Assembly (NCBI GenBank): GCA_018813285.1
Contig: JAHJBY010000040.1
Span: 1-46,969 of the forward strand
DNA from: Candidatus Omnitrophota bacterium
Lineage (GTDB): Bacteria > Omnitrophota > Gorgyraeia > Tantalellales > Tantalellaceae
Direction: 5' to 3'
DNA: 46,969 nt
Below are positions 1 through 46,969 of this stretch, in pieces. The translations under genes were made by a program, and so were the position numbers. The notes beneath the pieces were generated by a model. The model worked only from the letters and a program-made list of their open reading frames with translations. It had not been told where the DNA came from and did no database searches. Numbering within the stretch: position 1 is the first letter of the stretch; each line of letters begins with the position of its first letter.

Positions 1-2
1 CC

Positions 3-254
3 GCTCCTCATTCTATCGCGCTGATCTGGTCCTGTATTGAGTTTGTAGGCGGTATATTCCTGGTTTTTGGGATACTCGCCAGATATTCTGCTGTGTTGAT
101 AATAAGCATTATGCTGGTTAGTATCTGGAAGATCAATTTGGTCTACGGATTTTTTCTCCAAAACGGCGGGTTTGAATACAATCTTTTGATCATCGCGGCC
201 TGTATCCCGCTTGTTTGCATTGGCGGCGGAAGCTGGTCTGTTTGGGACGTATAA
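3..254 (+). CDS. DoxX-family membrane protein, C-terminal part (5' end outside window)
   Basis: The frame is open from base 3 to a TAA at 252-254 and encodes the last 83 residues of a hydrophobic protein. It shows three hydrophobic stretches and the typical DoxX ending: a helix of the type ARYSAVLIISIMLVSIWK, then a GG-x-EYN motif before the last membrane helix. DoxX proteins are small four-helix inner-membrane proteins linked to quinone or redox chemistry, often without a defined reaction. The start codon lies upstream of the window. The family call rests on the C-terminal pattern only. The next gene is a ferredoxin on the same strand 63 bases downstream, which may or may not share a transcript. 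Confidence 0.7.
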   Translation, partial: APHSIALIWSCIEFVGGIFLVFGILARYSAVLIISIMLVSIWKINLVYGFFLQNGGFEYNLLIIAACIPLVCIGGGSWSVWDV

Positions 255-317
255 TATGTTCTTGAATAAGTTTTTTGGTTCTGATAGAATACGAAAAATG
301 AAAGTGAGGTGTAAAAA

Positions 318-503
318 ATGAAAGCTATAATAGATTTGGATGCTTGTATCGGTTGTGGTTTATGCGCGCAAATGGCTCCGGACATATATGAGATGGATGG
401 GGATAAGGCGATCGTGAAGAGCGATAATATTCCGGAGGCTCAGGAAGAAGAGGCGAAAGATGCTGCGGACCAGTGCCCGGTAAGCGCGATAGCTGTTTCT
501 TGA
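318..503 (+). CDS. Ferredoxin, single [4Fe-4S]
   Basis: A 61-residue soluble electron carrier. Four cysteines at residues 10, 13, 16 and 53 form the CxxCxxC...CP arrangement of a monocluster [4Fe-4S] ferredoxin (Thermotoga/Desulfovibrio type). The second cluster of 2[4Fe-4S] ferredoxins is absent, as is usual for this length. Acidic residues are abundant in the second half. A GAGGTG ribosome binding site precedes the ATG. The redox partner cannot be told from the context: the gene sits between a DoxX-type gene and a hairpin-rich spacer. Confidence 0.93.
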   Translation: MKAIIDLDACIGCGLCAQMAPDIYEMDGDKAIVKSDNIPEAQEEEAKDAADQCPVSAIAVS

Positions 504-531
504 GTTAAAGTTACTATCATGTCAATTGTTG

Positions 532-697
532 CCGGGGTCCCGGTTTCGGGATCCCGGTCACTGCAACCCGGGTCAGGGTTTTGTCCATTCGCCAGAAAGC
601 CACGCCCTTCCATGCGTGACTTTCTGGCTCAGGATTCCGCTCCACGGCGAAGCAGAATCCTAAAAAAACAGAGGCCACGGCAGTAGAGCCGTGGAGC
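532..697 (+). repeat. Hairpin-rich intergenic element with competing stems
   Basis: The 221-base spacer between the ferredoxin and the deacetylase contains four inverted repeats. They are 532-542/547-557 (11 bp, one G-T wobble, 4-base loop), 592-605/614-627 (14 bp, one mismatch), 631-641/651-661 (11 bp, one mismatch) and 675-681/688-694 (7 bp). The segment 639-648 is also a perfect 10-bp complement of 688-697, so stems 3 and 4 cannot both form when that long-range pairing does. No T-run follows any stem directly, so an ordinary terminator is not evident. It may be a repetitive extragenic element or a leader of the downstream gene. Confidence 0.7.
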
Positions 698-724
698 TTC
701 ACTGAGCTTGTTCTTATTTCATCC

Positions 725-1546
725 GTGAAAAACACTATGCCCACAAGAAAAACACAAAAATCGTTACGGACTCGGATCATTTACGTATGCATGATCCTCG
801 TAATTGGTCTAAGCGCGTTCTATTTTGTCGGCATGCGTCCCGTCCGGGTAACTCCGATCCTGATGTATCACTCGGTGTCCCATGAAGAGGGCTCTTCTTT
901 GTGTGTGACGCCTGAAAACTTCGTGAGACAGATGAAGTTTTTGGCTGATAACGGATATTCTGTGATAGCTATGGCGGAACTGGCAGAGGCGATAAGTAAC
1001 GGTAAACAATATCTGCCGCACACGGTTGTTATCACCTTTGATGACGGATTTGAAGATAATTTCACTTACGCTTTTCCGGTACTGGCAAAGCATGGTATGC
1101 CGGCTGTTATGTTTCTTATTACCGGGTATGTCGACAGGAAGGACGGGTACTTAACGTGGGATCAAGTAAGGCTAATGCAGAAGAATGGTATAACATTTGG
1201 CGGACATACCCGCAATAATGTCTATTTGCCGTCGATCACGGACACTGCGGGACTCCGGGATGAGATAGCTGGCAGCCGGGAGGATATCAAGGAGAATACA
1301 GGAGCAGTAGCCGATATTTTTTGTTATCCTACAGGTGGATTCAATGAAGAAATAAAAGAGGTTGTAAAGAACGCGGGATACAAGGCAGCTTGTACGACAA
1401 ACAGGGGGCCGGCGAGATTGAACCGGGATATATACGCGCTTAAAAGGGCTAAGATCACAAATTCAGATATGAAAAAACCGTTTCATTTTAGGGCAAAATT
1501 ATCCGGTTTTTATAATGCCTTCAGGAAAATTAAAAAAAGTGATTAA
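725..1546 (+). CDS. Polysaccharide deacetylase family protein, membrane-anchored
   Basis: A 273-residue NodB-fold carbohydrate esterase (CE4). These metal-dependent enzymes remove acetyl groups from cell-surface or wall polysaccharides. Residues 18-36 form an N-terminal membrane anchor, so the catalytic domain should face the periplasm. PILMYHSVS at 44-52 and TFDDG at 104-108 are typical of the PgaB/IcaB-like branch. The usual HxxxH metal motif reads H161-T-R-N-N165, so the second histidine is replaced. The later P-x-G-R motif reads PTGGF, lacking the arginine. These changes may alter metal binding or activity. The start is a GTG at 725. Confidence 0.87.
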   Translation: MKNTMPTRKTQKSLRTRIIYVCMILVIGLSAFYFVGMRPVRVTPILMYHSVSHEEGSSLCVTPENFVRQMKFLADNGYSVIAMAELAEAISNGKQYLPHTVVITFDDGFEDNFTYAFPVLAKHGMPAVMFLITGYVDRKDGYLTWDQVRLMQKNGITFGGHTRNNVYLPSITDTAGLRDEIAGSREDIKENTGAVADIFCYPTGGFNEEIKEVVKNAGYKAACTTNRGPARLNRDIYALKRAKITNSDMKKPFHFRAKLSGFYNAFRKIKKSD

Positions 1547-1565
1547 AAAACTGTGAGGTATCGTT

Positions 1566-2864
1566 ATGACGAAAGGCATACAGCTTGACACAAAATATTT
1601 GAAAGATTTTGTGTCAGAAGAGGACTTGGCGGCTATCTTTCCCGAAGTTAAAAATGCGCATTCGCTGCTTGTCTCCAAGCGCGGCCTGGGAAAAGATTTT
1701 CTTGGATGGATAGATCTTCCCGTAAACACGAGCAAGGATACCCTTAAAGAGATCGAAGAATGCGCGGAACAAATGAAAGGATGTTCTGATCTTATTGTGA
1801 TAGTGGGTATAGGGGGGTCTTATTTGGGCGCCAGAGCCGCGATCGAAATGCTGGCATCTGATGAGGGCAGGGAAAAAATATTTTTTACAGGAAACAATCT
1901 ATGCGGGGAGCATCTGGAGAAGCTGTTGGATATGATCGAGGCCGGGAATAAAGATGTCAGCGTGAATGTTATATCGAAGTCAGGGACTACCACTGAGCCG
2001 GCAGTCGCTTTTAGGATCATTGAAGACGCACTTAAGAAAAAATATGGGCCGAATAAGCTAAAAGACCGGATCGTCTGTACTACGGATAAAGAGAGAGGGG
2101 CTCTTAAAAAACTGGCGGATTCTGCGGGGTATAAGAGTTTTGTGATCCCGGATGATACAGGGGGCAGATTTTCGGTTCTAACTCCGGTGGGACTTTTGCC
2201 GGCGGCTTGTGCGGGTGTGAACATATATGATATTGTTAATGGCGCTCAGCGATGCGCTGAAAGAATGTCTGTATGCGATATAGATAAGAACCCGGCATAT
2301 AAGTACGCCGCGATTCGCAATATTCTTTATAGGAAGGGGAAGGTTATAGAGCTCTTGGCAAGTTTTGACTATAGGCTTCATTTTATCGCGGAATGGTGGA
2401 AACAGCTTTTTGGAGAAAGTGAAGGGAAGGCAGGGAGGAGTATTTTTCCGGCCGCATGTGACTTTACAACAGATCTTCATTCTATGGGGCAGTTGATGCA
2501 ACAGGGCCAGAGGAATATTTTCGAGACGTTCATTATTGAGGGAAATGAAAAACCATGTTGTAAAGTTCCCGCGAACGAGGAAAATCTGGATGATCTTAAT
2601 TATCTTGAAGGGAAAAGCCTTTCATTTATAAACAAACAGGCTTATTTAGCCACGTGCGAGGCGCATTCCGAAGGTGGAGTGCCGAATTCAACTATTGTTA
2701 TTTCGGAAAGAACGGCTTTTAGCCTTGGAGAGTTGTTTTATTTTTTTGAAAAGGCTGTTGCGATCTCAGCCTATATTTCAGGGGTAAATCCGTTTGATCA
2801 ACCCGGTGTTGAAGCGTATAAGAAAAAGATGTTCAAGCTGTTAGGGAAACCGGGCAATAATTGA
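1566..2864 (+). CDS. pgi: Glucose-6-phosphate isomerase
   Basis: Interconverts glucose-6-phosphate and fructose-6-phosphate in cytoplasmic glycolysis and gluconeogenesis. The 432 residues match the shorter bacterial form (Bacillus type, about 450) rather than the ~550-residue E. coli form. The SIS phosphosugar-binding motifs are visible: GIGGSYLG at 81-88 and SKSGTTTE at 137-144. The GESEGK segment near the middle and the QPGVEAYK segment near the end belong to the C-terminal signature region. A GAGGTATC ribosome site precedes the ATG. It is 19 bases after the deacetylase, so cotranscription is likely. Confidence 0.96.
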   Translation: MTKGIQLDTKYLKDFVSEEDLAAIFPEVKNAHSLLVSKRGLGKDFLGWIDLPVNTSKDTLKEIEECAEQMKGCSDLIVIVGIGGSYLGARAAIEMLASDEGREKIFFTGNNLCGEHLEKLLDMIEAGNKDVSVNVISKSGTTTEPAVAFRIIEDALKKKYGPNKLKDRIVCTTDKERGALKKLADSAGYKSFVIPDDTGGRFSVLTPVGLLPAACAGVNIYDIVNGAQRCAERMSVCDIDKNPAYKYAAIRNILYRKGKVIELLASFDYRLHFIAEWWKQLFGESEGKAGRSIFPAACDFTTDLHSMGQLMQQGQRNIFETFIIEGNEKPCCKVPANEENLDDLNYLEGKSLSFINKQAYLATCEAHSEGGVPNSTIVISERTAFSLGELFYFFEKAVAISAYISGVNPFDQPGVEAYKKKMFKLLGKPGNN

Positions 2865-2882
2865 TAGTCGGCGGCAGATCTT

Positions 2883-3842
2883 ATGGGAGTGCATTTATCT
2901 TTTTATATGATAGTAGCGACTATGGCCAAGCTTTGTATTTTGGTGGTTGCCGGATATGTGATCTACCACCGAAAAATAGTCAATGACAAATTCGTAGATA
3001 TGCTTAGCCAGCTGCTAATTCGTGTCATCTTTCCTTGTCTTATCGTAAACAAGACCATTTTGAATTTCAGCTTTTCAGAGTATGAGAACTGGTGGCTGCT
3101 GCCGGTTTGCGCGCTTCTCTTTTCGCTCTTTGGAATGTTATTGGGCGCGTTAGTTTTGAGATCGTTCAAAGCCCCTCGCCCGGAAAAAGAGTTTTTGTGC
3201 GCAGCGGGGTTCCAAAATTGTGGTTATTTGCCGATGAACATTATATTGTTCGCTTTTTCCGGTCTCTTAAGGGATAGGTTGTTGGTATACACGTTTCTTT
3301 TCATAATAGGCTTCAATCTTCTGATGTGGTCTCTTGTCCCATTGTTCCTGTCGGGGAAATTGAAGGATTCCTTTAAGCCGAAAGTGTTGTTGAACCCACC
3401 GGTGATCGCTACAGTTCTTTCAATTTTGTGGGTAGCTGTTTTTGGCAAGGGCAATATGCCATCTATCGTGATGGAGCCTATCGGGCAGCTTGGGCATGCC
3501 GCGTTCCCGCTGGCCATGCTGACCCTTGGCGCCTATCTTTGCCGGTATTCGGCGCATTTGCCGGATAGAAGGACACCCGTAATTGCGGGAATGCTGGTTA
3601 AGCTCCTGATATTTCCTCTGATCGTTCTATGTGTTCTGCTACTGGTTCCCCTGGAAAGCAGCCTTAGATTCTTTTTATTTCTGCAAGCCATAATGCCGAC
3701 CGCTGTCTCCCTAATCGTTATAGGCGCATATACGAACGCGGATAACAAATTCTTAAGTAGCATAATCCTCTACACTCATGTAGCCGCGGTCTTCAGTATA
3801 CCCCTGTGGCTGGAAGTATACCGTATTGTGTTTAGGACATAG
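2883..3842 (+). CDS. AEC-family permease (auxin efflux carrier-like)
   Basis: A 319-residue inner-membrane protein with about ten hydrophobic segments in a 5+5 arrangement. The glycine-containing QNCGYLPMNI motif in the middle is characteristic of the AEC/BASS-like membrane transport fold. Bacterial members export or import organic acids such as malate, but the substrate cannot be deduced here. The gene begins 18 bases after pgi and probably shares its transcript. No regulatory partner is adjacent. Confidence 0.85.
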   Translation: MGVHLSFYMIVATMAKLCILVVAGYVIYHRKIVNDKFVDMLSQLLIRVIFPCLIVNKTILNFSFSEYENWWLLPVCALLFSLFGMLLGALVLRSFKAPRPEKEFLCAAGFQNCGYLPMNIILFAFSGLLRDRLLVYTFLFIIGFNLLMWSLVPLFLSGKLKDSFKPKVLLNPPVIATVLSILWVAVFGKGNMPSIVMEPIGQLGHAAFPLAMLTLGAYLCRYSAHLPDRRTPVIAGMLVKLLIFPLIVLCVLLLVPLESSLRFFLFLQAIMPTAVSLIVIGAYTNADNKFLSSIILYTHVAAVFSIPLWLEVYRIVFRT

Positions 3843-3931
3843 TCACAAGCTTGACTACAACGCTTCGATAGGGTAATTTCCTTAGATAAGCGCAAATTTT
3901 GTGCAAAATAGCAATAGCACTGGAGGGCAAT

Positions 3932-6349
3932 ATGTCACATAGAAAGTTGAAGCCGGAAGAATTGAAAAAGATTTGTAAATATTCCAACTTTCCCTTTAAA
4001 ACAACAGAGGATTATGATTTTGAGTATGAGCCGATACATCAGGAGAGGGCTGTTGGCTCAATAGATTTTGGTCTTAATGTTAAATCCGATGGGTACAATA
4101 TATTCGTCTGCGGTGAGGCGGGAACAGGCCGAAATACTCAAGTCAAGAAAGTGGTATATGAACTGGCGGCAACCCAGAAAACCCCGAACGATTGGGTTTA
4201 TGTCTATAATTTTGTGCATGATGATGAACCTGTAGCTTTGAGTTTACCGGCGGGAGAAGGTAAGGCGTTTCTCCGGGACATGGAAGAAATGGTGCAGTAT
4301 CTGAAAGTTGAGATCCCGAAGGCATTCGAAAGCGAGGATTATGAGAAAAGGAAGCATGACCTTTTGAGTGAGTATAAACAAAAGAGAGAATCCACGCTAC
4401 AGGAGATAGAGGATAGGGCAGATGAAGAAGGGTTCGCATTGAAACAAACAGTGACCGGTGTAGTGCTTGTCCCGCGTGTCGGGGCGGAGCCTATGAGCTC
4501 GGAAGAGTACGAACAGTTGTCGGATTCCGAAAAGGAGAAAATAGAGAAAAAAAAGGGCGAACTTCACGTGAGGATCGAACAGGTGTTGACCGAAGTTCGT
4601 AACATGGAAAAAGAAGCCAAGTTAATGATAAAAGACCTGGAAAGAGAAGTTACTCTTTTCTCTGTGCGGCATATGATCGATGAACTGCGGTTTAAATACA
4701 GGGAGTCGGAGGATGTTGTCCAGCATTTCAATCGTGTTCAAGAAGATATATTAAAGAACATAGATATTTTCAAAGAGGAAGAAGAGACTATTACAATGCC
4801 GATGCTGGGGGGGAAGCCTCCTTCAGAAGAGAACGTTTTTAAAAAATATCAGGTAAACGTACTGGTTGATCACAGCTATTCCGAGGGGGCGCCGGTCATT
4901 ATTGAGCAGAACCCCACTTATTACAATTTACTCGGAAGGATCGAATACGCGGCCCACTTTGGTTCTATGACTACGGATTTTACCATGATCGCGCCCGGTG
5001 CGTTACATAAGGCGAACGGCGGATATTTGATATTGCAGTCAATGGATGTCCTGAGCGCGTTCATGGCGTGGGACGCGTTAAAAAGAGTTATACGCAATCA
5101 TGAGATAAAGGTGGAGGACATTAACGAACAGTTCAGGCTTATATCCACGACAAGCCTTAAACCGCGCCCTATTCCATGCGACATCAAAGTCATTATGATC
5201 GGCCCCAGGTGGTTGTACCAGTTATTGTACCATTATGACGAAAATTTCCGTAAGATGTTTAAAGTCAAAGCTGATTTTGAGGCCGTGATGGCGAGGGATC
5301 CCGAAAAGATAAAAAAGTACGCGGCATTTATAAAAGTTCGATGCGACGCGGAAGGGCTTCGTCATTTCGACAGAAAAGCTGTCGCGAAAATAGTGGAATA
5401 CGGATCACGTATCGCGGGCGATCAAGAGAAGCTCAGTGCCTGTTTTATGGATATCGCGGATATAATTCGGGAGTCCAATTACTGGGCCGGTCAGGATCAT
5501 GCCCAGCATGTTCAGATGTCGCATTTGGAGAAAGCAATTCAGGAGAAGGTTTATCGGTCAAATCTTCTTGAGGAAAAGATCGGCGAAATGATAGAGAACG
5601 GCGTGATAATGATAGATACGGACGGTGAAAAGGTCGGACAGATCAACGGGTTGGCTGTATACGATATGGGGGAGTACATGTTCGGAAAGCCCTCGCGCAT
5701 TACTGTCAGGACTTATATCGGGGAAAAGGGAGTGGTGGATATCGAACGCCAGGTCAAAATGGGAGGAAAGATACATTCCAAAGGTGTGATGATATTAACC
5801 GGTTTTCTCGGGGAACAATTTGCTCAAAATCATCCGCTGAACTTGAATGCCAGTATTTGTTTTGAACAGTCCTACGACGGAGTGGATGGAGATTCGGCCT
5901 CCAGTACGGAAGCATATTGTTTGTTGTCATCTCTTTCAAGGAAGCCCTTGCGCCAGGATATAGCGGTGACAGGCTCTATGAATCAACACGGAATGATCCA
6001 GCCGGTTGGCGGGATAAATCAAAAGATCGAAGGTTTTTATCATGTGTGCAAAATAAAGGGCCTTACCGGAAAACAGGGTGTGATAATACCCGGGCAGAAT
6101 GTGCGACACTTGATGCTTAAGGATGAAGTGATAAAGGCTGTTGCAAATAAAAAGTTTCACATATGGGCGGTATCCTCGGTCGATGAGGGGATCGAGCTTT
6201 TGACCGGCATAAAAGCGGGTACGGTGGATAAAAACGGGAAATATCCGAAGGGTACTATCAAATATCTTGTGAGCAAAAAACTGGAAGAATATTGGCAGAA
6301 GCGATCTTCGGGCGATAGGCGCGGTTCGAAGAAAAAGTCTAAGAAATAA
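3932..6349 (+). CDS. Lon-like ATP-dependent protease (AAA_32 / LonB-type)
   Basis: A soluble 805-residue AAA+ protease of the COG1067 type, not classical LonA: the LonA N-terminal substrate domain is missing. A P-loop-like GEAGTGRN lies at residues 61-68, with Arg where Lys is usual. A long charged coiled-coil insertion spans about 140-260. The C-terminal Lon peptidase domain has Ser655 (DGDSAS) and Lys698 (GGINQK). Their 43-residue spacing equals that of the E. coli Lon S679/K722 pair. The C-terminus is a basic Lys/Arg/Ser tail. I chose ATG 3932 over the upstream TTG 3899 because GGAGGG at 3922-3927 is correctly spaced. Such proteins act in protein quality control. Confidence 0.92.
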   Translation: MSHRKLKPEELKKICKYSNFPFKTTEDYDFEYEPIHQERAVGSIDFGLNVKSDGYNIFVCGEAGTGRNTQVKKVVYELAATQKTPNDWVYVYNFVHDDEPVALSLPAGEGKAFLRDMEEMVQYLKVEIPKAFESEDYEKRKHDLLSEYKQKRESTLQEIEDRADEEGFALKQTVTGVVLVPRVGAEPMSSEEYEQLSDSEKEKIEKKKGELHVRIEQVLTEVRNMEKEAKLMIKDLEREVTLFSVRHMIDELRFKYRESEDVVQHFNRVQEDILKNIDIFKEEEETITMPMLGGKPPSEENVFKKYQVNVLVDHSYSEGAPVIIEQNPTYYNLLGRIEYAAHFGSMTTDFTMIAPGALHKANGGYLILQSMDVLSAFMAWDALKRVIRNHEIKVEDINEQFRLISTTSLKPRPIPCDIKVIMIGPRWLYQLLYHYDENFRKMFKVKADFEAVMARDPEKIKKYAAFIKVRCDAEGLRHFDRKAVAKIVEYGSRIAGDQEKLSACFMDIADIIRESNYWAGQDHAQHVQMSHLEKAIQEKVYRSNLLEEKIGEMIENGVIMIDTDGEKVGQINGLAVYDMGEYMFGKPSRITVRTYIGEKGVVDIERQVKMGGKIHSKGVMILTGFLGEQFAQNHPLNLNASICFEQSYDGVDGDSASSTEAYCLLSSLSRKPLRQDIAVTGSMNQHGMIQPVGGINQKIEGFYHVCKIKGLTGKQGVIIPGQNVRHLMLKDEVIKAVANKKFHIWAVSSVDEGIELLTGIKAGTVDKNGKYPKGTIKYLVSKKLEEYWQKRSSGDRRGSKKKSKK

Positions 6350-6376
6350 AAAATTCTTAAAAACAAAGATGATGTT

Positions 6377-8008
6377 ATGAATATACTACTGGTGATAGGA
6401 TTGGTGATATTACTTGGAGCGCTTGGCGGCGGGTTATCCCAAAAATTGAAGCTTCCGGCTGTAATGGGATACATTTTGATCGGTGTATTTCTGGGGAAAT
6501 CTTTTCACGGAGTGTTAAGCGGCTCCATTTTGGACTCTTTTATACCGCTTATTAATTTTGCCCTTGGGCTCATAGGATTTATGATAGGATCTGAGCTTAA
6601 TTTTGAACGATTCAAGAGATATAGCAGATCGATCTATACGATATTGTTTTGTGAAACTATCTTTACGTTTTTTAGTGTTACACTATTGGTGACGCTCATA
6701 ACGAGGAAACTCTATATGGGGCTTATCCTTGGTGCTATATCTTCCGCTACCGCGCCGGCGGCGACGTATAATGTCCTGGGTGAATACAAAGCCCGCGGAC
6801 CGGTTACAATGACGACGCTTTCTATAGTGGCGTTAGACGATGTGTTCGCGCTGACCATATATGGTCTGGCCAGTGTTTTTGCGATGGCGTTCATGGTGCA
6901 CGGCGATTTCTCCATTATCGGTATGTTAACAACGCCGGTGTTAGCGATTATCATTTCTATTGTTATCGGTGTTGCAGCGGCGTATATCCTTCACAGAGTG
7001 GTTGAACATACGAAAAACGCGGAACGCTTGTTGCCGTACACACTGGGGACGATCATTTTTGTGGTAGGACTCGCGATCTATTTAAAAGTAGATTCCATTC
7101 TCGCGGCTATGGCGCTTGGCGCGATGGTATCTAATCTCCAATCTTCCGACAATAGAGAGATGTTCGAATCGATGAAAAAATTCAGCCGTCCGATCTATAT
7201 ACTTTTCTTTGTGCTTGTCGGGGCGAGGCTGGATGCCAGGATCTTGATCATGGGCAGTGTACCCATATTGGCCATTTCGTACATATTTGCCCGCGGCGCA
7301 GGAAAAATGGCCGGAGCGTATTTGGGCGGAAAGATCTCTGGCGCCAAAGATACTGTGACTAAATACCTGGGATTCTGTTTGTTCGACCAGGCCGGCGTCG
7401 CGGTAGGACTTTCCATCGCCGCGTACAATAGTTTTAGCCGCGCGGGTTTTGAGGACGCGGGTCTTCTCGTAATCAATATGGTGACGGCCACTACGTTTAT
7501 TTTGCAGTTTTTGGCGCCGCCGATGATCAAATACGGAATAAAAAAAGCGGATGAGATGTACAGAAATATTACCGAAGAGGATGTGATCGCGACTTACAAA
7601 GTGCGTGAAATGATGGATAAGGATTTCACCCCTATCAGGGAAAATAGTCGTTTGCACCAGATACTGGAGATAATGAAAAACAGCGATGGTTACAATTTTC
7701 CCGTGATCGGAATGGATGAAAAATTTATTGGTGTTACATCACTCAGTGAGGTTCGCGAGACATTTTACGAGGAACAGATGGATCAGTTGATAGTTGCCGG
7801 CGATATGGTCCGTGAGATAGGTGAGGTCGTTTTTGAAGGCGAGGATCTCAAAACGGCTATTGAAATGTTCCAGGCGAGGAATATGGAGTATATTCCTGTT
7901 TTGGATAATGCAGATTCACACCGGCTCGTGGGGCAACTGGAGTACAGGAAACTTATGGAACATATAGCGAAAGAGGTTCTCCTGCGGCAACAGGAAATCG
8001 AAGTCTGA
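6377..8008 (+). CDS. CPA2-type cation:proton antiporter with C-terminal CBS pair
   Basis: 543 residues. The first ~380 contain about 12 hydrophobic segments of the Na+/H+ exchanger fold (PF00999), beginning with the usual LKLPAVMGYILIGVFLG. ALDDVFALTIYG carries the paired-Asp-like region of the ion site, and FDQAGVAVGLS is a later conserved helix. Residues ~400-535 look like two CBS domains (DKDFTPIRENSRLHQIL..., then VVFEGEDLKTAIEMF...). CBS domains usually bind adenine nucleotides and gate transport. Likely role: K+ or Na+/H+ homeostasis at the inner membrane. The gene starts 27 bases after the Lon-like protease; no other subunit is nearby. Confidence 0.9.
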   Translation: MNILLVIGLVILLGALGGGLSQKLKLPAVMGYILIGVFLGKSFHGVLSGSILDSFIPLINFALGLIGFMIGSELNFERFKRYSRSIYTILFCETIFTFFSVTLLVTLITRKLYMGLILGAISSATAPAATYNVLGEYKARGPVTMTTLSIVALDDVFALTIYGLASVFAMAFMVHGDFSIIGMLTTPVLAIIISIVIGVAAAYILHRVVEHTKNAERLLPYTLGTIIFVVGLAIYLKVDSILAAMALGAMVSNLQSSDNREMFESMKKFSRPIYILFFVLVGARLDARILIMGSVPILAISYIFARGAGKMAGAYLGGKISGAKDTVTKYLGFCLFDQAGVAVGLSIAAYNSFSRAGFEDAGLLVINMVTATTFILQFLAPPMIKYGIKKADEMYRNITEEDVIATYKVREMMDKDFTPIRENSRLHQILEIMKNSDGYNFPVIGMDEKFIGVTSLSEVRETFYEEQMDQLIVAGDMVREIGEVVFEGEDLKTAIEMFQARNMEYIPVLDNADSHRLVGQLEYRKLMEHIAKEVLLRQQEIEV

Positions 8009-8019
8009 TTGAGCTGTCA

Positions 8020-8047
8020 GCCTATAGTCCATAGTCGATAGACCGTG
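8020..8047 (+). repeat. Degenerate heptad repeat, site 1
   Basis: Four consecutive 7-base units after the antiporter stop codon: GCCTATA, GTCCATA, GTCGATA and a degenerate GACCGTG. The unit has the same period, but not the same sequence, as the repeats at 14215, 14837, 24488 and 26753. Confidence 0.6.
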
Positions 8048-8144
8048 AATAGAGGTCCTATACCTGCTCGACAATCGCAGTAAGAACCTATATAATTACG
8101 CTATGTAATATGGTGAGGCACGCCATAGCGATAGGGAGGAAAGG

Positions 8145-8789
8145 ATGTCAGAAAAGGATTATTATAAAGTGCTGGGTGTCGCGGAAAATGCGAGTCAGGA
8201 TGAGATAAAAAAGGCTTATAGAAAACTCGCGGTTAAATATCACCCCGATAAAAATCCGGGGAATAAAAGGGCAGAAGAACATTTTAAGAAGGTAACGGAA
8301 GCCTATTATTCGCTTGGTGACGAAAAACGCCGCGCGGAATACGATAATTTGCGCAAGACAGGGGCGTACACGGGTAACTATTCCTCATCTCAGGGTTTTG
8401 ATTATTCGGATTTCGCAAGGAACTTTTCCACCGGGAGTCATGGATTTTCATCAGGTTCTGTATTTGATGGTATTTTCGAGAATCTGTTCTCAGGTAGGAG
8501 TTCCGCCGCCGGGAACACACATACTTACTACTATTCTCCCGGCGGACGGCAGGCGCACTCCGGTTATGAGAATGTCGATACGGATGTGAAAGCGGCTTTA
8601 CCTATACCGAGGGCTCTTGCTGAAAAAGGAGGAGAGGCTAAATTCAAGCTCGGGACGGGAAAGAACATAGAACTTCGGATCCCTGCCGGGACAAAAAGCG
8701 GTCAGAAAATGAGATTGAAAGGGCAAGGGGAAAAATGTCCGTGCTGCAAACATAAGGGCGATCTGATCTTGACGATCAACACTAATTGA
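8145..8789 (+). CDS. Short DnaJ/CbpA-type co-chaperone
   Basis: 214 residues. An N-terminal J domain (about 5-70) with HPD at 33-35 would stimulate the ATPase of an Hsp70. A Gly/Ser/Phe-rich linker (about 78-140) follows, then one substrate-binding CTD (about 145-214) of the [16 protein letters not shown]...[18 protein letters not shown] type. The second CTD and dimerisation segment of full DnaJ (~370 residues) are absent, as is the four-repeat zinc finger. The usual GGPPGDL turn reads [11 protein letters not shown], which puts three cysteines near the C-terminus. The ribosome site AGGGAGGAAAGG is strong. The gene heads a tightly packed run with a NYN RNase and dusB. Confidence 0.88.
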
Positions 8790-8805
8790 TAGAAGACGGC
8801 GGGTT

Positions 8806-9318
8806 ATGACAACACTTGTGGTAGATGGATACAACGCGATATATGCTATTCCGGATATTAAGGCTAAAGCGGCCCGGGATCTCAGCCAGGCCCGTGAAGA
8901 GATTGTTGCCAGGAGCCGCGAGTATGCCCGGTCCAGTGGATTCATCGAAGACGTAAAAGTGGTATTTGACGGTGATGATCGATATAGATATTTAGATAAA
9001 CTGGATATCGCGAGAGACCCGGCACAGGTTTTTTCCGCAACCGCCGCCGGTGACGATAAGATAATAGAAGTTGTAAGGATGTGTGCGCGTAAAGGTAAAG
9101 TGATACTTGCTTCCAACGATAATTATGTGAGAAATAACGCACGCGGATATGGCGCAGGGCTTATCGATTCCCGGGATCTTGCCGGCCGCAAGGTATCATC
9201 CGCGCCGCGGTTCGGTTGCGGTAGAAAAAAATTGGACAAAAACGTACGCGAAACAATAACCCGCGAGTATCGTGAGCAGTTGGGTATCCCGAAAAAAAGA
9301 GAAGGTAAAAATACATGA
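8806..9318 (+). CDS. NYN-domain (YacP/Rae1-like) putative ribonuclease
   Basis: A 170-residue PIN-like NYN domain protein. Acidic metal-site candidates are VDGYN (Asp7), FDG near residue 57, the AGDDKIIE segment and SNDNYVRNNAR near 105-115. Bacillus Rae1/YacP is a ribosome-associated endoribonuclease, and a related role is inferred here. It lies 16 bases after the DnaJ-type gene, and its ATGA overlaps the start of dusB, which suggests translational coupling. The C-terminus is basic. Confidence 0.85.
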   Translation: MTTLVVDGYNAIYAIPDIKAKAARDLSQAREEIVARSREYARSSGFIEDVKVVFDGDDRYRYLDKLDIARDPAQVFSATAAGDDKIIEVVRMCARKGKVILASNDNYVRNNARGYGAGLIDSRDLAGRKVSSAPRFGCGRKKLDKNVRETITREYREQLGIPKKREGKNT

Positions 9319-10343
9319 AACAAACGAAGGATAACCCTGTCGCGGAGATGATCCGGGCGAAGGTTTTTCTCGCGCCGATGTCGGGTGTGACCGATATATC
9401 TTTTCGTTTATTGGCAAGAAAGCATGGCTGCAGGTTTGCGTTTACCGAGATGATAGACGTGAACGGTATATTTTACAACAATTTAAAGACTATTAAGATG
9501 CTTGACAGTGTGCCGGAAGACAGGCCGTTGGGGGTTCAATTGGTCGGACAGGATGTAAAAAAGATAGTACTCGCCGCGAAAATATGCGAAGAAAAAGGCT
9601 ACGGTTTGCTTGATCTGAACGCGGGATGTCCGGCCCGAAAGGTGATATCCGCGGGAAAAGGTTCAGCGTTATTGAAAGATCTCAAACAATTAGGATTAAT
9701 AATCCGTAATTTAGTAAAAGTTTTAAGTATCCCCGTCACGGTAAAGATCAGGAGCGGTTGGGATAAAGAGAATGTGAATTGCGTTGAGGCCGCGAAGACA
9801 GCAGAAGCGGAGGGAGCCAGCGCGATATGTGTGCATTCGCGGACACGCGAAGTTATGTACCGGGGGAACCCTTGCCACGAATGGACGCGCCGGGTCAAAG
9901 AGTCGGTAAAAATACCGGTTTTTGCCAGCGGCAATATTTTTAAGCCTCTCGATGTATCAAAAGTTTTCGATCTCACGGGATGCGACGCCATTTCCGTGGC
10001 GAGGGGGGCCTTCGGGTATCCGTGGATATTTGACGATATATACCGCTACCTTACGGATGGAACCGTGAACTTCCCGTTATCTTTTGATGAAGTGAAAAAA
10101 GTGATGATCGAACATTTTTCTTTCTGTTTTAAGCACAACGACAAAACCAGGGTTTTCCCCCGAATGTATAAACATGTCTGCTGGTATCTCGCGAGGTTCA
10201 AGCACTTGAATGACATTATGAAGAAATATCCCCGATCTAACGACTTTGAGGAAATGAAGAGGTTCATCAACGATCTATGTGTAGATGATAGGAACAGGTT
10301 GTATCTCTCAGACAAAGGAGTCGTATGCGCGGGGTTATTTTAG
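9315..10343 (+). CDS. dusB: tRNA-dihydrouridine synthase (DusB-like)
   Basis: An FMN-dependent enzyme that reduces uridine to dihydrouridine in tRNA D-loops. The TIM barrel opens with LAPMSGVTD. The LNAGCPARKV motif contains the presumed catalytic Cys105, and TVKIRSGWD follows. A helical C-terminal tRNA-binding region begins near residue 245. At 342 residues it fits DusB/Dus-family length. The ATG overlaps the preceding stop (ATGA). It then overlaps the maf start by 19 bases, so these genes are one coupled transcript. Confidence 0.93.
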   Translation: MKQTKDNPVAEMIRAKVFLAPMSGVTDISFRLLARKHGCRFAFTEMIDVNGIFYNNLKTIKMLDSVPEDRPLGVQLVGQDVKKIVLAAKICEEKGYGLLDLNAGCPARKVISAGKGSALLKDLKQLGLIIRNLVKVLSIPVTVKIRSGWDKENVNCVEAAKTAEAEGASAICVHSRTREVMYRGNPCHEWTRRVKESVKIPVFASGNIFKPLDVSKVFDLTGCDAISVARGAFGYPWIFDDIYRYLTDGTVNFPLSFDEVKKVMIEHFSFCFKHNDKTRVFPRMYKHVCWYLARFKHLNDIMKKYPRSNDFEEMKRFINDLCVDDRNRLYLSDKGVVCAGLF

Positions 10344-10930
10344 CGTCCGCTTCCCAAAGGCGTTCAGAGATACTCGCCTCGTGCGGCATTGTCCACGTAG
10401 CGGTTCCGAGCGAAATTGAAGAGATTCCCGGTGGGAAAAGACCGATTTCTGAAGTTGTAGAGATAAACGCTGTCAGAAAGGCGGAGGCCGCTCAGAAAGC
10501 GCGGAAGGGTAGCGGAGATGTCATAATAGGGGCGGATACGCTTGTTATGTGCGGGGATGCTGTGATCGGTAAGCCGACCGGCGAAGAAGAGGTGCGCGCC
10601 ATGCTCCGTACGTTTTCAGGAAGAGCCATATTTGTGTATACCGGGATCTGTGTCATTGATACTTCCTCCGGCCGCGAGGCCGCGGGGGTCGATAAAAGTG
10701 AGATCATTGCCAGGCGCCTATCAGAAGGTGACGCGGATAAATATCTCCCCCTATTGGGTCCATATGATAAAGCCGGAGGATTTTCTGTCGAAGGCGCTGG
10801 AGCTATGTTATTTGACGACATTCGCGGGTCATATTTTAATATTCTGGGCCTTTCACTTGTTAGATTAAAAGAACTTTTTGAGCGCGCCGGCTTGGATATT
10901 CTAGATTTTATAGATAAGGACAAGCTTTGA
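10325..10930 (+). CDS. maf: Maf-family nucleoside triphosphate pyrophosphatase
   Basis: A 201-residue house-cleaning enzyme that hydrolyses non-canonical or modified NTPs to NMPs. The signature ILASASQRRSEIL opens the protein. GADTLVMCGDAVIGKP (about 62-77) holds the catalytic Asp, and DKAGGFSVEG (about 147-156) is the second conserved block. The ATG lies inside the end of dusB, with the ribosome site AAAGGAG embedded in dusB codons. The stop overlaps the next gene's TTG start. Confidence 0.93.
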   Translation: MRGVILASASQRRSEILASCGIVHVAVPSEIEEIPGGKRPISEVVEINAVRKAEAAQKARKGSGDVIIGADTLVMCGDAVIGKPTGEEEVRAMLRTFSGRAIFVYTGICVIDTSSGREAAGVDKSEIIARRLSEGDADKYLPLLGPYDKAGGFSVEGAGAMLFDDIRGSYFNILGLSLVRLKELFERAGLDILDFIDKDKL

Positions 10931-11991
10931 AAAAAAACTATGTTATTCCTTTTTTTATTCCTCATGAAGGATGCCCTCATAAATGCGTTTTCTGTGATCA
11001 ACGAAAAATAAGCGGACATCGAGGCGTTTCGCCGGATGATGTTGCTCGGACGGTCGATGCGTATCTATCCACAATACCTGCCTCCGGCACGAATGTTGAA
11101 ATAGGATTTTTCGGCGGAACTTTTACAGGCCTTTCCGCCCTCGTGCAGGAAGGATTTTTGAGGGCTGCATATCCATTTGTCGAAAAAGGCGTGGTAAATG
11201 GGATAAGATTGTCCACGCGCCCTGATTTTATCGACAAAAGGAAGTTAGATCTTCTTAAGAGATATGAGGTCAGGTGTGTGGAGCTCGGTGTCCAATCTAT
11301 GTCGGATAATGTGCTTACCGCCGCAAAAAGGGGATATGTATCGGGCGATGTTGAGAAGGCTTCTGCCATGATACTGAAGGAGGGGTTTTTGCTGGGGCAT
11401 CAAATGATGATTGGATTGCCGTTTTCCCATCCTGAGGATGAGTACTACACTGCGATGCGCGCTTGTGAACTTGGAGCATCCCAGGTGAGGATATATCCGG
11501 TGGTTGTGGTGGATGGGACGGAGCTTGCTTCTTGGTGGAATGAAAAAAGATATGTGCCGCTTTCGGAATCTGAAGCCATTAAGCGTTGCGCGAACCTGAT
11601 GATCTATTTCGAGATAAGCGGCATTAAGGTTATTCGGTGCGGGTTGCATCCTTCAGAGGGGCTGCTTGGGGATGATTGCCTGGCGGGTCCATTCCATCCG
11701 GCGTTCAGGCAAAAAGTAGAAAGCCGTATTTTTGGGCTTATGCTCAGCAGGCTGGAGAAAATGGATGATATCCTGGGGATTGCGTTCAATCCGGAGGACG
11801 AAGCCGTATTTTTCGGGTTTCAGAAAGAAAATCTTCCTTTTTTGCGGAACATTTCACATTCAGTAAAGGATCTGGTTAAAAAAGACATGTCAGTTTTGCG
11901 CGGTAGTTTTATGGTCAAGACCCGGGAAAAGGATTTTCATGTAGAGCGATCTTTCATAGCCGGAGAATGCCTTCCGAGCATGCTGTTATGA
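10927..11991 (+). CDS. Radical SAM protein, ELP3-like (COG1243 type)
   Basis: 354 residues. Cys16, Cys20 and Cys23 form the CxxxCxxC cluster motif within HEGCPHKCVFCDQ. GFFGGTFTG and GVQSMSDNVL are typical SAM-barrel motifs. The protein resembles the stand-alone ELP3-type radical SAM proteins that lack the acetyltransferase domain. Its substrate is unknown to me. The TTG start at 10927 overlaps the maf stop and is preceded by AAGGA at 10916-10920 with 6-base spacing. The stop overlaps the next ORF (ATGA). Confidence 0.87.
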   Translation: MKKNYVIPFFIPHEGCPHKCVFCDQRKISGHRGVSPDDVARTVDAYLSTIPASGTNVEIGFFGGTFTGLSALVQEGFLRAAYPFVEKGVVNGIRLSTRPDFIDKRKLDLLKRYEVRCVELGVQSMSDNVLTAAKRGYVSGDVEKASAMILKEGFLLGHQMMIGLPFSHPEDEYYTAMRACELGASQVRIYPVVVVDGTELASWWNEKRYVPLSESEAIKRCANLMIYFEISGIKVIRCGLHPSEGLLGDDCLAGPFHPAFRQKVESRIFGLMLSRLEKMDDILGIAFNPEDEAVFFGFQKENLPFLRNISHSVKDLVKKDMSVLRGSFMVKTREKDFHVERSFIAGECLPSMLL

Positions 11992-12260
11992 TCATTATTT
12001 ATGACCACAGGTTACCGTATGGATACGTCAACGCTTTAAGAGATCAGCTTTCCGGCTGTATCCTGAATCCTTTGGATATGTCGTTCTCGAGTAATGTGTA
12101 CCAGTCCATTCTATCCCATCCTGATATTTACTTTTTTCAATTGGATCATAATATTCTGATACACGCGCCCGGTGTTCCCAAAAATTTAATCAATCCGGGT
12201 CAATTCCTCGCGGCTTGCCGCGTAATACCTCCAAATAACATGCGGCAAATAACTTGTTGA
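11988..12260 (+). CDS. Small protein resembling the N-terminus of DUF6873 (possibly truncated)
   Basis: 90 residues from ATG 11988, which overlaps the radical SAM stop. An ORF from 11967 would run further into the upstream gene without a better ribosome site. The start MIIIYDHRLPYGY, the YQSILSHPDIYFFQLD segment and ILIHAPGVP resemble the first third of the ~230-residue DUF6873 (GME-fold) proteins. The rest of that family is missing and does not continue in another frame before hpf. It may be a decayed gene or a genuinely short variant. No function is assigned. Confidence 0.5.
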   Translation: MIIIYDHRLPYGYVNALRDQLSGCILNPLDMSFSSNVYQSILSHPDIYFFQLDHNILIHAPGVPKNLINPGQFLAACRVIPPNNMRQITC

Positions 12261-12285
12261 AAAAGCACTGATATGATGATATAGT
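12257..12285 (+). promoter_or_regulatory. Sigma-70-type promoter for hpf-tig
   Basis: The -35 is TTGAAA at 12257-12262 and the -10 is TATAGT at 12280-12285, with a 17-base spacer. It lies 46 bases before the hpf start. The -35 box overlaps the stop codon region of the upstream stub. Confidence 0.65.
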
Positions 12286-12330
12286 TATCTTTTAAAAATT
12301 GGTGGCAAAATCAAAAAGAGGGGTATTAAA

Positions 12331-12879
12331 ATGGAAGTGAATATTACCAGTAGAAATGTTGAAATGGACAATTTTCTGAAGGAGTACATTCAGAGGAGAT
12401 TGGGAAAGTTCGAAAAGGCATATTCTCGTATTTACCGGACAGAGGTTATTCTCGAAGAAGAAAAGTTAAACAAAAAAGTCGAAGTGATCATTTATTTAAA
12501 GAGGAATAAAGTGGTCGCCAAGGAGAGTTCCCCGGACATATACGCGTCCGTTGATCAAGCTGCCGAAAGCGTTAAAAAACAATTAAGACGGTTAGCCGGG
12601 AGGTTGCGTTCCAAGAGGCGCAAACTGGTTTTCCATAATGTCATGGAGCCTATGAGAAGATTTTATCCGGGTGGTGAGGGATCCCTTTCGGAAGAAAAGC
12701 AGCTGATAGTGAAGACTAATGTTTTTGCAGAGAAACCCATGCTTCCAGATGAAGCTAAACTGGAGTTACAGGGCGCAAAAAAGATTTTTCTTATGTTTAA
12801 AAATTCCGATACGGGTGAAAGCAATGTGATATACAAGCGGGACGATGGTAATTATGGGCTTGTTGAACCGAGATTTTAA
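12331..12879 (+). CDS. hpf: Ribosome hibernation promoting factor, long form
   Basis: 182 residues in two domains. An N-terminal S30AE/YfiA fold (about 1-100) starts MEVNITSRNVEMDNFLKEYI. It is joined by a charged linker to a C-terminal dimerisation domain (about 125-182, IVKTNVFAEKPM...ALEE-like...NVIYKRDDGNYGLVEP). The long form dimerises 70S ribosomes into 100S particles in slow growth. A purine-rich AGAGGGG ribosome site precedes the ATG. It has its own predicted promoter and is followed 13 bases later by tig. Confidence 0.94.
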   Translation: MEVNITSRNVEMDNFLKEYIQRRLGKFEKAYSRIYRTEVILEEEKLNKKVEVIIYLKRNKVVAKESSPDIYASVDQAAESVKKQLRRLAGRLRSKRRKLVFHNVMEPMRRFYPGGEGSLSEEKQLIVKTNVFAEKPMLPDEAKLELQGAKKIFLMFKNSDTGESNVIYKRDDGNYGLVEPRF

Positions 12880-12892
12880 CGAAAGGTGATAA

Positions 12893-14170
12893 GTGAAAAG
12901 TAAGATCAAGAAGGCGGAAGGTACGTCACAAGAGATAAGGATAACCCTTCTTCCTGCGACGGTGAATGAGGCATTGTCGGAGGCGTTGTCGGATATTCGC
13001 GCGGCTGTAACCATACCGGGTTTCAGGAAAGGCAAAGCCCCCGAGGATATTATTCGAAAGAAACACTTGGAAGATGCCATGAAACAGGTGAAACAGCGGC
13101 TTATTCCCATGGCCTATCAAAAGGCGCTGGACGAACACGGGCTTAACCCTGTAAGTTATCCCGAGATATCTGAGATCAGTGTTGGCGCGGAAGGTGCCAT
13201 AGAGTTCACGGCCAAAGTGGACAGCCAGCCTAACGTTAATACGCGCAAGTATAAAGGTATCAAGGTCAGTGGAGAAAAGATCAGTATATCCGATAGTGAA
13301 GTAGACGAAGCGCTTGATCGTATCCGTAATATGAACGCCGAGTTTTTAGATCTTGATAGGGCTATTGAGAAAGGCGACTACGGTATTTGTGATATTGAGG
13401 CTTTTATTGACGGGAAATCGATCAGCGCGAAACGAGAGAATGTCTGGGTGGAAGCGAACAAAGAAGGATCTATGCTCGCTATGGGGGAAGAGCTTTGTGG
13501 TATGAAAGGCGGGGATGAGAAGGATATAGAGGTCACCTTACCTGAAGGGTATCCCGACAAGAAATATGCGGGGGAAAAGGCAATATTTCATGTAAAGATC
13601 AGGGGCGTAAAAGAAAAGAAGATCTCGCCGATCGATGACGGGTTGGCGAAAAAGATCGGCAAAGATACAATAGTCCAGGTCCGGGAAGAACTTTCTTCTC
13701 AGCTTTTGGAAAGGAAAGAACAGAACCGCAAGGTAAACATGAAGAACCAGATAATGGAGTACCTTCTCAAAAAACATCCGTTCAGTTTGCCGGTTTCCAT
13801 GGTGAAAAGGCAGCAGGAAGTGCTTATGAAAAGGGCCGGGGATGAGTTGAAACAAAAGGGAATGGACGAAGCTGTCATAAATGAGTACAAGGATAAATTG
13901 AAGGATAGCCTGGAAAAAGAGGCGGAGAACAAGGTAAGGTTGTATTTCATCCTTGATGATATCGCCGGGCTGGAAAACATTTCCGCGACAAATAATGAGG
14001 TAGATGAATGGTTGAGGAATCTGGCCACCCAATATAATCAATCTTTCGAGAACGTTAAAAAATATTACGAGAAGAATGATCTGATAGGCGGAGTCAGAGA
14101 ACAACTTCGTGAGGATAAGACATTAGATTTTCTTCTCGCGGAGGCGGTAATAACCGGTGAATCGATATAG
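12893..14170 (+). CDS. tig: Trigger factor
   Basis: A 425-residue ribosome-bound chaperone and peptidyl-prolyl isomerase. The N-terminal domain has the ribosome-docking GFRKGKAP loop near residues 43-50. The FKBP-like domain (about 155-235) includes GEELCGMKGGDEK and LPEGYPDKKYAG. The long helical C-terminal domain follows. The start is GTG with an AAAGGTGAT ribosome site. The stop codon sits inside a 10-bp palindrome (14164-14187). The tig-clpP order is conserved in many bacteria. Confidence 0.95.
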   Translation: MKSKIKKAEGTSQEIRITLLPATVNEALSEALSDIRAAVTIPGFRKGKAPEDIIRKKHLEDAMKQVKQRLIPMAYQKALDEHGLNPVSYPEISEISVGAEGAIEFTAKVDSQPNVNTRKYKGIKVSGEKISISDSEVDEALDRIRNMNAEFLDLDRAIEKGDYGICDIEAFIDGKSISAKRENVWVEANKEGSMLAMGEELCGMKGGDEKDIEVTLPEGYPDKKYAGEKAIFHVKIRGVKEKKISPIDDGLAKKIGKDTIVQVREELSSQLLERKEQNRKVNMKNQIMEYLLKKHPFSLPVSMVKRQQEVLMKRAGDELKQKGMDEAVINEYKDKLKDSLEKEAENKVRLYFILDDIAGLENISATNNEVDEWLRNLATQYNQSFENVKKYYEKNDLIGGVREQLREDKTLDFLLAEAVITGESI

Positions 14171-14187
14171 TGATAGGTCACTATATC
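14164..14187 (+). repeat. Perfect 10-bp inverted repeat over the tig stop codon
   Basis: GATATAGTGA (14164-14173) and TCACTATATC (14178-14187) are separated by TAGG. The stem includes the tig TAG stop. There is no T-run, so it is not a standard terminator. It could be a 3' mRNA hairpin or an operator before clpP. Confidence 0.65.
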
Positions 14188-14214
14188 AACTGGTGACAAT
14201 ATGGTGGATATGAT

Positions 14215-14242
14215 ACACAAGACACAATACGCAAGACTAAAG
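14215..14242 (+). repeat. Degenerate heptad repeat, site 2
   Basis: ACACAAG, ACACAAT, ACGCAAG and ACTAAAG follow one another without gaps, directly before the clpP ribosome site GGAGGG. Confidence 0.6.
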
Positions 14243-14249
14243 GAGGGTT

Positions 14250-14837
14250 ATGAGTAACGTGATTCCGATGGTAATTGAGAAGGACGGCAGGTCGGAAAGG
14301 GCATATGACATATATTCCCGCTTACTAAAAGACAGAGTTGTTTTTATCGGTTCCGCTATCGATGATAATGTGGCAAATATAGTTATTGCGGAGCTGTTGT
14401 TCCTGCAAAATGTAGATTCGACCAAAGATATTCACCTGTATATCAACTCGCCCGGCGGACAAGTAACCAGCGGTCTGGCGATTTATGATACCATGCAGTT
14501 TGTGAAGCCTGATGTGAGTACGTATTGCGTCGGGCAGGCGGCCAGCATGGGTGCCGTGCTTTTAGCGGCCGGAATGAAGGGAAAAAGGCATGCTCTTCCT
14601 CATGCCAGGATAATGCTTCATCAGCCCTGGGGAGGAATGCAAGGTACGGCCTCGGATATCAATATCCATGCGCGGGAGATCAACAGGATAAAGGAAAATT
14701 TAGAAAATATACTCATCCGGCATACCGGGCAGTCCCTTGAACAGATCAAAAAGGATACTGATAGAGATTTTTTCATGGCTGCCTACGAGGCAAAAGAATA
14801 TGGCATTGTGGATAGCGTGATCGAAAAGTTACAATAG
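14250..14837 (+). CDS. clpP: ATP-dependent Clp protease proteolytic subunit
   Basis: A 195-residue serine peptidase that forms the tetradecameric chamber fed by ClpX or ClpA/C. The nucleophile Ser99 lies in GQAASMGA and the base His124 in MLHQPWGG. The acidic partner lies in the TDRDFFMAA region near 170. The YINSPGG oxyanion segment is at 64-70. The ribosome site AAAGGAGGG is strong. clpX, which usually follows, is absent: the next gene is an aminotransferase, so the unfoldase must be encoded elsewhere. Confidence 0.97.
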
Positions 14838-14857
14838 AACACTGAAAAAAGAACACA
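14837..14857 (+). repeat. Possible short heptad repeat, site 3
   Basis: GAACACT, GAAAAAA and GAACACA lie between the clpP stop and the next ribosome site. With only three units and one poor match, this is the weakest of the heptad sites. Confidence 0.35.
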
Positions 14858-14866
14858 GGAGATGTA

Positions 14867-16003
14867 ATGAGAAAATACAGACTGATGGCTCCGGGACCGA
14901 CACCAGTGCCTGAAAAAGTGTTATTGAAGATGGCAGATACGTTGATCCATCACAGGACACCGCAGTTTCAGACGGTTTTAAAAAATGTGAATGATAAGCT
15001 TAAAAAAGTTTTTTGCACCCGGCACCCTGTTCTTATGTTCGCTTCAAGCGGAACCGGTGCGATGGAAACTTCCGTAGTGAATCTTCTTTCTCGGGGTGAT
15101 AAGGTCATTGTGATCCGCGGCGGTAAATTCGGTGAAAGATTTGGTGAGATAAGTGAGGCGTATGGTGTCCGGACCGTGAATTACGATGTTAACTGGGGAG
15201 CACCCGCGGATCCGGAAGTTGTCGGCGATCTGCTTGCTGCCAACCCGGGGGTTAAGGCCGTATTTAGTACGTTGTGCGAAACATCCACCGGCATTGTTAA
15301 CGATATCAGAAGCATAGGCGGAGTGGTCTCTAAAACAGACGCGGTACTGGTAGTCGACGCCATCAGCGGATTATCCGCGGATGAGCTTAAACCCGACGAG
15401 TGGGGGGTGGACGTTGTGATCGGCGGCTCACAGAAGGGGCTTATGCTTCCTCCGGGCTTAAGTTTTTTGAGTGTGAGCTCTAAAGCGGAAAAACTGATCG
15501 AAAATTCGGATCTTCCAAAGTACTATTTTAGCTTAAAAGCAGCTCTAAAATCCTATGCGAAAAATGATACCCCATGGACTCCGGCGGTATCGTTGATACA
15601 AGGACTTAACGAAGTACTTGATATGATGCTCCGAGAAGGTCTTGACAATATTTTGGTGCGGCATGCCCGTTTAGCGGAAGCCACGCGTATGGCAATGATC
15701 GCGCTCGGGATGGAGCTATTTTCCGAAAAGCCTTCAAACGCGGTCACGGCCGTAAAAGTGCCGAAAAATGTCGATGGCCAGGCGCTTGTGAAAAAAATGA
15801 GAGATGAACAGGGGATGACGATCGCTGGCGGGCAAGGGGATCTCAAGGGTAAAATATTCCGTATTGCGCATCTCGGATATATGGACAAATACGATACCAT
15901 AGCCGCTATTGCGGCTGTTGGGACAGTGCTTCGCCAGCTCGGATACCAGACCGAGCTGGGGAAAGGCGTTGCTAAAGCTGAAGAAATATTGCTGGATGAG
16001 TAG
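14867..16003 (+). CDS. Class V aminotransferase, probable phosphoserine aminotransferase substitute
   Basis: A 378-residue PLP enzyme of the alanine-glyoxylate/serine-pyruvate aminotransferase family, opening with the family hallmark LMAPGPTPVP. SSGTGAMET binds the cofactor phosphate, VVDAISGL holds the Asp that contacts the pyridine nitrogen, and Lys190 in GGSQKG is the Schiff-base lysine. It lies 18 bases before serA. In several bacteria and archaea such enzymes paired with serA are thought to transaminate 3-phosphohydroxypyruvate in place of SerC. That role is inferred from context. Glyoxylate or pyruvate transamination is the alternative. Confidence 0.88.
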   Translation: MRKYRLMAPGPTPVPEKVLLKMADTLIHHRTPQFQTVLKNVNDKLKKVFCTRHPVLMFASSGTGAMETSVVNLLSRGDKVIVIRGGKFGERFGEISEAYGVRTVNYDVNWGAPADPEVVGDLLAANPGVKAVFSTLCETSTGIVNDIRSIGGVVSKTDAVLVVDAISGLSADELKPDEWGVDVVIGGSQKGLMLPPGLSFLSVSSKAEKLIENSDLPKYYFSLKAALKSYAKNDTPWTPAVSLIQGLNEVLDMMLREGLDNILVRHARLAEATRMAMIALGMELFSEKPSNAVTAVKVPKNVDGQALVKKMRDEQGMTIAGGQGDLKGKIFRIAHLGYMDKYDTIAAIAAVGTVLRQLGYQTELGKGVAKAEEILLDE

Positions 16004-16021
16004 CAAAAAAGGGGAAAAGCG

Positions 16022-17617
16022 ATGCAAATAAAAATCCTTATAAGCGATCCTCTCGCGAAAGAGGGAGTGGATATTCTTAAACAACATAAGAATTTCAAAG
16101 TTGATGAAGTGGCGAAACTTTCAGAAGCAAAACTCGCGGTGAAGATAAAAGGGTATGACGCGCTGATCATAAGGAGCGGTACTACTGTCACCAAAAAGAT
16201 CATTGATGCCGCGGACAGGCTTAAAGTTATCGGCCGTGCCGGTGTCGGGTTGGATAATGTGGATGTACCTGCGGCATCCAAGAAAGGCATTGTTGTCATG
16301 AATGCGCCCACCGGCAATACGATCTCGACGGCCGAGCACGCGTTCAGCCTTATGATGGCCATGTCCAGGAACATTCCCGCTGCTAACGCGTCGGTAAAAC
16401 AGGGGAAGTGGGACCGGAAGAAGTTTATGGGAGTTGAGCTTTATGGGAAGATACTGGGTGTTATTGGTCTCGGCCGCATCGGGGCGGCGTTTGTAAAAAG
16501 GGCACAGAGCTTTGGTATGAAAGTCATGGCGTATGACCCGTTCCTTTCGGAGGATAGTGCCAAGAGCCTTAATGCGGAACCGGTGGACATGAATAAGCTT
16601 TTGAAGAACGCGGATTTTATAACTATTCACACACCGCTCACAGAGGATACGAAACACCTTTTGGATGATAAGGCGTTCCAGAAGATGAAGAAAGGTGTTC
16701 GTATAATCAACGCAGCCCGCGGAGGTATTGTCAACGAAAAAGCCCTGGCAAAGCATATAAAGTCCGGTAAGGTGGCGGGCGCGGCGCTGGACGTCTATGA
16801 GACCAAACAGGCGCCGCCTGTCGATTCGCCGGTCGTGTATCTGGATCAGGTGGTGGTTACCCCTCATCTCGGGGCGTCTACCGAAGAAGCGCAGTTGAAC
16901 GTTGCGATGGATACGGCCAGGTGCGTTGCTGATGCTTTGTTGGGAAAAGGGTACCGCAACGCGGTTAACATACCGGTCGTGAATGAGGAGATACTTGCGA
17001 TATCACAGCCTTACATCAATCTTGCCGAACGTCTCGGTTCTATCCAGACACAACTGATCGATGAACCGATCAAATCGGTTACGGTTAAATATTCTGGGGA
17101 TGTTGCCGGTATTGATGTCTCGGTGATCACACGTGCTCTTATGAAGGGCATATTTGATCCAATCCTTGAAGAGCACATAAACTATGTTAATTCTCTTGTG
17201 ATCGCCAAAGAACGCGGCGTGAAGGTGACGGAGAAAAAAACGTCGGAGATCACTGATTTCGCGAACCTTATCTGTGTGGAGTTGGAAGCCGGCCAAAAGA
17301 AGCATCTTATCATGGGGACACTCTTTGCGAATAAGGAACCAAGGATCGTCATGATAGACAAATTTTACGTTGAAGCGATACCCGACGGGTATATGTTAGT
17401 TGTCTCCAACAATGATATCCCCAGGGTCGTAGGGAAAGTAGGAACCGTTCTTGGGAAAGCCGGCATCAATATCGCGGGGATAAGCCTTGGGAGAAACAAG
17501 AAGATCCACAAAGCTATAAGCCTTCTGAATGTAGATAGTGAAGTGCCTAAAGCTGTCATGAAAAAGCTCAGGGCCATAGAAAACGTAAACGATGTAAAAC
17601 AGGTAAGGATTGTCTGA
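16022..17617 (+). CDS. serA: D-3-phosphoglycerate dehydrogenase, long form with ACT domain
   Basis: Oxidises 3-phosphoglycerate to 3-phosphohydroxypyruvate, the first step of serine synthesis. The 531 residues match the long (Mycobacterium/Bacillus) type: substrate and NAD domains (about 1-310, GVIGLGRIG dinucleotide loop, TPHLGASTEEA with the catalytic His), an intervening ASB domain (about 320-450) and a C-terminal ACT domain (about 455-531, VVSNNDIPRVVGKVGTVLGK). The ACT/ASB pair usually mediates serine feedback. It follows a class V aminotransferase, giving two consecutive steps of the pathway. Confidence 0.96.
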   Translation: MQIKILISDPLAKEGVDILKQHKNFKVDEVAKLSEAKLAVKIKGYDALIIRSGTTVTKKIIDAADRLKVIGRAGVGLDNVDVPAASKKGIVVMNAPTGNTISTAEHAFSLMMAMSRNIPAANASVKQGKWDRKKFMGVELYGKILGVIGLGRIGAAFVKRAQSFGMKVMAYDPFLSEDSAKSLNAEPVDMNKLLKNADFITIHTPLTEDTKHLLDDKAFQKMKKGVRIINAARGGIVNEKALAKHIKSGKVAGAALDVYETKQAPPVDSPVVYLDQVVVTPHLGASTEEAQLNVAMDTARCVADALLGKGYRNAVNIPVVNEEILAISQPYINLAERLGSIQTQLIDEPIKSVTVKYSGDVAGIDVSVITRALMKGIFDPILEEHINYVNSLVIAKERGVKVTEKKTSEITDFANLICVELEAGQKKHLIMGTLFANKEPRIVMIDKFYVEAIPDGYMLVVSNNDIPRVVGKVGTVLGKAGINIAGISLGRNKKIHKAISLLNVDSEVPKAVMKKLRAIENVNDVKQVRIV

Positions 17618-17679
17618 TACCTGTTTCTGTTTCTACAGTTGTTTCATGAGTGACGTATTATAAAAGAGGGATGGAATAG

Positions 17680-19642
<1,963 letters not shown>

Positions 19643-19646
<4 letters not shown>

Positions 19647-20338
19647 GTAAACCCAGGCATGTCGGGATCATAATGGATGGTAATGGGAGGTGGGCAACGC
19701 AAAGAGGCCTCCCGAAGATCATGGGGCACCGGGCGGGCGCGAAGAACGTTGTGAAGATCACGGAGGCTTGCGCCCGCAATGGGGTTAGCGCGCTTACCCT
19801 ATATGCCTTCTCTTCGGAGAACTGGAATCGTCCACGGGCGGAAGTGGACGCCTTAATGTCTCTCTTGCAGGAAAATCTAAAGAACAATCTGGACAAACTG
19901 ATCTCGAATAATTTAAGATTTAACGTCATAGGGCGCAGAGTGGAGTTGTCTTCCGCTCTAAATGATGAGATCGAGCGAGCGAAGAATGCTACGTCAGCGA
20001 ATACGGGTATGGTGCTCACGCTTGCGGTCAATTATGGCGGCCGTCAGGAAATAGTCGACGCGGCATGTGCGTTCTGCCGGGAATCAGGAAAAAAAGACGC
20101 AAGTGACATTGTTTTAGCTGAAGCCGATTTTGAAAAATTTCTTTACACTAAGAACCTCCCCGACCTGGATATCATAATACGGACTAGTGGTGAAATGAGG
20201 CTTAGTAATTTTTTATTGTGGCAGGCCGCGTATTCTGAGTTTTATGTAACGGATGTTCTGTGGCCCGACTTTAATATCCGGGAACTTGAAAAAGCCCTGG
20301 ATGAATTTTCAAAGCGTGCGAGGAGGTTCGGTGGATAA
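19643..20338 (+). CDS. uppS: Isoprenyl transferase (undecaprenyl diphosphate synthase)
   Basis: A 231-residue cis-prenyltransferase that makes the C55 lipid carrier for peptidoglycan. HVGIIMDGNGRWA opens the protein, with catalytic Asp12, followed by the HRAG motif. RTSGEMRLSNFLLWQ and YSEFYVTDVLWPDF form the isopentenyl diphosphate-binding end. One departure from consensus is visible: RTSGE-MRLSNF instead of the common RTGGE-xRLSNF. It starts the uppS-cdsA-dxr-rseP-ispG-proS cluster, whose order is conserved in many bacteria. Confidence 0.96.
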
Positions 20339-21143
20339 AATGATCCGTCGAAGCGTTATAGGTTTTGTTCTCATTTTGGCCGTGCTGGCGGTTATCTATT
20401 GGTTTCCGCAATGGTTGTTTTGTGCCGTGGTTGCGCTTCTTGTCGGCTTAGCGCAATTTGAGTTCTTCCGTATGGTGGAAAATAGAAAAATTTTTGTCTA
20501 TAAATATTTTGGGACGATCGTCGGCAGCCTTGTTCCGGTGGTCATTTTTTTGGGAAATGGTTTCCAGGATATAAAACATCTGGAACCTATTTTGATCATG
20601 GCCGCGAGCATTTTTGTTTTCACATTGCAGTTTGTCAGAAAGGACAACGCGAAGGACCACCTGGTGTCAATGAGCGTGACGCTTTTTTCGCTATTTTACA
20701 TAAGTTGGTTTTTTTCGTTTTTTGTTAAACTCAGGCTTCTTGATAATGGTGCTAATCTTGTGGCTTTCCTGGTTATCGTTACAAAAGGCGCCGATGTGGG
20801 AGCATATCTGGGAGGAAGTCGTTTCGGACGCAACGAGCTTATGTCACGGATCAGTCCGAATAAGACAAAAGAGGGGACTCTGACCGGGATATTGTTGAGT
20901 GTTCTTCTTGCCCTTACGGTCGGCCGGGTGTTGACGGGGTTTTCGTTCCTTCACGCTTTGATAATTGGAATAGTGCTTGCGGCTATAGGGCAGGTGGGTG
21001 ATCTGGCTGAGAGCCTTATAAAGAGAGATTGCGGCGTAAAAGATTCAGGGTCCTATCTGTACACGATCGGCGGTGTGTTCGATCTAATTGATAGCCTCTT
21101 ATTTACGGCTCCGGTGTTTTATTTTTATATGAAGACTTTTTAA
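20331..21143 (+). CDS. cdsA: Phosphatidate cytidylyltransferase
   Basis: An inner-membrane enzyme that makes CDP-diacylglycerol from phosphatidate and CTP. The protein has about 270 residues and seven to eight hydrophobic segments. The C-terminal signature is clear: SLIKRDCGVKDSGSYLYTIGGVFDLIDSLLF. The reading frame is open from 20253, inside uppS. I prefer GTG 20331 because AGGAGG lies at 20321-20326; ATG 20340 is a second candidate with 13-base spacing. Either start overlaps or abuts the uppS stop. Confidence 0.93.
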   Translation: MDKMIRRSVIGFVLILAVLAVIYWFPQWLFCAVVALLVGLAQFEFFRMVENRKIFVYKYFGTIVGSLVPVVIFLGNGFQDIKHLEPILIMAASIFVFTLQFVRKDNAKDHLVSMSVTLFSLFYISWFFSFFVKLRLLDNGANLVAFLVIVTKGADVGAYLGGSRFGRNELMSRISPNKTKEGTLTGILLSVLLALTVGRVLTGFSFLHALIIGIVLAAIGQVGDLAESLIKRDCGVKDSGSYLYTIGGVFDLIDSLLFTAPVFYFYMKTF

Positions 21144-21147
21144 CATC

Positions 21148-22287
21148 ATGAAGAACATCGCATTGCTTGGTTCAACAGGTTCCGTCGGTAGAAGCGTTCT
21201 ATCGGTAGTACGGTCATATCCGGAAAAGTTTCGGATCATCGCGCTTTCCACTAACGAAAATATCTCGCTTCTGGCGAAACAGGTCGAAGAGTTCAGGCCT
21301 CACATGGCGGTCGTGGGGAACGAGGCGCTATATCCCGATTTTAAAAAAGATGTCGGTAATTCAGTGGAAATTTTGACCGGTGAAAAAGGCCTGCGGGAGG
21401 CAGCGGTCAGTGAAGCGGACATCATATTTATGGCGATATCGGGAACGGCCGCGCTCATGCCATTAATTGCCGCAGTTGCAGCCGGCAAAACGATTGCTCT
21501 GGCCAGTAAGGAGCCCATAGTTTCGGCCGGTGAGATAATTATGCGCATGGCCGGGGAACACTCCGCGCGCATCTTGCCTGTCGATTCCGAACATAGCGCT
21601 ATTTTTCAGTGCATGGGAAAAAGGACGGGACGGGATGTAGAAAAGCTTTACATAACAGGAAGCGGGGGGCCTCTCTGGGGGCGGAGCGAAGATGAGTTTG
21701 ACAAGATCCCGCTTGCGGATATTCTGTCACACCCGAAATGGGATATGGGCAAAAAGATAACAGTTGATTCGGCAACTCTTATGAACAAGGGGTTAGAGAT
21801 AATTGAGGCGAGGTGGTTGTTCGATGTTTCTCCTGACAGAATAGAGGTTATAATTCATCCGGAAGCTATAATACATTCAATGGTGGAATTCGTCGACGGA
21901 ACCGTCCTGGCAGGCCTTTTTTGTACTGATATGCGATTCCCTGTGCTACAGGCGCTTGCTTATCCCGATATCGTTCGAAGCAGTTTCCCGAGAATAGATT
22001 TCCTGAATATCAAAAATTTCTCATTTCATAAACCGGACACTGCGCGTTCCGAAGCCATAAATATGGCTTTCGACGCGCTTCGCCTTGGTGGCACTATCCC
22101 CGCGGTGTTGAACGGAGCGAACGAGACGGCGGTCAGGTTGTTTCTTGACGGGAGGATCCATTTTAGTGACATCACAAAAAAAGTGAGGACAGTAATCAGG
22201 AAGCATTGTGTGTGTAATAACCCTTCGCTTGACGATATTGTTAACGCGGAAAAATGGGCCAGGGAGGAGGTGCTTTTAACTTGTTAA
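21148..22287 (+). CDS. dxr: 1-deoxy-D-xylulose 5-phosphate reductoisomerase
   Basis: Makes 2-C-methylerythritol 4-phosphate with NADPH, the committed step of the MEP isoprenoid pathway. 379 residues. The NADPH loop is GSTGSVG at 8-14. ALASKEPIV holds the usual LANKE-like motif with Ser in place of Asn. PVDSEHSAIFQ and GKKITVDSATLMNKGLE are the metal and substrate segments. It sits 4 bases after cdsA and overlaps rseP. Together with ispG two genes later, it shows a MEP-type pathway. Confidence 0.96.
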   Translation: MKNIALLGSTGSVGRSVLSVVRSYPEKFRIIALSTNENISLLAKQVEEFRPHMAVVGNEALYPDFKKDVGNSVEILTGEKGLREAAVSEADIIFMAISGTAALMPLIAAVAAGKTIALASKEPIVSAGEIIMRMAGEHSARILPVDSEHSAIFQCMGKRTGRDVEKLYITGSGGPLWGRSEDEFDKIPLADILSHPKWDMGKKITVDSATLMNKGLEIIEARWLFDVSPDRIEVIIHPEAIIHSMVEFVDGTVLAGLFCTDMRFPVLQALAYPDIVRSSFPRIDFLNIKNFSFHKPDTARSEAINMAFDALRLGGTIPAVLNGANETAVRLFLDGRIHFSDITKKVRTVIRKHCVCNNPSLDDIVNAEKWAREEVLLTC

Positions 22288-23390
22288 CAGGAATAATTGT
22301 TTTTGTTGTTTTCGGCGTATTGATCCTTATTCACGAAGCCGGTCATTTATTCGCCGCAAAAAAAGCCGGTATTACGGTGGAAGCGTTTTCACTTGGGATG
22401 GGGAAACGATTATTTGGCATAAAGATCAAGGAGACAGATTACCGGGTTTCCTTGATTCCGTTCGGCGGATATTGCAAAATGGCCGGTCAAGATCCCGGGG
22501 AAGCGCAAGGTAAACCCAATGAGATAGGATCGAAACCGATAGGACACCGTTTTTGGGTAATGGCGGCCGGTTCGATAACCAATTATATTTTCGCGTTTTT
22601 TCTGTTCAGTATTGTTTTCATGATAGGCGTTCCCACATTGTCAAACACGGTGGGGCAGGTATTGAACGGATACCCCGCCAAAGAAGCCGGGATGAGGGAA
22701 GGAGACGAGATCATCGCTATCAATGGCCTTAAAGTAACGGATTGGGAAGATATCCTTGACGCGATAAAAAAGGGATCCTCTGAGGGTGCTTTGTTGCGCA
22801 TAGACATCAAAAGAGAAAACAGACCGATGTCTTTTACCGTTGAGCCTGATATTTCGCGGGTAACCAATGTTTTCGGACAAACGCTCTTCCGTCCGATGAT
22901 AGGGATAGCGCCGGCGAACAAGGTGTTGGCTGTTTCATATGGGCCTCTTTCCGCCGTATATAACGGCGGAAAGAAGCTGCTTCAACTTACCGGTATGACA
23001 TATCGAATGATGTGGCTTCTTATCACAGGCGGCATGCCGATCAAGGGGTCATTGTCAGGCCCGATAGGGATCGCGTATTTTATTAAACAGGCTGCCGGCA
23101 TGGGGATCGTGCCACTTTTAGTTATCATGGCCCATATCAGTATGGCGTTGGCGATCTTCAATCTCCTGCCTTTACCTGTGCTTGACGGAGGACACATCGT
23201 TTTCCTTTTTATAGAAAAACTGCGAAGCAGGCCTTTGAGTACGCGGACGCAGGAAGTGATCACCAATGCGGCGTTTGTGTTGCTTATATCATTCGCAATT
23301 TTTGTCAGCTGGCAGGACGTAATAAGATTTACACCGTTCGGCAAAAAAATAAATCCAACCGATACGGTAACTATTGAGAAGAGCCGATGA
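22281..23390 (+). CDS. rseP: Site-2 zinc metalloprotease RseP-like
   Basis: An intramembrane protease that cleaves membrane-bound regulators or signal-peptide remnants. From TTG 22281 the protein has 369 residues. The zinc motif HEAGH is at 18-22, a PDZ domain follows (about 115-195, YPAKEAGMREGDEIIAING), and the second metal-ligand motif LLPLPVLDGGH lies near 300. The frame is open from ATG 22254. The TTG is preferred because AGGGAGGAGG (22261-22270) precedes it with 10-base spacing and the protein then starts in the usual way (MLTGIIVFV). It overlaps dxr by 7 bases. Confidence 0.93.
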   Translation: MLTGIIVFVVFGVLILIHEAGHLFAAKKAGITVEAFSLGMGKRLFGIKIKETDYRVSLIPFGGYCKMAGQDPGEAQGKPNEIGSKPIGHRFWVMAAGSITNYIFAFFLFSIVFMIGVPTLSNTVGQVLNGYPAKEAGMREGDEIIAINGLKVTDWEDILDAIKKGSSEGALLRIDIKRENRPMSFTVEPDISRVTNVFGQTLFRPMIGIAPANKVLAVSYGPLSAVYNGGKKLLQLTGMTYRMMWLLITGGMPIKGSLSGPIGIAYFIKQAAGMGIVPLLVIMAHISMALAIFNLLPLPVLDGGHIVFLFIEKLRSRPLSTRTQEVITNAAFVLLISFAIFVSWQDVIRFTPFGKKINPTDTVTIEKSR

Positions 23391-24469
23391 TCGAACGGAG
23401 AAAGACCCGGACAGTAATGGTGGGCGCGCTCGCGATCGGATCTCCGCATCCGGTAAGAGTACAATCCATGACAAAAACGGACACGGTTGACGTAGATGCC
23501 ACGGTGTGTCAGATCAATGCTTTAGAAAAAGCCGGTTGTGAGATAGTTCGAGTCGCCGTCAGGCACATGGAGGCGGCGCGAGCCATCCGGAAAATAAAAG
23601 CGATAACAAATATTCCCGTGGTCGCGGACATTCATTTTGACAGCAAGCTGGCGATGGAGTCTCTCAAGAACGGAGCGGATAAGATCCGAATAAACCCCGG
23701 CAACATGCCGGTCGAAGGAATGAGGGAGGTGGCTAAGGCCGCGGCGAAGAAAAAGATCCCCGTTAGGATCGGCGTAAATTCAGGTTCATTGCCAGAGGAC
23801 AAACAGTGTTTGGAACGCGAGTCCGATGTCATGGCGGCCCTGGCTCTTCGAAGTATGGATATTTTAAGGGAGGAGGGGCTTCTTGACATCATTGTATCCC
23901 TGAAAGCATCTGATGTGCGAACGACGGTCGAGGCGTATAGAGGGATAGCCGAGAAGTTTGATTGCCCCCTGCATCTCGGTGTAACGGCCGCCGGTCTCCC
24001 GGCTGATGGGATCGTCAGGTCAAGCGTCGGCATGGGTTCTCTTCTTCTCGACGGCATCGGCGATACTATCCGCGTATCTTTGACGGGTGACCCTGTTTGC
24101 GAGGTCGATACCGCGAAGCGCATATTATCTTCCGTTGGTTTGCGCAATTTTGGCCCGGAGATAATTTCATGTCCTACTTGCGGACGTTGCAGAGTTGATC
24201 TGGTCACCTTGGCCGGGGAATTTGAAGAAAAACTAAGGGGAAATGAGAAATTAACGTTCCCTGATGCCGGCAGGCCTCTGGTGATCGCTCTTATGGGTTG
24301 CGAAATCAATGGCCCGGGTGAGGCGAAGAATGCCGACATAGGTATAGCTTTTGGCAGTGGTACCGGGGCTATATTCGAGAATGGAAAAATTTTAAATACA
24401 GTCAGCGCGGACAATGCTATTGATGAGTTGTTGCGTGTGATAGAGGCCAGGCGGAGCAGCTTATGGTGA
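23387..24469 (+). CDS. ispG: 4-hydroxy-3-methylbut-2-en-1-yl diphosphate synthase
   Basis: The [4Fe-4S] enzyme of the penultimate MEP-pathway step. 360 residues. The TIM barrel starts with the RVQSMT motif. The C-terminal cluster domain holds Cys262 and Cys265 (SCPTCGRC) and Cys305 in the family signature MGCEINGPGEA. This is the short bacterial form without the insert found in plants and Chlamydia-type homologues. Its ATG overlaps the rseP stop (ATGA). Confidence 0.97.
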   Translation: MIERRKTRTVMVGALAIGSPHPVRVQSMTKTDTVDVDATVCQINALEKAGCEIVRVAVRHMEAARAIRKIKAITNIPVVADIHFDSKLAMESLKNGADKIRINPGNMPVEGMREVAKAAAKKKIPVRIGVNSGSLPEDKQCLERESDVMAALALRSMDILREEGLLDIIVSLKASDVRTTVEAYRGIAEKFDCPLHLGVTAAGLPADGIVRSSVGMGSLLLDGIGDTIRVSLTGDPVCEVDTAKRILSSVGLRNFGPEIISCPTCGRCRVDLVTLAGEFEEKLRGNEKLTFPDAGRPLVIALMGCEINGPGEAKNADIGIAFGSGTGAIFENGKILNTVSADNAIDELLRVIEARRSSLW

Positions 24470-24487
24470 ATATGGTGAATAGGGATT

Positions 24488-24515
24488 CTATATGCTAAAC
24501 GCTATATGCCGTTAA
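24488..24515 (+). repeat. Degenerate heptad repeat, site 4
   Basis: CTATATG, CTAAACG, CTATATG and CCGTTAA lie in the spacer between ispG and proS. Just upstream, a 9-base unit TATGGTGAA is duplicated in tandem (24462-24479), across the ispG stop codon. Confidence 0.6.
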
Positions 24516-24528
24516 ATAGGAGAGCAAA

Positions 24529-26241
24529 ATGAGATGGAGTAGATCATTCATTCCTACAGTTAAAGAAGACCCGCAGGAAGCGGAGGCTTTGAGCCATAAG
24601 CTTATGGTAAGGGCGGGATTGATAAGGAGGCTTACCGCGGGGGCTTACACGTATCTTCCCCTGGGGTTCAAAGCCTTAAAAAAGGCGGAAAGCATAATAC
24701 GCGAAGAAATGAATGCCGCGGGCGCGGTGGAGCTTTTAATGCCGGCTCTTCAACCGATAGAGTTATGGAAAAAGACGGGTCGATATGATGTGATCGGTGA
24801 CGTTATGATAAAATTCAAGGACCGTCATGGCAGGGAGATCGCTCTTGGCCCGACGCACGAGGAAGTGATAACCGCCCTTGTTTCGGGGGAAATAAAGTCA
24901 TACAAAGATCTTCCCCTGATACTTTATCAGATCCAGACAAAATTCAGAGACGAATTAAGGCCGAGATTTGGCGTTATACGAAGTTGTGAGTTTATCATGA
25001 AAGACGCGTATAGTTTTGATATTGACGCGAAAAATATGGAAAAAAGCTACAAAAGAATATATGAAGCGTACTGCAGAATATTTGAGCGGTGCGGTATTCC
25101 GTATGTGGCCGCCCAAGCTGATCCCGGTCTTATGGGGGGCGCGGTTTCGCATGAATTTATGACCCCTTCTGACATAGGAGAGGACCGGATCGTGCTGTGT
25201 TCTTCCTGTGGTTATGCCGCGAGTACCGAGATCGCGGCGATCAAGAACGATAAGGGCAAAGAAGAAATTGCCGAAAAATATGGCGATATGCGGGAGGTCC
25301 TGACTCTCGGTAAAAGTACAGCGTTGGATGTGAGCACCTTTCTCGAGGTAGACTTGACGAATGTTTTAAAGACGCTTATTTATCTGGCGGATAGTAAACC
25401 GATAGCCGTTCTTATCAGAGGTGACCATGAAGCGAACGAGGCGAAAATAAAGAACAGGTTAAAAGTGGGCACGTTGATTCTTGCCGGGGAAGAGAGAGTT
25501 GTTGAAGAAACTGGCGGCGCAATGGGTTTTTCGGGGCCTGTTGGGCTTGATCTGCCGATTTACGCGGATCACTCCGTAAAGGACATGATCAATGCCGTAG
25601 TGGGAGCTAATGTCCGGGATAAACATCTGATCAATGCCAATCATGGAAAAAATTATAATGTTAACGAATGGATAGACGCGCGTGTTATAACAAGTCAGGA
25701 TGCGTGTCCTGAGTGTGGTGGAGATATTAAACTCGTAACCGCGATCGAAATAGGACATACTTTCAAGCTTGGGACGAAATATTCTGACCCGATGAATGTT
25801 CATGTTCTCGATGAGAACGGAAAGGAACGTCAGGTGATAATGGGTTGTTACGGCATAGGTGTGAATAGAATACTGGCGTCACTCATTGAGACAAGCCATG
25901 ATGAAAACGGGATAATCTGGCCTGTCGGGTTGGCGCCGTACGAGGTGGTCATAATACCGGTAAACAAGAACGACGATCATGTGACGCGAGAAGCGGAAAA
26001 ACTGTATTTGAGTTTCAAGGATGAAGGGCTGGATGTTGTTATCGATGACAGATCCCAAAAGTCTCCCGGGGTTAAGTTCAAAGATGCCGATCTTATTGGG
26101 TTTCCGGTGCAAGTCATCGTGGGAAAGAAAGCATTGGATCAAGAAAAGGTAGAGATAAAAGACCGGCGAACGGGATGCTCTACGTTGGTAGATAAGAATA
26201 ATGTCATTGATAAGGTGCGCGATCTACTAAATGTGAACTGA
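24529..26241 (+). CDS. proS: Prolyl-tRNA synthetase, bacterial type
   Basis: A 570-residue class II aminoacyl-tRNA synthetase. Motif 2 is the FRDELRPRFGVIRSCEFIMKD region near 140-165. The GPTHEEV segment is near 100. A YbaK-like editing insertion lies about 240-385, which marks the long bacterial form that clears mischarged Ala-tRNA(Pro). Motif 3 is the MGCYGIGVNRILASL segment, followed by the anticodon-binding domain to residue 570. A TAGGAGAGC ribosome site precedes the ATG. It closes the uppS-proS cluster. Confidence 0.97.
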   Translation: MRWSRSFIPTVKEDPQEAEALSHKLMVRAGLIRRLTAGAYTYLPLGFKALKKAESIIREEMNAAGAVELLMPALQPIELWKKTGRYDVIGDVMIKFKDRHGREIALGPTHEEVITALVSGEIKSYKDLPLILYQIQTKFRDELRPRFGVIRSCEFIMKDAYSFDIDAKNMEKSYKRIYEAYCRIFERCGIPYVAAQADPGLMGGAVSHEFMTPSDIGEDRIVLCSSCGYAASTEIAAIKNDKGKEEIAEKYGDMREVLTLGKSTALDVSTFLEVDLTNVLKTLIYLADSKPIAVLIRGDHEANEAKIKNRLKVGTLILAGEERVVEETGGAMGFSGPVGLDLPIYADHSVKDMINAVVGANVRDKHLINANHGKNYNVNEWIDARVITSQDACPECGGDIKLVTAIEIGHTFKLGTKYSDPMNVHVLDENGKERQVIMGCYGIGVNRILASLIETSHDENGIIWPVGLAPYEVVIIPVNKNDDHVTREAEKLYLSFKDEGLDVVIDDRSQKSPGVKFKDADLIGFPVQVIVGKKALDQEKVEIKDRRTGCSTLVDKNNVIDKVRDLLNVN

Positions 26242-26264
26242 CATTTTTGTTAAAATAGAAAAAG

Positions 26265-26293
26265 TTGCATTTATTGTGCTTTTGTTTTATAAT
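26265..26293 (+). promoter_or_regulatory. Sigma-70-type promoter for the PilZ gene
   Basis: The -35 is TTGCAT at 26265-26270 and the -10 is a consensus TATAAT at 26288-26293, with exactly 17 bases between them. It lies 47 bases before the PilZ GTG start, so the gene is probably transcribed independently of proS. Confidence 0.75.
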
Positions 26294-26340
26294 GAGTTTA
26301 CCGCGGGAAGGTTGGTCTTACAAAGTCAGGGGGGGCGAAA

Positions 26341-26685
26341 GTGCAGGAACGAAGAAAGTATCCAAGATATGATGTTTCCCATCCGGTAAGCTACTGTGAC
26401 GTTGCCCGAGACCCGGAGCGGAAAAGCGAAGAAGAGACCAAAACTGAGGACGTGTCAAGGGGTGGTATCCGCGTGAAGATCAACCGGATTATCGAGGACG
26501 GAAGAATACTTAATCTGAAGGTCCGTAATTCTTCCTATCCAGAACCGGTTGATGCGGATGCCCGCGTTGTTTGGGTCGAAAAAACACTGGATGACGAGGT
26601 ACTCCTGGGTTTATCCTTTACGAGGATCGGATGGATCGAGAGCGACAAGCTCTTAACACCCGAGATTTTGAGAACTCAGGTTTAG
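26341..26685 (+). CDS. PilZ-domain protein (probable c-di-GMP receptor)
   Basis: A 114-residue stand-alone PilZ domain. The c-di-GMP motifs are present: R-x-x-x-R in ERRKYPRY (Arg4 and Arg8) and the D-x-S-x-x-G box in EDVSRGGIR near residues 38-46. A beta-barrel-like stretch with WVEKTLDDEVLLGLSF follows. Such proteins relay c-di-GMP levels to motility, pili or polysaccharide machinery. No partner gene is adjacent. The start is GTG with a G-rich ribosome site. It has its own promoter and is the last gene before a 461-base non-coding stretch. Confidence 0.9.
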   Translation: MQERRKYPRYDVSHPVSYCDVARDPERKSEEETKTEDVSRGGIRVKINRIIEDGRILNLKVRNSSYPEPVDADARVVWVEKTLDDEVLLGLSFTRIGWIESDKLLTPEILRTQV

Positions 26686-26752
26686 GGATAGTCCCGGACA
26701 AAGTCTCCTCAACTATCAGTCCTTACGTTTGAATACAGCGCATAGGGTTGCA

Positions 26753-26801
26753 ATTCACGGTTCACCATTCACCATTTACTATCCGTAATTCACGATCTAA
26801 T
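26753..26801 (+). repeat. Degenerate heptad repeat, site 5 (seven units)
   Basis: Seven consecutive 7-base units: ATTCACG, GTTCACC, ATTCACC, ATTTACT, ATCCGTA, ATTCACG and ATCTAAT. It is the clearest of the heptad arrays and lies in the non-coding stretch after the PilZ gene. Confidence 0.75.
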
Positions 26802-26864
26802 AGAGGGTGTTAATTGCTTAACCCATTACGGTCAACAGATTTATATCGAAAGATTAGGTGAATA

Positions 26865-26958
26865 TGCTATAATGACGTTTATGGCAGTACCGAAAACTAT
26901 AAAAAACGAATTCGTATATTAATTGTTAGATGGAAAAATATAAAATTTGTGTTATAAT
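26865..26958 (+). promoter_or_regulatory. Two extended -10 promoter candidates in a gene-free region
   Basis: Extended -10 boxes TGCTATAAT (TATAAT at 26868-26873) and TGTTATAAT (TATAAT at 26953-26958) are present without good -35 boxes. No ORF of useful length follows on the plus strand. The remainder of 26686-27146 holds the heptad array, a hairpin repeat and otherwise nothing I recognise. Confidence 0.35.
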
Positions 26959-26971
26959 TTGAACAGAAAGA

Positions 26972-27030
26972 CTCCTGCGAAATGACGTTTAACGGCGTCA
27001 TCGCGAGGAGCGGAGCGACGAAGCGATCTC
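26972..27030 (+). repeat. Interspersed GC-rich hairpin element
   Basis: Arm 26972-26987 and arm 26996-27010 form a long stem with small bulges: CTCCT with AGGAG, GCG with CGC, ATGACG with CGTCAT. The stem runs on into a GAGGAGCGGAGCGACGAAG stretch ending at 27030. The GTCATCGCGAGGAGCGGAG type of sequence is a dispersed repeat that I recognise from many unrelated bacterial genomes. AATGACGTTTA occurs both here and at 26872. Confidence 0.65.
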
Positions 27031-27083
27031 AATGATAGTAAAAAGAGATAAAAATAGGTGGAAAAAGATAAAGATTCGAGTTG

Positions 27084-27110
27084 TTGACAGAAAATAAACA
27101 CAGTTATCCT
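27084..27110 (+). promoter_or_regulatory. Candidate plus-strand promoter next to the IS
   Basis: TTGACA at 27084-27089 is followed after about 17 bases by the weak -10 candidate TCCTAT. A boxA-like TTCTTTGAAAA lies around 27128-27138. Transcription from here would run antisense through the transposase gene. Confidence 0.3.
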
Positions 27111-27146
27111 ATTGGAATAGATGTTCGTTCTTTGAAAATGTAAGAA

Positions 27147-28453
27147 TTAACCTGTCAGACAAACAGCCGGTTCTCTGGCAAAGGTGCGGTAGCATCTGAT
27201 CTTTTCAGGTTGTTCCATAAGTATCGCCGCCGCGCGGGCAACAAGGCTTAATGAAAGGTGGGCGATAGTCATCTGGTTTTTGATGGATCTCATTTTGTAG
27301 TGTGTTGTCTGTTCAAGTTCGCGGTCACCGAGGCGGGCGAAGTAGCGTTCGACTTCGGTACGCAAGTTAAAGGTTTGCTTGTAGAACAATGTCTCTCTCG
27401 GGACGCGTGAGCGGGCGTCATCGGTTACATCCAGGTATTTGGTGCAGCCGTATTTATCGAAACTTGGATGGTTAACCGGACAGCCGAGAGGATGGTTTTT
27501 AGCGAACTTTACGCTGGACTTGATGTGGCACCGGAACTTTTTTCGTGTCCTGAGATCTTCCTGCCAAGTGCCGCAGGGGTTCATTTCGAGCCCGGCATCG
27601 CATAGCGGCAAGCCGTTAGGGCCGAAGATCTTGTCTTGTTGTTTATTGCGGGGGTTTATGGGGATAAACGCGTGCCACTTAAGTTCATTGACAATGAAGT
27701 TGTAAAACGCGCGTTCATCATACGCGGCATCAGCGAGGAGTATAGAGCCTTTGCGGGAACCGTAAACACGTTTAAGTTTTCTTATGAGTTTGCGCGCGGC
27801 GACAGAATCTTTGACATTGTTGGGTAATGTCAGTTCCAAGAGAGGGATGCCCTCTTTAGAAACGATGACATGAGCGCGGTATCCCCAGAAGAAGATGAAG
27901 TTATCTTTTTTGCCGCTAATGGTTTGATAAGAGTAATAGCCGAGAGTTGCTGAAGGGTTACGTCTGGCTTTAAGGTTTTTGTTTCTGGAATTGCGCTTAG
28001 GGTTTTTAAAATTATTTTCTCTAGTTGCGGCCATAACGGGCTTAGAGTCAACAATAAGAATATCATCAGAGATAACGTTCTTATCTAAAAGTTCTTTGAT
28101 AACAGAGTGATGCAGGTTTTGAAGCATGGAATTATTGGTACTTGAGAGGAACCTCTAAACTGAGAAGGGTCCGGAAGAGAGCCCATGTTAAACCCGCACA
28201 TTTCTGTAAGAGCGGGATGGGAGTCAAGGGAGTCAATAAGAGCGGGAACGGATTTTATCTGTTCAAGATGTTTAACGATGAAGGCTCTGATCATGGCGCG
28301 GCGGGAATACCCGGTACGACCGGTAGAGTAATTTTTGTCATGGACGCCGGATAGATCAAGAGATTTGAACAGCAAGTAACATTTGCGATAGAAGTTTGAG
28401 TTTTGTATTAAAAGCTGGAGATCGTAAAAAGGAGAGAATTGAAAATGAGCCAT
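27147..28453 (-). pseudogene. IS transposase, interrupted by a -1 frameshift
   Basis: The N-terminal piece (from ATG 28453, ribosome site GGAGGAAATTT) carries a DUF772 helical DNA-binding region with SRRAMIRAFIVKHLEQI. Near 28152-28160, right after LPDPSQF, the frame shifts: the N-terminal frame ends at 28085 and the catalytic part continues in the -1 frame to 27147. The catalytic part has a DDE triad pattern: IVDSKPV, LLADAAYD and NLRTEVERYF. Joined, the protein would have about 430-440 residues, normal for the family. No canonical slippery heptamer is visible, so a mutation or sequencing error is more likely than programmed frameshifting. Confidence 0.8.
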
Positions 28454-28454
28454 A

Positions 28455-28524
28455 AATTTCCTCCGTTTTTGCTGTAAGTTATTGTTTTGTTTGCACTTAT
28501 AGCATATCACAAACGGAGGAAATT
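28455..28524 (-). promoter_or_regulatory. Inverted repeat sequestering the transposase ribosome binding site
   Basis: AATTTCCTCCGTTT (28455-28468) and AAACGGAGGAAATT (28511-28524) are perfect 14-bp complements, 42 bases apart. Read on the minus strand, the second arm of the transcript is the transposase Shine-Dalgarno and the first arm is its exact complement. An extended -10-like TGCTATAAG lies between the arms. A transcript begun there would lack the masking arm, whereas read-through from outside would include it. Confidence 0.65.
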
Positions 28525-28530
28525 GCAAGA

Positions 28531-28552
28531 AAACAATTTGTATAAATTGTTT
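28531..28552 (+). repeat. AT-rich 9-bp inverted repeat at the IS edge
   Basis: AAACAATTT (28531-28539) and AAATTGTTT (28544-28552) flank GTAT. It has the form of an operator for a dimeric regulator, and lies between the IS leader and the DUF4160 gene. Confidence 0.5.
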
Positions 28553-28611
28553 AAATATAAAGGCTTATGCGTTTTGCATGAGGCATATGTTATGTCTAGA
28601 AAGGAGACGAA

Positions 28612-28881
28612 ATGCCAATAATTTCAATGTTTTATGGAATACTTGTTGCGATTTATTACGAAGATACCGGGAGTCATAATAAGCCGCATATTCATGTCCG
28701 CTATCAAGGAAAAAAAGCTTCGATTTCTATTGAAGATGGAACCGTGCTTGCCGGAGATTTTCCAGCAAAACAACTACGGATGGTTATAGCTTGGATTGAC
28801 ATTCATAAAGATGAACTTATGGCTGACTGGGAATTGGCGGTATCTGGAGAAGAACCTTTCCGCATTGCCCCTCTACAATAA
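28612..28881 (+). CDS. DUF4160 domain protein
   Basis: 89 residues with the DUF4160 pattern: an N-terminal beta region with IYYEDTGSHNKPHIHVRYQGKKASISIEDG, then WIDIHKDELMADWELA. The HNxPHIHVRY core with two histidines is the family hallmark. The function is unknown. DUF4160 genes are very often followed by DUF2442 genes, as here, and such pairs have been predicted to be toxin-antitoxin-like. The ribosome site AAAGGAGACGAA is good. The neighbourhood (IS, attC-like sequence) suggests horizontal acquisition. Confidence 0.9.
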   Translation: MPIISMFYGILVAIYYEDTGSHNKPHIHVRYQGKKASISIEDGTVLAGDFPAKQLRMVIAWIDIHKDELMADWELAVSGEEPFRIAPLQ

Positions 28882-28895
28882 TTATGGAGGAACTT

Positions 28896-29138
28896 ATGGA
28901 AAAATTATTAGATGTTATTAAGGTTGAGCCTCACAAGGATAATACACTATTGCTTGTTTTCGAAAACCAGGAGAAACGGTTATTTGATATGACGCCATAT
29001 TTAGATAAAAAGCCCTTTATAAAGCTTAAGGTTTCAGAATTATTTATAAAAGCAACAGTTGCGTATGGTACTGTCGTATGGCCTGGCAATATTGATATTG
29101 CTCCTGAAACTTTATGGGATTATTCAAAAAACATCTAA
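28896..29138 (+). CDS. DUF2442 domain protein
   Basis: 80 residues from ATG 28896, which has GGAGG at 28886-28890 directly upstream. The earlier ATG 28884 would overlap that ribosome site. The DUF2442 pattern is visible: LDVIKVEPHKDNTLLLVFENQEKRLFDMTPYL, then YGTVVWPGNIDIAPETLWDYSK near the end, the typical GTIxWPNGxDIxPExLY-type block. It is 14 bases after the DUF4160 gene and presumably cotranslated. It is a probable partner of the DUF4160 protein; its biochemical role is unknown. Confidence 0.9.
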   Translation: MEKLLDVIKVEPHKDNTLLLVFENQEKRLFDMTPYLDKKPFIKLKVSELFIKATVAYGTVVWPGNIDIAPETLWDYSKNI

Positions 29139-29207
29139 CAAAAGCATCCAGCTGACCCTTACGACACGTTAACGAACGGTCGGGCATCTGATTGAGGACG
29201 TTAAGAT
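29133..29207 (+). other. attC-like recombination site (candidate)
   Basis: The DUF2442 stop lies within ATCTAAC (29133-29139, fits RYYYAAC). GTTAAGAT (29200-29207) is an imperfect complement with one inserted A (consensus GTTRRRY). Between them, CAG...TGACC (29149-29157) partly pairs with GGTC...CATCTG (29178-29190), and CGTTAACG lies in the central loop. Size (75 bp), position and AACAAAAGCATCCAG wording resemble integron cassette sites. No integrase gene is in the window. Confidence 0.4.
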
Positions 29208-29290
29208 TAGTAGTACCGTCTATCAAATTAATCCTACACCTGTACCTGATCTTAATACCACATCTGTACCCTCGGGTACTTAGAAGAGAG

Positions 29291-29340
29291 ATAGAGTTAA
29301 CCCAGTTAACACACAGTTAACCCATTATAACCCATTATAT
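29291..29340 (+). repeat. GTTAACCC/AACCCATTATA low-complexity repeat
   Basis: Three copies of GTTAAC and two of AACCCATTATA-like sequence lie immediately before the rimP-operon promoter. TTAACCCATTA also occurs near 26818. The rest of 29208-29290 holds one short palindrome, GTACCC-TC-GGGTAC, and nothing else that I recognise. Confidence 0.5.
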
Positions 29341-29342
29341 CC

Positions 29343-29371
29343 TTGACATTTGCCGTACATTTTAGTACTAT
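29343..29371 (+). promoter_or_regulatory. Sigma-70-type promoter of the rimP-nusA-infB operon
   Basis: The consensus -35 TTGACA at 29343-29348, a 17-base spacer and the -10 TACTAT at 29366-29371 are all present. Transcription should start near 29378, giving a leader of about 160 bases before rimP. Confidence 0.8.
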
Positions 29372-29393
29372 CATTTTGCAAGCGGTATGGATG

Positions 29394-29428
29394 ATAAGTG
29401 GGCCCGGCGCCCGCTTATTTTTTTATTT
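29394..29428 (+). terminator. Intrinsic terminator in the rimP leader (probable attenuator)
   Basis: ATAAGTGGGC (29394-29403) pairs with GCCCGCTTAT (29409-29418) in a 10-bp stem with one G-T wobble and a 5-base loop, followed by seven Ts. It lies only about 16 bases after the predicted transcription start and before the operon, so most transcripts would stop here unless terminator function is relieved. Confidence 0.75.
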
Positions 29429-29539
29429 GCCTTCGCCAGGGTTTTGACGGGTTACGTCTAAACCGGGGTCCGTATCAAGAAGCCAGGCGATGAGGCTCTG
29501 TCTGTTTTTGTAAGCGGACGCAAATAGGAGAATTTGATC

Positions 29540-30010
29540 GTGAACAAAAGAGGTATACCTGAAGAGTTGGCGGCATACGTGGAAGAAGAAGCCGTAAAAA
29601 ATGGTTATGTGTTGGTGGATATAGGTTTAGGCGGAAGGAATGTTCCCTGCATAGAGGTGGTCTTGGACAAAAAGAGAGGAATTACCCTTGATGAATGCGC
29701 CCGGATCAACAGGAATATTGTTTCTTGGATCGATGAGAGAGGACTTTTTTCCGGCAAGTATACACTGGATGTGTGCTCGCCGGGCCTGGATCGTGAATTG
29801 AGAACGGATGGTGATTTCACGTGGGCAGAAAGCAGGAAAGTGCGTGTGACCACCCGGGAACCTGTCGATGGAAAGAGCGAGATTGAAGGAAAATTACTGG
29901 GGATCCGTGATGGTGGAGATATTGCGATAGAGGCGGAAGATGCGCAGGAGATCAGGATCGAACGTGATAAGATCGCGAAAGTCAGATTACTGGTTGCGAA
30001 GAGGAAATAA
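29540..30010 (+). CDS. rimP: Ribosome maturation factor RimP
   Basis: A 156-residue 30S assembly factor. The N-terminal alpha-beta domain contains GYVLVDIGLGGRNVPCIEVVLDKKRGITLDECARIN. The DVCSPGLDRELRT motif at the domain junction is the family signature. An SH3-like C-terminal domain follows. I chose GTG 29540 over TTG 29534 because TAGGAG at 29525-29530 is then properly spaced. rimP-nusA-infB is a widely conserved operon order. Confidence 0.93.
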   Translation: MNKRGIPEELAAYVEEEAVKNGYVLVDIGLGGRNVPCIEVVLDKKRGITLDECARINRNIVSWIDERGLFSGKYTLDVCSPGLDRELRTDGDFTWAESRKVRVTTREPVDGKSEIEGKLLGIRDGGDIAIEAEDAQEIRIERDKIAKVRLLVAKRK

Positions 30011-30030
30011 ATAAACTATGGAGATAAAAG

Positions 30031-31401
30031 ATGAACGATAAACTTTTGGCGGCGATAGAGCGCTTGGAACGGGAAAAGGGGATCAGTAAAGAGATCCTTT
30101 TTTCGGCGATCGAGAGCGCTCTGACCAGCGCGGCATATAAGATCATAGGGGATCCGAATCTCTCCAAGGAAGAGATATCTGTGGAGATGGACGTGGAAAC
30201 CGGAGAGATCACTGTTTTTAAAGGTGACACTGAAGTCGAGAGCGAGCAGTTTGGACGCATAGCGGCACAGACCGCCAAACAGGTAATGATACAAAAGATC
30301 CGTGAGGCTGAGCGGGATGTTATCTCTGAAAAATATCAGGATAGAGAAGGAGAGATCATAAGCGGGTCGGTCCATCGTTTTGAAAAAGGGAATATCATCG
30401 TGGAGCTTACTGATACCGAAGCAGTCTTGCCCAGATCTGAACAGATACCGGGGGAGAGATTCAGGCAGGGCGAGATCATTCGAGCATGTCTGCTTAAGGT
30501 GGAGAGAAAGACGGGTGGATTGAATATAATCCTATCGCGGTCTAATCCCGCGTTTGTGAAAAAATTATTTGAATTGGAAGTGCCGGAGATCGCGCAAGGC
30601 ATTCTTGAGATAGTAGCTATCGCCCGGGAGGCCGGAGAGAGAACAAAGATTTCTGTTCTGTCGAAAGATGAAAGGATCGATTCGGTGGGGGCCTGTGTCG
30701 GAATGAGGGGGTCTCGTGTTAAAGAGATCGTAAGGGAATTGTCCGGGGAGAGGATAGATATAGTCAGGTGGAATGATGATATAGCCGAATACGTACGGGG
30801 CGCGGTAAGTCCTGTTGAAATATACGGTATGGAAATAGACAGGGACGCCAGGGAGATAAAACTTACAGTGCTTAAAGATCAGCTGGCTTTGTTGATAGGA
30901 AAGAAGGGGAGAAACATCCGGCTCGCGTCCAAACTTGTGGGATGGGAACTGAAGGCTGACGCTGTTGTTGAAGATGTGGATGTTCCGGTGAGAAAAGTCT
31001 CTGGATTTGACGAAGAGACCATGGCTTCCCTGGAAAATGCGGGGTATCGCAACGTGTCGGAGTTACTGGAAGCCGGTGCGGAAAAGGTGGCGGAGATAGA
31101 TTCGATCGGGGAAGAAAAGGCCGCGGAGATTATTTTGACAGGTGAGGCGGCATTGGAAGCCGCGGTAAGCGCGCGGCAGGATGATCCCGGGGAAACAAAA
31201 AAGGATGATAATGGTGACGGCGCGTCTGCTCACGATGATCAGACGAACGTGGACGCGGAAACGGATGAGAAAAAAACTTCTGTGGAAGAAAAAGCGGCAG
31301 GAGAATCCGATCTTGAGGCAGAAGAAGCCGAAGCCGGCCGAGGCGAAATAGAGACCGAAGGATTGTCAGAAAACGCAACGGAAGATCAAGACAAGGAATA
31401 A
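30031..31401 (+). CDS. nusA: Transcription termination/antitermination factor NusA
   Basis: 456 residues. An N-terminal RNA-polymerase-binding domain (1-~130) is followed by an S1 domain (~135-200, EGEIISGSVHRFEKGNIIVEL). Two KH domains follow (~200-345) with the VGACVGMRGSRVKEIVREL and LIGKKGRNIRLASKL motifs. A helix-hairpin-helix segment (~350-385) and a long Glu/Asp-rich tail complete the protein. NusA binds boxA-type rRNA leaders, relevant to the boxA-like sequence before the 16S gene here. The acidic tail replaces the AR repeats of E. coli NusA. Confidence 0.96.
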   Translation: MNDKLLAAIERLEREKGISKEILFSAIESALTSAAYKIIGDPNLSKEEISVEMDVETGEITVFKGDTEVESEQFGRIAAQTAKQVMIQKIREAERDVISEKYQDREGEIISGSVHRFEKGNIIVELTDTEAVLPRSEQIPGERFRQGEIIRACLLKVERKTGGLNIILSRSNPAFVKKLFELEVPEIAQGILEIVAIAREAGERTKISVLSKDERIDSVGACVGMRGSRVKEIVRELSGERIDIVRWNDDIAEYVRGAVSPVEIYGMEIDRDAREIKLTVLKDQLALLIGKKGRNIRLASKLVGWELKADAVVEDVDVPVRKVSGFDEETMASLENAGYRNVSELLEAGAEKVAEIDSIGEEKAAEIILTGEAALEAAVSARQDDPGETKKDDNGDGASAHDDQTNVDAETDEKKTSVEEKAAGESDLEAEEAEAGRGEIETEGLSENATEDQDKE

Positions 31402-31430
31402 AAAAAGCTGATAATAGTAAAAGGAATAAC

Positions 31431-33890
31431 ATGGTGGTAAAAGTAAAAAAATTATCTAAAGAACTTGGTATAAAAAGTGAAGAATTGCTGGAAGCTCTGC
31501 GCAAACTCTATGTGGACGTAGAGGATGAAAACAGCGCTGTCGATGAAAAGATAGCCGCGCTTATGAAGGTTAAATTAGGCGGCAGAAAGCCGCAGAAAGA
31601 AGAAAAAGAAAAGTCTGTCAAAAAGCCCACCAAAAAGACAAAAATAAAAAAGGAAGCACCGGGAAAAAAATCAGAAAAAACTTCAAGCGAATCCGACGAT
31701 GGCGAACTTGAAAAGCCAAAAGATGGGTCCACTAAGGCGGATGAAGCAGTAGAGCCTGTTGTGGGGGGACGAGAAGGCAATGAAAGTGATAGTGAAAAAA
31801 CGGATGGTCAAGGGGGAGTGAGGCGCCTCGATAAAGTTGTTGTTGTTAAGCATGCCGGGAAGAAAGAGGAAGAGGTTAAAAAGGATAGAGGCATCGGGAA
31901 ACTCAAAATTGTCCCCGGCGGAAAAAATGAGGATGAGGATAGAGAGGGCGGGCCGAAAAAGGGAAGGAAATTCACTTTTTCCGGCGGCAGGCAGCAGAAA
32001 AGATCAAAGGATGGCGTATCCCAGAGGCCGTACTTTAGAAAGATAAAACGGATCAAAAGGCCCCTCCGGGCAATCAAGAAACCCGACATAGCCCACGAAG
32101 AGATAAAGACATATGAGGGCGACGAATTTAAAAAAATACAACTTCAAATACCAACTGATATCAGGTCTATGGCGGTCAAGGTAAATAAACGTCCGAACGA
32201 CCTTATTCAACATTTGCTGAAAAAAGGTGTTCTTGTAAGCATTAATCAGGAATTAGATGTGAGCCTTGTTCGCGATCTGTTGAAAGACCTGGGATATGAA
32301 CTCGAGGTTTTGAAATCTATTGAGGATTCTCTCATGGAGGAACATTATGAAGTAGACGGTTCCGAGACGGAGGTTCGGGCACCTATCGTTACCTTTATGG
32401 GGCACGTTGATCACGGCAAAACGTCTCTTTTGGACTATATCCGAAAGACCATGGTCACAGCGAAAGAGAAGGGTGGAATCACCCAGCATATAGGCGCCTA
32501 TAAAGTAGACACGCCCGGCGGGTCAGTGACATTTTTGGATACTCCGGGACACGAGGCATTTACGGCAATGAGAGCCCGGGGAGCGACGGCGACGGACGTA
32601 GTTGTTCTTGTCGTGGCAGCGGATGATGGCGTAATGCCGCAGACCAGGGAGGCTATTCATCACGCTCGTGCTGCGGGAGTTCCGGTAATTGTCGCGATCA
32701 ATAAATGTGATTTGCCGGGAGCCAATGTGAAAAAAGTGAAGATCGAATTGCGGAAAGAAGATCTCGTAGCCGAAGATTATGGCGGCAAAACGGTTATGAC
32801 AGAGGTGTCTGCCAAGACGGGAGAGGGCATCGACGATCTGGTTGAGATGTTAATGCTGGAATCGGAGCTTTTGGAACTTAAGGCGAATCCAGCGTTGAGG
32901 GCGAGAGGGATGGTGATAGAGGCCAAAAAGACTTCAGGACAGGGAGTGACTGCCACTCTTCTGGTCCAGAACGGTACATTGAATGCCGGAGACATCGTTT
33001 TGACAGGGGTATACTATGGCAGGGTAAAGGCGATGATGAACGATTGCGGCGTGCGGATTGACAAAGCGCTACCGTCTACGCCTGTTGAGATATTGGGTTT
33101 GGAAGGAGTCCCGGAAGCCGGGGACGCGTTCTATGTGGTGAAGGACGAGAAGAAAGCTAAAACGTTATCCGCTCTTAAACAAAGCGAGAGAAAAAAGAGC
33201 AAATTGCTCGGGAGTCAAAGGATAACTCTTGAGGATTTCCATGAACGCTTTATGGATGGTGACATAAAGGAACTAAAGATCATCCTGAAGGCGGATGTCC
33301 AAGGCTCGCTGGAGGCGATCACAACATCAATGAATGAGCTTTCGACCGACGAGGTGAAAGTGAGTTTTACCCATGCCATGGTCGGAGATATAAGCGAATC
33401 GGATATTATGCTTGCCGTGGTATCTAACTCGGTCGTTATAGGTTTTCACGTAAAAACTGAGCCAAAAGCGGAAATGCTTGCGAAAAGTGAAAAGATCGAT
33501 TGCCGCCATTATGACGTAATTTATGAGGCGATAAGCGATGTTAAGGCAGCTATGGAAGGTTTGCTCGAACCGTTTCTGCAGGAAGCAAAACAGGGCACTG
33601 CGCAGGTGAAGCAGATCTTTTCGTCGAAGGGTACGAACGCCGCGGGATGCATGGTCACCAAGGGTACAATACACCGTAAGGATCGCGCGCGGATCAGACG
33701 GGGACAGGAAATTATTTTTGACGGAACAATAGCCGCGCTGCGGAGATTTAAAGACGATGTCAAGGACGTGAGAGAAGGGTTCGAATGCGGGATCTCAATA
33801 CAGGGTTTGAATGACATACGGGAAGGTGACATTATCGAAGCTTATGTTATCGAGAAGATCGCGCGTCGCCTGGGGAGCCCGAAGAAATAG
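31431..33890 (+). CDS. infB: Translation initiation factor IF-2
   Basis: An 819-residue GTPase that delivers fMet-tRNA to the ribosome. It opens with an IF2_N helix ([18 protein letters not shown]). A long Lys/Glu-rich disordered region (~55-250) and a second IF2_N domain (~255-305) follow. The G domain has GHVDHGKT at 324-331, then DTPGHEAF and NKCD. Domains II, III and IV follow, with [12 protein letters not shown] and the [23 protein letters not shown] ending. rbfA and truB, which often follow, are absent; trpS is next. Confidence 0.97.
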
Positions 33891-33907
33891 CGAACGGGGA
33901 CCATAAT

Positions 33908-34897
33908 ATGAAGAAAAGTGTTTTAAGCGGAATGCGGCCTACCGGCAGGCTTCATCTCGGACACTTGTTAGGAGCGCTTGAGAATTGGGTTGAGCTCCAG
34001 GAGAAGTATGATTGTTTTTTTATGGTAGCCGATTGGCATGCCCTGATGAGCGAATATGAAAAGCCTTCCGATATCAGACAAAACAGCCTTGAAATTGTAA
34101 AAGATTGGATCGCGTGCGGGATCGATCCGGATAAAAGTGTTGTATTCGTGCAAAGCATGGTTTCGGAACATCTGGAACTCGCGATGGTCTTTTCTATATT
34201 GACCCCTCTGGGTTGGCTCGAGCGATGCACCACGTATAAAGAGCAAATGAGGGAGATAAAGGGCAGAATGCTCGCGACTTATGGTTTTTTGGGATATCCG
34301 GTTTTGCAGGCCGCTGATATAGCTCTTTACGGTGCGCATTATGTTCCGGTAGGCGTGGACCAACTCCCGCATTTAGAACTTGCACGGGAGATCATAAGAA
34401 AATTTCACAAACTCTATAAGAAAAATATTTTTGAAGAACCCGATCCAATGCTTACAAAAGTCTCCAAACTGGTGGGGCTGGACAACCGTAAGATGTCGAA
34501 AAGCTATGGCAACTTCATCGCGTTATCAGATTCTCCTTACGATGTAAAGAGAAAGGTATATAGCATGTACACTGACCCTAAAAGAGTTAGTGCTGATGTG
34601 CCGGGTACGGTTGATGGTAATCCCGTATTTATATATCATGACCTGTTCAATCCAAACAAAAAAGAGGTGGAGTCTCTCAAGGAGCGGTATAGGACAGGAA
34701 AAGTGGGGGATGTTGAAGTGAAAAAAAAGTTAACAACCGCATTAAATGATTTTTTGGATCCCATCCGACAGAAAAGAGATGGGCTTACGGATGAATATAT
34801 ACACGGAGTATTGGTCAAAGGCGCTGATAAGGCGTGTGCTATCGCAAAAGAGACTATGTCCAAGGTTAAAGAATGTTTACACCAGATATATCGCTGA
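33908..34897 (+). CDS. trpS: Tryptophanyl-tRNA synthetase
   Basis: A 329-residue class I synthetase of normal length. The HIGH-type motif is present as LHLGHLLG near residues 16-23, preceded by GMRPTGR. The KMSKS loop is intact in DNRKMSKSYGNF near 196. GVDQLPHLELAREI holds the tryptophan and adenylate pocket. It is 18 bases after infB and 16 bases before scpA. The trpS-scpA-scpB order recurs in other phyla, so this looks like a continuous transcript from the rimP promoter. Confidence 0.97.
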   Translation: MKKSVLSGMRPTGRLHLGHLLGALENWVELQEKYDCFFMVADWHALMSEYEKPSDIRQNSLEIVKDWIACGIDPDKSVVFVQSMVSEHLELAMVFSILTPLGWLERCTTYKEQMREIKGRMLATYGFLGYPVLQAADIALYGAHYVPVGVDQLPHLELAREIIRKFHKLYKKNIFEEPDPMLTKVSKLVGLDNRKMSKSYGNFIALSDSPYDVKRKVYSMYTDPKRVSADVPGTVDGNPVFIYHDLFNPNKKEVESLKERYRTGKVGDVEVKKKLTTALNDFLDPIRQKRDGLTDEYIHGVLVKGADKACAIAKETMSKVKECLHQIYR

Positions 34898-34912
34898 TAT
34901 AGCAATGGACCG

Positions 34913-35650
34913 ATGTCGTATAAAGTTAAACTCAATTTTTTTGAAGGCCCTCTTGATCTCTTACTGTTCTTGATAAAAAAAGAACGGATAGACGTGTACG
35001 ACATCCCCATTTCAAGGATAACCGAACAGTATCTTGCTTACATGGAATTGCTGCAGCTTTTGGATCTGGATATTGCCGGTGAATTTCTAGTCATGGCCGC
35101 GACATTGATGCATATCAAGAGCAGGATGTTGTTGCCGCCTGATGAAAGCCAGGAAGATGAAGTGGGAGAGGAGGATCCGCGGGACGAGCTTGTCCGAAAA
35201 TTACTTGAGTATAAAAAATATAAAGAGGCGGCATCGTGTTTGCAGGAAATGCGGGACGCGAGCAAAGAAATATTTTTACGTACCGGCAAGGATGGTAATG
35301 AGAAGATCTTTGCGGAAGAAAACGGAGATTATTTCGAGGCAAGCCTGTTTGATCTCATAAGTGCTTTCAGGAAAGTTCTGAAGGATATACCGAAACACAC
35401 GTTTCACAACGTAATAAAAGATAAAGTAACGGTTGCGGACAAGATCCATGCTATTTATCACATATTGGCAGAACAAGAAAAGGTGTTTTTCTCTGCGCTG
35501 TTCACGGGCGCGGCGGACAAAGATGAGGTTATTGCGACGTTTTTGGCTGTACTCGAACTTATAAAGATGAGAGAGGTCATTGTCTTGCAGAAAGGTTCTT
35601 TTGGCGAAATAGAGATCTTGAGAAATCCCGAACTGGCGAAACAGGGGTAG
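34913..35650 (+). CDS. scpA: Segregation and condensation protein A
   Basis: The 245-residue kleisin subunit that bridges the SMC dimer in chromosome condensation. The N-terminal signature is clear: VKLNFFEGPLDLLLFLIKKERIDVYDIPISRITEQYLAYM, followed by the AATLMHIKSRMLLP helix. A winged-helix C-terminus (~165-240) should bind the SMC head. An acidic linker lies between the two. It is followed 24 bases later by scpB, its obligate partner. smc is not in the window. Confidence 0.95.
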   Translation: MSYKVKLNFFEGPLDLLLFLIKKERIDVYDIPISRITEQYLAYMELLQLLDLDIAGEFLVMAATLMHIKSRMLLPPDESQEDEVGEEDPRDELVRKLLEYKKYKEAASCLQEMRDASKEIFLRTGKDGNEKIFAEENGDYFEASLFDLISAFRKVLKDIPKHTFHNVIKDKVTVADKIHAIYHILAEQEKVFFSALFTGAADKDEVIATFLAVLELIKMREVIVLQKGSFGEIEILRNPELAKQG

Positions 35651-35674
35651 GGAAACAAGGACGGACGGACTATT

Positions 35675-36319
35675 ATGGAAAACATTGAGAAAACGAAAAA
35701 AGTAGTGGAGGCATTGCTTATTGTTTCCGGTGATGGTTTGAGGCGCGAGGTTATTATGGAAGTGATCAAAGAAGCGGGGGCGAAAGAGATCAACGAATGT
35801 ATAGCTTTATTGAACGAGGAATATGATCGGGACGAGAGGGCTTTTACCATTACGGAGTTGGCCGGGAGATATAGAATAGTGACAAGGCCGGAATATATGC
35901 CCTGGATAAAAGACCTTTATCAGACAGGACCCGAAAGGCTGACAGGACCATCGCTGGAGACACTTGCAATTGTCGCGTACAAACAGCCTGTTACCAAGGC
36001 TGAAATAGAATTCGTACGGGGCGTCAACGTGGGAGGAGTCCTTAAAACGCTTTTAGAAAAAGGGCTCATAACGGTAAAAGGACGAAAAGATATAGTGGGT
36101 AAACCGCTTATTTATGGAACCACTGAAAAGTTTATGGAATTTTTTGGTTTGAACACACTTGATGATCTGCCGATGTTAAAGGACTTCAAGGAAGAGGATC
36201 TGGAATACGGACGTCCCCCGGAGGGCCAGGTCGTTAAAAATATAGATGATGAGAAAAATGACTCTGATGACGGAGACCGAAGAAGGCAGGTAGCGCATTA
36301 TGAAGAAAAATCTGACTGA
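35675..36319 (+). CDS. scpB: Segregation and condensation protein B
   Basis: A 214-residue winged-helix protein that binds the ScpA middle region as a dimer. Family motifs are visible: VEALLIVSGDGL near the start, FTITELAGRYRIVTRPEY, and the strong PSLETLAIVAYKQPVTKAEIEFVRGVNVGGVLKTLLEKGLI block. A disordered acidic tail of about 30 residues ends the protein. Its last 20 bases overlap the pheA start. Confidence 0.95.
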   Translation: MENIEKTKKVVEALLIVSGDGLRREVIMEVIKEAGAKEINECIALLNEEYDRDERAFTITELAGRYRIVTRPEYMPWIKDLYQTGPERLTGPSLETLAIVAYKQPVTKAEIEFVRGVNVGGVLKTLLEKGLITVKGRKDIVGKPLIYGTTEKFMEFFGLNTLDDLPMLKDFKEEDLEYGRPPEGQVVKNIDDEKNDSDDGDRRRQVAHYEEKSD

Positions 36320-37367
36320 ACTCAGAAGGAAGATCGATAGGATCGATGCCTCTATCGCACGCTTGTTAAACGACAGGGGAACGGCCAGCTCTGCCATAGG
36401 GGAGATAAAAAGGATTAAAAAATTACCTATGTATGCCCCTGACAGAGAAAGTCAGATCTATCGAAAAATTTTCGATGGAAATAAAAGTCTTTTTTCTGAC
36501 GAATCGGTAAAGGCGATATACAGAGAGATCATGTCAGCCTGCCTTTCGCTGGAGAGACCATTAACGGTGGCTTTTCTTGGTCCGGAGCTTACTTTCACGC
36601 ATCAGGCCTCCATGAAAAAATTCGGAGTCAGCGTAAATTACCTGTCTTGCGACAGCATTCACGATGTATTTTGTGAAGTGGAGAAAGGTAACGCTGACTA
36701 TGGTGTTGTGCCTGTTGAAAATTCTATCGAAGGGGCAGTAAATCATACGATGGATATGTTCGTGGAATCACCCGTGCTTATTTGTTCAGAAGTGTATTTT
36801 CGTGTCAGACACGCTCTTCTCAGCAGATCCGTAAGTGGGAAATCCATTAAAAGCGTGTATTCTAAATCGGAGGTGTTCGGGCAATGCCGTTTGTGGATAG
36901 AGAAGAATATGCCTCCTGTGAGATTGAAGGACTTTCCATCAACCGTGAAGGCTGCCGAGGCGGCGGCAAGACATAAAGATGCTGCTTGTATCGCAAGCGA
37001 ATTAGCCGCTAAACAATATGATCTTAATGTTCTCGCGCGGTCTATTGAAGATTCTTCCAGGAATGTTACGAGGTTTCTGGTGATAGGAAAGAACAGCGCT
37101 GCCCCTTCCGGGAAAGATAAAACATCCATTGTTTTCTCCGTGAAAGATTCACCCGGCATTTTGCACGACATGCTAAGTTCTTTTAAGAAAAGGAGAATAA
37201 ACCTGACAAAGATCGAATCCCGGCCTTCCAAGCTCCAGACATGGAAATATTATTTTTTTGTGGACATGGAAGGGCACTGCGAGTCATTAAAGGTGAAAAG
37301 GGCTTTGAAAGAATTGGAGGGGAAGTGTACCTTTATTAAGATCCTGGGCTCATATCCAAAAGGATAA
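36300..37367 (+). CDS. pheA: Bifunctional chorismate mutase / prephenate dehydratase
   Basis: Converts chorismate via prephenate to phenylpyruvate. 355 residues: an AroQ chorismate mutase helix bundle (~1-85, LRRKIDRIDASIARLLNDR, RESQIYRKI), prephenate dehydratase (~90-270, VAFLGPELTFTHQA, VPVENSIEGAVNHTMDMF and the NVTRFLVIG block), and a C-terminal ACT domain (~278-355) with the ESRPSK phenylalanine-binding motif. Feedback by phenylalanine is expected from that motif. It leads the aromatic run pheA-hisC-aroF-tyrA. Confidence 0.96.
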   Translation: MKKNLTELRRKIDRIDASIARLLNDRGTASSAIGEIKRIKKLPMYAPDRESQIYRKIFDGNKSLFSDESVKAIYREIMSACLSLERPLTVAFLGPELTFTHQASMKKFGVSVNYLSCDSIHDVFCEVEKGNADYGVVPVENSIEGAVNHTMDMFVESPVLICSEVYFRVRHALLSRSVSGKSIKSVYSKSEVFGQCRLWIEKNMPPVRLKDFPSTVKAAEAAARHKDAACIASELAAKQYDLNVLARSIEDSSRNVTRFLVIGKNSAAPSGKDKTSIVFSVKDSPGILHDMLSSFKKRRINLTKIESRPSKLQTWKYYFFVDMEGHCESLKVKRALKELEGKCTFIKILGSYPKG

Positions 37368-37371
37368 GACA

Positions 37372-38475
37372 ATGAAAAGATTATGCAAACAGAATTTGCA
37401 CAATGTTAAACCGTACATCCCCGGAAAACCTATCGAAGAAGTTGAGAGGGAGCTCGGTATTAAGAACATTATCAAGATGGCTTCAAATGAGAATCCACTT
37501 GGGACGTCTCCCGGGGTTCTGCGTGCGATATCGGATGCCCTGGGATCTATCAACAGGTATCCGGATGCGGATTGTTATTATTTAAAAAAAGCCATTTCGG
37601 AGAAGTACTCGGTAACATCGGAGAATGTTTTTGTCGGCAATGGGTCAGACGAAATATTTGTCCTTGCGTTAAGGGCATTTATTCACCCGGGAGAGGAAGT
37701 GCTTGTAGCGGATCCGACTTTCCTGATGTACAACATTGCTTCGGTAGCAGAAGGTGCTGCGGTTTGTTCAGTTCCCATGAAAAACATGAGGTATGACCTG
37801 GAGGCGATGGCGCAGGCCATCACGGATAAAACGAAGATGATATTTATCGCAAATCCGGATAATCCTGTAGGCAGTTATGTGACCGAAGATGAGTTGGACA
37901 AATTTATTGATCGCGTGCCGGAAAAGGTGCTCATAATACTTGACGAAGCATATTGCGAATTTGTTGACGCGGATGATTATCCACAGGCCATAGGCCTGGC
38001 CGATAGGTCTGACAAGAACATTATTATCACGCGCACATTTTCTAAGGCATACGGGCTTGCCGGTTTGCGCGTCGGGTATGGGATTGCCCGAAGGGATATC
38101 GTGGAGATACTTAACAAGGTGCGTGAACCATTTAACGTGAATTCTATCGCACAGGTGGCAGCGTTAGCCGCATTGAAAGATGATAACCACGTGAAAAAGT
38201 CCGTATCACTGGTGTGGGAGGAAAAAAAGAGGTTTTACAAGTTCTTCAAAGAGTTAAATCTTGAATATGTTCCAAGTTACACGAATTTCATTCTTGTTAA
38301 TACAAACCGCAATTCGAAGAAAATTTTCCGAGAAATTTTAAAACGCGGAATCATTATTCGAGAAATGTCCGCTTGGCGCCTCGACGGATTCATCAGGGTG
38401 ACTATTGGGCTAAAAGAAGAGAATGACAGGTTTTTTAAGGCTTTCAAAGAAGTTATAGAGGCCATTACAGGCTGA
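37372..38475 (+). CDS. hisC: HisC-family aminotransferase (histidinol-phosphate or aromatic)
   Basis: A 367-residue class I/II PLP enzyme. KMASNENPLGTSP, VGNGSDEIFVLALRAF and ILDEAYCEFVD are the cofactor-contact segments. Lys225 in RTFSKAYGLAGLRVGYG is the Schiff-base lysine. Sequence alone places it with HisC. Its position between pheA and aroF suggests that it transaminates phenylpyruvate or hydroxyphenylpyruvate, perhaps with histidinol phosphate as well. No other his gene is nearby. The start ATG follows pheA by 4 bases. Confidence 0.9.
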   Translation: MKRLCKQNLHNVKPYIPGKPIEEVERELGIKNIIKMASNENPLGTSPGVLRAISDALGSINRYPDADCYYLKKAISEKYSVTSENVFVGNGSDEIFVLALRAFIHPGEEVLVADPTFLMYNIASVAEGAAVCSVPMKNMRYDLEAMAQAITDKTKMIFIANPDNPVGSYVTEDELDKFIDRVPEKVLIILDEAYCEFVDADDYPQAIGLADRSDKNIIITRTFSKAYGLAGLRVGYGIARRDIVEILNKVREPFNVNSIAQVAALAALKDDNHVKKSVSLVWEEKKRFYKFFKELNLEYVPSYTNFILVNTNRNSKKIFREILKRGIIIREMSAWRLDGFIRVTIGLKEENDRFFKAFKEVIEAITG

Positions 38476-38507
38476 TTCGAAATGATCAGTAAGAAAGGAG
38501 ATGACCA

Positions 38508-39524
38508 ATGATAATAGTTCTGAAACCGAATGCTACAAAACAGGAAGTCGACCATGTGATGGAGAAGATCGAAAAGCTTGGGCTAAAACCCTGGTTATCA
38601 GAGGGTGTTGAGTGTACGATCATTGGGGTTATAGGGGAAGAGGACATATTGAGGGTTCAGCCGCTTGAAGGTATTCCCGGGGTTGAGAAAGTTCTTCCCA
38701 TTTTGAAGCCCTATAAACTCGCGTCGCTGGAATATAAGACAGAGCCCAGCGAGATAAATGTCGGCGGCGGAGTAACGATAGGTGGTAAGAAAATCGTTGT
38801 CGCGGCCGGCCCATGCTCTGTTGAAGGTAGAGATACGCTTTTGGACACGGCCGTTCATGTGAAAAAAGCCGGCGCTACAATATTAAGAGGAGGCGCGTTT
38901 AAGCCGAGGACTAGCCCATACAGTTTTCAAGGTCTTGGTGAAGAAGGGCTGCGATATATGGCTGAAGCAAGAGAAAAAACCGGCCTTTTAGTTGTTACTG
39001 AATTAATGGACGTGCGGAACCTCGATCTTGTAGTGAAGTACGCGGATATAATCCAGATCGGTGCCAGAAATATACAAAACTTTGATCTACTTAAAGAAGT
39101 TGGCAAGTCAAGAAAGCCGGTGTTGCTAAAAAGGGGTATGTCCTCGACGATCAAAGAATTTCTTATGAGTGCGGAGTACATACTCGCGGGTGGCAATCCG
39201 GACGTGATACTTTGTGAACGCGGCATCCGAACATTTGAGGATTTTACCCGCTTTACACTTGATATAAACGCCGTTCCGGCCATAAAAAGTTTAAGCCATC
39301 TTCCGATAATCGTTGATCCTTCACACGCGTGCGGAAGATGGGGTATGGTTCCGTCGTTATCATACGCCGCGATTGCCGCGGGTGCCGACGGTCTGATGAT
39401 AGAGGTTCATCCTTCTCCGGAAGATGCTTTTTCTGATGGAAGCCAGTCGCTTTTGCCTGAGAAATTCGAAGGAATGATGAAAGAAGTATCTAAAGTAGCG
39501 GAAGTAGTAGGGAGAACGCTTTAG
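38508..39524 (+). CDS. aroF: 3-deoxy-7-phosphoheptulonate synthase, type I-beta
   Basis: Condenses phosphoenolpyruvate with erythrose-4-phosphate, the entry step of the shikimate pathway. 338 residues: an N-terminal ferredoxin-like regulatory domain (1-~70) as in the Thermotoga enzyme, then a KDO8P-like barrel with AAGPCSVEGRDTL, RGGAFKPRTSPYSFQGLG, QIGARNIQNFDLL, LLKRGMSSTIKEF and VDPSHACGRW. The regulatory domain suggests feedback by tyrosine or phenylalanine. A clear AAAGGAG ribosome site precedes the ATG. Confidence 0.96.
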   Translation: MIIVLKPNATKQEVDHVMEKIEKLGLKPWLSEGVECTIIGVIGEEDILRVQPLEGIPGVEKVLPILKPYKLASLEYKTEPSEINVGGGVTIGGKKIVVAAGPCSVEGRDTLLDTAVHVKKAGATILRGGAFKPRTSPYSFQGLGEEGLRYMAEAREKTGLLVVTELMDVRNLDLVVKYADIIQIGARNIQNFDLLKEVGKSRKPVLLKRGMSSTIKEFLMSAEYILAGGNPDVILCERGIRTFEDFTRFTLDINAVPAIKSLSHLPIIVDPSHACGRWGMVPSLSYAAIAAGADGLMIEVHPSPEDAFSDGSQSLLPEKFEGMMKEVSKVAEVVGRTL

Positions 39525-39548
39525 ACGAGTGGTCTGATAGGAGCTTTT

Positions 39549-40403
39549 ATGAAAATGCGAAAAGTCGTTGTTATAGGCATGGGGCTGATCGGTGGATCCG
39601 TCGGTAAGGCACTCTTGAAAAAAGGCTTGGCCGATGAAGTTGTAGGCGTATGTCGCCGGCAGTCTTCACTCGACCGGGCCATAAAAGAAGGTGTTTTAAC
39701 CGACGGGTATGTCAACAACTACGAGAAAGCCGCATTCGGAGCGGAGATGATCGTCATAGCCACTCCGGTCGCCACCGTTAAAGACGTTCTCAAGGATTTG
39801 TCGGAGGTCATTAAGGACCAAAAGGTCATTGTTACGGACGTAGGTAGCGCCAAAAAAGAAATAGTGGATTACGCGGCAGGAGTGAATGGAACCTTTTTGT
39901 TCGTAGGGGGGCACCCCCTGGCCGGGTCGGAGAAGTCAGGAGTGGAAAATTCCACAGCAAGCCTTTTTGAAGGTTCGTTGTGTGTGCTTACTGACGATGA
40001 GGGTGTTACCGATAAAGACGCATTGTGCGAGGTAACCGGTATGTGGGAAGCTATGGGGGCTCGTGTGCAGGTTCAGACGCCGGAGGAGCATGACGGCATG
40101 ATAGCGTTCACCAGTCATCTGCCTCATATTGTGGCATATGCATTGGTAGGAGCGTTGCCGCCGTTGCCGTTGTCTATGTTTGCGACAGGGTTTAAAGACA
40201 CCACACGGATCGCGTCTTCCGACGCATCTCTCTGGAGCGAAATTTTCTTAAGCAATCGGAAAAATTTACTTGTTGCCATTCGCAGGTTTAAAGATGTCAT
40301 TTCGGATATTGAGAAGGATATTCGGGAAAACAATAAAGTACTTCTCGAGGAAAAATTACGGGACTTCAAGAAGACGAGAGATGAGTTTTCTGAAAAAGAC
40401 TAA
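39549..40403 (+). CDS. tyrA: Prephenate dehydrogenase
   Basis: NAD(P)-dependent oxidative decarboxylation of prephenate toward tyrosine (arogenate is the alternative substrate). 284 residues: an N-terminal Rossmann domain with GMGLIGGSVGKALLKKG, TDVGSAKKEIVD and the GGHPLAGSEKSGVENS block, then a helical dimerisation domain with TSHLPHIVAYAL and FKDTTRIASSDASLW. No ACT domain is present. A TAGGAGC ribosome site precedes the ATG. The 3' end overlaps cmk by 23 bases. aroA, often found between tyrA and cmk, is missing. Confidence 0.95.
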   Translation: MKMRKVVVIGMGLIGGSVGKALLKKGLADEVVGVCRRQSSLDRAIKEGVLTDGYVNNYEKAAFGAEMIVIATPVATVKDVLKDLSEVIKDQKVIVTDVGSAKKEIVDYAAGVNGTFLFVGGHPLAGSEKSGVENSTASLFEGSLCVLTDDEGVTDKDALCEVTGMWEAMGARVQVQTPEEHDGMIAFTSHLPHIVAYALVGALPPLPLSMFATGFKDTTRIASSDASLWSEIFLSNRKNLLVAIRRFKDVISDIEKDIRENNKVLLEEKLRDFKKTRDEFSEKD

Positions 40404-41088
40404 AGCCATAACTATTGATGGTCCGGCCGGTAGCGGTAAGAGTACCGTGAGCAGGCTTGTTGCTGAAAAAATGGGATATGTTTACGTAGATACGGGTGCC
40501 ATGTATCGCGCGCTGACATTGAAAGTGATGGATAAGAATATGGACTTTGCGGACGAAGATGCGATAGCCGATCTGGCGTCCGGCCTTATGCTGGAGCTTC
40601 TGCCGTCCTGTAAGGGAAGCGCCACTATACGCGTTATGATGGATGGACGGGATGTGAGCGAGGCTATTCGGACAATGGAAGTTACGCAAAATGTTAAGCA
40701 TGTGGCAAAGATAGCTTCCGTCAGAAAAAAATTAGTTCATCTTCAACGCAAAATGATCGACGGTATTAGCGGTGCTGTAATGGAAGGGCGGGACATAGGA
40801 ACTGTAGTCCTTAAAGATGCGGCTTGCAAAGTTTACCTGGACGCTTCGTTTGATGAAAGGGTGGATCGTCGTCTTGCCGAACTTCGCGCAAATGGAAGGC
40901 CGGTTACTCGCCTTGAAGTGGCAAATGATCTGAAGCAAAGAGATCATACAGACAAAACACGCAAAGTCGGTCCATTGAAAAAGGCGGATGACGCCGTTCT
41001 TCTTGATACGAGCGATCTTTCAGTTACTCAGGTCGTCGAAAAAATAGTTAACTATGCTAAAGACGTCATCAGGGGGAAGCGGCCGTGA
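40381..41088 (+). CDS. cmk: Cytidylate kinase
   Basis: Phosphorylates CMP and dCMP. From ATG 40381 the protein has 235 residues and starts MSFLKKTKAITIDGPAGSGKST, with the P-loop at about 14-21. DTGAMYRALTLKVM is the CMP-binding segment, GRDIGTVVLKDA follows, and RxxxR-type lid residues lie in DERVDRRLAEL. The frame is open further upstream (40270), inside tyrA, but that extension is not conserved in the family. No separate ribosome site is obvious, so coupling to tyrA translation is likely. Confidence 0.94.
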   Translation: MSFLKKTKAITIDGPAGSGKSTVSRLVAEKMGYVYVDTGAMYRALTLKVMDKNMDFADEDAIADLASGLMLELLPSCKGSATIRVMMDGRDVSEAIRTMEVTQNVKHVAKIASVRKKLVHLQRKMIDGISGAVMEGRDIGTVVLKDAACKVYLDASFDERVDRRLAELRANGRPVTRLEVANDLKQRDHTDKTRKVGPLKKADDAVLLDTSDLSVTQVVEKIVNYAKDVIRGKRP

Positions 41089-41699
41089 TGTTTTATATAT
41101 CTAAACTTTTTTTGGAATTTTTGGCGCGAATTTTGTTTCACGTAAAGATTTACGGCCGGGAGAACCTTTCCGCGCCGCCATATATCATTGTATCTAATCA
41201 CGCGAGTTATGTGGATCCTACGCTTATCGGCATGTTGCGCCGGTGGAACAATGTGGCATTCCTGGCAAAAAAGGAGTTTTTCGGCCCACCGGTATTGCGT
41301 GCGTGGTTCCGTTCGGTTGGATGTATCGAAGTCGACAGGGAAAATGGAGTGGCCGGTCTCAGGAAAGCGCTTCGTGCGCTGAAACATGGCCGCAGCGTTG
41401 CTATTTTTCCGGAAGGTACACGTTCCGCGGATGGAAGTTTGCAGGAAGCAAAAAGCGGGGCAGGTTTTTTAGTTCTGCGTGCGGGCGTTCCGGTGGTTCC
41501 TGTATATATTCATGGTACGCAGAAGGCATTGCCGAAAAAAGGCGGAATACATTATGGCGCCGAAATAAGCGCGCGTGCCGGCCGGCCTGTGACAGTGGAA
41601 GAGTTTAAACCGTTTTATGAGGGGAAAGACTATAACGGGGCAGCTGCGTTAGTTATGGAGCGTATTGCCGTGCTGAAAGAATCGGTGGAAAAATATTAA
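41085..41699 (+). CDS. plsC: 1-acyl-sn-glycerol-3-phosphate acyltransferase
   Basis: A 204-residue membrane-associated enzyme making phosphatidate, the substrate of CdsA encoded earlier in this window. The catalytic NHASYVDP (HxxxxD) block lies near residues 37-44, IEVDRENG near 85 and FPEGTRSADGS near 108-118; VPVVPVYIHG is the fourth motif. GTG 41085 overlaps the cmk stop and ATG 41088 immediately follows; AGGGGG at 41071-41076 could serve either. cmk-plsC-rpsA is a frequently seen gene order. Confidence 0.94.
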   Translation: MMFYISKLFLEFLARILFHVKIYGRENLSAPPYIIVSNHASYVDPTLIGMLRRWNNVAFLAKKEFFGPPVLRAWFRSVGCIEVDRENGVAGLRKALRALKHGRSVAIFPEGTRSADGSLQEAKSGAGFLVLRAGVPVVPVYIHGTQKALPKKGGIHYGAEISARAGRPVTVEEFKPFYEGKDYNGAAALVMERIAVLKESVEKY

Positions 41700-41717
41700 A
41701 AATTGTATTAAAAATTG

Positions 41718-41758
41718 TTGCATCTTTTGGAGAAAGACGGTAGAATGTGTCTCCAAAA
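41718..41758 (+). promoter_or_regulatory. rpsA promoter with an inverted repeat across the -10 box
   Basis: The -35 TTGCAT (41718-41723), a 17-base spacer and the -10 TAGAAT (41741-41746) form a good promoter. TTTTGGAGA (41725-41733) and TCTCCAAAA (41750-41758) are perfect 9-bp complements flanking the -10 box and the likely start site. This is an operator-like arrangement. Confidence 0.65.
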
Positions 41759-41782
41759 TACTTTTAAAGGAGCTGATCGATA

Positions 41783-43558
41783 GTGATGGTTGACAAAGAA
41801 AAGAGCACTAAAAATGCGGATTTGGCGGGGTTGTACGAGCAGAGTATCTCCGACATCAAAGAAGGGGAGATCCTACGGGGGATCATAATCCAGATAGGGG
41901 ATAAAGATATTCTGGTGGATATCGGATATAAGTCCGAAGGATTGATCCACAAGTCGGAAGTGTCTGATCCGGGAGAACTAAAGGTTGGAGACAAGATAGA
42001 TGTCTTTCTTGAATCCAAGGAAAATGATCATGGAATGGTTGTCGTTTCGCACGAAAAGGCAAGGAAATTCAGGGGTTGGCAGGATATAGTCGATAACTAT
42101 AAAGAAGGCGACGGCATTTCCGGCAAGATCGCGCGAAAAGTGCGCGGCGGCTTTATGGTGGATGTTGGACTGGAAGCTTTTCTTCCGGCAAGCCTTGCTT
42201 CTATGCAGGATGTCGGCGGCGCGGATAATCTGGTAGGGAATAGGTATAAATTCAAGATCGTCAAGATAAACGTGGCTCGTAAAAATATCGTAGTTTCACG
42301 AAAAGAGATCGTCGAGGAAAAAAAGAGGGAAGAAAAACAGGCCATTTTGGAGAGTCTGAACAAAGGCGATATTGTCAAAGGAGTAGTTCGTAATATCACA
42401 GATTTTGGCGCGTTTATTGACATAGGCGGAGGAATAACAGGACTGCTTCACATTACCGATATGAGCTGGGGGAGGATCAACAAGCCAACAGAGGTTATGA
42501 ATGTCGGTGACGAAGTGGAGATCAAGATCCTGGATTTTGATAAAAAGAACATGAAAGTGTCGCTTGGCTTTAAGCAGAAGATGCAAAATCCCTGGGAGGA
42601 CATTGATGAAAAATATCAGGAAGCCGGGGTCGTTTCCGGCAAGGTCGTTAATATTATGCCGTACGGTGTTTTTCTTGAGCTGGAAAAAGGAATAGAGGGG
42701 TTGATACATATTTCCGAATTTTCATGGACGAAAAAATTCAATCATCCCAGTGAGCGTTTTTCTATTGGTGATGAAGTCCAGGCCATGGTGTTAAAACTTG
42801 ATAAGGGAAGCCAGAAGCTTTCTCTGGGGTTAAAGCAGCTGGAGGATGACCCATGGCAGGGGGTTGAGAACCGTTTTCACGTGGGAGATAAAGTTAAGGG
42901 TATGGTTAATACGCTGACCGATTATGGCGCGTTTGTAGAACTCGAACCCGGGGTGGAAGGGCTTGTGCATGTTTCGGATCTTTCCTGGACCAAACGCGTT
43001 AACCATCCAAAAGAGCTTATCGAGAAAGACAGCGCGATAGAGGCTGTCATATTGAATGTTGACGAGCAAAACCGCAGGATCGCTCTCGGAGTAAAACAGC
43101 TTGGTACGGATCCGTGGGATGACATAACGAAAAGATATGAATCCGGCACGATTTGCGATGGAACCGTGATGAATATAACCAATTTTGGGATGTTCGTCGA
43201 ATTGGAAAAGGATCTTGAGGGGCTTCTGCATGTTTCAGAGATGTCACTCGACCCGTCTCAGAGAATGGAGGAGCTGTATAAACCGGGAGATGAGATCAAG
43301 GTCAAGGTTATTCACATAGACGGTGTGCAGAAAAAGATCGCCTTAAGCGTCAAAGATTTTGATGAGAAAAAAGCCCCGGAAAAATCCGCGCTTGTCGCAA
43401 AGGAAAAACCGGTTGATAGTGAAACCACGGCAAAGTCCGAGGGTACGGAAGATTCAGTAGAAGAGGCGCCCCCGGCTAAAGAGACAACCCCTGCCGAAAA
43501 GACACCTCCTGCTGAAGAGGCAATCCCTGCTGAAGGCGGAGAAGACGCGGATAAATAG
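41783..43558 (+). CDS. rpsA: 30S ribosomal protein S1
   Basis: 591 residues with six S1 RNA-binding repeats. They begin roughly at residues 29 ([23 protein letters not shown]), 112, 194, 279, 365 and 452; the later four carry the classical DFGAF/YGVF/FGMF cores. A Pro/Glu/Ala-rich tail of about 50 residues ends the protein. S1 helps load mRNA with weak ribosome sites. The start is GTG 41783 or ATG 41786, behind AAAGGAG. It has its own promoter; autogenous control is known for S1 in E. coli, but no leader homology can be judged here. Confidence 0.95.
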
Positions 43559-43578
43559 CAGACCGCTCAAGTCAGATT

Positions 43579-44775
43579 ATGAAATCTGTCAAAGAACAGA
43601 TAGATATTATCAAACGGGGTACTGACGAGATAATCAGTATTCCTGAGTTGGAAGAGAAATTGGCGTTAGACAGGCCTCTTGTCGTGAAAGCCGGTTTTGA
43701 TCCATCCGCACCAGACATTCACCTCGGACACACTGTTTTACTCCGGAAGATGAAACACTTTCAGGATCTTGGCCACGACGTGCATTTTCTTATTGGGGAT
43801 TTTACAGGTCGTATCGGAGACCCTTCAGGACGTTCCAAAGTGAGAAAGCAGCTAAGCATTGAAGCAGTTATAGAAAACGCTAAAACCTACAAGAAGCAAA
43901 TATTTAAAATACTGGACAAGTCCAGGACAAAAGTTGAATTCAATTCCAGTTGGTGCTCCAAGCTCGGCGTAGAGGGTATATTCGACCTGGCTTCAAGATA
44001 TACGGTAGCCCGCATGTTGGAGCGCGATGATTTTTGTGACCGTTATCATAACGAAGAACCCATAAGCATAATCGAATTTCTTTATCCGCTTTTGCAAGCA
44101 TATGATTCTGTTGTAATGCAGGCCGATGTGGAACTTGGGGGGACCGACCAGAAATTTAATCTGCTTGTTGGAAGAGACATGCAGAGGAGCTACATGGTTC
44201 CGCCGCCGCCGCAGGTGATCATAACTATGCCGATACTTGAGGGGCTCCGCGGCGCGGACAAGATGTCAAAGTCTCTTAATAATTACGTAGGGGTCAGTGA
44301 ACCGCCGGAGGAAATGTTTGGTAAACTGATGTCTATTTCCGACGATATGATGTGGAAATATTACGAGCTTTTGACGGATATTGAGTATCAGCCGTTGAAG
44401 CAAAAAGTTGATAACGGAGAGGCTCATCCCAAAGAGGTGAAAGCAGAATTAGCCAAAATGATAGTGTCTGAATATCATAGTGAAAAGGCAGCTGAAAAAG
44501 CCAGGATGAGCTTTGAATCTGTTTTTGCGCGAAAGGAGCTCCCGGAGGATATCCAGAAATTCACTTTTGACTTGGATGAGATCAGCATCGCGGACCTTGT
44601 GAAAAAAGTGGGATTTGCCGACTCGACCAGCGCGGCGCGGAGACTTGTAAAACAGAATGCCGTTTCAATAAGCGGAAAGAAGGTGCGCGATGCTAACTTC
44701 ATGATCCGCCTTGATGCCGATGCCAAGATACTGCGGGTGGGAAAGAGAAAATTCGCAAAGATATCGCGTACCTGA
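43579..44775 (+). CDS. tyrS: Tyrosyl-tRNA synthetase (TyrZ-type)
   Basis: A 398-residue class I synthetase. The HIGH-type motif is [19 protein letters not shown] near residues 48-66, and [13 protein letters not shown] follows. The KMSKS loop is intact in [13 protein letters not shown] near 230. [19 protein letters not shown] binds tyrosine and adenylate. A C-terminal S4 RNA-binding domain (~335-398) contacts tRNA(Tyr). The sequence type is TyrZ rather than the E. coli TyrS type. It follows rpsA by 20 bases and ends just upstream of the rRNA promoter. Confidence 0.96.
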
Positions 44776-44778
44776 TTT

Positions 44779-44830
44779 CTTATTTTTTTTGTGATAAAAA
44801 CCTTGACAAGAATGACAAATAGTGTAGAAT
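44779..44830 (+). promoter_or_regulatory. rRNA operon promoter with upstream A/T tract
   Basis: The -35 is TTGACA at 44803-44808 and the -10 is TAGAAT at 44825-44830, with a 16-base spacer. A T/A-rich stretch at 44779-44800 could act as an UP element. Transcription should start near 44837, about 125 bases before mature 16S. Confidence 0.8.
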
Positions 44831-44880
44831 AACGTCTCCCGCGTTGATGCTGAAAATGATGCGGGTGTAGACTTAAAAAA

Positions 44881-44928
44881 AAGCATCATAAGCGTGGTGC
44901 TTATTTTTATGTGGATCGCTCTTTGAAA
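44881..44928 (+). promoter_or_regulatory. rRNA leader: terminator-like hairpin and boxA-like element
   Basis: AAGCATCA (44881-44888) pairs with TGGTGCTT (44895-44902), with one wobble. The stem is preceded by an A-tract and followed by TATTTTTAT. CGCTCTTTGAAA (44917-44928) resembles the boxA antitermination signal of rRNA leaders (TGCTCTTTAACA in E. coli). Confidence 0.55.
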
Positions 44929-44930
44929 TT

Positions 44931-44947
44931 AGATAACCGAATGTGTG
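44931..44947 (+). repeat. 5' arm of the 16S RNase III processing stem
   Basis: These 17 bases are an exact reverse complement of 46592-46608, so the 16S precursor should be looped out by a long stem, as in other rRNA operons. Confidence 0.85.
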
Positions 44948-44962
44948 AGGGTTTAGGAAATC

Positions 44963-46532
<1,570 letters not shown>

Positions 46533-46591
46533 CTAAGGAGAAACGGTTTCGTCCGGAAACGGAAGAAGCTAAAAGTAATAAAGAAATGCCC

Positions 46592-46608
46592 CACACATTC
46601 GGTTATCT
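46592..46608 (+). repeat. 3' arm of the 16S processing stem
   Basis: An exact reverse complement of 44931-44947. It lies 60 bases after the mature 16S 3' end and 22 bases before tRNA-Ile. Confidence 0.85.
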
Positions 46609-46629
46609 GATCACAGGTTCGGAAAGGCC

Positions 46630-46706
46630 GGGCCCGTAGCTCAGTTGGTTAGAGCGCCGTGCTGATAACGCGGAGGTCTCTGGTTCGATTCCAGATGGGC
46701 CCACCA
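46630..46706 (+). tRNA. tRNA-Ile (anticodon GAU)
   Basis: 77 bases with encoded CCA. The acceptor GGGCCCG pairs with TGGGCCC. The D-arm AGCTCAGTTGGTTAGAGC is standard. The anticodon loop CTGATAA gives GAU, and the T-arm is GGTTCGATTCC. It is the usual rRNA-spacer isoleucine tRNA. Confidence 0.97.
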
Positions 46707-46723
46707 TTTTTGCTTCGCAAAAA
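46707..46723 (+). repeat. Mini-hairpin between the two spacer tRNAs
   Basis: TTTTTGC (46707-46713), TTC loop, GCAAAAA (46717-46723): a perfect 7-bp stem filling almost the whole gap between tRNA-Ile and tRNA-Ala. Confidence 0.6.
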
Positions 46724-46725
46724 TT

Positions 46726-46801
46726 GGGGATGTAGCTCAGCTGGAAGAGCACCTGCTTTGCAAGCAGGGGGTCAGGGGTTCGAGCCCCCTCATCTCCACC
46801 A
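46726..46801 (+). tRNA. tRNA-Ala (anticodon UGC)
   Basis: 76 bases with encoded CCA. The acceptor GGGGATG pairs with CATCTCC (one wobble). The D-arm is AGCTCAGCTGGAAGAGC, the anticodon loop TTTGCAA gives UGC, and the T-arm is GGTTCGAGCCC. It is the second standard spacer tRNA; 23S should follow beyond the window. Confidence 0.97.
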
Positions 46802-46969
46802 AATTTTGCGAAGCAAAATTTGATCCCGAGCGAGCGTTAAGAAATGCGAACGAATGTGAGCATTTTAGCGAGTCGAGGGACCAAAAAGAGCGAAGCAAAA
46901 TTTGATCCCGCAACGTCCCGAACGAAGGAGCCGAAGGCTCTGAAGTTGAGGGAAGCGAGCGTTAAGAAA
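46801..46969 (+). repeat. Repeat-filled 16S-23S spacer after tRNA-Ala
   Basis: AAATTTTGC-GAA-GCAAAATTT (46801-46821) is a perfect 9-bp stem beginning with the last base of the tRNA. A 21-base segment starting GCGAAGC and ending GATCCCG occurs at 46808-46828 and again at 46890-46910. GCGAGCGTTAAGAAA occurs at 46830-46844 and again at 46955-46969. No gene is visible; the 23S start is not reached. Confidence 0.7.

Follow-up and report, generated by a model that had tools for sequence, protein, structure and literature searches.

The gene pair between pilZ and rimP

The window analysed here, a stretch of 46,969 nucleotides (contig C125), belongs to a genome (G000) of 1.76 Mb in 146 contigs that is 96.7% complete. 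It carries, in this order, ispG, proS, pilZ, an IS-like insert, a DUF4160 gene, a DUF2442 gene, an attC-like site, a repeat, rimP, nusA and infB; ispG, proS, nusA and infB are what we take these flanking genes to be, and pilZ, the transposase, the DUF4160/DUF2442 pair and rimP are backed by a domain search. The order proS-pilZ-rimP-nusA is kept in three genomes of the family (L172, L185 and L186), where the pilZ-rimP gap measures roughly 150-430 bp versus 2.85 kb here, so that about 2.4-2.7 kb would have been gained between the two genes in this genome. Judged by eye, host sequence seems to be back by 29351-29425 (plus strand), where a native rimP leader with a TTGACA box and a short hairpin is similar to that of the family relatives.

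The DUF4160 gene (28612-28881, plus strand) codes for a putative DhiT-type toxin of 89 aa and the DUF2442 gene (28884-29138, plus strand) for a putative DhiA-type antitoxin of 84 aa. They are preceded by a Shine-Dalgarno-like AAAGGAG (28600-28606, plus strand), at which the homology to the pairs of loci L026 and L034 begins. Both domain assignments, made in the first-pass annotation from the letters, were borne out by Pfam (E 1.7e-25 for DUF4160 and 1.1e-11 for DUF2442). In NCBIfam, DUF4160 matched toxin_DhiT with E 1.3e-25 and 89.8 bits, below the curated cut-off of 100, and DUF2442 matched antitoxin DhiA weakly, with 16.2 bits, below the curated cut-off of 200. On the basis of the Pfam domains and of the gene order, the pair resembles the DhiTA toxin-antitoxin system, in agreement with the toxin-antitoxin-like character first proposed for it. 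According to the available part of PMC8198452, DhiT inhibits growth in D. dadantii and E. coli, and the antitoxin represses the DhiTA promoter, the complex doing so more strongly. The available part of PMC12724237 describes zero transformants for a Thermus plasmid lacking the second ORF and an increased plasmid persistence conferred by the pair. For relatives of the window pair, both papers show growth inhibition by the toxin and its relief by the antitoxin. As far as these texts go, the order of a DUF4160 toxin followed by a DUF2442 antitoxin is common to the window pair and to DhiTA of Dickeya dadantii (PMC8198452), and DUF4160 followed by DUF2442 is also found in the persistence module of the Thermus plasmids (PMC12724237). 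Unlike these two, the window pair, of predicted activity, stays below the NCBIfam cut-offs and ends in an attC-like site.

PADLOC gave no match for the pair, Rfam none near it, and viral contigs held no relative of it. Among solved structures searched by sequence, none was found for DUF2442 and two matches were obtained for DUF4160 (E 0.11 and 0.58). An AlphaFold2 model of DUF4160, based on 38 rows (one from the window and 37 from the 80 loci described below; mean pLDDT 89.6), gave zero matches with E < 0.001 against the PDB, the best Z being 4.4.

The attC-like site

The pair ends in an attC-like site (29133-29207, plus strand), delineated with a covariance model, a box scorer and pairing analysis. 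Its R'' box, ATCTAAC (29133-29139), had been reported to overlap the DUF2442 stop as the start of an element reaching 29207; letters and coordinates were confirmed, the stop codon TAA occupying 29136-29138. R'' is followed by a spacer of 6 bases (29140-29145), L'' (AT-C-CAGCTG-A-CCC, 29146-29158, with extrahelical bases at 29148 and 29155), a loop of 23 bases (29159-29181), L' (GGG-CATCTG-AT, 29182-29192), a spacer of 7 bases (29193-29199) and R' (GTTAAGA, 29200-29206), and the element is closed by GTTAAGAT (29200-29207). The R boxes of attC sites follow the consensus RYYYAAC (R'') and GTTRRRY (R') and are mutually complementary. In the window, R'' fits this consensus at 7/7 positions and R', whose last base is A, at 6/7, and the two boxes pair at 4/7. 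With 10 of 11 pairs in the L''/L' stem, 14 of the 18 model pairs are Watson-Crick, the others falling once in L and three times in R. The unpaired C29148 and A29155 of the top strand correspond to a bottom-strand G and T, in line with known attC sites, for which the available part of PMC2727003 describes extrahelical bases on that arm, the first of them a G called absolutely conserved. Spacings of 6 and 7 bases, with one base between both L parts, also occur in the attC array of a Gemmatirosa plasmid.

By score alone the site, at 21.5 bits, is weak. The covariance scan proposed at first was carried out with our own model R1, built from 26 attC sites picked by hand, none of them from the window, and not with that of IntegronFinder. 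In the window (47 kb), R1 gave a sole match, at 29133-29206 (E 0.011); run without filters on 3 kb, its next-best match reached 6.6 bits. In the whole genome the same site ranked first with an E of only 0.42, followed by a match of 16.0 bits (150 of 296 candidates scored). Of the similar sites elsewhere in the genome for which a search had been advised, none appeared: no second convincing attC was detected by R1 in the window or in the genome. For comparison, the best sites of three other genomes (G018, G016 and G017), none of which is in the model, reached 65, 56 and 53 bits, with two further ones at 28.6 and 25.7 in the first of them.

A strict scan that allowed R''/R' pairs a single mismatch at most was replaced by an L-box scorer because it recovered few sites even in real arrays. 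This scorer, whose spacings were set after viewing real attC sites and the window's own site, ranked the site first on both strands (34.25), a value reached by at least one of 60 shuffled windows (maximum 34.38, 95th percentile 33.9). As to the predicted folding of the bottom strand, the extrahelical bases are present in the L stem, but plain folding was only slightly better than chance (z -1.55; 16 of 200 shuffles fold equally well), and the forced full attC fold (-7.3) costs about 2 kcal/mol relative to the free fold (-9.2). Covariation on alignment A1, whose rows were chosen via the same boxes, was set aside as evidence. A chance origin nevertheless appears unlikely, not because of the score but because the site coincides with the DUF2442 stop codon and this gene has relatives in cassettes, and by origin it is in all probability an attC.

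A dispersed, REP-like host repeat (29209-29273, plus strand), with units containing CACACCTGTACC, begins a few bases past the attC end and has several copies in the genome. This repeat is perhaps a preferred landing place.

Relatives of the pair and their integron context

Eighty of 200 loci with DUF4160 relatives were kept, and a second ORF of 60-130 aa lies directly behind DUF4160 in 78 of them. Judged by their record titles, the nearest relatives (85-94% protein identity) belong to Cloacimonadota, Omnitrophota, Elusimicrobia, Goldiibacteriota, Scalindua, Ignavibacteria and others; such close relatives in different phyla can be read as a sign of horizontal transfer. When R1 was applied to these loci (449,239 bases), 16 matches were obtained, three of them model members. 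The 13 untrained ones are all on the strand of the pair. Nine adjoin the pair directly, of which five end 33-76 bp upstream of the DUF4160 start (L023, L024, L052, L058 and L088) and four begin at most 50 bp past the DUF2442 stop (L023, L071, L085 and L091), the four non-abutting ones being in L038, L040, L055 and L070. TAAC at the DUF2442 stop was also seen in L034, L035, L037, L038, L040 and L070, with no model match at that place; only model-supported sites were counted as attC among the relatives.

The pair of L023, from an Omnitrophota MAG (G148), is 93.2% identical in DNA to that of the window and is followed by an attC of 32.5 bits. The contig of G148 that carries this pair, 42.5 kb long, has an integrase (413.9 bits) at 4.9-5.8 kb; its attC matches lie between 7.1 and 23.6 kb, with further ones at 27.9 and 28.5 kb. 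All of these attC matches point in one direction, which is that of the pair, and the pair ends at the last attC of the array (28.5 kb). Relatives of the same genes are found in attC arrays, in this contig and through abutting sites in 8 of the 80 loci, and together with the R1 match at 29133 they back the integron-type cassette suggested by the first-pass annotation. Of the relatives' genomes, 48 of 80 were searched, and 24 of these 48 had an integron integrase over the cut-off; the figure was 3 of 59 in another set (the genome of the window and 58 relatives), which differs in make-up. The integrases of L115, L116, L117 and L152, in G013 (same family), G029, G053 and the Omnitrophota MAG of L023, have attC matches nearby. 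Among the papers listed by the literature searches, a count for Omnitrophota or Candidatus Omnitrophica was not found, nor was DUF4160 or DUF2442 together with the word 'integron'.

DUF4160 is interrupted by an in-frame stop in 4 of the 80 loci (L023, L026, L027 and L029), DUF2442 being open there. Relative to the window, L026 shows 2 silent codon changes and no others in DUF2442, and 4 silent and 4 replacing changes and one stop in DUF4160. It looks as if the toxin had been lost and the antitoxin retained in L026, because DUF4160 holds the stop and the replacements and DUF2442 silent changes only.

A cassette is expected to carry its attC along. The DNA likeness to the window, however, ends at 29140 in L026 (97.6% identity), at 29141 in L023 (93.2%) and at 29142 in L034 (84%), that is, at the end of R''. 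Behind R'', L023 has an attC of house type, the arms of which agree at 47 of 51 positions with an attC of its own array (L161:4580) and at 25 of 51 with the window; L026 has a perfect hairpin of 30 bases, and L034 another, unlike sequence. The L026 hairpin (1978-2007), an R''-R' hairpin with 11 perfect pairs and no L boxes, stands between the pair and a DUF6868 gene and may be a deleted attC. The break at R'' would reflect either a fast turnover of attC bodies or an exchange of genes and attC sites at R''. We put forward only tentatively, as a rather doubtful proposal, that the R'' box is a point at which gene and attC can be exchanged; recombination at R'' would perhaps be the mechanism by which a gene loses or gains an attC. 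Such a route, if true, bears on the origin of cassettes, and loci of this kind, should genes and attC bodies separate at R'', would be natural cases for studying cassette formation.

It is very improbable that the pair moved without integrons, by plasmid, IS or homologous exchange, the attC-like end being a chance likeness or a terminator. The lack of an R1 match at 67 of the 80 relatives' loci, the presence of relatives of the pair on plasmids (26 records) and the weak folding fit such a movement, but the best R1 match of the genome coincides with the stop codon, the likeness of three relatives stops at R'' and there is no T-run behind the site.

Probable left border and origin of the proposed cassette

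The absence of an integrase noted from the window was extended to the whole genome, in which the best TIGR02249 match has 87.5 bits versus a cut-off of 265; a complete integron, which includes intI, is not found there. Nor does the single attC of window and genome make a CALIN of two or more sites. A former integron or CALIN may have stood here and shed several cassettes, leaving behind a lone attC and, at 26925, GTTAGAT. This is unlikely: the family does have attC matches in 5 of 19 genomes and, in G013, an integrase over the cut-off, and L026 resembles a decaying array in a genome (G151) with no integrase over the cut-off, but a second convincing attC is absent from the window and the genome, and the three family genomes with the same gene order have only the short pilZ-rimP gap.

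The cassettes of real arrays are each preceded by 7 bases that complement the R'' of that same cassette, at 7/7 in 26 of 30 neighbours. GTTAGAT, the full complement of the R'' of the window, is therefore predicted as the left border here (26925-26931, plus strand; cut as G^TT). It has three plus-strand copies in the 47 kb, and the one at 26925 is the single copy between pilZ and the pair; from these numbers, the chance of finding one in that stretch is about one in eight. Shortly behind it, at 26947-26960 (plus strand), TTGTGTTATAATTT is an extended -10 promoter-like stretch and probably the pair's own promoter, since comparison with the leader of the pair in L025 gave 14/14 identical bases (0 of 200 shuffles as high) and with that of L023 11. 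The left piece of the window had no significant counterpart in the leaders of L024, L026 and L034.

An IS-like insert with a split DDE transposase occupies 26967-28583 (minus strand), the borders being approximate: the left one is the same in L188, 70% identical up to 28121, and the right one follows from L189 (92%). The IS first noted beside the pair is represented by two Pfam pieces of DDE transposase on the minus strand, upstream of the pair (27147-28127 and 28085-28528). The transposase (27147-28528) consists of overlapping ORFs in different frames and would be frameshifted or decayed. At 26967-27032, the left end of the insert, there is a second dispersed repeat (CGTCATCGCGAGGAGCGGAGCGACGAAGCGATCTC), which is also found beside the related transposase in L188. 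AGAAAG flanks both sides of the insert (26966-26971 and 28598-28603) and is perhaps a candidate target-site duplication. With the promoter at 26947-26960 and the insert from about 26967 to about 28583, the insert probably parted the promoter from the genes.

GTTATGT (28589-28595), proposed at first as the sequence of a cassette junction, is present as described and was rejected as the left junction: it agrees with the window's own R'' at 5/7 positions, whereas GTTAGAT at 26925 agrees at 7/7, and it sits just past the end of the insert. A true cassette of 611 bp behind the IS, with its left junction at 28589, would have a typical cassette length and a short leader; with 26 of 30 cassettes at 7/7, the adjacent insert end and the promoter common to two relatives at 26947-26960, it is distinctly improbable.

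The best explanation, to which we give a probability of about 0.6, is a lone DhiTA-type cassette put outside an integron, with its left junction at 26925, and later hit by an IS. A single cassette would stand alone between pilZ and rimP in a chromosome with no integron integrase over the cut-off. An integrase supplied in trans, by a passing element or by a gene that has since disappeared, would have folded the attC bottom strand and inserted the circular cassette at a chromosomal G^TT site. The cassette's own TTAGAT (26926-26931) would then stand at the left junction, and at the right one the attC arms would be kept and the last bases of R' (TTAAGA) would be host sequence, which would account for an R' that no longer matches R''. 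If the pair is expressed and its antitoxin turned over, it would hold itself in place as a toxin-antitoxin module, because the toxin would be released once the antitoxin is lost. The IS-like insert would have come later, between promoter and ribosome-binding site.

The reading of a lone cassette put outside an integron implies that integron cassettes spread a DhiTA-type pair across phyla and that a lone leftover cassette would be overlooked by default searches for at least two attC sites; the available part of the IntegronFinder 2.0 description gives two attC sites as the default from which a CALIN is reported. The locus is like an integron cassette or a single-attC CALIN in that its genes end in an attC with no integrase nearby, and in its R and L boxes, extrahelical bases and gene stop at R''; it is unlike a CALIN in IntegronFinder terms in having one attC only, and a degenerate one. 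To judge from how other papers describe Loot et al. 2024, the locus is also like the cassette insertions at attG sites, as a chromosomal cassette outside an integron, and unlike them in that its junctions are deduced from sequence, an empty site proving them not having been found. With a worn attC, and in a genome with no integron integrase over the cut-off, the locus looks like a single integron cassette, once captured and later stranded; elements of this kind are known.
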